Assembly: GCA_018242565.1 (NCBI GenBank)
Contig: JAFEBR010000142.1
Location: 1 to 35,521 of the forward strand
DNA length: 35,521 nucleotides
Source: Planctomycetota bacterium
Lineage (GTDB): Bacteria; Planctomycetota; Planctomycetia; Planctomycetales; Planctomycetaceae
Direction: 5' to 3'
The notes beneath the pieces are model-generated. The model worked only from the letters and a program-made list of their open reading frames with translations. It was not told the DNA's origin and ran no database searches. Within the stretch, counting starts at the first letter, position 1. Each line of letters begins with the position of its first letter. A program made the translations under genes and the position numbers. Below, piece by piece: positions 1 through 35,521 of this stretch.

Positions 1-251
1 GCTGACTGTATTTTTTGTCCACTCGATTCTGAATGTCGCACTATGCACGCACCGGAGGGCTGGCACTGGCATTCGAAAACCACGATCATAGGCGAGTAAA
101 CCCTTGATTTCCCGGGAAAATCTTCTGCGGTGGACTCTGTTCGACCGCCAGATGCGGGCAAACAGGTCGCATCGGATTAACAGCGCGTGATATCCGGAAC
201 CCGGTCATCGCCTTGAAGGTGAGTCAACACAGCTTTTGCCTGGGGTGCACT
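1..251. other. Leading non-coding stretch with a 12-bp palindrome
   Basis: No convincing gene is seen here. The stretch contains a perfect 12-bp palindrome, TTTCCCGGGAAA, at 108-119, about 130 bases before the first start codon. It could be an operator for the lipid operon. A TTGATT at 104-109 resembles a -35 box, but no good -10 follows at the right distance. The promoter is therefore unassigned. Confidence 0.3.
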
Positions 252-908
252 ATGACCGCCGATGTGACACGACGTCCGATTCGAGCACGCGACACGAAGT
301 GGGCCGCGGCGACGGCTCGCTGGTTGGCCAGGATCGGGCTCCGCCCGAACCAGATTTCAGTTCTGAGTGCCGTATTTGGATGCGGAGCCGGGACAGCGTT
401 TACGCTGACAGGACTGGTCCCTTCGCCCACGGCGCGGACGTTGTGTTACGTACTCGCGGCCGCCGGTATTCAACTGCGGCTGCTGTGCAACCTGTTCGAC
501 GGCATGGTGGCTGTCGAAGGGGGGTTTCGCACCAAGTCGGGAGCCATCTATAACGAACTCCCGGACCGCTTCTCGGATGGATTCACCCTGGTCGGCGCAG
601 GTTACGTTCTGTCACACCTGAGCTGGCTGCCCGAAGTCGCCTGGCTCGCCGCCATCCTCGCGGTCATCACGGCTTACGTGCGAGCCCTGGGGTCTTCAGC
701 CGGCGCCCAGCCGTGTTTTCTGGGACCCATGGCGAAGCAGCAGCGTATGGCGGTCATGACCGCCGCAGCAGTTGCCAGTGCGGTGGCCGAACAATTCGAC
801 GTTCAGGGCCATGTCATCGCCGCGGCACTTATCGTCATTGTCGTTGGCTGTCTGGTAACGATCGTCCGCCGGTGCCGGCACATCATTCGCGAGCTGGAGA
901 CCTCATGA
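252..908 (+). CDS. CDP-alcohol phosphatidyltransferase family membrane protein
   Basis: Integral membrane enzyme of the family that transfers a phosphatidyl group from CDP-diacylglycerol (or a similar CDP-alcohol) to an acceptor alcohol. Seen: the family core runs from NLFDGMVAV through a glycine to NELPD. The usual motif is D-xx-DG-xx-AR-x8-G-xxx-D-xxx-D. Here the second and fourth Asp are present, the first and third are Asn, and the Arg is Val. Several hydrophobic segments follow. From memory, a subfamily with NL(L/F)DG and NELPDR exists, so this is probably a conserved variant and not decay. I chose ATG 252, preceded by TGGGGTG. An in-frame TTG at 213 would add 13 residues but has no ribosome-binding site. 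The stop overlaps the next ATG by four bases (ATGA), and with the acyltransferase and CdsA downstream it forms a phospholipid operon. The acceptor alcohol is unknown. Confidence 0.85.
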   Translation: MTADVTRRPIRARDTKWAAATARWLARIGLRPNQISVLSAVFGCGAGTAFTLTGLVPSPTARTLCYVLAAAGIQLRLLCNLFDGMVAVEGGFRTKSGAIYNELPDRFSDGFTLVGAGYVLSHLSWLPEVAWLAAILAVITAYVRALGSSAGAQPCFLGPMAKQQRMAVMTAAAVASAVAEQFDVQGHVIAAALIVIVVGCLVTIVRRCRHIIRELETS

Positions 909-1516
909 CCAGTGACCTGACAGCGACGATGCTGCGACTGTTGACCGGGGTCCGGGCTCACTGGCGTGGCTGCGAGCCAGATCTCCGACAACGCATCTAT
1001 TTTGCCAATCACTCCAGCCATCTGGATGCACCGACGTTATGGGCGGCGCTACCGCCCGCCTTGCGCCAACTGACATGTCCCGTGGCAGCACGGGACTACT
1101 GGACGGCCGGCCGACTGCGCCGGTATCTGGCCACGCATGTTTTTCACGCGGTCCTGGTCGAACGTAAGACTCCCACGGCGCGCGACAACCCAATTGACGA
1201 CATGCTGCGGGCGCTGGGTGATCAGAGATCGTTGATCCTGTTTCCCGAGGGAGGCCGCTTTACGGGACCTGATCCGGTTGAGTTCAAGAGTGGCCTGTTT
1301 CACCTGGCAAAGAAACGCCCCGACCTGGAACTGATCCCGGTACTGCTCGATAACCTCAACCGTGTGTTGCCGAAAGGGGAGCTGCTCCCTGCTCCGTTAA
1401 TCGCCAGTGCCACGTTTGGCGCCCCCTTGCGACTCGAACCTGATGAACCGCGGAGCGAGTTTCTCTCCCGGGCACGGCAGGCAATCATCGCCCTGCGGTA
1501 CAGTGAACCCCTGTGA
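905..1516 (+). CDS. PlsC-like 1-acyl-glycerol-3-phosphate acyltransferase family protein
   Basis: Acyltransferase of the PlsC/LPLAT family, which acylates lysophosphatidic acid or a related glycerolipid at the membrane. Seen: the HX4D catalytic motif in NHSSHLD near residue 37, and the second block FPEGGRF in place of the usual FPEGTR. A middle segment and a short C-terminal tail follow. At about 203 residues it is on the short side for the family. The ATG at 905 sits inside the ATGA overlap with the stop of the upstream gene; an in-frame start at 713 would bury 190 bases in that gene and add a non-hydrophobic, Arg-rich leader, so it is rejected. The stop overlaps the GTG of cdsA. The operon would supply phosphatidate (this gene), CDP-diacylglycerol (next) and its transfer (previous). 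Which lysolipid it uses cannot be read from the sequence. Confidence 0.85.
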   Translation: MTSDLTATMLRLLTGVRAHWRGCEPDLRQRIYFANHSSHLDAPTLWAALPPALRQLTCPVAARDYWTAGRLRRYLATHVFHAVLVERKTPTARDNPIDDMLRALGDQRSLILFPEGGRFTGPDPVEFKSGLFHLAKKRPDLELIPVLLDNLNRVLPKGELLPAPLIASATFGAPLRLEPDEPRSEFLSRARQAIIALRYSEPL

Positions 1517-2475
1517 AAGTTCGCCAGATGCACGATGCAGAATTGCAGTTTCTGATGGCCGGCGTGATCGCCCTGCTGATCGTCGCCTCGATCATCGGTT
1601 GGATCGCGTCGCGAAACACCCGGTCACAGGCCAAACGCGAAACCGTTTTGAACCTCAACTCGCGCATCCGCGCCTGGTGGGTCATGGCCGCCATCTTTGG
1701 TCTGGCACTGGCCACCGGAGATCTGGGTGCCGTCGTTTTGTTCGCCTTTATCTCGTTCATGGCACTGCGTGAATTTCTGACGCTGACCCCCACACGCTAT
1801 GGCGACCATCGTGCCCTGTTCTGGGCGTTCTTTGTCATCACGCCGTTGCAGTTCATTTTGCTGGCAGTCGACTGGTACGGCATGTTTTCAATCTTCATCC
1901 CCGTCTACGTGTTTCTGATATTACCGATTCGGGCCGCTGCCGCGGGCGACATCGAGAAGTTTCTGGAACGATCGGCCAAGATCCAGTGGGGTCTGATGAT
2001 CTGCGTGTATTGCTGCAGCCATGCTCCGGCGATCGTGACGCTCCTCAAAATTCCGGGCTATGAAGGACAAAACGCCAAGCTCCTGTTTTACTTTGTGCTG
2101 ATCTGCGAATTGAGCGATGTCTTGCAGTACGTTTTCGGCAAAACACTGGGGCGTCATCCGGTCGCTCCGGCGGTCAGTCCCAAGAAAACCTGGGAGGGAT
2201 TGATCGGCGGTGTCATCGCAACCGTACTCATTGGCGCCGGCTTGTGGTGGGCCACTCCGTTTACTCCATTGCAGGCGGCCGGATTATGTGTCGCCATCAC
2301 TCTGCTCGGATTCGGCGGGGGGTTGGTGATGTCGGCGATCAAGCGTGATTACGGAGTCAAGGACTGGGGAACGGCCATTGAAGGCCACGGTGGTGTCCTC
2401 GACCGTATCGACTCGCTGTGCTTCGCCGCACCCGTCTTCTTTCACCTGGTTCGCTACTATTATTCAGCGAATTGA
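1513..2475 (+). CDS. cdsA: Phosphatidate cytidylyltransferase (CDP-diacylglycerol synthase)
   Basis: Converts phosphatidate and CTP to CDP-diacylglycerol, the precursor of bacterial phospholipids, in the inner membrane. Seen: 320 residues with many hydrophobic helices and, near residues 273-299, the CdsA signature: S-x-I-KRD, then KDWGT, then GHGGVLDRID. This is almost the full consensus, with Glu where Pro or Gly is usual before the GHGG. The GTG start overlaps the preceding stop (GTGA), consistent with translational coupling. As the third gene of the trio it would feed the phosphatidyltransferase-like gene at the front. A planctomycete probably has another, housekeeping cdsA elsewhere, because this trio resembles an accessory lipid operon such as E. 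coli ynbAB. That last point is inference. Confidence 0.93.
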   Translation: MKVRQMHDAELQFLMAGVIALLIVASIIGWIASRNTRSQAKRETVLNLNSRIRAWWVMAAIFGLALATGDLGAVVLFAFISFMALREFLTLTPTRYGDHRALFWAFFVITPLQFILLAVDWYGMFSIFIPVYVFLILPIRAAAAGDIEKFLERSAKIQWGLMICVYCCSHAPAIVTLLKIPGYEGQNAKLLFYFVLICELSDVLQYVFGKTLGRHPVAPAVSPKKTWEGLIGGVIATVLIGAGLWWATPFTPLQAAGLCVAITLLGFGGGLVMSAIKRDYGVKDWGTAIEGHGGVLDRIDSLCFAAPVFFHLVRYYYSAN

Positions 2476-2660
2476 TTGGCACTGCGCGAAATCACCCGCC
2501 AGGCTTTGTTGACCAACCCGCGCACACGGGGCGTTCGCCCAAGAAGGGATACGCCAAGCCCAATCTCAGGCGCGCTGCCGTGGACACTCCGCAATCCTGA
2601 GCAGTGTCGTCCGACGGGGTTGATACCACCCGGGGTCCGCCTGACGCGCCGCAGAAGCAA

Positions 2661-2915
2661 CTAAACGGAAGGTGACTTTCCACGAGCGGCCTGCAGGATG
2701 GCCGCGACCTGGTCATCGGGAATTTCTTCAACCGATTCCGTTTCAGGGGGAGCAGAATAGGCGGCCTTGGCTGCCCGAATGGTCGTGCGATACGACGCCA
2801 GATACCGGCGGCAGTGCAGGCAAATCAGCAGGTGTAAGCGCAAGCGCCACTGGCTCTGACGGTTATCATCCGCCTCCAGTTCGCCCATTAATTGGAGCGC
2901 TTCGTCACATTTCAC
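2661..2915 (-). CDS. Zinc-finger anti-sigma factor-like protein
   Basis: Small soluble protein of 84 residues with the ZAS (zinc-containing anti-sigma) signature. Seen: H28-xxx-C32-xx-C35 inside a helical segment (HLLICLHC), an early Cys at position 3, and an acidic C-terminal tail. In known ZAS proteins this site binds zinc and can release the sigma factor on thiol oxidation. It starts with GTG, preceded by GGAG at a nine-base spacing. It is divergent from the ECF sigma gene at 3232, whereas such pairs are normally co-transcribed in one direction with the sigma gene first. Partnership with that sigma factor is therefore plausible but not shown. No transmembrane segment is visible, so it would act in the cytoplasm. 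The 185 bases between its stop and cdsA show no feature I can name. Confidence 0.75.
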   Translation of the reverse strand: MKCDEALQLMGELEADDNRQSQWRLRLHLLICLHCRRYLASYRTTIRAAKAAYSAPPETESVEEIPDDQVAAILQAARGKSPSV

Positions 2916-3122
2916 CGGTCAGCTCTCCGCGTGACTCTTATTCAGCCCGGCAACCCAACCCCAGGATGACACCGACGGCTTTTCTTATGATGCCAATAAC
3001 TTGCCGAGGTTACAAACTGTTTCTCCCCACTCCGGCGCAACGGGGTGCGGTCGGACTTCAGTGGATCACCTTTGTCCCTCTTCCGATGCGACGATTCATC
3101 GCCAAACCGGGTCAGCACCAAT

Positions 3123-3128
3123 TATACT
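3123..3128 (+). promoter_or_regulatory. Possible -10 element ahead of the ECF sigma gene
   Basis: TATACT is a near-consensus sigma-70 -10 hexamer in a locally AT-rich patch, about 100 bases before the chosen GTG of the sigma gene. No good -35 lies 16-18 bases upstream, and a GGAACC at 3172-3177 could instead belong to an ECF-type promoter without an obvious -10. Weak call. Confidence 0.3.
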
Positions 3129-3231
3129 ACACTCACGCTCTGTGCCGACCAAGCGCAGCGATCCAGAGGCTGGAACCGATTTTCGGGACTGGCCACTGTG
3201 TCAGACAGTATCGACTTCAGGTACCCATCTC

Positions 3232-3882
3232 GTGACTGGGCAAAGTTCACTTTCTGATTCTGCGGGGGGAACCGGTCCGCATCGCCAGGACCGCGGGCCG
3301 CAGGGGTTCGACGACCCCGAGTTTCTGGCGGCGCTGCGTCGTCAGGAGCCGGCGGCCTGCGAGCGACTGGTCCGCCAGTTTGGCGGGCGGATGCTATCGA
3401 CAGCCCGGCGATATCTGCCAGGCGAGCAGGATTGTGCCGACGCCGTCCAGGATGCCTTCATCTCGGCTTTCCAGGCGCTGGACCGATTTGAAGCCCAGGC
3501 CCAACTGGGAACCTGGCTGCATCGGATCGTGGTCAATGCGTGCCTGATGAAACTCCGCTCCCGTTCGCGGAAACCCGAAGTGTCGATCGAGACCCTGTTG
3601 CCCACCTTTGACGAGACGGGGCATCAGACACAACCGGTGCCCGCCTGGCGGCAACCCCCCGACGCGCAACTGGTGGGAGATGAAAATCGTGCGCTCGTCC
3701 GCCAGTGCATCGATCGGCTGCCCGACGAATATCGCACCGTCATCCTGTTGCGCGATATTGAGGAATATTCCACCGAAGAAACGGCGGTTGCGCTGCAGAC
3801 GACTCCCGGTGCCATCAAGACGCGTCTGCATCGAGCACGCCAGGCTCTGCGGACGCTGCTGGAACCCCATTTCGCCGAATGA
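3232..3882 (+). CDS. ECF-family RNA polymerase sigma factor
   Basis: Extracytoplasmic-function sigma-70 factor of about 216 residues. Seen: a region 2 block (residues about 40-112) with DCADAVQDAFISAF and the TWLHRIVVNACLMKLR helix, a linker, and a region 4 block (about 150-208) with LPDEYRTVILLRDIEEYS followed by a helix-turn-helix ending in KTRLHRARQAL. The start is uncertain. GTG 3232 leaves a 28-residue Gly/Asp-rich lead before region 2, and only a weak CAGG lies upstream. The open frame continues back to 3001, but that part has no sigma-like sequence. It is divergent from the zinc-finger anti-sigma gene, with about 316 bases between them. The target regulon is unknown; the neighbouring secreted thioredoxin-like gene hints at envelope redox stress. 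Confidence 0.88.
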   Translation: MTGQSSLSDSAGGTGPHRQDRGPQGFDDPEFLAALRRQEPAACERLVRQFGGRMLSTARRYLPGEQDCADAVQDAFISAFQALDRFEAQAQLGTWLHRIVVNACLMKLRSRSRKPEVSIETLLPTFDETGHQTQPVPAWRQPPDAQLVGDENRALVRQCIDRLPDEYRTVILLRDIEEYSTEETAVALQTTPGAIKTRLHRARQALRTLLEPHFAE

Positions 3883-3974
3883 TCGGCGGCGGCAGCGCCG
3901 CTTGCGATGCCGCAGAATAACCCCACTCTTTGCCGAACCACGAGACACGGCCCGTCCATTTCTGGAAATCATCC

Positions 3975-4015
3975 GACTCGCTGCCGGATGAGCCGTATCT
4001 GCCCGGCAGCGAGTC
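3975..4015. terminator. 13-bp perfect hairpin between convergent genes
   Basis: Arms GACTCGCTGCCGG (3975-3987) and its exact reverse complement (4003-4015) enclose a 15-base loop, between the convergent ends of the ECF sigma gene and the secreted thioredoxin-like gene. There is no U tract on either side, so it would be a weak intrinsic terminator or a bidirectional RNA 3'-end stabiliser. The stem itself is unambiguous. Confidence 0.55.
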
Positions 4016-4049
4016 ATGCCAGCCGTTCCCAGCGCCTGACATTAATGAT

Positions 4050-4490
4050 TCATTTCGTCGGGGAGGCGGGTTTGCTGATCTGTAAGTGTTTCAGCATGTC
4101 TTGGGGGGGGACATAACCTTCGATGCGGCGGATCAGGTCTCCATCCGGTGTGAGCAACAGCGTTGTGGGATATGCCGAGATGCCCATTCGATCCACGAAT
4201 TTCTGATGTTTGGCCGCGTCCAATTTGATCGATACGAAGTCGGCATCCAGCGCCCGCATAACTTTCGGATCTGCCCAGGTGGTGCGTTCGAGTTTCCGGC
4301 AGTACGTGCAATGCACACTGGTCACATACACCAGCAACGGTCGTTCTTCCCTTTGAGCCAGGTTGACCGCAGCCTTGACGGTGGGTTGCCATTTGACTGC
4401 CACTTCATCAGCTCGGGCCGAACCGGCCAGGGCGCAGATCATACAAAATAACAGCATTCCAATTTCACGTTGCATTCGACAATAAAACAT
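4050..4490 (-). CDS. Exported thioredoxin-fold protein
   Basis: Thioredoxin-like protein of 146 residues, predicted to act outside the cytoplasm. Seen: a signal peptide (charged MFYCRMQREI, then a hydrophobic stretch to about residue 24, cleavage near SARA-DE), the redox motif C61-T-Y-C64 preceded by the HCTYCRKLE helix, and the cis-Pro loop at P108 (AYPTT). Replacement of WCGPC by HCTYC resembles DsbD-C/DUF255-like thioredoxin folds, which often reduce rather than oxidise. Start: ATG 4490 has AAGGA at a seven-base spacing; an alternative ATG at 4475 lacks this. It lies downstream of the terminator of the RND operon and so needs its own promoter in 4491-5040, where I see no clear one. The partner protein is unknown. 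Confidence 0.82.
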   Translation of the reverse strand: MFYCRMQREIGMLLFCMICALAGSARADEVAVKWQPTVKAAVNLAQREERPLLVYVTSVHCTYCRKLERTTWADPKVMRALDADFVSIKLDAAKHQKFVDRMGISAYPTTLLLTPDGDLIRRIEGYVPPQDMLKHLQISKPASPTK

Positions 4491-5040
4491 GGACTCGTCC
4501 TTCTGACTGAAGTATCGATTAAAGACGTTGGATTGTTATTGATGGTTAACAGACAACCAGGATCACTCCGACAGAATCCTGGAATGTGACGGTGATCTCT
4601 GCCAGAACGGGTGAGCAGGCACTACAGTTCGCCGGGCAATGTCGGAAAGTGAAGCCGAGGCAGCATGACGCACCGACACATTGGTGCCTGATGTTCAACC
4701 CGCGGGAGAAGATCAACAGAGCCTCCTGTCTCTGTTACGGTGATGACACGGCCGGCACTCACACCTCATGCTGAGTCGCTGATCGGAACTGCTGCAAACC
4801 CTTAGCTTCAGTTCTATTCGTGAAGCTTCCAGCCCAGTGACCGGAGGTTTACGCATCTCTTCCCGTATTGAGTCACATGACGCGGATGCGTTACGAGAAT
4901 CCGAACGGTGTCAATCCAGGATTCGGATTGGCCCCATCAGCCCATCCCCGCCGCACGTGACCGATCAGCTTGCCACAGAGCAGAGGCGTGGGGCGTCGTT
5001 CGATTGCCGGAAAAACGAGATCAGACCAGGCCATGGTCCA
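4491..5040. other. 550-base gap with nested inverted repeats
   Basis: No ORF here looks like a gene. The stretch must hold the promoter of the minus-strand thioredoxin-like gene. It contains a 7-bp inverted repeat, AGCTTCA (4804-4810) and TGAAGCT (4821-4827), nested inside AAACC (4796-4800) and GGTTT (4846-4850). Together they could fold as a two-helix RNA or form an operator. I could not match it to a riboswitch class I know; the GCAAACC resembles a short piece of the GEMM consensus, but the rest does not fit. Confidence 0.35.
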
Positions 5041-5076
5041 ATAAAAAAACTGCCGTCAGTCAAGTTCTGACGGCAG
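5041..5076 (-). terminator. Rho-independent terminator of the RND operon
   Basis: Perfect 10-bp stem (5050-5059 with 5067-5076; CTGCCGTCAG and its complement) and a 7-base loop. On the minus strand it is followed at once by seven U residues (AAAAAAA at 5043-5049 on the plus strand). It lies about 22 bases past the stop of the RND pump gene. This is the clearest intrinsic terminator in the window. Confidence 0.9.
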
Positions 5077-5098
5077 ATTGCCGACACTACCCGCCCCA

Positions 5099-8000
5099 TT
5101 ATGAATGGGGTGGAGCCGGGCTGGTCACTGGGTCTTCCTGATTCATCGACGAGATGGGCAACCCATGTCCTGGAGTATTCGCATACAAGAGCCAGTAGGC
5201 CACCGGAATCACGAACAAAGTGAACAGAGTTGAGGCGAACAATCCAAAGATCAGCGACCAGGCGAGTCCCGAAAAAATGGGGTCGATGATAATTGGCACG
5301 GCACCCAGCATGGCCGCGCTGGCTGTCAGCAAGATGGGCCGCAATCGTACCACCCGGCTCTCCATGATGGCATCAAACAGCGATCGTCCTTTTGACAGCG
5401 AGAGGTGGATGAAGTCCACCAGAATGATCGAATCCCGAGTCACAATGCCCGAAAGTGCGATCATGCCAATCATCCCCGTCGCCGTAAAATAGACCGAATC
5501 AGCAAAGCCTCCGACGTTTTCGGCACTGACGGAATTCAACAGCCAGAATCCGGGCATCACCCCCAGGACCGTGAGCGGAATAGCCAGCATGACCACCAGG
5601 GGAATCACAAATGAACCCATCTGGGCCACGAGGAGAATGTAGATGGCGATCATTGCGGCGCCGAAGGCCAGACCCAGATCGCGAAAGACGTCCAGCGTGA
5701 TCTTCCATTCTCCTTCACCGGCAAAATCCACCCGCAGTCCGGGGGCCAGAGACCAGGCCAATCCGCTGCCGTTGGTAAAGAAGGTCCGCACATCCACCGG
5801 GCGAGGCGTACCTTCCGCCACCCACCCACCCCCCACGATGGTCGCACCGCGGGGTGCTTTTCGGACAAAACTGCGATCTGCCAGTACGTCGACGACGACA
5901 TCCGCCGGCGGCCGACCCGCCGTTTCGGCGAACACGTACGCCACCCGCTGCAGGTTCTTGTGATAGATCATCTGATCGATGCGCGTCGATTCCCAGCGCC
6001 CGAGTTCCGCGAGAGTAATCATCTGGCCCGTGTGACCCTTGATCTGGATGCGCGACAGTTCGGCAGCGTTGGTACGCTGTGAAATCGGCAGTTGCAGTTC
6101 AATTCGCAGCGGGTTGCGCTCGTTATCGCTGCGGACCAGTCCAATGGTCGGTCCTTCCAGAACGGCCCGCAGTGTCCCCGCAATCTGCTCAGAGGTCACT
6201 CCATTTAAGGCTGCTTTTTCGCGATCCGGTACAAACGTCAGTTTTGCCTGTGGTGCTTCCCGAATGTCATCCAGATCGACAACTCCTGGTTCCCGCGCCA
6301 GGCGGTTACGAACCGTGTCTGCGGCGAGCAGCAGATCTTCATATTGATGATCGGGTTGACCGTATATCTCGGCAACCACGCTGGCAATCACCGGCGGTCC
6401 CGGAGGCGTCTCGACCAGCTTAAAGCGGGCCTGGTGCCGGTCCGCAATGTCCTGCAGCGTATTTCGCATCTTCAACCCGATGGCATGACTTTGAGTCTGA
6501 CGGTTCTTTTTACCGGCCAGATTGATCCGCAATTCACCGACATGGTCACCCTGCCGCAGGTAATAATGCCGTACCAACCCATTGAAATCCATGGGCGACG
6601 CGACTCCGACGTAGCTGGTGTAATCCGACACCTCGGGAATCGTCTCCAGGTATTCTTCAAATTCCCGAACAGCGGCATCCGCGCGTTCGAGCGTCGTACC
6701 GCGATCGAAATCGAGAACCAGCAGCAATTCGTTTTTGTTGTCGAATGGCAGCATTTTCAGTGGCACGCTGCGAACTGCTGCCAGTCCCATCGCCGCAAAT
6801 GTGAGACCAACCATCCCAACCATGAACGTCCAGGCCACCCATCGCGAGTGGAGCAATGGCGCCATCAACGGATAAAAGAACTTATACAACGCCGACTGCT
6901 TGACAGCTTCCAGGTCTTCGGTCTCGTGCGTGCCATGTCCCCCGGAACCCCCGGTTGTGTACACCTTCTTCAAGGCGTGGTACGACAGCCAGGGTGTGAT
7001 GGTGAACGCCACCAGCATCGACATCAACATCGTGACCGGTACATTCAAGGCCATCGGTCGCATGTACGGTCCCATCATTCCCGTGATAAAGAACATCGGC
7101 AGGAAACTGACAATCACTGCCAGAGTCGCCGTGATCAGCGGAGGTCGAATCTCGGCAACGGCCTCAAGCACAATTCGACGGGTGGCCTTTTTTCGCAAGG
7201 CGAAATGACGGGCGATATTTTCTACGTCGACGATCGGATCGTCGACCAGCAATCCCAGTGACAGAATCAGCGCAAATAGTGTCACCCGGTTGATGGTGAA
7301 CCCCAGCAGCAGATTGACGGCCAGCGTAAACCCGAACACCACGGGTACCGCCACGGCGACAATGAGTGCCTCGCGCCAACCCAGCCCCAGCGTCAACAAC
7401 GCGACCACGATCAGAATGGCCACCGCCAGTCCTTCGACCAGTTCATTGACCTTTTCATCAGCGGTCAGCCCGTAATTCCGGGTAATGACCAGTTCCATAT
7501 CATCGGGGATCACCGTGCGCTTGAGTTCTTCGGCCCTCTGCAAAACTGACTTGGCCACCCAGACGGCGTTGGCGCCTTTCTTCTTGGCAATCGCCAGGGT
7601 AACGGCTGGTTGCGAGACCGATTCCCGACCATGGGTCATCGCATCCGATTCGGCGCCGCCAATCAGGGTGCCGGGAAAGTTCTCGTGGTGGGTAAAACCG
7701 CGTGCCGGCCCCCAGCCGTGCCGGACGTAGCTGGCGACTTCCTCGGGTCCATCTTCAATTCGCGCAACATCTTTCAAATACACGGGCCGGCCATCGAAGA
7801 CACCCACGACCAGATCTCGCAGTTGAGCTGCGCTCGAGAACGGCTGTCCGGCATCGACCTGCAGCAATTGATCGCCCGAGCGCAACTGACCCGCCGTCAG
7901 TCGAATGTTGGCCCCCTGAATCGCCCGCTGCATCTCCAGCGGCGAGACCTGGTGAGCCGCCATGTCGTTGGCATCGAGCAGCACCCGCACCACGCGCGGA

Positions 8001-8575
8001 CGGCCTCCCACAACATAAGCACGCGAAACATTCTCCACTCCGGCGAGGCGCTGGGCCGCTTCTTCACCAACCCGGCGCAGCAGCATGTCATCGCTCTGAG
8101 CACTGGTCAGGGTGAGCGTGAGAATTGGCACGTCATCAATTTCCACGGGCTTCACCACCCAGCCCGCGACCCCCACGGGGACGAGATCCAGATTCTCGTC
8201 CAGCTTCTTATAGAGCTTGACCAGACTCCGTTCGCGGTCTTCACCTACATAATATCGAACGGTAATCAGGGCCTGCCCTTCCCGACTCATCGAATAGACG
8301 TACTCGACTCCATCGATCTGGTACAGCATTTTCTCGAGCGGCGTGGTGACCAGTTGCTCGACTTCGGCCGCCGAACGCCCCGGGAAATTGACGTAGATGT
8401 CCGCCAGCGGCACGACAATCTGCGGATCTTCCTCACGTGGCGTCAGTCCCAACGCCGTGATGCCGACAACGGTCGCCAGCAGGATCAGAATCAGTGACAG
8501 ATTGGAATCCAGAAAGGCCTGGACGATGCGGTTCGTGAAATGGTGTTCTGGAGCGGCTCCTCCTGACGCAGTCAT
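5099..8575 (-). CDS. RND efflux transporter permease (AcrB/HAE1-like)
   Basis: Inner-membrane proton-driven pump of the resistance-nodulation-division superfamily, 1158 residues, slightly longer than AcrB (1049). Seen: an N-terminal helix, two large periplasmic regions, and two transmembrane bundles. The first bundle has the proton-relay motif LVDDPIVDVENIARHF near residue 446. The second has GIVTRDSIILVDF near 1046, where Arg-Asp stands at the AcrB Lys940-Asn941 position. The ATG overlaps the stop of the adaptor gene (ATGA). It is the last gene of an operon that begins with thioredoxin, ECF sigma and anti-sigma genes, and it ends in a strong terminator. No outer-membrane factor is in this operon; one is in the divergent SQR operon. 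Substrate unknown: the context suggests sulfur species, thiol conjugates or metals. It does not carry obvious CzcA/CusA metal signatures that I can identify. Confidence 0.93.
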   Translation of the reverse strand: MTASGGAAPEHHFTNRIVQAFLDSNLSLILILLATVVGITALGLTPREEDPQIVVPLADIYVNFPGRSAAEVEQLVTTPLEKMLYQIDGVEYVYSMSREGQALITVRYYVGEDRERSLVKLYKKLDENLDLVPVGVAGWVVKPVEIDDVPILTLTLTSAQSDDMLLRRVGEEAAQRLAGVENVSRAYVVGGRPRVVRVLLDANDMAAHQVSPLEMQRAIQGANIRLTAGQLRSGDQLLQVDAGQPFSSAAQLRDLVVGVFDGRPVYLKDVARIEDGPEEVASYVRHGWGPARGFTHHENFPGTLIGGAESDAMTHGRESVSQPAVTLAIAKKKGANAVWVAKSVLQRAEELKRTVIPDDMELVITRNYGLTADEKVNELVEGLAVAILIVVALLTLGLGWREALIVAVAVPVVFGFTLAVNLLLGFTINRVTLFALILSLGLLVDDPIVDVENIARHFALRKKATRRIVLEAVAEIRPPLITATLAVIVSFLPMFFITGMMGPYMRPMALNVPVTMLMSMLVAFTITPWLSYHALKKVYTTGGSGGHGTHETEDLEAVKQSALYKFFYPLMAPLLHSRWVAWTFMVGMVGLTFAAMGLAAVRSVPLKMLPFDNKNELLLVLDFDRGTTLERADAAVREFEEYLETIPEVSDYTSYVGVASPMDFNGLVRHYYLRQGDHVGELRINLAGKKNRQTQSHAIGLKMRNTLQDIADRHQARFKLVETPPGPPVIASVVAEIYGQPDHQYEDLLLAADTVRNRLAREPGVVDLDDIREAPQAKLTFVPDREKAALNGVTSEQIAGTLRAVLEGPTIGLVRSDNERNPLRIELQLPISQRTNAAELSRIQIKGHTGQMITLAELGRWESTRIDQMIYHKNLQRVAYVFAETAGRPPADVVVDVLADRSFVRKAPRGATIVGGGWVAEGTPRPVDVRTFFTNGSGLAWSLAPGLRVDFAGEGEWKITLDVFRDLGLAFGAAMIAIYILLVAQMGSFVIPLVVMLAIPLTVLGVMPGFWLLNSVSAENVGGFADSVYFTATGMIGMIALSGIVTRDSIILVDFIHLSLSKGRSLFDAIMESRVVRLRPILLTASAAMLGAVPIIIDPIFSGLAWSLIFGLFASTLFTLFVIPVAYWLLYANTPGHGLPISSMNQEDPVTSPAPPHS

Positions 8576-9690
8576 GGCTGATCTCCTGAGACGGCCCCCG
8601 GGCCATCTTCTGGCAAAACGACAGATTCTCCCGCACGCAGTCCCGACAGGATCTCGACATTTTCACCAAACGTGCGACCGCTGCGTATGGCTCGACGGCG
8701 AACCTGATCACCATCAACCACATCGACCAGTTCCAACTGTCCGACCTCGCGCACGGCGCGGTGGGGCACGACCAGGACATCTTCTTCATCGAGAGGAATC
8801 AGAATCCGGCCGAACATTCCGCTGTACATCCCCGGGGGACACGGGCCTGTAACCTTGACCAGAAACGTGCGGCTGGCCGCCTGGGCTTCTGGTACGATTT
8901 CGCTGACAGACCCGACGCAGCTTTTATGCAATCCGTCGATCTCCACTGTAATATCCTGTCCCACTGCCAGACGTTCCGCGAGCCCTTCGCGGACTGTGGC
9001 CACGAGTTGCATCCGCCGCGGATCATACAACGTCACCAGAATCTGGCCGGGCGACACCAAGTCCCCCACATCCACCTTTTTATCAATCACGGTACCGTCC
9101 ATCGGCGCGCGAATCGCTGCCCATTCGAGTGTGGCCTGCAATTCGTTGATCACTTCCTGTGCCCGTCGTACTTCGGCTTCCAGCGACCGCAGAACGGTTC
9201 GGGTTTTTTCGTATTCCTGGCGACTGACGGCATTCGATTTCAATAAGCCGGCATACCGTTTTTCGTCTATGATGGCCTGGGCCCGTTGCGCTTCCGCCGC
9301 GGTCAGGGCCGCCTGTGCCTGTTCGAGGCGAGCTTTCAGTTCGGTGTCATCGAGTCGAACCAACAGGTCCCCGGACTTGACCTGCTGACCTGCCTTCAGA
9401 TTGACTTTGACCACCCGGGCCATCAGTTTCGAACCCACACTCGTTTCATGTACGGCCCGCACCGTACCGGCGGCCGGCTCAATCGCAGGAAATCGCAGCA
9501 CCTGCGCAGCCACCACCGATCCTCGGGGCGACTCGTTTGCGGTTTTCTCGCGCGGACCATCGGCCACCTTCGGCGAGAATTTGCCCGCGAGCCAAAGCAG
9601 CAGCACAGTCGTACCAACGATGAATGACAAGGCCACAGCCAGACGGCCAAATCCGTGTATCAATTTTGCCAGTCGCTTCGTTTCAGGCAT
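8572..9690 (-). CDS. RND periplasmic adaptor (membrane fusion protein)
   Basis: HlyD/AcrA-type adaptor, 372 residues, that would bridge the RND pump to an outer-membrane channel. Seen: one N-terminal membrane anchor (about residues 16-36); a lipoyl-like half VKVNLKAGQQVKSGDLLVRL; an Ala/Gln/Glu-rich coiled-coil hairpin (about 113-192, including AQAALTAAEAQRAQ); a second lipoyl half (IRAPMDGTVIDKKVDVGDLV); and then beta-barrel and membrane-proximal domains. The start ATG lies six bases after the stop of the 93-aa orphan gene, whose last codons (TGG TGA) supply a partial ribosome-binding site, which suggests coupling. Its stop overlaps the pump start. The short hairpin implies a tip-to-tip contact with a TolC/NodT channel, and the channel at 14464 is the natural candidate. 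Confidence 0.92.
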   Translation of the reverse strand: MPETKRLAKLIHGFGRLAVALSFIVGTTVLLLWLAGKFSPKVADGPREKTANESPRGSVVAAQVLRFPAIEPAAGTVRAVHETSVGSKLMARVVKVNLKAGQQVKSGDLLVRLDDTELKARLEQAQAALTAAEAQRAQAIIDEKRYAGLLKSNAVSRQEYEKTRTVLRSLEAEVRRAQEVINELQATLEWAAIRAPMDGTVIDKKVDVGDLVSPGQILVTLYDPRRMQLVATVREGLAERLAVGQDITVEIDGLHKSCVGSVSEIVPEAQAASRTFLVKVTGPCPPGMYSGMFGRILIPLDEEDVLVVPHRAVREVGQLELVDVVDGDQVRRRAIRSGRTFGENVEILSGLRAGESVVLPEDGPGAVSGDQP

Positions 9691-9696
9691 GGTATT

Positions 9697-9978
9697 TCAC
9701 CAGGACGGTGTTCCTCCAATTGAATGTGCGTTCTCCATCCGGTCGACTGCCGCCCGGGCACTCCCGTGGACCTGACACAGTTCGCTAAAGGTGTTCGAGG
9801 GCGAACGGGGGCCGTTACTTCCCAAGGGGGTTAAATCCGCGACCACATCCAGCCCCCATGAAGCCGGCTTGCCCACCCTCATCGCCCGTCGATCATTGCA
9901 ATGCTGCGGCATGATTGTTTCAGAGTCGGGAGCTTGGCTCAGGTGTGCCGAATTTCCAGCCATCAGGCTTTTGAGCAT
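9697..9978 (-). CDS. Orphan 93-residue protein in the RND operon
   Basis: Not recognised. The ORF starts at ATG 9978 with an excellent ribosome-binding site (AGGAG, six bases before the ATG) and ends six bases before the adaptor start, so it is very likely translated and possibly coupled to it. Seen: polar, no transmembrane helix beyond a short MLKSLMAG lead, one Cys-containing MPQHCNDRR segment, Ser/Gly/Pro-rich middle, and no known motif. An in-frame upstream start at 10029 would add 17 basic residues but lacks a good site. It could be an accessory periplasmic or regulatory peptide of the pump, or a leader peptide whose translation matters more than its product. Function should be left open. 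Confidence 0.55.
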   Translation of the reverse strand: MLKSLMAGNSAHLSQAPDSETIMPQHCNDRRAMRVGKPASWGLDVVADLTPLGSNGPRSPSNTFSELCQVHGSARAAVDRMENAHSIGGTPSW

Positions 9979-10100
9979 CTGCTTCTCCTGCCACTTCGCG
10001 GTTCGCTGCCGAACTTGCGTCCGGGACAAAGATCCACTGCGACATCGCCGAACCCCAACCGGCAGTGTTCAACGACTGCCTGAAATTGAGTTGTCGGATG

Positions 10101-10319
10101 TCACCGGCGCTCTCGCGTCTGTGGACCATTTCCGTTGCGGCAGTCGCTCTGCGCCGAAGTCACATTGACGGCACGATGGTTTTCACTGGCCGCCGGGAGG
10201 TCGCACAGCGGGGCACAATTTCGTGAACAACAGGTACGAATTCCCATTGCAGGAAAGACCCAACGGGTGATGACCAGCCAGGAGATCATGACGGCGGTAA
10301 ATACGACAGCGTCTTTCAC
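10101..10319 (-). CDS. Small Cys-rich single-span membrane protein
   Basis: A 72-residue protein, too short to be noticed easily. Seen: GTG start at 10319 with GGAG eight bases upstream; one transmembrane helix (about residues 3-22, ending RWVFPAMGIRT); then a cysteine cluster C30-C31-xxx-C35-xxx-C39 and a further C60 in a hydrophilic tail. A longer frame from ATG 10388 overlaps the anti-sigma gene and adds only basic, low-complexity residues, so GTG is preferred. It sits between the anti-sigma gene and the pump genes. The Cys cluster beside the membrane suggests metal binding or thiol/persulfide chemistry, but I cannot name a family. Inference only: it may hand a substrate to the pump or sense redox state for the sigma/anti-sigma pair. 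Confidence 0.6.
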   Translation of the reverse strand: MKDAVVFTAVMISWLVITRWVFPAMGIRTCCSRNCAPLCDLPAASENHRAVNVTSAQSDCRNGNGPQTRERR

Positions 10320-10368
10320 AGTTTCTGCTCCAATATCGGGAAGTGACGGTGGCCGGGCCGGTCGCGAC

Positions 10369-10620
10369 CTATTCTTTCCGCGCCCCAAACACCTTCGTCC
10401 ATTTCGATTTCAGCCGTTGCCGTAAACGATCGTGAAATTCCGGAGGCATCTCGTAAGGGACCCCACTCCGGTACAGTTCGATCGTATTGCGGATGTTGTC
10501 GACGACCACCTGGCAGGGATTACAACCCGCCAGGTGCGATTCAAATTCCTCGCAGACGGCCGGATCGACGTGGCCGTCCACGTAATCATTCAGTGCCTTG
10601 AGTAACTCTTCGCATTTCAT
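10369..10620 (-). CDS. Zinc-finger anti-sigma factor
   Basis: 83-residue ZAS protein paired with the ECF sigma gene just upstream (36 bases between them, same strand, sigma first: the classical order). Seen: Cys3, Cys23 and the signature H29-xxx-C33-xx-C36 (SHLAGCNPC), followed by an amphipathic helix and a basic tail (RQRLKSKWTKVFGARK). In the family the zinc site, with a nearby Cys, holds the sigma factor and may release it on thiol oxidation or on reaction with reactive sulfur. No transmembrane helix is present, so it senses in the cytoplasm. The ATG begins directly after a short G+C-rich gap; no strong ribosome-binding site is visible. It is clearly of the same type as the anti-sigma protein at 2661. 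Confidence 0.87.
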   Translation of the reverse strand: MKCEELLKALNDYVDGHVDPAVCEEFESHLAGCNPCQVVVDNIRNTIELYRSGVPYEMPPEFHDRLRQRLKSKWTKVFGARKE

Positions 10621-10656
10621 CGGCTTGTCTCCCGGGACCAGGGGCCCATTCTCGGT

Positions 10657-11301
10657 TCACTCAGGGCTATGTTCGTGATGCTGTACCAACTGACGAGATT
10701 CATCACCCAGTGCACGCGTCATTCGCTCTCGCAACTGCAGTCGCGCCCGCAACAGGCGGACTTTGACATTTGTTTCTGTCATCCCCAGCAGAGCCGCCGT
10801 CTCAGCAGTACTGCGCTCTTCAAGATCTCGCAGGACAAACACGATCCGGTATTTTTCATCGAGTTCGCCCAAGGCTCTTCCCAGCAGTTCATCAAGCTCT
10901 TTGCGCTCTGCGCTGGCCACTGGACCATCCCGCCAGGGTGCAATGAACTGGGGATGGGGAATATCCGCGTAACTGTCCCCCGAATCTGCGACAGTACTGA
11001 CCGTCCGGGGGTTTCGATCATTCTGCTTCAGTCGCTTGAACGCCGCGTTGAGACCGATCCGCATCAGCCAGGTGTAAAACCGCGCTTCTTCCCGAAAACT
11101 CGCGAGGTGTTCGATCGCGCTGACAAAGGTGTCCTGCACAACCTCTTCGGCATCCTCGCGATTGCGCACAATGCGGAAGACAGTGGCAAACAACCGTCGC
11201 TCGTACAAAGCCACGAGTTGTTCAAACGCACTGAAGTCTCCCGACTTCGCACGGACAACGAGTTCGTGATCAGGATCAACGGTGGACGGTTCCATGCCCA
11301 C
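10657..11301 (-). CDS. ECF-family RNA polymerase sigma factor
   Basis: 214-residue ECF sigma factor. Seen: region 2 (about residues 22-96) with NREDAEEVVQDTFVSAIEHL and FYTWLMRIGLNAAFKRLK; a linker containing PHPQFIAPW; and region 4 (about 132-203) with LDEKYRIVFVLRDLEERS and the helix-turn-helix through TNVKVRLLRARLQLRERM. Start: GTG 11301 has GAGAGG six bases upstream; ATG 11295, two codons later, is an alternative with AGG at eight. It lies 43 bases after the thioredoxin gene and 36 before its anti-sigma gene, inside the pump operon, so it probably drives or boosts this operon and perhaps the divergent SQR operon. No textbook ECF promoter was found in the shared intergenic region, so that role is inferred. 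Confidence 0.92.
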   Translation of the reverse strand: MGMEPSTVDPDHELVVRAKSGDFSAFEQLVALYERRLFATVFRIVRNREDAEEVVQDTFVSAIEHLASFREEARFYTWLMRIGLNAAFKRLKQNDRNPRTVSTVADSGDSYADIPHPQFIAPWRDGPVASAERKELDELLGRALGELDEKYRIVFVLRDLEERSTAETAALLGMTETNVKVRLLRARLQLRERMTRALGDESRQLVQHHEHSPE

Positions 11302-11344
11302 GACCTGCCTCTCTGCAAATCTTCGATTGATGACCCGAGACGAC

Positions 11345-11701
11345 TCACCATGACGAGTTGGGAATCGCCGCGGGGCCTGCGGCCAGCCGGTTCAGTACCA
11401 TCCGCAATTGCCCCGGTGCCCCCACGCCCACCAGTGTATCGACCACCTGTCCGTGGTGAAAACTCATCAACGTCGGAATGCTCTGTACTCGAAAATGATG
11501 TGCTAATCCCGGTTCAGCATCGATATTCACCTTGGCAAAGCGCACCCGGCCAGTGAATTCCTGAGCCAGTTTCTCCAGGGCCGGCGCGATCATCCGGCAT
11601 GGACCACACCAATCGGCATAGAAATCCACCAGCACGGGCATGGGGGATTCAAGAACCTCCTCTGCGAAATTCGCCAATCCCACTCGCTGGATCGCACTCA
11701 T
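11345..11701 (-). CDS. trxA: Thioredoxin
   Basis: Cytoplasmic thioredoxin of 118 residues, close to the usual 105-110 plus a short C-terminal extension. Seen: the classical W31-C32-G-P-C35 active site in [14 protein letters not shown], the buried Asp in VDFYAD, and the cis-Pro loop SIPT (P76). The ATG has AAGGA at about seven bases. It is the first gene of the minus-strand operon with ECF sigma, anti-sigma and RND genes, and it is divergent from the DsrE/SQR operon. In this setting it may reduce protein or low-molecular-weight persulfides, or reset an oxidised zinc-thiol anti-sigma factor; both are inference. The sequence would also fit a housekeeping thioredoxin, but the operon argues for an accessory copy. 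Confidence 0.93.
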
Positions 11702-11957
11702 CAGTTGTTCCTTTCCGTCGTTCGTACTGGTGTTGTATTCGGTGTATTTCCCGATACCGGTACTGATCCGCCGGTCAGGCCACGGTTACATAATTCGTGG
11801 ACTGTGCGCCAGCCGTGATCAGCGCCGGTCCGGGAGCCGACTGATTTTCTGTAACCTGCCGCACAACGTCTCACTCCATACCTGCAGCGTGACTGTCTGC
11901 AACCAAGTGCGGCAGCCCCAGCGCTCGATCAAAACTTTTCCACAGAGGAACAAAACG
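11702..11957. promoter_or_regulatory. Divergent control region between the pump and SQR operons
   Basis: 256 bases separate the two divergent start codons (11701 minus, 11958 plus). The stretch carries a divergent pair of the heptamer TGTAACC: on the minus strand (GGTTACA, 11784-11790) and on the plus strand (11850-11856), 59 bases apart. Each could be the -35 box of an outward-reading promoter or half of a wide operator. I found no -10 sequence shared by both at 16-17 bases, so the reading stays open. The plus-strand leader ends with GAGGA at eight bases before the DsrE-like ATG. Confidence 0.45.
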
Positions 11958-12509
11958 ATGCTCCGCGCTATTGGTGTTTCGCTCACAATGATCAGTCTGG
12001 CCCTGACGACGGCTCCGCGCGAACGGCGCGATCCCCCGGCAGTCAGTCAACCGCGAATCCGCTCGGCAGGGGGAGCCGCCATTCTGCCGCAGGCTGCGTT
12101 TCAGCCCCGAAAGGGGGCCAAGATCGTGTTTGACATTTCGCTGGCGGGTAAACCCGAGGAAATCAATAAGGGACTGGAACGTCTGGCGCGTCTGTTAAAC
12201 CTGTACGCCGGGCATGGAATGTCGCCCGCTGATCTGGATGTCGTCGCGGTCCTCCATGGCCAATCGGCCGCGGCGGGTGTCGTTGACGAAACCTATGCCA
12301 AGATGACCGGAACCGAGAAAAACCCGAATCTTCCCGTGCTGCAGGAATTGAATGCGGCCGGGGTCAAGCTGTTTTTCTGCGGACAGACGCTCGCCCAGAA
12401 GAAGATCTCCCCCGATGACCTGGCGCCGGAACTGAAAGTTGCCACCTCGGCCATGCTGGTCGTGGTTCAGGCCCAGGCCGATGGATATTCCGTGATCACG
12501 TTACCGTAA
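11958..12509 (+). CDS. Exported DsrE/DsrF-like sulfur-carrier family protein
   Basis: DsrE/F-like protein (COG1416 type), 183 residues. In the family a conserved cysteine carries sulfane sulfur during sulfide or sulfur oxidation. Seen: a short leader (MLRAIGVSLTMISLALTTAP) that looks like a signal peptide; a beta-alpha core from KIVFDISLAG; the AVLHGQSA segment; and the cysteine motif LFFCGQTL (C141), followed by SAMLVVVQAQADGY, typical of the family. The frame is open upstream to 11640, but ATG 11958 has GAGGA at eight bases and starts the leader. First gene of the operon with DUF2892, SQR and an outer-membrane channel. Acting in the periplasm it could receive sulfur from SQR. Whether the leader is cleaved is uncertain, as the c-region is unusual (PRERRD). 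Confidence 0.8.
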   Translation: MLRAIGVSLTMISLALTTAPRERRDPPAVSQPRIRSAGGAAILPQAAFQPRKGAKIVFDISLAGKPEEINKGLERLARLLNLYAGHGMSPADLDVVAVLHGQSAAAGVVDETYAKMTGTEKNPNLPVLQELNAAGVKLFFCGQTLAQKKISPDDLAPELKVATSAMLVVVQAQADGYSVITLP

Positions 12510-12607
12510 CGCCAGTGGATTGGTTCGCCAGAGTTTACAGGTTTACCCATTTGAATTTTTTGGCGTCGCCCCAAGACCGGGGCAGCGCATGCGCAGGAGA
12601 CCAAATC

Positions 12608-12838
12608 ATGAATCTCGACAGTCGTATCCGCGTCATCGCTGGTTCTTTCATCATCATCAGTGCCGCCTTGGCCGTGTACGTCGACATCCGCTGGTTGTGG
12701 TTTACGGCCTTCGTCGGCGCCAACCTGATCCAGTCGGCCATTACGGGCTGGTGCCTGATGGAAGACATTCTCAAGAAGCTGCATTGGGACGGCGGATCGG
12801 CCAATGACAACCCGTCACAACGCTGCTGTTCGCGATAA
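12608..12838 (+). CDS. DUF2892 / YgaP-like membrane protein
   Basis: 76-residue inner-membrane protein of the DUF2892 family, the same transmembrane module that follows the rhodanese domain in YgaP. Seen: the opening NLDSRIRVIAGS typical of the family, two hydrophobic helices (about 9-27 and 31-50), a Cys in the second helix end (TGWCLMED), and a CC pair near the C-terminus (SQRCCSR). ATG 12608 has AGGAGA at seven bases. It lies between the DsrE-like and SQR genes. The rhodanese protein at 20468 carries a related C-terminal membrane module, so the same device appears twice in the window, alone here and fused there. Possibly it positions sulfur donors at the membrane near SQR; inferred. Confidence 0.8.
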   Translation: MNLDSRIRVIAGSFIIISAALAVYVDIRWLWFTAFVGANLIQSAITGWCLMEDILKKLHWDGGSANDNPSQRCCSR

Positions 12839-12904
12839 CGGTTTGTCGATTGATGACGATTTCCGGGCCGGGCGGTTTTAAACTTCAGCAACAGGAATTG
12901 TGCC

Positions 12905-14164
12905 ATGTCTGCGCGACCAAGAATTGTGGTGTTGGGTGGCGGATTCGGCGGCCTGGAATCACTGTTTTACCTCAAACAGCAACTGGGAGATCGCGCCGAC
13001 CTCACCCTCGTTACGAACAAACCGTATTTTCTGTTCAAGCCGAACACGATCTACATTCCGTTCGGAGAGCCCCCCGAGAAATATGAAGTCGACTTGAAAT
13101 CGCCTCTCAATAAGCAAGGCATTCGGCTGCTCGAAGCGACAGTCCACCAGATTGATCGTGATTCGAAAACCGTCGAAACCACCGCCGGCCGCGTGGAATA
13201 CGATCACCTGGTCGTGGCCACCGGAGCCCGCATGTGCATTGATGAAATCCCCGGGATGGCCGCACACGCCATCACCGTCTGGACTCCGGACGACATGCTC
13301 ACGCTGCGAGACCGGATCACCCGCATCATCGAGAACGCCAGGCACCGCGAGCACTCCCGAATTTTGTTTCTCGTACCACCCAATAACCGCTGCTCGGGTC
13401 CGCTGTATGAAATGGTCTGCATGCTCGATACCCACCTGCGTCGGCATCATGCGCGCGATCATGTAACGCTGACGTTTGCTACGAAAGAGGGGGCATTCAT
13501 CGAAGCCTTTGGCCCCCGGCTGAATTCCGTGGTCGCGGAAGAATTTGCCGAACGACACATCACTGGACACATCGATCACGTCGTGACCGAAATCCTGCCT
13601 CAGTCGGTCCGGTTTCAGAATTCGTCTGAACTGCCTTACGACCTGTTGATCAGTTTCCCGCCGTATGCGGCGGCGAGCCACTTCAGCGGTTTGCCGACAG
13701 ATGACCGCGGGTTCGTAACCGTTGACCCGTCGAGTCGCCGCGTGGCCGGTTCAGATTCCGTTTACGCGGTCGGCGACACGGCCGATTTTCCGATCAAGCA
13801 GGCGTTCCTGGCTTTGTTGCAGGGAGATGCCGCTGGCGATCATATCGCGGCGGAGATTTTGGGACGCAATCCTGATGTCGATTTCGTTCCCACCAGCATG
13901 TGCGTCATGGAACAGTTCGATAAGGCGGTCTTCGCACAAGTTCCCCTCAAATACACCGGCGATTCCTCGCACCCGGTCGAAGTCAACGTTACCGATTCGG
14001 ATCACTACAAAGTGGGGGTGTCTCCTTTGTGGCGCGTCGGAAAAACTGCACTCGGATATTATCTGCCCTGGCGATTCGGCAGCGGTAAACCGTTCCATGC
14101 GGGCCTCCCCTGGAAAGTCATGGAACTGGGACTGAAGATCATGTCTCAGACGATGGCCGAGTAA
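12905..14164 (+). CDS. sqr: Sulfide:quinone oxidoreductase family flavoprotein
   Basis: FAD-dependent, membrane-associated enzyme oxidising sulfide to persulfide or polysulfide with quinone as acceptor. Seen: N-terminal Rossmann motif VVLGGGFGGLES for FAD; the second nucleotide segment VVATGARM; the FAD-ribityl motif YAVGDTADF near residue 287; and three cysteines at the positions expected of SQR, C111 (ARMCIDEIPG), C163 (NNRCSGPLYE) and C333 (SMCVMEQFDK). A further C172 is also present. NDH-2 NADH dehydrogenases share the fold but lack this Cys set, so SQR is preferred. The C-terminal part (WRVGKTALGYYLPWRFGSG) suits the amphipathic membrane-binding tail. At 419 residues it is of normal length. 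It sits between DUF2892 and the channel gene. Subtype not assigned. Confidence 0.82.
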   Translation: MSARPRIVVLGGGFGGLESLFYLKQQLGDRADLTLVTNKPYFLFKPNTIYIPFGEPPEKYEVDLKSPLNKQGIRLLEATVHQIDRDSKTVETTAGRVEYDHLVVATGARMCIDEIPGMAAHAITVWTPDDMLTLRDRITRIIENARHREHSRILFLVPPNNRCSGPLYEMVCMLDTHLRRHHARDHVTLTFATKEGAFIEAFGPRLNSVVAEEFAERHITGHIDHVVTEILPQSVRFQNSSELPYDLLISFPPYAAASHFSGLPTDDRGFVTVDPSSRRVAGSDSVYAVGDTADFPIKQAFLALLQGDAAGDHIAAEILGRNPDVDFVPTSMCVMEQFDKAVFAQVPLKYTGDSSHPVEVNVTDSDHYKVGVSPLWRVGKTALGYYLPWRFGSGKPFHAGLPWKVMELGLKIMSQTMAE

Positions 14165-14463
14165 CCGATCGCCCGAAATCGACTTGCCGATCCCATGCCT
14201 GGTCCGTGCTGGCAATTAAAGTGACCGAGCGGAAAATCCGCACAACAGGCAAAACACGCAACCTCGGCAAAACCGTTAAAGTCACTACAGTCCAGGTGCC
14301 GAAAGCTCTAAGAGAGACCTCTGCCACTGTACTCTGCGAGAAAACTGGCCTGCAGGTCCATGATTCGTCAGACGAAGCATGTTCCGGCAGCGAGGCATCG
14401 TAATGCTTCTGTGGCGTATCGCAGGTCTCAGCATTTCCGTTGAATTCGAGGGGAAATCAAGCC
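14165..14463. repeat. Intergenic stretch with a 7-bp inverted repeat ahead of the channel gene
   Basis: 299 bases lie between the SQR stop and the channel start. No gene is supported; the 65-codon frame at 14206 has no family resemblance or ribosome-binding site. The stretch holds GAAGCAT (14374-14380) with ATGCTTC (14403-14409), and a small hairpin GCGGA-AAA-TCCGC near 14229-14241. Either could attenuate or process the operon transcript. No promoter is obvious. Confidence 0.35.
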
Positions 14464-16065
14464 ATGGATGGCTGTACTCCGATTGTTCAGACCACGATCG
14501 GGACACTGCAAAACAGCGCTGCAAATTTAAGACATTCGCAATGGCACGGCTGCGGAATTTCCCAGCGCCCGTTGATTATGGCGGGCCTTTATCTGACCCT
14601 GCTAATGAGTCTGGCAGGCTGTCAGAGCCTGAAATCATGGGCGCACAACGGCTTCAAAGTTGGCCCGGATTACGAACGACCTGATGCCGCCGTCGCCGAA
14701 GATTGGATCGAAATCGGCGATCCGCGAGTCAAGAACTCGCCCGTCGTTGATTCCGCCTGGTGGACAGTCCTGAACGATCCGCAACTCAATCGTTTAATCG
14801 ACACCGCCTACCACCAGAATCTCGATCTCGAAACGGCCGGCGCGCGCATTACCGAAGCACGGGCCCGGCGCAACATCGCAGCCGGAAATCTCTTCCCCCA
14901 ATCGCAGACCGCAGTGGGCGGACTGGGACACGCCCAATTTGGGCAAAACCTCGGTCTGCCGTTGCCGAATACTCTCGACATCTGGGCCAGCGGTTTCAAT
15001 GCCTCTTGGGAACTGGATTTCTGGGGTCGCTACCGGCGTGCTATCGAAGCCGCGGATGCCAACGTGGATGCCTCGACCGAAGGTTATGGTGAAGTCCTCG
15101 TCATGGTCTTTTCAGAAGTCGCGGCCAACTACGTACAGATGCGAACCTACGAGCAACGTCTGACCTATGCTCGAGATAATGTGGAACTGCAGAAAAAATC
15201 GTTGGCTTTGGCCGAGGCTCGTTTTGCCCAGGGAACCGCGTCAGAACTGGATGCCCGACAGGCACGAGCCACTCTCGCCCAGACCGAGGCCACGATCCCC
15301 CCCCTCGAAGCGGGTCGGCGCCTGGCAATCAATCGACTTTGTGTCTTAATGGGAATGCCAGTGAACGATTTGTCGAAAACTCTGCAACCCGCGCCGATCC
15401 CGTCGGCACCTGCGGAATTGGCAGTCGGGATTCCCGCCGATCTCATTTGCCGGCGCCCCGACATTCGCCGTGCTGAACGACAGGTGGCCGCGCAATGTGC
15501 TCAGATTGGCATCGCCGAATCGGACCTGTACCCGCGTCTGGGCGTCAGCGGATTCATCGGTTATGCCGCAGAAGATCTAAGTACTCTGTTCTCGTCAGCC
15601 AATTTTACCGGCTTTGTGATTCCCTCGCTGCAATGGAACGTCTTGAATTATGGTCGCATCGTCAACAACGTGGCGGCCCAGAATGCCAAACTCTTGGCGG
15701 CGACCCGGCAATACCAGCAGACAGTTCTCAATGCCGGCCGCGAGGTCGAAGATGGGCTGGCACAGTACATTCAAGCCCGGCAACAGGCCATGCATCTCGA
15801 AACGGGTGTGACCGAGTCGCAACGAGCCGTGGAACTCGTGGTCACGCAGTTTGATGGTGGCATCACCGACTACAATCGTGTCGCGACGACGCAGTCGCAA
15901 CTCGTGGGACAGCAGGACCAACTGGCCGCCGCTCGTGGCAACGCCATTCTTTACCTGATTCAGGTCTATCGAGGAATGGGGGGCGGCTGGGAACTCTTTG
16001 TTGAAGGTCCCGGTATGCCGGAACTTGTGGAAGTTCCTCTGCCTGCATCCCCCTCGCGGGAATAA
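14464..16065 (+). CDS. RND outer-membrane factor, NodT/OprM-like lipoprotein
   Basis: TolC-superfamily outer-membrane channel, the exit duct of tripartite efflux pumps, 533 residues. Seen: a lipobox LMSLAGC (Cys at residue 53 from the chosen start), the family opening FKVGPDYERPD, and two repeated alpha-helical halves rich in Ala/Gln (ETAGARITEARARRNIAAG; then RQARATLAQTEATI and the second-half IRRAERQVAAQCAQIG). The start is uncertain. ATG 14464 has GAGGGG at ten bases but puts a long polar lead before the lipoprotein signal; ATG 14578 gives only 14 residues before the lipobox and has no site; a TTG at 14440 is also open. It is the last gene of the SQR operon and the only channel in the window, so it probably serves the RND pump encoded divergently at 5099-9690. 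Confidence 0.9.
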   Translation: MDGCTPIVQTTIGTLQNSAANLRHSQWHGCGISQRPLIMAGLYLTLLMSLAGCQSLKSWAHNGFKVGPDYERPDAAVAEDWIEIGDPRVKNSPVVDSAWWTVLNDPQLNRLIDTAYHQNLDLETAGARITEARARRNIAAGNLFPQSQTAVGGLGHAQFGQNLGLPLPNTLDIWASGFNASWELDFWGRYRRAIEAADANVDASTEGYGEVLVMVFSEVAANYVQMRTYEQRLTYARDNVELQKKSLALAEARFAQGTASELDARQARATLAQTEATIPPLEAGRRLAINRLCVLMGMPVNDLSKTLQPAPIPSAPAELAVGIPADLICRRPDIRRAERQVAAQCAQIGIAESDLYPRLGVSGFIGYAAEDLSTLFSSANFTGFVIPSLQWNVLNYGRIVNNVAAQNAKLLAATRQYQQTVLNAGREVEDGLAQYIQARQQAMHLETGVTESQRAVELVVTQFDGGITDYNRVATTQSQLVGQQDQLAAARGNAILYLIQVYRGMGGGWELFVEGPGMPELVEVPLPASPSRE

Positions 16066-16204
16066 CCAGAAGTTGGCGGCTTGGCCACGTAAACAGCCAC
16101 CACGTGGTCGAAGCGAGCGTGCCGGACCTCGCACACGGCACCTGAGCTCCATTTCGCCGAATGTTGGGCGACACTAAACCCCTCTGACACCGCCGGGTGG
16201 CAAA

Positions 16205-16234
16205 CCGGTCTCACGACTCGCGGCGCGAGACCGG
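16205..16234. terminator. Inverted repeat between convergent operons
   Basis: CCGGTCTC (16205-16212) and GAGACCGG (16227-16234) are perfect 8-bp arms around a 14-base loop that itself contains a small CTCGC/GCGAG repeat. The repeat lies between the convergent ends of the channel gene and the response-regulator gene. It lacks a U tract, so it is a possible bidirectional terminator only. Confidence 0.45.
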
Positions 16235-16246
16235 CCGCAAACCGAC

Positions 16247-17746
16247 CTACGATTCGCCGCCAGCGGGTGGCTTGGGAGTGACCGCCGATGCGACGGTCTT
16301 GTGAATTGCCAGATTCAGCGACCGTAGTTTGGCACGCAAAGTCGGTCGGCTGATCCCCAAAATCTCGGCAGTCAAGGCCTGGTTCCCAGCCGCTTGCTTG
16401 AGCGCCCGCGGTACCAGCCAGCGGTCGAATTCATCGAGTGCCAGCCGGTAGATGCCGCGCTTATCTTCGGCCAACGCAACTTCTACCTGCTGCACCAGGT
16501 TAGACAAGTCATTGCCTTCCACCGGCAGTTGCGACATTTCGGTTTCCGGTTCGGTCGTCGACAAGTCAGCCGTCGGCGCACGCCGGATTTCCGCCGGCAG
16601 GAACCCGGGCAGAATCGTGGGGCCGACCGACACAATCAGCGACTCGCGAATGACACTCTGCAGTTCCCGCACATTGCCCGGCCAATGATAGGTCTGCAGC
16701 AGATCCAGGGCTTCTTCGGAAATCGACTGCACGGTTGTGCCGAGTTGGCGATTGAACCGGAACAGGAAGTAATGCGCCAGTTCGGCGATATCTTCACGCC
16801 GTTCGCGCAACGGCGGCAGGTGCAGCGTGACACCCCGCAGACGGTAGTACAGATCTTTGCGGAACCGGCCCGTTTCGATCTGCTCTTCGAGGTTCTGGTT
16901 CGTGGCGGCGATCACGCGCACATCCGCAGTCAGAATTTCGTTGCCACCAATCCGTTGGAACTGACCTTCCTGCAGCATGCGCAAAATTTTCGCCTGCGTG
17001 CCGGGCGCCATGTCCCCCACTTCATCGAGAAACAACGTCCCCCCGTTGCACTGCTCGAATTTCCCGATGCGGCAACGTTCGGCGCCGGTGAAGGCTCCGC
17101 GCTCGTGGCCGAACAGTTCACTTTCGAGCAGCGATTCGGGAATCGCCGCGCAATTGATCGCCAGGAACGGCGCCTGGTTGCGATGGCTGTGCTGAAACAG
17201 GGCCCGGGCCACCAGCTCTTTACCGGTGCCGCTTTCTCCCAGAATGAGCACGTTAACTTCCTGGGCGGCGACCCGACCGATCTGCTTGCAGACTCCCTGC
17301 ATGGCCGGCCCGCTGCCGATCAGCCGATCTGACATTTCGGTTTCACGACTGATCTGGTCGACCACCGCGGGAACATGCACCAGCCGACTGATATCGAGGG
17401 CCTGTTTGACCACGCTCCGCAGATGCTCGGCATCGAAGGGCTTGACCAGATAGTCGAACCCCCCGAGTTTCATGGCTTCGATGGCCGTATCCGCCGTGCT
17501 GTACCCGGTGATAAAGATCGCCAGGCATTTTGGATCCTGCTTGCGCAATTCCTGAAAGACGTCGAGCCCGGAAGCTCCATGCAGGCGGATATCCAGCAGA
17601 ACCACATCGGGCGCCTCGTCGGCAGCCAGCCGCAATCCTTCTTCTGCCGTCGCCGCCTCCAGGACGCGCAGGCCCTGTTGTTTGAAGACCTGCGCGACGC
17701 TGAAGCGAATATTCGGCTCGTCGTCAATGACAAGCAACTTTTGCAT
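16247..17746 (-). CDS. NtrC/AtoC-class sigma-54-dependent response regulator
   Basis: 499-residue transcription activator. Seen: an N-terminal receiver domain (residues 1-120) with acidic D8-D9, the phosphorylation site D52 (LLDIRL), and K102 in VKPFD; an AAA+ domain (about 141-375) with Walker A GESGTGKE (170-177), the sigma-54 contact loop GAFTGA (217-222), and Walker B GGTLFLDE; and a C-terminal Fis-type helix-turn-helix (LTAEILGISRPTLRAKLRSL). Presence of GAFTGA means it should activate sigma-54 promoters. The ATG has AAGGA just upstream and overlaps the end of the kinase gene by 23 bases, so the pair is co-translated. It sits between the SQR/channel operon and the ArsR/rhodanese block. 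Its targets are unknown; I found no convincing TGGCAC-N5-TTGC site in the window. Confidence 0.95.
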   Translation of the reverse strand: MQKLLVIDDEPNIRFSVAQVFKQQGLRVLEAATAEEGLRLAADEAPDVVLLDIRLHGASGLDVFQELRKQDPKCLAIFITGYSTADTAIEAMKLGGFDYLVKPFDAEHLRSVVKQALDISRLVHVPAVVDQISRETEMSDRLIGSGPAMQGVCKQIGRVAAQEVNVLILGESGTGKELVARALFQHSHRNQAPFLAINCAAIPESLLESELFGHERGAFTGAERCRIGKFEQCNGGTLFLDEVGDMAPGTQAKILRMLQEGQFQRIGGNEILTADVRVIAATNQNLEEQIETGRFRKDLYYRLRGVTLHLPPLRERREDIAELAHYFLFRFNRQLGTTVQSISEEALDLLQTYHWPGNVRELQSVIRESLIVSVGPTILPGFLPAEIRRAPTADLSTTEPETEMSQLPVEGNDLSNLVQQVEVALAEDKRGIYRLALDEFDRWLVPRALKQAAGNQALTAEILGISRPTLRAKLRSLNLAIHKTVASAVTPKPPAGGES

Positions 17747-19328
17747 CCGTTAGTTCCTTTCTGCTGCGATCGGTCTCGGCGTGAGCGGGCTCACTGCTGA
17801 CAGACCGGGTTGATATCGAAGACTCACTCGGGGCGGCAACCAGCCGTTGACTGGCGGATAACTCCACCGTGAAGATGGCGCCGCCGGTTGGACGATTGGC
17901 AGCGGTGATTGTGCCCCCATGCTCGTGCACGATGCGTCGGGTGACGGCCAGGCCGAGTCCGATGCCTCGCGTTTTCGTAGTGACAAAGGGATCGAAGATC
18001 GATTCCAGCCGATCGGGCGCGATCCCTTCGCCCGAGTCGGAAACAGTGACTTTCACACGACCAGCGCTGTCCGCCGGCTCGGCCACGACTTCGAGGATCC
18101 CGCCATTGCGCATCGCGTCGATCCCGTTGATCAGCAGATTGGAGAACACCTGGTGGAGCAGTTCGGGATCTCCGTTGATGGTCACTGGACTGTCGGGAAA
18201 CCGAGCCCGCAGCGCGACCTGATGAAACCGCGCGCGGCCTTCGACCAGGTTCAGGGCCCGCTGCACCGTCGAACGCAAATCATGCTCCAGTGTCCGCAAC
18301 ACCGGGGGCCGGGCGAAATCCAGGAGTCCCTGAATCGTCTCTTCGATGCGCAGGATCTCCTGCAGAACAACTTTCAATTGCTGCCCGTCGAGTTCAATGC
18401 CCCCCTGGGGCGTCTCGGTCGCCGTCTGCACCAGCAGTTTGACCGAAGTCAGGGGATTGCGAATTTCATGGGCGACGCCGGCGGCCAGGCCCCCCACCAC
18501 GGCCAGTCGCTCGGCCGCCATCGCCTCTTGACGGGCAATATTCAGTTCGGTCAGTACCTGCCGAATCTGGGCCGAGACGACTCTCACCTGCTCATTAATG
18601 AGTCCCAAGTCGTCGGTATCGCCGCTGGGAACGATTTCAAAACGGCCGATCTCCTGTTTGAGGTCGCCCGAGGCATCTTTAAGCGTCACGCTGATCTGCG
18701 ACATTGAGTGCTGCAGATTCTTGGCAATGCGCCACCCCACCCAGAGCCCCAGCCCCGGTCCAAGAATCAGCAGGCCGAATCGCCCGACGTTGAAGGTGCG
18801 CTCCATCGACTCGCGACGTGTGACCGCTTCGCTCATCAATTGTTCGTTCAGCGTGGCCAGCCGGGTGCAGGTGGCAGACACCTGGTAGGCCATTTGTGTC
18901 GTCTGGTTGACGGTCTCGGATAACTCGACCGGCGAAACCGGTTGCCGTTCCAGCCGCTGATGCAGGGCCTGCCGATAGTGGACGAATTGTTCGCGAATCT
19001 CCTGTACGACAGCATGTTCTGCCGAAATCACGGACAATTCTTGAGCCAGCTCGACATTCTGCAGGAACTCGCGTTCGAGACTGTCCAATTCTTCGGTCTG
19101 TCTCTTGAATTCCGAAACATCGGGTTCGGTCAGGGCATCGAGGAACTCGGTCTGCAGTTTCCACAACAGTTCCTGCATGCTGCCGGCCACCTCGATCGAC
19201 TTGACGTATTGATCGAGAATGCGGGCGTTCGATTTCATCAGCCAGAAAATGAACACCGTAGTCGCAGCACTGGTGGACAGCCAGAAAAAGGCCATCAACA
19301 ACAGTGGTCCGACAATTCTCTTCCACAT
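17724..19328 (-). CDS. Membrane-bound sensor histidine kinase (NtrB/ZraS-like)
   Basis: 534-residue kinase, partner of the NtrC-type regulator. Seen: transmembrane helix 1 (about residues 8-31), a periplasmic helical sensor region of about 150 residues with one Cys (C154), transmembrane helix 2 (about 183-200), a HAMP-like linker, the dimerisation/H-box with H287 in GVAHEIRNPLTSVK, and a HATPase domain with N box (NLLINGIDAM), G1 (DSGEGIAP) and G2 (TRGIGLGLAVT). A Ser/Arg-rich tail follows. ATG 19328 has AAGGA at seven bases. The periplasmic signal is unknown; the helical four-helix-bundle-like sensor resembles those of chemotaxis receptors and ZraS-type kinases. It heads a two-gene operon, kinase first. 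Confidence 0.93.
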   Translation of the reverse strand: MWKRIVGPLLLMAFFWLSTSAATTVFIFWLMKSNARILDQYVKSIEVAGSMQELLWKLQTEFLDALTEPDVSEFKRQTEELDSLEREFLQNVELAQELSVISAEHAVVQEIREQFVHYRQALHQRLERQPVSPVELSETVNQTTQMAYQVSATCTRLATLNEQLMSEAVTRRESMERTFNVGRFGLLILGPGLGLWVGWRIAKNLQHSMSQISVTLKDASGDLKQEIGRFEIVPSGDTDDLGLINEQVRVVSAQIRQVLTELNIARQEAMAAERLAVVGGLAAGVAHEIRNPLTSVKLLVQTATETPQGGIELDGQQLKVVLQEILRIEETIQGLLDFARPPVLRTLEHDLRSTVQRALNLVEGRARFHQVALRARFPDSPVTINGDPELLHQVFSNLLINGIDAMRNGGILEVVAEPADSAGRVKVTVSDSGEGIAPDRLESIFDPFVTTKTRGIGLGLAVTRRIVHEHGGTITAANRPTGGAIFTVELSASQRLVAAPSESSISTRSVSSEPAHAETDRSRKELTDAKVACH

Positions 19329-19987
19329 ACCGGTGTCCTTATCTCCGCCAGAGGATCCTGGCGTGGCCGATTCGGCCTGCTTTTCAGACCGCTGTCGCTT
19401 TTTTGCAGTCTGGTTGAGACAACGTCCACTCCCGGAAATCGGTACACGAAATCCAAGACAGACGGATTCGGCGGGAGATCACTCAAATCCCGCCTGCCCC
19501 ACTTTACATCACGTTCCGACCGCTCGCGTGATCAACCCGCTTCCAGGGATGTCCGCATCACCGCAAACAAATTTGACATGCAACTGCAACGAGCATTACC
19601 GCCGAGCTGTGCACTGGGTTTTCCTCGACGCCAAGTCCAGAAGCCATCCCCATTCCGTCTGGGGAAACAGACAGTCCGAGTTCGAAATTGGTCTTTCTGA
19701 TTCCAAGGAAACCGGAATTCTCAATGATGCGGGAAACTGCCTGACCGAGACAATTCTCTTGTCAACTTCAAATCAAGCAAAGGATGTGCCGTGGTCCATC
19801 CGGGCGATTTCGAATTCAGAGAACCGCCATAACAATATGTTATCAATTACTTTACGAATTTTCGATTCGTAAGTCAGACAGGAGTCGCGGGGGAAAGTCT
19901 GATAAGCGATCTTTCCACGTAGACAAACAAACTTCCTGAGACGTTTTTCTTTCCTGCCTGGACATCGGAATCCTCAAAAACATTAAA
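19329..19987. repeat. Long intergenic region with an 8-bp inverted repeat
   Basis: About 660 bases between the kinase start and the arsR promoter, with AT content rising toward the right end. No gene is supported; open frames here have no ribosome-binding site or family features. It contains TTACGAAT (19852-19859) and ATTCGTAA (19865-19872) as a perfect 8-bp inverted repeat with a 5-base centre, beside an AACA-ATA-TGTT element. This looks like a transcription-factor site or a small RNA hairpin. The kinase promoter must also lie here but was not located. Confidence 0.4.
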
Positions 19988-20015
19988 TTGACATGTCGCG
20001 ACTTTCCGATATATT
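19988..20015 (+). promoter_or_regulatory. Strong sigma-70-type promoter of the ArsR gene
   Basis: TTGACA (19988-19993, perfect -35) and TATATT (20010-20015, -10) with a 16-base spacer. A second -10 reading, TATTAT (20012-20017), gives 18. Transcription would begin near 20022, leaving only about 18 bases of leader before the ATG. This is the best housekeeping promoter in the window. The spacer is almost filled by a putative operator. Confidence 0.8.
19995..20009 (+). promoter_or_regulatory. Putative ArsR operator in the promoter spacer
   Basis: The 15-mer GTCGCGACTTTCCGA lies exactly between the -35 and -10 boxes. It matches 13 of 15 bases with the copy at 20378-20392. The core GTCGCGAC is a palindrome. 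The position would block RNA polymerase, as expected for autoregulation by an ArsR-family repressor. The repeat is seen directly; binding is inferred. Confidence 0.5.
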
Positions 20016-20039
20016 ATTCAGACAGAGCGAGAACCGCAG

Positions 20040-20351
20040 ATGACCACAAAAGCAGCCTCTACCTTAACGGACCTGAATGCCCTGGCGGAAGCCGCGGAGT
20101 GCCTGAAAACACTGGCCCATCCGCATCGCCTGCGAATGATTCAAATGTTGATTCGCGGTCGGTACACGGTTGGTGAACTGGCCGAAGCCTGCGGCATTCC
20201 CAGCCACATGGCCTCCGAGCATTTACGGCTGATGCAGCGCTGCGGTTTCCTGGCGAGCGAAAAAGAAGGCCGCAAGGCCTACTACCAGATCGCCGAACCG
20301 CACCTGATCAGCCTGATGAACTGTGTCGAAACGCGATTTGGAATCGCGTGA
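20040..20351 (+). CDS. ArsR/SmtB-family transcriptional repressor
   Basis: 103-residue winged-helix repressor. Seen: TLAHPHRLRMIQML (helix 2-3 region), the recognition helix IPSHMASEHLRLMQ, the beta-wing ASEKEGRKAYYQIA, and cysteines at 21 (AECLK, helix 1), 51, 68 and 95 (MNCVETRFG, last helix). The canonical ArsR metal box ELCVCDL is absent. C21 and C95 lie in the two helices that meet at the dimer interface, so a redox or persulfide switch is possible, as in SqrR/BigR/YgaV, but the Cys positions are not the same as in those proteins. ATG 20040 has only a weak GAG-type site. The gene is followed by a rhodanese and a persulfide reductase, so it probably controls them. In E. coli the comparable pair is ygaV-ygaP. 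Confidence 0.9.
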   Translation: MTTKAASTLTDLNALAEAAECLKTLAHPHRLRMIQMLIRGRYTVGELAEACGIPSHMASEHLRLMQRCGFLASEKEGRKAYYQIAEPHLISLMNCVETRFGIA

Positions 20352-20377
20352 GATTTTTTATTCAATCGTGTCGAACG

Positions 20378-20392
20378 GTCGCGACATTTCGA
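20378..20392 (+). promoter_or_regulatory. Second copy of the putative ArsR operator
   Basis: GTCGCGACATTTCGA matches 13 of 15 bases with the element in the arsR promoter and lies in the 116-base gap before the rhodanese gene. A further partial copy, CTTTCCGA, follows at 20403-20410. No clear promoter is visible in this gap, so the site may act on read-through or on a promoter I cannot recognise. Confidence 0.45.
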
Positions 20393-20467
20393 GGCATTTT
20401 CGCTTTCCGAACACGTGACCCCAGGACGGGTAGACCCTGACCGACTGCCCCCAGAAAGGAATTCTCC

Positions 20468-21028
20468 ATGAGCATCACGACCATGACTCCGAAACAACTG
20501 GCTGAACTGGTTCAAGCGGGACGCAAGATCGATCTGATCGATGTGCGAACACCGGTGGAATTCCGGGAAGTGCACGTCGAATTCGCCCGCAACGTCCCTC
20601 TCGATCAACTCAACCCGGCCGCCTGTCTGCAATCCCGGCAAGGTGCCGCCGATGATCCAGTTTACGTTCTCTGTCGCTCTGGCAGCCGAGGCAAACAGGC
20701 CTGCGAGATATTTCATCAGGCCGGGATCACGAATGTCGTCAACATCGAAGGCGGCACACTGGCGTGTGTCGCCGCAGGACTGCCTGTCGTACGCGGGAAA
20801 AAGGCCATTTCGCTGGAACGTCAGGTGCGGATCGTCGCGGGCGCCATGGTGCTGACCGGAGCCGTTTTGGGGGCCTTCGTCCACATTGGTTTCGTGGGAC
20901 TCTCGGCTTTTGTGGGTGCGGGGCTGATCTGTGCTGGAGTAACTGATACGTGCGGCATGGCGATGATTCTGGCCCGTATGCCCTGGAATCAGTGTGACAC
21001 AGGCACGCCAAAGTGCGCGACGACCTAA
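20468..21028 (+). CDS. Membrane-anchored rhodanese (YgaP-like sulfurtransferase)
   Basis: 186-residue protein fusing a rhodanese domain to a DUF2892-type membrane module. Seen: residues 7-108 form the rhodanese domain, with DVRTPVEFREVHV and the active-site loop C69-R-S-G-S-R; then two transmembrane helices (about 120-140 and 143-160) and a short Cys-containing tail (DTCGMAMILARMPWN, QCDTGTPKC). YgaP of E. coli has the same layout and transfers sulfane sulfur at the membrane. ATG 20468 has AAAGGA about nine bases upstream. It is preceded by the ArsR gene and followed after 48 bases by the reductase-rhodanese gene, so the three probably form one regulon. The soluble domain faces the cytoplasm in YgaP, and the same is expected here. 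Confidence 0.92.
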   Translation: MSITTMTPKQLAELVQAGRKIDLIDVRTPVEFREVHVEFARNVPLDQLNPAACLQSRQGAADDPVYVLCRSGSRGKQACEIFHQAGITNVVNIEGGTLACVAAGLPVVRGKKAISLERQVRIVAGAMVLTGAVLGAFVHIGFVGLSAFVGAGLICAGVTDTCGMAMILARMPWNQCDTGTPKCATT

Positions 21029-21076
21029 TGCGACCTGCCCCGACGACTGACTTCCTGACATCCTGGAATGACTTTT

Positions 21077-22729
21077 ATGAAACTACTTATCGTGGGTGGC
21101 GTGGCGGGAGGAGCTTCCGCCGCTGCCCGTGCACGCCGCCTGTCGGAGTCTGCCGAGATCATCGTTTTCGAACGCGGCCCCGATGTCTCATTCGCCAATT
21201 GCGGACTGCCCTATTACGTAAGCGGTGAAATCGCCGAGCGGAGCAAGTTGCTGGTCACCACGCCCGAACAACTCCGCACGCGTTTTCGACTCGATGTACG
21301 GACTCGCACGTCAGTGGAAGCCATTGACCGCTCGGCGAAAACCGTGCGGGTGCGCGACCTGGCAAGCGGCCGTGAATATACGGAATCGTACGACAAACTG
21401 CTCCTGGCTCCGGGTGCGGCACCCGTCCGTCCGCCTCTGCCCGGCAGTGACCTGCCCCACATCCACACACTCCGCAATCTGCACGACATCGATCGGATCA
21501 AAGCGCGAGCCGATGAGGGAATACGGCAGGTCGTGCTGTTGGGAGCCGGGTTTATCAATCTGGAACTGGCCGAGAATTTCGTCCGGCGGGGAATCGCCAC
21601 GACCCTCGTCGAGCGGAATCAGCAGATTCTGCCCCCTTTCGATCGGGAAATGACCTCACCCATCGCCGAACAACTCACCGCCACCGGGGTGACCTTGATC
21701 CTGGGCGATTCGGCCGAAGGATTCGAAGCCACGCCGGATGGACTTTCGGTCAAGCTGGCTTCGGGCCGACAACTGCCGGCGCAGCTGGTTGTAATCGGTA
21801 TCGGCGTGCGACCCGAAAATAAACTGGCGGTCGATGCAGGACTGTCGGTCGGACCGCGGGGCGGCATTCAGGTGAATGCCCATCTGCAGACCGCCGACCC
21901 CGATATCTACGCCGTGGGCGACGCCATCGAAGTCCAGGATTTTGTCTCGGGCAATACGGTGCAGGTACCATTGGCCGGCCCGGCCAATCGCCAGGGACGA
22001 ATTGCCGCCGACAATATCTTCGGCCGCTCAGTGACCTATCGTGGCACGCAGGGAACCGCCATCCTGGGATACTTCGACCGCACGGCGGCCATCACGGGTG
22101 CATCGGAAAAGAGCCTCATTCAGGCCAAACGTCCGTATCGTAAGGTCTATATTCATCCAGCGCACCACGCCGGTTATTACCCGGGCGCCCAGGCGATGAG
22201 CCTGAAAGTGCTGTTTGCACCCGACACTGGGAAATTGCTGGGTGCCCAGGGAGTGGGGGGAGCCGGCGTCGATAAGCGGATCGATGTTCTGGCCGTCGCC
22301 ATACAAGCGGGGTTGACGGTCTTCGATCTCGAAGAGATGGAACTGGCGTATTCCCCACAATTCGGTTCGGCTAAAGATCCGATCAACATGGCCGGCTTTG
22401 TCGCCGGGGGACTCATCCGCGGTGATCACCCGCAAATTGACGTCGAGTCCGTTTTGAACGGTACAGCCGCCGATCGCCCCTGCTTGATCGACGTCCGGAC
22501 GCCGAAAGAGTTCTCGGCCGGTCACATCCCGGGCGCGAAGAACATTCCCGTCGATGAACTCCGCGAACGGATCGGCGAACTGCCTCGCGACCAGCAGATC
22601 GCCGTGTACTGTCAGGTCGGTCAGCGGGGCTACCTGGCAACACGCATTCTGCGGCAGTCGGGTTTCAACGTGGCAAACATCGGCGGTGGGTACAAAACCT
22701 ATCGACTGCATGTTCCCGCGACGAGCTGA
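21077..22729 (+). CDS. CoA-disulfide/persulfide reductase-rhodanese fusion (Npsr-like)
   Basis: About 550 residues. FAD/NAD(P)H pyridine-nucleotide disulfide oxidoreductase joined to a C-terminal rhodanese domain, as in CoADR-RHD and Npsr enzymes that reduce CoA disulfide, CoA persulfide and polysulfide to release sulfide. Seen: the FAD motif LIVGGVAGGASAAARAR at the N-terminus; the single active Cys42 in SFANCGLPYY (Cys43 in CoA-disulfide reductase); a second nucleotide motif VVLLGAGFINLELAE; IYAVGDAIEV; a dimerisation domain with HPAHHAGYYPGA; and a rhodanese domain from about residue 455 with CLIDVRTPKEF and active loop C512-Q-V-G-Q-R. ATG 21077 puts the Rossmann strand at the usual distance; ATG 21068, three codons earlier, is also open and neither has a strong ribosome-binding site. 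Confidence 0.92.
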   Translation: MKLLIVGGVAGGASAAARARRLSESAEIIVFERGPDVSFANCGLPYYVSGEIAERSKLLVTTPEQLRTRFRLDVRTRTSVEAIDRSAKTVRVRDLASGREYTESYDKLLLAPGAAPVRPPLPGSDLPHIHTLRNLHDIDRIKARADEGIRQVVLLGAGFINLELAENFVRRGIATTLVERNQQILPPFDREMTSPIAEQLTATGVTLILGDSAEGFEATPDGLSVKLASGRQLPAQLVVIGIGVRPENKLAVDAGLSVGPRGGIQVNAHLQTADPDIYAVGDAIEVQDFVSGNTVQVPLAGPANRQGRIAADNIFGRSVTYRGTQGTAILGYFDRTAAITGASEKSLIQAKRPYRKVYIHPAHHAGYYPGAQAMSLKVLFAPDTGKLLGAQGVGGAGVDKRIDVLAVAIQAGLTVFDLEEMELAYSPQFGSAKDPINMAGFVAGGLIRGDHPQIDVESVLNGTAADRPCLIDVRTPKEFSAGHIPGAKNIPVDELRERIGELPRDQQIAVYCQVGQRGYLATRILRQSGFNVANIGGGYKTYRLHVPATS

Positions 22730-22752
22730 ATCGAGTCACTGAATTCCTGTCG

Positions 22753-22782
22753 CTGGCGACCGACAGAGGTTGTGGTCGCCAG
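22753..22782 (+). terminator. 9-bp hairpin after the persulfide reductase gene
   Basis: CTGGCGACC (22753-22761) and GGTCGCCAG (22774-22782) form a perfect 9-bp stem with a 12-base loop, starting 24 bases after the stop codon. No U tract follows, so it is a probable 3'-end structure and not a textbook terminator. It shares the GCGACC core with the palindrome at 22879. Confidence 0.55.
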
Positions 22783-22878
22783 CCCGGGACAGACATTTGA
22801 CAGCACCGGTCGCGCAAGGCGCGGCTGGGTGATGATCGAGGCAACCTGACTCATCGACGATCACGAACTCAGTGCTGG

Positions 22879-22900
22879 GAGCGACCGGGCCCGGTCGCTC
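22879..22900. repeat. 22-bp perfect palindrome
   Basis: Half-site GAGCGACCGGG followed immediately by its exact reverse complement, with no spacer, 150 bases after the persulfide reductase gene and 207 before the phosphodiesterase gene. In RNA it would be a hairpin with a very tight loop; in DNA it is a plausible dimer-binding site. It could also be a second terminator stem of the upstream operon. Confidence 0.5.
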
Positions 22901-22954
22901 GTTAAGACGCTCCCCGCCAAATCGAGTGCACTCCCGCGATCTTGCTGTCTTTTC

Positions 22955-22981
22955 GGAACCGTGCCTCGGTACTTCACCGTC
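22955..22981 (+). promoter_or_regulatory. Candidate ECF-type promoter ahead of the phosphodiesterase gene
   Basis: GGAACC (22955-22960), a 17-base spacer, then CGTC (22978-22981). This is the general layout of promoters used by many ECF sigma factors (GGAAC at -35, CGTC-like at -10). The start codon of the phosphodiesterase gene is about 127 bases downstream. Two ECF sigma genes are present in the window. The match is short, so chance occurrence is possible. Confidence 0.4.
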
Positions 22982-23107
22982 CAGATCACTGCAATTCAAA
23001 GCGATCCGTTGAGCCGCGAGCCCTCACGCGAGCTTGACCGCATGGACCGACGCGCGTATGACGAGTGACCACACCCACCGTCGAGTCGGCGTCTACGCGA
23101 GGGATCC

Positions 23108-24715
23108 ATGTTCACCTTTATGTTTCGAGTCGGGCTGTTGACACCAGCAAGTCGTCGTGCCTGTTTCTGGCTGCTGGTATTTTCGGGATTTTTGTGCATG
23201 TCGTTAGCGCGGTCGGTCCAGGCTCAGCCGGGCTTTGAGTTCTTCGAACCCGTGCAGCCTCCCCGCCGCGTCCAGGTCATGGCGCATCGCGGTTTGAAAA
23301 TGCTGGCTCCAGAAAACACGGGGGCTGCGATCCTCGGCTGTTACAGCGATTTCATCGAATGGGCCGAGGTCGACGTGCGGCTCACTCACGACGGTCAGCA
23401 CGTCATCTGGCACGATACGACGGTCGAACGCCTGACCAGCGGGACTGGTCGAGTGGCCGATCAGACACTGGCTCAACTGCAGCAACTCGACGCCGGAACG
23501 TGGTGGGCACCTCGATTTCAGAACACCCGGTTGTTGTCATTAGCCGAGTTGCTGACGCTGACCCGAGGCAAAGTCAATCTTTATCTCGACTGTAAGCAGG
23601 TCGATCCCGCTCGGCTGGTGCAGGAGATTCGGGCCGCGAAAATGGAATCGCAGGTCGTTGTCTACGGTAACCCGGAATTGCTGGCCGCCGTGCGCGACAA
23701 CGCGGGAGAGAGCATTCCGCGCATGACCAAGTTCCATCCGCGGACTGACAACTTCGACCAATTCCTCACAACGATGGAACCGGCCGCAGTCGAGTTGGAT
23801 GCCGCCGATGTGACCGTGGAACTGTGCTGCGCCTTTCACAACGCCGGCGTGCGCGTGCAGGCGAAAGTGCTCGGGGCCGAATGGGACCAACCGGCCATCT
23901 GGGACAAAATGATCACGGCGGGCGTCGACTGGCTGCAGACCGACGACCCGGTCGGAGTGCGTTTTCACGAAGTCCGCCGCAGAATCGGGCGATTTCCGGT
24001 ACAGATCGCCTATCATCGTGGTGCCAACCGGTACGCCCCCGAGAACACCGTGGCGGCCATCCGCCAGGCGACCGCTTGCGGAGCCGACTATGTTGAGATC
24101 GACATACAAACCAGTCGCGATGGTCAGTTCGTGCTGCTGCACGATCGCACGCTGAACCGGACGACAAATGGCCAGGGCCCGGTCAGCGACCAGCCACTCG
24201 AGGCACTGCGGCGACTGGATGCCGGCGCGTGGTTTGGCAAACCGTTTGCGGGCACCCAGGTGCCGCTTCTGGACGAGGGACTGGCAGCGCTGGGCGATGT
24301 GTCGCGGGTGTATCTCGATGCCAAGAATATCCCCCCGGCAGATCTCGTCGCCGCCACCCGCAAACACGCGTTACTCGAACGGCATGTGGTCTACCAATCG
24401 TTGGACTACTGCCGGAAGCTGCGGGAACTGGAACCTGCCATGCGCCTGCTGCCGCCACTCAAGACGCCGGCCGATTTCGACAAAGTCGCCTCGATTCAGC
24501 CTTTTGGCGTCGATGCTGCCTGGTCGGCGCTGTCGGCGGAATTGATCCAACGCTGCCATGCGGCGAACGTTCAGGTCTTTTCTGACGCTTTGGGACTGCA
24601 CGAAACCGTGGCGGATTATCGACAGGCGCTGCGCTGGGGCATCGATGTCATTCAGACCGACCATCCCCTGCGCGTGCTCCGAGCGATTGAACTCGAACAG
24701 GATAACCCGCAATAA
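23108..24715 (+). CDS. Exported glycerophosphodiester phosphodiesterase with two tandem domains
   Basis: 535 residues. GDPD enzymes hydrolyse glycerophosphodiesters to glycerol-3-phosphate and an alcohol. Seen: a signal peptide (about residues 1-40, hydrophobic WLLVFSGFLCMSLA, cleavage near VQA-QP); a first GDPD domain from about 55 with H60-R61, APENT, E87-x-D89 and H102 (IWHDTTVERLT); and a second from about 298 with YHRGANRYAPENT near 303, VEIDIQTSRDG near 330, and LLHDRTLNRTTNG. Both domains keep the HR, PEN, ExD and HD catalytic elements, so both could be active. Single-domain GDPDs have about 250-350 residues, so this is an internal duplication. The ATG has GAGGG close upstream; ATG 23120 is a nearby alternative. 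Its periplasmic role might be lipid head-group salvage. It converges on the sulfatase-like gene with 15 bases between them. Confidence 0.9.
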   Translation: MFTFMFRVGLLTPASRRACFWLLVFSGFLCMSLARSVQAQPGFEFFEPVQPPRRVQVMAHRGLKMLAPENTGAAILGCYSDFIEWAEVDVRLTHDGQHVIWHDTTVERLTSGTGRVADQTLAQLQQLDAGTWWAPRFQNTRLLSLAELLTLTRGKVNLYLDCKQVDPARLVQEIRAAKMESQVVVYGNPELLAAVRDNAGESIPRMTKFHPRTDNFDQFLTTMEPAAVELDAADVTVELCCAFHNAGVRVQAKVLGAEWDQPAIWDKMITAGVDWLQTDDPVGVRFHEVRRRIGRFPVQIAYHRGANRYAPENTVAAIRQATACGADYVEIDIQTSRDGQFVLLHDRTLNRTTNGQGPVSDQPLEALRRLDAGAWFGKPFAGTQVPLLDEGLAALGDVSRVYLDAKNIPPADLVAATRKHALLERHVVYQSLDYCRKLRELEPAMRLLPPLKTPADFDKVASIQPFGVDAAWSALSAELIQRCHAANVQVFSDALGLHETVADYRQALRWGIDVIQTDHPLRVLRAIELEQDNPQ

Positions 24716-24730
24716 GGCGCGCGACTGCGG

Positions 24731-26935
24731 TCAGTCGGTCAACGGACGCACCCGAATCGAACACAGTCGAAATTCCATGGCGGCACCCGCAGTCCGCAGT
24801 TCATAGAAACGAATGTCGTTTTCGCCCGGCCGCAATCCCGTTTCCGGTACCATCACGGTGAACCAGTCGCGATACCCGGTCAACTGGTAGGTGCGAGTCG
24901 TACCCTGGATGATGCCGTTGATGGCAACAGCCAATTCCACTGATTGGGTGGCTGCAGCGGCCTGGCTGACCTGCCCCTGAAAGTAACAGGGAACCAGGTC
25001 GGTGCCAGTCGGATCGTACGCCGTTTTCCATTCCGCAAACTGCAGTTCGCTTCCCGGATGTCGACTGATCTCAAAGTCGCTCACCGACCGCCCCAAAAGT
25101 TCCGGATGCGGTCCGATGCGAAAGAGGGCCAACGGATCAGAAGCCGCCCCGAATCGGCGCTGGATTTCTGCCGGAGCACGTGATTCCTGCACCACAGTCG
25201 CCGCGACATGCTGTGGCTGTTCTCTTAGGGTTTCAGTGATGTGGTAGACCTTGTCGAGACGTGGTGCCGCATTCTGCTCAAACACCGACTGCCCGTCGAC
25301 GCGTGCTGGCAGATGGATCCCGGCGATGTCAGCGATCGTCGGCAGAATGTCGATCGACTCGACATTGCGATCCGAGATTTCTCCGGTCGTCTGGCCGGGG
25401 CGCTTGATGAACAGCGGTACCGACAGAATGTCAGGCCGATTGGTCGGGGTGACGACCCGGCGCGAGTCCCCCGTGCGAAAGGAGATTCCATGATCCGCCG
25501 TCACCACCAGCAGACATTTGTCGAACAGGCCCGTCGCCTGCAGGCGATCCAGCAGACGGCCGATCTGATTGTCGGTGAACTGCAACTGCAACAGGTGCCG
25601 TTGCTGTGACTGTTCGACATACAGTTCGTCGTCGCCCCAGCCATCGAACTGGCCGCAGAAAGTCTGGGAATCGAGCAATTCCCAGGTGTCGCTTTCCGCC
25701 AGGCAGATGCGTCCCGAAGGCAGGTAACACCACGGGACGTGCGGCAGAATGACGTGGAAAAAATACAGGCTCGGGCGATCGTTTTCATCCAGACAGCGCA
25801 ACAAGTGATCGAACTGGCCGCGTCGGTCTTCGCCCCACGGATAACGAAACACGCCTCGCCGTGCATTTTGGTCGACCGTTCCCTTCAAAGAGACGCCAAA
25901 CCAGACACGTGGGATCTCGGGCAGATAGCGATGCAATTCGTCCGGCACCAGATCGAACGCCATGACTTTCGCGACGATGGGCAACAGAACCGCGGCTTCC
26001 GGTATGGCTCGATGTGGAACCGGTACTCCTCCTTCGTCCGCCTTCCGCGCCAGACGAGTCACGGGTTCGAAAATCGCCAGTTCATATTGCCCGGTCGAGG
26101 TAAAGGCACTGAACAGATTCTGTGGCAGATCCGCCGGCAGGGGATTCAACTTGGTCGCCGGATACCGCCCCGACAAAATGGCCGGCACCGCCTGGCAGGT
26201 ATCTGGAAACACGGTCGTCGCCTGACGGAACCAGGTGGAGGTACCGGCCAGTCTCGCAAAGTTCGGAAAGCGGGTAGCGTCGATCTCGTGCTGCTCGTTC
26301 TGGAGAGCCGTACCACTCAATTCATCGAGCACGATGACGACCACCGGACAAGGTGTGCGATTTTCGAGTCGAATTCTCTGTTGTGGCGCCGCAGTGAAGT
26401 AAGAAGCCAGAGGCGAATTCAATAACAGCAGCGGAAACCCCACGATGGCGGGCGCCCAGGCCGAAATGAACCAGCGGACTAATTGCCATTGGAAATACGC
26501 ACAGGTCGCCGCCGTCGCGGCCACGCAGATCCCGGTCAGGGCGAACCCCACCGACAGAAAGTCGATGCGACAAATGAGGGGTGCCAGGATCAGCGCACTG
26601 AAGAGATAGACCACGACCGGATAAACCGCGCGGCTAACCGCCGGCCAGATCCGATGCAAAACCCAGAGTCCACAGGCGAACAACCCCGGAATGACGCCCG
26701 ACAAGCTGGCTACGATCAGCCAGATCGTCGAGAGTCCAATATGCAGGTCTTCCAGCACCGCGGGATTTTTCCCGAGGCGGTCGAATACCGGTTGGGCAAT
26801 GCCCAGCGACCAGAAGACGTACAGATGCAGGACTTCGCGCGAGCCGAAACGGCTGGCGGCATCTGACCTGGTCCCCTTCCCCGCGGCGTGAGAGGCCGGT
26901 GCAACTCGAGAGGGTTGTGGTGAGTCACAATCCAT
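24731..26935 (-). CDS. Membrane sulfatase / LTA-synthase-like alkaline-phosphatase superfamily protein
   Basis: About 734 residues. Seen: an N-terminal membrane part with roughly five hydrophobic helices (about residues 30-210) and a C-terminal sulfatase/alkaline-phosphatase-fold domain with the metal-binding VVIVLDELSG, the nucleophile region TTVFPDTCQAVPAILSGRYPA (split: TVFPDTCQ then PAILSGRYP), HVILPHVPW, and the second metal site VTADHGISF. This resembles phosphoethanolamine or glycerophosphate transferases that modify envelope polymers, with the active site outside. ATG 26935 is the only in-frame start between the end of the upstream small gene and the first helix; the frame continues back to 27124 but would overlap that gene and has a non-homologous lead. 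No strong ribosome-binding site. Substrate unknown. Confidence 0.78.
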   Translation of the reverse strand: MDCDSPQPSRVAPASHAAGKGTRSDAASRFGSREVLHLYVFWSLGIAQPVFDRLGKNPAVLEDLHIGLSTIWLIVASLSGVIPGLFACGLWVLHRIWPAVSRAVYPVVVYLFSALILAPLICRIDFLSVGFALTGICVAATAATCAYFQWQLVRWFISAWAPAIVGFPLLLLNSPLASYFTAAPQQRIRLENRTPCPVVVIVLDELSGTALQNEQHEIDATRFPNFARLAGTSTWFRQATTVFPDTCQAVPAILSGRYPATKLNPLPADLPQNLFSAFTSTGQYELAIFEPVTRLARKADEGGVPVPHRAIPEAAVLLPIVAKVMAFDLVPDELHRYLPEIPRVWFGVSLKGTVDQNARRGVFRYPWGEDRRGQFDHLLRCLDENDRPSLYFFHVILPHVPWCYLPSGRICLAESDTWELLDSQTFCGQFDGWGDDELYVEQSQQRHLLQLQFTDNQIGRLLDRLQATGLFDKCLLVVTADHGISFRTGDSRRVVTPTNRPDILSVPLFIKRPGQTTGEISDRNVESIDILPTIADIAGIHLPARVDGQSVFEQNAAPRLDKVYHITETLREQPQHVAATVVQESRAPAEIQRRFGAASDPLALFRIGPHPELLGRSVSDFEISRHPGSELQFAEWKTAYDPTGTDLVPCYFQGQVSQAAAATQSVELAVAINGIIQGTTRTYQLTGYRDWFTVMVPETGLRPGENDIRFYELRTAGAAMEFRLCSIRVRPLTD

Positions 26936-27036
26936 GGATCGACAGTTCGGTTCGCCCGGCGACCGAGCACAGAGAGTGGTTCCAGTGCGGGATCCACTAC
27001 GGCAAGCGCTGTGAACCGAAATCGGCGCGAATCGCT

Positions 27037-27225
27037 CTACGGTACGGAAACAGACTTGCCCGACGGCAGTTTCTCGGTCGGCGAAGTTTTCGACCAATGC
27101 AAAAACCGAGGACGCATCTCCCAAAACACACGTACGAGTACGATCAGGCCCGCCGCGCCCCCGAATAGCAACTGAGCCAGCAGGCTCCCCGAACCCGGAT
27201 CAAAATATGCCAGTAACTCAAACAT
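27037..27225 (-). CDS. Small DPGSGS-motif membrane protein
   Basis: 62 residues. Seen: an N-terminal motif YFDPGSGSLLAQ, a single hydrophobic helix (about residues 14-35: LLFGGAAGLIVLVRVFW), and a basic tail. Short proteins with this Y-x-DPG-S/T-GS motif are, to my knowledge, often found beside membrane sulfatase or alkaline-phosphatase-like genes, which is also the case here (102 bases before that gene, same strand). ATG 27225 has GGAG at seven bases; a longer frame from TTG 27243 is less likely. Function unknown; the linkage suggests an accessory subunit of the transferase-like protein. Confidence 0.72.
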   Translation of the reverse strand: MFELLAYFDPGSGSLLAQLLFGGAAGLIVLVRVFWEMRPRFLHWSKTSPTEKLPSGKSVSVP

Positions 27226-27239
27226 CCTCAAACTCCGTC

Positions 27240-27599
27240 TCAATTGTCAGGACAATGCCATTCCATCAGGGCAAATGGGCGTCCTTGGATGATTAAACCC
27301 TCAAACCGGTTATTCGGGTCGCTCCAGATCAGCGCAACCCATCGGTTTTGTGAAATTTCGTCGTGACCTATCGAATATCGTCCGGGTTTAGGCAAGACGA
27401 CTTTGTTCGAACGGCCCACCGCGCATCGTCTCCCACTCCGTATTTCCATCGACGCCGCCAGGACTTGCTCCTTTTCGTCTACATTTACCCACCGAGGCAG
27501 ACACAGAATTTCCCCAAAGGAAAATTCATAGCCACGCAGGTTCACCAGTGAATCAGGATGTTCCGTAAGTCGGACACAACCCTGGTCGACGCCGGTCAA
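27240..27599 (-). CDS. Hypothetical protein upstream of the DPGSGS gene
   Basis: 119-residue frame from a TTG at 27599, ending 14 bases before the small membrane protein on the same strand. Not recognised. It has a balanced composition, unlike the Arg/Ser-rich antisense shadows in this G+C-rich DNA, with aromatic and acidic stretches such as RGYEFSFGEILCLPRWVNV and NRWVALIWSDPNNRFEG. No signal peptide or transmembrane helix. An in-frame GTG 18 codons in is a second possible start. Neither start has a clear ribosome-binding site, so the gene is only moderately supported. Confidence 0.42.
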   Translation of the reverse strand: MTGVDQGCVRLTEHPDSLVNLRGYEFSFGEILCLPRWVNVDEKEQVLAASMEIRSGRRCAVGRSNKVVLPKPGRYSIGHDEISQNRWVALIWSDPNNRFEGLIIQGRPFALMEWHCPDN

Positions 27600-27757
27600 G
27601 CTTCACAGCAACTTAAGGTGCGTGTTCGTAAAATCAGGTCGATCACCAGTCCATGCTGACGTTCATGAAGACCGACTTTGCCAATCCGTCCTGTCGCTGC
27701 CCCGCCAAGGGCACGAACATCTCCTTGATACACAGCCACTTTGATACGGAACGCACC

Positions 27758-29068
27758 ATGAAACTCAGCGTCCTTGCCATTGTCCTCGTGATTTCCGGTC
27801 ACCTTGGGCCAGGCACCGCACTGCACGCGGAAGATTGGACTGCATTTCGCGGCTCAGATGGCTCGGCGATCAGTCGTGAATCGCAGCCCCCCCTGACCTG
27901 GAGCGAGACCGAGCACCTCCGCTGGAAAACCAAACTGCCGGGAGCCGGCTCATCGAGCCCCATCGTTCTGGGTGACAAGGTGTTCGTCACCTGTTATTCC
28001 GGCTATGGTGTTCCGCCCGCGAACGGCGGTAACCCTGCGGCGCTGCAAAGACACCTGGTGTGTGTGCAGCGCGCCGACGGTCAGATCCTGTGGCAGAAAT
28101 CGGTCCCGGCCGCGCAGCCCGAAGATGCTTATCAGGGCTATCTCACCCAGCATGGATATGCCAGCAGTACTCCCGTGACCGATGGCGAACGGGTCTTCGT
28201 GTTCTTTGGCAAAACGGGAGTCGTGGCCTTTGATCTCACGGGTCAACACCTGTGGACCACGCGCGTGGGTGATGAATCCAGCAATCGCCACTGGGGCTCA
28301 GGTGCCAGTCTCATCGTGCATCGCCAGCACGTCATTGTGAACGCGTCCGAAGAGAGTCAATCCGTTCGAGCGCTCGATCGTGTCACTGGCAAACAGGTCT
28401 GGTCCGCCAGCGGTGCGGCACTCGAACTGGCGTATGGCACGCCGGCGGTCGTGACCCATGGCAATCAACTGACCGACATTGTCATCGCCGCCCCCGGCGA
28501 AATCTGGGGCATCAATGCCGATACTGGCAAGATGCGCTGGTACGCCGAGCATCGTCTGACAGGCAATGTCTCACCCAGCGTCATCACCCAGGGAGATCAG
28601 GTGTTTGTCTTCGGAGGCTTTCAATCGTCGGGGAGTTTCGCTTTGCGGGCGGGTGGCGAAAAGAACGTCACGAAGTCGGCGATGTTGTGGACCAGCCGGC
28701 AGAGTTCGTATGTCGCGACTCCCGTGTTGTATGCCGGACATCTTTACTGGATCAACGATCAAGGTCAGGCCTACTGCGTCCAGGCCCAGAACGGCGATCT
28801 CGTGTATCGCGAACGTGTCCCGGGCCTCGATGCCGGCGGCGGCCGGCCGGTGTATGCCTCGCCCGTCGTGGCCGGCGGGCGCATCTACGTACCCACTCGC
28901 TGGAGCGGCGTGCTCGTGCTGCCGGCGGAACCCCGATTTGAGATTCTGGCACAGAATCGCTTCGCCCAGGACGACAGCGATTTCAATGCCACGCCGGCAA
29001 TCAGCCAGAATGAACTGTTCCTGCGTTCTAACCGCTGTCTCTACTGCGTCTCGGCCAGCAAACCGTAA
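27758..29068 (+). CDS. Exported PQQ-like beta-propeller repeat protein
   Basis: 436 residues. Seen: a signal peptide (MKLSVLAIVLVISGHLGPGTALHA split at A-LHA/ED), then a propeller of repeated blades with the typical PQQ-like/quinoprotein pattern: W-x-T-K-L-P, SSPIVLGDKVFV, ADGQILWQKSV, SSTPVTDGERVFV, DRVTGKQVW, NADTGKMRWYA, ATPVLYAGHLYWI, NGDLVYRERV. The first blade DWTAFRGSDG is the usual start of planctomycete members. PQQ-binding catalytic residues were not identified, so an enzymatic dehydrogenase role is not claimed; many members are scaffold or lipoprotein-assembly (BamB-like) proteins. ATG 27758 has GGA at nine bases; an in-frame ATG at 27653 would precede the leader and is rejected. 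It converges on the DUF1501 gene with 22 bases between stops. Confidence 0.88.
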   Translation: MKLSVLAIVLVISGHLGPGTALHAEDWTAFRGSDGSAISRESQPPLTWSETEHLRWKTKLPGAGSSSPIVLGDKVFVTCYSGYGVPPANGGNPAALQRHLVCVQRADGQILWQKSVPAAQPEDAYQGYLTQHGYASSTPVTDGERVFVFFGKTGVVAFDLTGQHLWTTRVGDESSNRHWGSGASLIVHRQHVIVNASEESQSVRALDRVTGKQVWSASGAALELAYGTPAVVTHGNQLTDIVIAAPGEIWGINADTGKMRWYAEHRLTGNVSPSVITQGDQVFVFGGFQSSGSFALRAGGEKNVTKSAMLWTSRQSSYVATPVLYAGHLYWINDQGQAYCVQAQNGDLVYRERVPGLDAGGGRPVYASPVVAGGRIYVPTRWSGVLVLPAEPRFEILAQNRFAQDDSDFNATPAISQNELFLRSNRCLYCVSASKP

Positions 29069-29090
29069 CCCGCCCTGTCGCTGCCGTCGT

Positions 29091-30470
29091 TTACACAGTG
29101 TAGATTTCGCGCACCGGCCGTCCAGCCGACAGCTGATGCCAGCCTCCGCGGGCCCCCCGCACCCGGGTCCGCGGGTTGACACCCAGTAAATCGAACATGG
29201 TCGCAGTCAGGTCCGCCGGGCTGACGGGCGCGTCGATCACCGAGGCCGCGTGCTCGTCGGTGGCTCCGTACACCAGCCCGCCCTGGAGACCGCCCCCGGC
29301 CAGCAGCACGCTGAACGCATGCGGCCAGTGATCGCGGCTCGCCCACGGTTGCGAAATGCGCGGCGTCCGCCCGAAATCTCCCATCCAGACCACGAGTGTT
29401 TCATCCAGCAGTCCCCGGCCGGACAGGTCTTCAAGCAGCGCCGCCAGCGCCTGATCGGCCCGCGGCGCCAGACTCTCTTTCACCAGCGGAAAGTGATTGC
29501 GGTGCGTATCCCACGGATTATTGGCCGGGCGCTCGCCGCGGCCATCGGCCCAGTCTTGCGGCTCGTGCCCCCAATATACCGTGACGAACCGCGCACCCGA
29601 CTCGACCAGCCTCCGGGCCAGCAGCACCGATTGTCCGTGGCGATTGCGGCCATACTGGTCCCGCAGGCGCGGTGATTCCCGATCCAGTTGAAATGCGCGG
29701 TCCACGCGGGGGGTGGCGACGATCTCCTGCGCCTGACGCTGAAACGATTCCAGCCGGGCCGCCCCGGCGATCTCGACTCGTGCAGAGCCCGTGCGATCAA
29801 GCACCTCTCGCAGCGTCGCCCGTTGCTGCAGTCGCTCTATAGTCACGCCGGGACACAGTGCGAAATCGGGAGACTGCACCTGGCCCGCCGCGCTGACACT
29901 CACGAGAAACGGATCATAAGTCGCACCCAAGACCCCCCCCTGCTGCCCAGGCAGCACGCGGGCTTCCATCTGCATCAATTCAGGCAAATGAATGATCTGA
30001 GGCATGACGGCGGACCTCTGATCGGCACAGCCCAAAGCGGCGGCGGCGTGAGGCAGATCCGTCTCTTCCACCTTCAAACCGCCGGCCGAACTCAGATGTT
30101 TGTAACCGGTCAGCATCTGGTAGACCGCCGGGTCGTGTACCAGCTCTTCGTGCCGAACCGAACGCACCAGGCAGACATGCTGCATCTGCCGGGCCAGACG
30201 GGGCAACAACTCGCCAATTTGCAACCCGGGCACGCTCGTCGCAATCGGCTGCCAGGGCCCACGAATTTCCGCGGGAGCCGCCGGCTTGAGATCCAACAGA
30301 TCGATGTGACTCGGACCGCCATCGAGGTACAGCAGAATGCAGGCCTTGGCCCGTCGGCTGGCACTCGCCCGACCGATCTGGGGCAGCAGTGACGAGGCAC
30401 CACACCCGGTCAGACCGATCGAGCCTGCCTGCAACACTCGCCTGCGTGAGATGCCGCTCAGTTCATTCAT
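29091..30470 (-). CDS. DUF1501 family Tat-exported protein
   Basis: About 459 residues. Seen: a twin-arginine leader (SGISRRRVLQAGSIGLTGC), the family block YLDGGPSHIDLLDLKP, TDLPHAAAAL, RDQYGRNRHGQSVLLARRL, and the C-terminal block VVWMGDFGRTPRI with RDHWPHAFSVLLAGGGLQGG. The fold is related to sulfatases and alkaline phosphatases, but no catalytic Cys/Ser is identified. DUF1501 genes are greatly expanded in planctomycetes, usually next to a DUF1549/DUF1553 gene; that partner is absent here. ATG 30470 is chosen since the RR motif follows at once; GTG 30494 is also open. Neither has a clear ribosome-binding site. About 100 bases separate it from the kinase stop upstream. Confidence 0.88.
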   Translation of the reverse strand: MNELSGISRRRVLQAGSIGLTGCGASSLLPQIGRASASRRAKACILLYLDGGPSHIDLLDLKPAAPAEIRGPWQPIATSVPGLQIGELLPRLARQMQHVCLVRSVRHEELVHDPAVYQMLTGYKHLSSAGGLKVEETDLPHAAAALGCADQRSAVMPQIIHLPELMQMEARVLPGQQGGVLGATYDPFLVSVSAAGQVQSPDFALCPGVTIERLQQRATLREVLDRTGSARVEIAGAARLESFQRQAQEIVATPRVDRAFQLDRESPRLRDQYGRNRHGQSVLLARRLVESGARFVTVYWGHEPQDWADGRGERPANNPWDTHRNHFPLVKESLAPRADQALAALLEDLSGRGLLDETLVVWMGDFGRTPRISQPWASRDHWPHAFSVLLAGGGLQGGLVYGATDEHAASVIDAPVSPADLTATMFDLLGVNPRTRVRGARGGWHQLSAGRPVREIYTV

Positions 30471-30571
30471 CGTAGGGCTGATGATAACCCGCACTGACGG
30501 GGCAGCACAATTCGTGTCAGGCCACCCATTCGAACACCTGCCCGCAGGCCGGGCGTGACCCGAGCGGATTT

Positions 30572-33118
30572 CTACAGGCGGCCCGGGCCAGATGTCCGTC
30601 CGCGACCGAGATACTCGCGGATCGCAGCCTGGAATTCGCGGACGTTTGCGAACCGATCGGCGGGCTGGGTGGCCATGGCCTGCAGGGCGATATCCAGCAA
30701 CGGCCCGCGATATTCGGTCGGTCGGATTTCATTCCGCTGCAGCATCGAGGTTTCTTCGACCATCGTCGACGTCGGCGGGTGTGGCGGAAACCCGGCGATG
30801 ATTTCGTACAACGTCGCTCCCAGCAGGTAGACGTCGCAGCGTTCATCGATCCGGTCGAATTCACGCCCCAGTTGCTCGGGCGCTGCATAGGGCTGACTGA
30901 CCCAGTTCCAATTGGGGAAATCGGCCAGCGCGTCCCAACTGCGGAAAGTCCGCGTGACGAGTGCCGCTCCCCAGTCGACCACGCACGTTTCGCCGTATTG
31001 CCCCAGGAAGATATTCGCTGGTTTCAGATCGCGATGCAGAATGCCACGCTCGTGGGCGTACGCCACCACATCGGAAGCCCGCAGCAGAGTTTCGAGATTT
31101 TCGTACACGCTGCGGTCGCGCAACACCTTGTTCCAGGTCTGGCCGCGAATCCATTTCATCGCGATGTAAAAGCGGCCCGGTTCGTCCTGAAAGATCTCGA
31201 GCACGGGAATGATTCCCGGATGGTCGAGGTTCGCCGTAACGACTGCCTCGCTCAAGAAACATTCCAGGTCGCGACGCTGCAGCAACCGTTTGACACGGGC
31301 CAGTTCCGAGGGAGCCAGGCGCCGGCGGGTTTCCTCGTCAACATCGCACGGCTGGAACGCTTTGACAACCACCTCGCGGTCGAGCACGACCTGGCGGGCC
31401 AGGTAGATGCGGGCCAACCGACTCTCGGCACGCAGATTCCCCAGTTCGTAATCGACCATGCCACCCGGTTCATCGGTCGACAGCCGGATACGACGTGTCG
31501 GAATCTTCGACAACAGCGACAGGCTGGCTGACGATTCCGCAGCCGTATCGTCGGGAAGACCGTCGTGGCTGCGCCCGGACAGCACCGACAACCGCTGCTG
31601 CAACTGATGGAAGATGCCAGCCGCCAGCGGTTCATTCGACATCCAGCGTTCAAGGTCGTCGGCCAGTTCCCGCGCACTCGCGTACCGGTCGGCGGGCTGC
31701 AATGCCATCGCCTTCAGGCAGATCGCCTGCAGCGATGTGGGGACTTCAGGATTCACATCGCGCGGTGGCGGGAATTCGCCCCGCTGAATCCGTTCGACCT
31801 GCGCGGCGTGGCCCCCGTACTGTTTGAACGCCGGCCGGCCGGTGAGCAGGTGATACAGTGTGGCCCCCAGTCCATACACGTCGGTCGCCGGAGTCAATTC
31901 TTCGAGTTTGCCGGCTGCCTGCTCGGGACTCATGTACGCCATCGTGCCGATGACCGTCCCGTCGCGGGTCAGACAGGTTTCATCCATGTCGTCATCGCTG
32001 CCGGTGTTCGATTTGTGGGCGGCGATGTCCGACTTGCCATGCACCTTTGCCAGGCCCCAGTCGATGATCAACGTCTCGCCGTATTTGCCGAGAATGATAT
32101 TCTTCGGCTTGAGATCCCGGTGCAGCACACCTCGGCTGTGGGCGTATTCCATGGCGTTGCAGACGTCGATCAACCGCCCCAGCAGTTGCGTCAGCGCCAA
32201 CTGGCGTTCACCCGCCCGATTCCGATTGGGGTTATCTTTGCGATGGAACTCTTCAATGGCGTCTTTGAGCGTATCGCCCGGCGCAAACCGCATCACGTAA
32301 TACGGGCGACCGTCTTCCCACTCTCCCAAAGCGTGAACCGGAACAATCCCCGGGTGTTCCAGTGCCCCGGTGATCTCAGCTTCCAGCAGGAACCGTTGCC
32401 GATTGTTGGGATCGTCGGCGAATTTCGGCAGCATCTGCTTGAAAGCCACTTCACGATTCAATTCGCGATCGAATGCGACATAGACGATCCCCAGGCCGCC
32501 TCGCGCGTGTTCCTTCCGAATTTCAAACCGACAAGTCGTCGAGGCGACCGGTGGTTCGGGACCATTTGAATGAGGTGCCCAGCCCGACTTGCCCGGCATG
32601 ACGGGGGTGTGGGGTGAAGGAGGACTGTTGGCACCGGCGGCCGGTTCGAGTTCCGCCGTTTTGAGTTCACCCAAACTGGTATCCAGCACCGATTCGACGC
32701 GGGCCGAGCCAAACGTGGGAATCGAATCGGGAACCAGCGGAACCGACCCGGGAAAACTCGAACCCTCATTCGTCGGAGAGGAATCTGGTTTGGGGATCGC
32801 CTGGAGTTCGTTTCGCAGCGTGCGCCATTCGACCAGACTTTGCACCAGGTCCACTTCGGCCGCTAAATGCGGAAAGCGCCGCGAGTACTCGGCAGGGTCG
32901 GGTTCTTGACCTAAATGACAGCGGAAGATGTAGTCGGCGTGCACCAGTTCCCAAAGGACCGCCAGACGCAGTGCGTACGGCATTCCATCATGGAGATACT
33001 CTTCAATCGCCGGCCGCTGCGCACCTTTCCAGGCCTGGACGAACCGCGACAGGATCTGGTCCAATTGCACACGCATCGAACTCGGCGAATGCGTCTCGCC
33101 GTCACGTGCGATCGACAT
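30572..33118 (-). CDS. Protein with two tandem Ser/Thr kinase domains
   Basis: 848-residue putative signalling protein. Seen: an N-terminal helical region common in planctomycete kinases (RFVQAWKGAQRPAIEEYL, then EPDPAEYSRRFPHLAAEVD); a Pro/Ser-rich linker (110-195); kinase 1 (about 200-490) with a normal Gly loop (ARGGLGIVYVA), K227, E248, H333-R-D-L-K-P-K-N, D353-W-G, and SPE; and kinase 2 (about 556-835) with a degenerate Gly loop (LRAESRLARIYLA), K586, E624, H695-R-D-L-K-P-A-N, D715-W-G, and APE 746-748. Both keep Lys, Glu, HRD-N and D-W-G. No transmembrane helix or PASTA/WD40 tail is visible, so it is probably cytoplasmic. ATG 33118 has AGGAG at eight bases; ATG 33139 is a less likely start. 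Confidence 0.93.
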   Translation of the reverse strand: MSIARDGETHSPSSMRVQLDQILSRFVQAWKGAQRPAIEEYLHDGMPYALRLAVLWELVHADYIFRCHLGQEPDPAEYSRRFPHLAAEVDLVQSLVEWRTLRNELQAIPKPDSSPTNEGSSFPGSVPLVPDSIPTFGSARVESVLDTSLGELKTAELEPAAGANSPPSPHTPVMPGKSGWAPHSNGPEPPVASTTCRFEIRKEHARGGLGIVYVAFDRELNREVAFKQMLPKFADDPNNRQRFLLEAEITGALEHPGIVPVHALGEWEDGRPYYVMRFAPGDTLKDAIEEFHRKDNPNRNRAGERQLALTQLLGRLIDVCNAMEYAHSRGVLHRDLKPKNIILGKYGETLIIDWGLAKVHGKSDIAAHKSNTGSDDDMDETCLTRDGTVIGTMAYMSPEQAAGKLEELTPATDVYGLGATLYHLLTGRPAFKQYGGHAAQVERIQRGEFPPPRDVNPEVPTSLQAICLKAMALQPADRYASARELADDLERWMSNEPLAAGIFHQLQQRLSVLSGRSHDGLPDDTAAESSASLSLLSKIPTRRIRLSTDEPGGMVDYELGNLRAESRLARIYLARQVVLDREVVVKAFQPCDVDEETRRRLAPSELARVKRLLQRRDLECFLSEAVVTANLDHPGIIPVLEIFQDEPGRFYIAMKWIRGQTWNKVLRDRSVYENLETLLRASDVVAYAHERGILHRDLKPANIFLGQYGETCVVDWGAALVTRTFRSWDALADFPNWNWVSQPYAAPEQLGREFDRIDERCDVYLLGATLYEIIAGFPPHPPTSTMVEETSMLQRNEIRPTEYRGPLLDIALQAMATQPADRFANVREFQAAIREYLGRGRTSGPGRL

Positions 33119-33401
33119 TTCCTCGTCTCCTGGGTGCATTTGAACCTCTGGCCTGAAAGCCGAGCCGAATTCAGAGATGCGGCTGTTCCGCTAAGATACA
33201 CGGGATTTCCCGGTTCGTCACCCCAATTTTGTCAATCGGGGAAATTTTGATACGCCCGTCAGCTCATTCAATGAACTTACGTATATATACAACAAACAGG
33301 GCCGGAATCTGGTGGCAGACCGCGGTTTGAGACGCTTCCCCGGGTCGCACGTCGAACCATCCAAGGTCCACGGACAGTGCGACACGGACGCCGGAAATGC
33401 C
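33119..33401. promoter_or_regulatory. Control region of the double-kinase gene
   Basis: About 280 bases with no gene. It contains a 12-bp palindrome-like element CGGGATTTCCCG (33201-33212). On the minus strand a possible -10 TATCTT (33193-33198) sits next to it, with TGACGA at a 16-base spacing as a weak -35. Further left on that strand lies a better -35, TTGACA (33230-33235), but at the wrong distance. An AT-rich patch with GTATATATAC (33280-33289) also lies here. The element could be an operator overlapping the promoter. Low confidence. Confidence 0.3.
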
Positions 33402-34064
33402 CTATTCGGCCAGTTGGCCGTCGCGCAGCGTCAACACGTGGTCGTCGGCGGCGATGTGCGAGCGATCGTGAGTCACGATCACCACAGTCGAACCCTGTTC
33501 ATCGCGCAATTCCCGCAGATACCGGTACACTTCGGCTCCCGACTGACTATCGAGTTCGCCCGTCGGTTCATCGGCCAGGACCAGTTTGGGGCGTTTCAGC
33601 AAGGCCCGGGCAATCGCCACCCGCTGTTGTTCGCCTCCCGACAACTGATTGGGCCGATGCTCCAGCCGTTCTCCCAGACCCACCCGCCGCAGTAATTCCT
33701 GGGCAGCCGCGAGCTTCTGTGCCGAGATTCCCTGCGGCAGGTACGGAACCAGCACATTTTCGACCGCGTTGAGGTTGGCCAGCAAATTGAAATTCTGAAA
33801 AATGAATCCGATTTCATCCCGCCGATAGCGGTCGCGCTGCGAACGGGTCAGTTGCGAGAGGCGATACCCCAGACAATGGATTTCGCCCGAGGTGGGCACA
33901 TCCAGCGCCCCCAGCAGGTACAACAGGCTGCTCTTGCCGCTGCCACTGGGGCCCACAATGAACGACATTGAGCCCGGGGGGATTTCACAGGTCAGTCCGC
34001 GGAGGGCCCGCACGGTGGTGGTGCCCCGCTGGTACGACTTGGTGACATTTTCGACGCGGATCAT
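33402..34064 (-). CDS. LolD/MacB-like ABC transporter ATP-binding protein
   Basis: 220 residues, complete nucleotide-binding domain of the type-VII (MacB/LolCDE/FtsE) ABC family. Seen: Walker A GPSGSGKS (38-45), Q-loop Q90 in FIFQNFNLL, the signature LSGGEQQ (141-147), Walker B LVLADEP (161-167), D-loop GELD, and switch H199. The ATG begins three bases after the stop of the permease gene, so both are co-translated. Together they would form a mechanotransmission transporter: export of lipoproteins, peptides or toxins, or cell-wall control. No adaptor gene of the MacA type follows inside the window. Substrate not identifiable. Confidence 0.93.
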
Positions 34065-34067
34065 GGT

Positions 34068-35321
34068 TCAACCTCGGCGGATCGCGTCCATGGGAACCAT
34101 CCGCGACGCCCGCAGGGCCGGATACATGCCCCCCAGAATTCCCAGGACCGTGCTGAACGCGATGCTGAACAGCAGCAGCGACGGACCGGCATGCAGGTAG
34201 ATCCGCGAGGGCCAGTGCGCATTCACGACGTGGGTGGCAATCCAGCCCAGGAAACTTCCCAGCACACCCCCGACGACCCCCAGGATGCCACTTTCGGCAC
34301 CGATCAGCGTTAACACCTGACTGCCCGACCACCCATTCGCCTTGAGAATGCCGAACTCAATGAACCGTTCGGTCACACTCATCAGCATGGTGTTCACGAT
34401 CCCCACAAAGGCGATCGTGATCCCGATGGCCGTCATCAACCCCAGAAAAATATCGAGGTCCTCGCTGAAATGTTTGAACTCGCGAACCCAGTCGTTGGAG
34501 TCGCGGACTTCGACAGCCGACTCTGAGCTCTCGGCGGTCGCCTCCCCCTTGGCCCCCCCGATCGCCGTCAGAACCAGGTTCTCAGCCGCCCCCAGCCCCA
34601 GGCTCGGAGCCTTCGTATCGTTTGACCGCCCGCGAAAATGGTCGCGAATGGTCGTCGCCAGGGCAGACCGATCGACATTCGGTCCGGGCTCGACATAGAA
34701 GCACGATACTGAGTTTTCTCCCACGCGCGCCGAACGGCGGACCAGTTCAATATCAGTGATAATCGCCACGTCGAGAAACAGCGACTTGCACGAGTAGATC
34801 CCGACGATTTCGAGTTCCAGACCGTCCACCGACAGCTTGTCGCCAATTTTCTTCTGCAATTGCTCAGCAATCGGCCGGCTGATCAGCGCATGGGGTTGGC
34901 CGCGATCGCTCTCTTTCAGAAACCGACCTTCCTGGATGTTCTCGCGATAAACGCTGTAGGCCAACTGGCTGATTTGCTGGAGGTCTGAGCCAAACAGGAA
35001 CCGGGGGGGATTAAACCGCGGCTTGCCATCCAGCAGGTTGGCCCGCACCCAGACTTCGGGATGCACGACGTGCACCCCCGGCATCTGGGCGATTTCCGCT
35101 CCCCAGTCCGTGGGAATGTGCGAAAACAGCGGCACGGGAGCCCCAGGCTGCATGACCACCAGGCCGGGAACTTTGCTGAACGTCGAAGACACCGACGCCT
35201 CAATCCCCTCTGCCACCGAAAACAGGCCGACCATTCCGGCAATCGCTACGGTCAGGCCACACAACGCCAGCAGCGAGCGAACCGGGCGGCTGAACAGGTT
35301 TTTCAAGGCAAAACGGTACAT
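34068..35321 (-). CDS. FtsX/MacB-type ABC transporter permease
   Basis: 417 residues. Seen: an N-terminal transmembrane helix (LLALCGLTVAIAGMVGLFSVA, here shown only as LLALCGLTVAIAGMVG), a large MacB-like periplasmic region (about 50-275) with SRPIAEQLQKKIGDKLSVDG, and three C-terminal helices, including FLGLMTAIGITIAFVGIVN, the conserved SVTERFIEFGILKANGWS, and VLGILGGMYPALRASRM. The arrangement of one plus three helices fits the FtsX/MacB/LolC family. ATG 35321 (MYRFALKNLFSRP) matches the family's usual opening; the frame is open back to 35366 with an Arg-rich lead and is rejected. No good ribosome-binding site was found. Paired with the ATPase three bases downstream. Confidence 0.9.
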   Translation of the reverse strand: MYRFALKNLFSRPVRSLLALCGLTVAIAGMVGLFSVAEGIEASVSSTFSKVPGLVVMQPGAPVPLFSHIPTDWGAEIAQMPGVHVVHPEVWVRANLLDGKPRFNPPRFLFGSDLQQISQLAYSVYRENIQEGRFLKESDRGQPHALISRPIAEQLQKKIGDKLSVDGLELEIVGIYSCKSLFLDVAIITDIELVRRSARVGENSVSCFYVEPGPNVDRSALATTIRDHFRGRSNDTKAPSLGLGAAENLVLTAIGGAKGEATAESSESAVEVRDSNDWVREFKHFSEDLDIFLGLMTAIGITIAFVGIVNTMLMSVTERFIEFGILKANGWSGSQVLTLIGAESGILGVVGGVLGSFLGWIATHVVNAHWPSRIYLHAGPSLLLFSIAFSTVLGILGGMYPALRASRMVPMDAIRRG

Positions 35322-35403
35322 GCGGCGACATTGTAGGCGGCGAGTCCGCCGGCGGGAAGGAGCCACAGACCGACCAGGCCAGAGGGCGGCCCCCTCCAGA
35401 CCC

Positions 35404-35443
35404 GGTCCCCGCCGGTGACCACTTCCTCAGACCGGGGGGGACC
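35404..35443. repeat. Long imperfect inverted repeat before dnaJ
   Basis: Arms GGTCCCC-g-CCGGT (35404-35416) and ACCGG-g-GGGGACC (35431-35443) give a 12-bp stem with one mismatch and a 14-base loop. It ends one base before the TATAAAAT of the likely dnaJ promoter. It may be an operator for a heat-shock regulator, or the end structure of another transcript. It is not the CIRCE element (TTAGCACTC-N9-GAGTGCTAA). Confidence 0.5.
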
Positions 35444-35451
35444 TATAAAAT
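35444..35451 (+). promoter_or_regulatory. Possible -10 of dnaJ giving a near-leaderless start
   Basis: TATAAAAT lies seven bases before the dnaJ ATG. If used as a -10 box, transcription would begin at or within a base or two of the ATG. No ribosome-binding site is found directly upstream of the ATG, in keeping with a leaderless message. No good -35 is visible. Confidence 0.4.
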
Positions 35452-35457
35452 ACCCGT

Positions 35458-35521
35458 ATGGCAAAGCAAGATTATTACAAGGTGCTCGGCGTCTCGAAGA
35501 CAGCTTCCGCCGACGAAATCC
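35458..35521 (+). CDS. dnaJ: DnaJ (Hsp40) co-chaperone, N-terminal fragment
   Basis: Only the first 21 codons are in the window. Seen: the start of the J domain, MAKQDYYKVLGVSKTASADE, which matches the conserved opening of DnaJ (D-Y-Y-x-x-L-G-V, then the A-S-x-x-E-I). The J domain stimulates the ATPase of DnaK. The fragment does not show the HPD loop, the G/F region or the zinc fingers, so it could also be a CbpA-like or other J protein. It is divergent from the ABC transporter genes. Confidence 0.85.
   Translation, partial: MAKQDYYKVLGVSKTASADEI

Follow-up and report, generated by a model that had tools for sequence, protein, structure and literature searches.

A second operator and a phased T-tract downstream of arsR suggest two-layer control of sulfur genes by one repressor in Planctomycetota

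An autoregulated repressor that keeps enzymes silent must cope with leaky expression of its operon. The window analyzed here, the whole 35,521-nucleotide stretch of DNA from a Planctomycetota genome, carries such a candidate, an arsR gene followed by genes for a rhodanese and a CoA-disulfide reductase-like flavoprotein (Table 1). An earlier sequence-only reading had noted a 15-bp motif that fills the spacer of the arsR promoter and recurs in the gap before the rhodanese gene, and had proposed an autoregulated repressor that also controls the next genes. Both sites are examined here by comparison with related loci.

Table 1. Positions of the predicted regulatory elements and genes at the arsR locus of the window
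Feature	Position	Strand	Remarks
arsR promoter	19988..20015	+	-35 TTGACA (19988-19993), 16-bp spacer, -10 TATATT (20010-20015)
O1, primary ArsR operator (predicted)	19993..20012		window ATGTCGCGACTTTCCGATAT; consensus ATRTCGNNAYRTNNCGAYAT; matrix score 23.5
arsR	20040..20351	+	103-aa ArsR/SmtB-family winged-helix repressor; Pfam HTH_5/HTH_20, NCBIfam HTH_metalloreg
Hairpin ACGCGATT-TGG-AATCGCGT	20331..20349	+	end of arsR into the stop codon; 4 nt before the T-tract
arsR stop codon TGA	20349-20351	+	
T6 tract (U-tract in RNA)	20354..20359	+	2 nt past the arsR stop codon, 8 nt before O2
O2 register a (predicted second ArsR operator)	20368..20387		GTGTCGAACGGTCGCGACAT; score 10.1, best register
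O2 register b	20376..20395		8 bp downstream of register a; TCG-N8-CGA; includes the 15-mer at 20378-20392; score -5.7
Rhodanese with YgaP-like transmembrane domain	20468..21028	+	Pfam PF00581 and PF11127; proposed gated gene 1
CoA-disulfide reductase-like flavoprotein with C-terminal rhodanese domain	21077..22729	+	Pfam Pyr_redox_2 and Rhodanese; proposed gated gene 2

The repressor and the operator in its promoter

Domain searches placed the repressor in the ArsR/SmtB family, with PF01022 and PF12840 above cut-off and HTH_metalloreg at 78 bits (cut-off 55), and in a fold search with the predicted model (pLDDT 92) SmtB chains were the best matches (TM about 0.8). The CoA-disulfide reductase-like product resembles TIGR03385 at a score below the cut-off. 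An Rfam scan of positions 19700-21200 gave no match at gathering score. A histidine kinase and a sigma-54-activator response regulator, encoded as a pair at 16247-19328 on the reverse strand, adjoin the arsR operon and read away from it.

The hexamers of the arsR promoter match at 11 of 12 positions in the promoter scan of the window, and relatives keep both the hexamers and their spacing. The sequence-only reading had placed GTCGCGACTTTCCGA (19995-20009) exactly between the -35 and -10 elements, and a position check confirmed this. The conserved core, however, is wider than the 15-mer: it is a 20-bp palindrome, termed O1, that extends into the 3' end of the -35 element and into the start of the -10 element, the layout of an operator that blocks initiation. 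A predicted palindromic operator overlapping the repressor's own promoter, as is typical of the ArsR/SmtB family, is present.

Genome collections (80 loci) and whole genomes were searched for relatives of the repressor. Of 94 distinct arsR loci, 93 carried the block TTGACATRTCGNNAYRTNNCGATATAWT upstream of arsR, with TCG and CGA each conserved in 93/93, the central A in 92/93 and T in 90/93. Among 59 further arsR loci held out from training, for which the matrix and the spacing rule had been fixed beforehand and which were scored once, O1 was found in 53. The operator is therefore kept beside orthologous arsR genes, and the lack of conservation that the sequence-only reading had named as evidence against itself was not observed. 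The 15-mer taken alone is not rare: allowing up to three mismatches it occurred nine times in the window, compared with 12.25 expected from shuffles, and the genome held 285 matches at up to two mismatches, of which only the two arsR-locus sites had none. Window and genome counts thus leave the 15-mer undecided, and its significance derives from conservation in relatives. Autoregulation through O1 is strongly supported by these sequence comparisons; ArsR dimers would bind O1 and block initiation.

A second operator and a T-tract between arsR and the rhodanese gene

The 100 bases 3' of each arsR stop codon were scored with a symmetric weight matrix derived exclusively from O1 sites. A score of at least 4 was reached in 57% of 90 gaps, compared with 0.13% of 1540 random 100-bp windows from the same loci. 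When the training set was enlarged to 105 gaps, 73 scored at least -3, and in random windows a score of 0, which is stricter than -3, was reached in 1.0%. The hold-out loci gave an O2 site in 39 of 58 gaps at a score of at least 4 and in 44 of 58 at a score of at least -3. Training and hold-out sets together comprised 117 loci with O2, while 45 of 163, about a quarter, were without it. O2 starts within the transcribed region, at a distance of 14-48 bp from the stop codon of arsR, and in most O2 loci the first gene after arsR encodes a rhodanese.

An additional half-site, CGA, was found at +22 to +24 in 62% and 54% of the sites in two O2 classes and in 0% at O1. This identifies O2 of the relatives as a double, overlapping operator and explains both registers in the window, where O2 fits the matrix less well than O1 and has C in place of the central A. 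The second copy reported by the sequence-only reading, GTCGCGACATTTCGA, was correctly located and is part of this conserved double operator, but it represents the weaker register (-5.7 versus 10.1). The partial third copy proposed at 20403 was rejected, because its half-sites are spaced TCG-N5-CGA rather than TCG-N8-CGA and it scored -23. As judged from sequence, the assignment of the predicted O1 and O2 sites as operators is strong.

The gap between the arsR stop codon and O2 contained a run of five to eight T residues in 78 of the 117 O2 loci, and in 73 of these 78 the run ended 7-8 nt from O2 when the register shift was allowed for, the most frequent length being T7 (44 of 73), in counts taken over loci that share ancestry. 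In the training loci, at least five T residues were present in 40 of 73 O2 loci, and 34 of these 40 runs ended 7 or 8 nt from O2, compared with 5.5 expected by random placement in the same gaps and a maximum of 16 in 20,000 simulations. Runs of at least six T residues occurred in 36 of 73 gaps, compared with 2.6 expected when the gap letters were shuffled; elsewhere, 0.3% of 30-nt windows contained such a run. The runs were strand-specific (40 T-runs versus one A-run on the coding strand of the training loci), and the bases between the run and O2 were nearly unconserved (pair identity 0.35). In the hold-out set, 38 of 44 O2 loci had at least five T residues and 32 of these 38 showed the 7-8 nt spacing, while four loci at 15-16 nt have the same spacing to the other O2 register, 8 bp away. 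When 392 genomes of the phylum were searched separately for the pattern, with the gap left free between 0 and 30 nt, most matches showed the 7-8 nt arrangement (a gap of 10-11 to the TCG), and several of the remaining matches were O1-type promoter sites. The window conforms to this class, and a cultured relative, Aeoliella straminimaris, has the element as well.

A tree test of the linkage between O2 and the T-run gave five independent pairs on well-supported branches, too few for significance. Since the T-run is missing in 39 of the 117 O2 loci and O2 in 45 of 163 loci, neither element is indispensable. In the O2 loci without a T-run (for example L044, L046, L058, L063 and L080) the gap is often longer, C-rich and G-poor (38% C, 18% G); such a gap might suit Rho, as if replacing the T-tract.

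Possible modes of action of the second operator

The layout of O2 differs from that of O1. The promoter scan of the window found only the O1 promoter and no sigma-70-like match at O2, and relatives showed no conserved promoter hexamers there. To the extent that sequence can tell, O2 would thus be a repressor site within a transcribed region without a promoter of its own, the situation expected for a roadblock to elongation. These observations bear directly on the alternative that O2 represses a second promoter serving the rhodanese operon apart from arsR. Such a promoter would be well placed, with the rhodanese gene close behind O2, and a TAANAT-like hexamer within O2 (T-A-A-N-A-T, positions 6-11) loosely resembles a -10 element and could be a weak one; however, the TTGACA/TATAAT frame of O1 is lost around O2, no other hexamer is conserved, and the T-run, which has no G, would make a poor -35 element about 14 bp from the candidate -10. 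We therefore consider a second promoter unlikely.

Alternatively, arsR might end in an ordinary intrinsic terminator, to which the operator lies close only incidentally. The window itself offers some basis for this, since a perfect 8-bp hairpin (-11.6 kcal/mol, z -1.85) together with the T6 tract was called terminator-like. A stable hairpin right before the T-tract, which an intrinsic terminator requires, was nevertheless seen in the window with a 4-nt gap and showed no clear enrichment among relatives; there the hairpin before the T-run was not conserved as a class, its mean energy being -6.0 kcal/mol versus -5.0 in shuffles. In addition, the position of the T-run had a standard deviation of 2.3 nt relative to O2 and of 7.3 nt relative to the stop codon, indicating that the run tracks O2 and not the stop codon, and runs of at least six T residues followed the stop codon in 58% of loci with O2 versus 13% of those without. 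An independent terminator is quite improbable on these grounds.

Similarly improbable is the proposal that O2 and its A/T-tract serve DNA looping or cooperative high-affinity binding with O1, which would tighten repression at the promoter rather than control elongation. The double operator and the ability of A-tracts to bend DNA speak for it. Against this, the distance between O1 and O2, 375 bp in the window, varies in relatives with the length of arsR and of the gap, the coding strand invariably carries the T residues of the tract, and ArsR-family proteins are dimers that are not known to form loops. A chance resemblance of site 2 in the window's genome is scarcely credible: mismatched copies of the 15-mer are common and O2 of the window is a mediocre match, but its position, T-tract and spacing match a class of 117 loci.

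The absence of a recognizable promoter at O2, the double operator and the T-tract at a fixed distance favor a gate within the operon over a second repressed promoter, and all three go beyond what the sequence-only reading had described. We consider it probable that one repressor exerts two layers of control, namely repression of the promoter at O1 and a roadblock/termination gate at O2 before the sulfur genes. ArsR bound to the double operator would obstruct elongating RNA polymerase as a roadblock that can be removed, and a polymerase halted at O2 would have its active center within the T-tract, which lies 9-15 bp before the edge of the operator. The rU:dA hybrid is the least stable kind, so that a polymerase stopped there by ArsR would be prone to backtrack and to release its transcript, perhaps with the help of Mfd. 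At the locus in the window, the hairpin in which arsR ends may contribute to termination. Without inducer, a short arsR message and little rhodanese or CoA-disulfide reductase-rhodanese would be made; inducer would free ArsR, and O1 and O2 would open together.

The gate is made likely by the position of the T-tract at -15 to -9 from the O2 edge, which is where a roadblocked polymerase would halt; when bacterial polymerase meets bound EcoRI E111Q, its active center comes to rest about 12-13 bp short of the EcoRI site (PMC3913778). ArsR is included among listed roadblock proteins (PMC10310618), and in E. coli most polymerase stalled at roadblocks is cleared by Mfd (PMC4132739). Counting against the roadblock model, yeast RNA polymerase I released no RNA at a roadblock with T-rich DNA when no hairpin was present (PMC12366685), and the upstream RNA hairpin that such release calls for is strong in the window and weak on average in relatives.

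In summary, the observation of the sequence-only reading was partly confirmed and its interpretation partly supported. Its proposal of an autoregulated repressor that also controls the next genes is well supported at the sequence level, the same operator being predicted in the promoter and in the arsR-rhodanese gap of many relatives.

Related systems and the likely signal

Elongation roadblocks formed by LacI, PurR, CcpA and CodY (PMC10310618, PMC4132739) share with the proposed gate a repressor bound 3' of the transcription start that stops polymerase, and stalled polymerase is removed by Mfd. In the literature searched, no protein roadblock was found that has a dedicated T-tract where polymerase stalls. 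RNA polymerase I terminators (Reb1/Nsi1/TTF1, PMC12366685) have, like the planctomycete loci, a T-rich tract on the coding strand at a set distance before the roadblock site, about 15 bp in their case; they are eukaryotic and constitutive and need a hairpin for fast release, whereas the planctomycete roadblock would be a repressor released by a ligand. The evidence is about evenly balanced on whether the arrangement is a natural, bacterial, ligand-controlled counterpart of such a terminator, conserved across Planctomycetota, in which polymerase would halt on a T7 tract placed 7-8 nt before the ArsR-bound double operator and the repressor would thereby gate termination between a regulator and its targets. 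In engineered arsR circuits of E. coli (Stocker 2003; Merulla 2013, PMC3918153), a second ArsR operator placed between arsR and the reporter likewise lowers uninduced background expression. Those circuits are artificial, while the planctomycete arrangement is natural and conserved across the phylum and has a double operator and a T-tract at fixed spacing.

The closest gene arrangement is that of E. coli YgaV-YgaP, of the SqrR/BigR type, in which an autorepressing ArsR protein precedes a rhodanese with a YgaP-like membrane domain and a sulfide response is reported; in the portion of that source consulted, control is at the promoter, and neither a downstream operator nor a T-tract is described (PMC9774250). 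YgaV uses Cys31 and Cys98, whereas planctomycete ArsR has Cys21, Cys51, Cys68 and Cys95, which are 96-100% conserved in its clade and sit, in the predicted model, on helices 1, 3 and 5 and just past helix 4. Classification as a SqrR/BigR/YgaV persulfide sensor by sequence was rejected, as the first sensing cysteine of BigR aligns with Q35, the four conserved cysteines differ from the sensing pair of BigR and SqrR, and the NCBIfam BigR model gave 49.5 bits against a cut-off of 155. The literature searched held nothing that joins ArsR, rhodanese, CoA-disulfide reductase and an operator.

Gene context nevertheless suggests that this repressor controls sulfur or persulfide genes, as in the SqrR/BigR/YgaV group. 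Neighbors of the relatives' loci include genes for a metallo-beta-lactamase-rhodanese fusion (persulfide-dioxygenase-like) and a TauE exporter. Moreover, the operator-promoter unit was found directly before a rhodanese-YgaP gene without an intervening arsR (L145, 1430-1600, reverse strand) and before a DsrE/DsrF-like gene of the DsrE family (L153, around 1501-1666), which are, by sequence, candidate targets regulated in trans. A further target in the window's own genome was sought and rejected, the sole other one-mismatch site (C380, L172) lying inside a 523-codon open reading frame. In a Blastopirellula metagenome-assembled genome, a caspase-like (Peptidase_C14) gene lies 3' of the operon (L015, 7231-8172). 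Both the sulfur gene neighbors and the operator before sulfur genes point to sulfane sulfur or persulfide as the signal, and we infer that an inducer of this kind most likely acts on the conserved cysteines.

In conclusion, a second operator together with a T-tract at the stall site would permit a little repressor to be made without enzyme, and one signal would open both gates. Engineers of arsenic biosensors made a crude version of this device; the planctomycete version looks natural and has an added T-tract that marks the stall point. Transcript ends can be predicted from the model with a precision of a few bases, and the arrangement could serve as a portable, low-leak switch; the operator provides a sulfur regulon motif for Planctomycetota.
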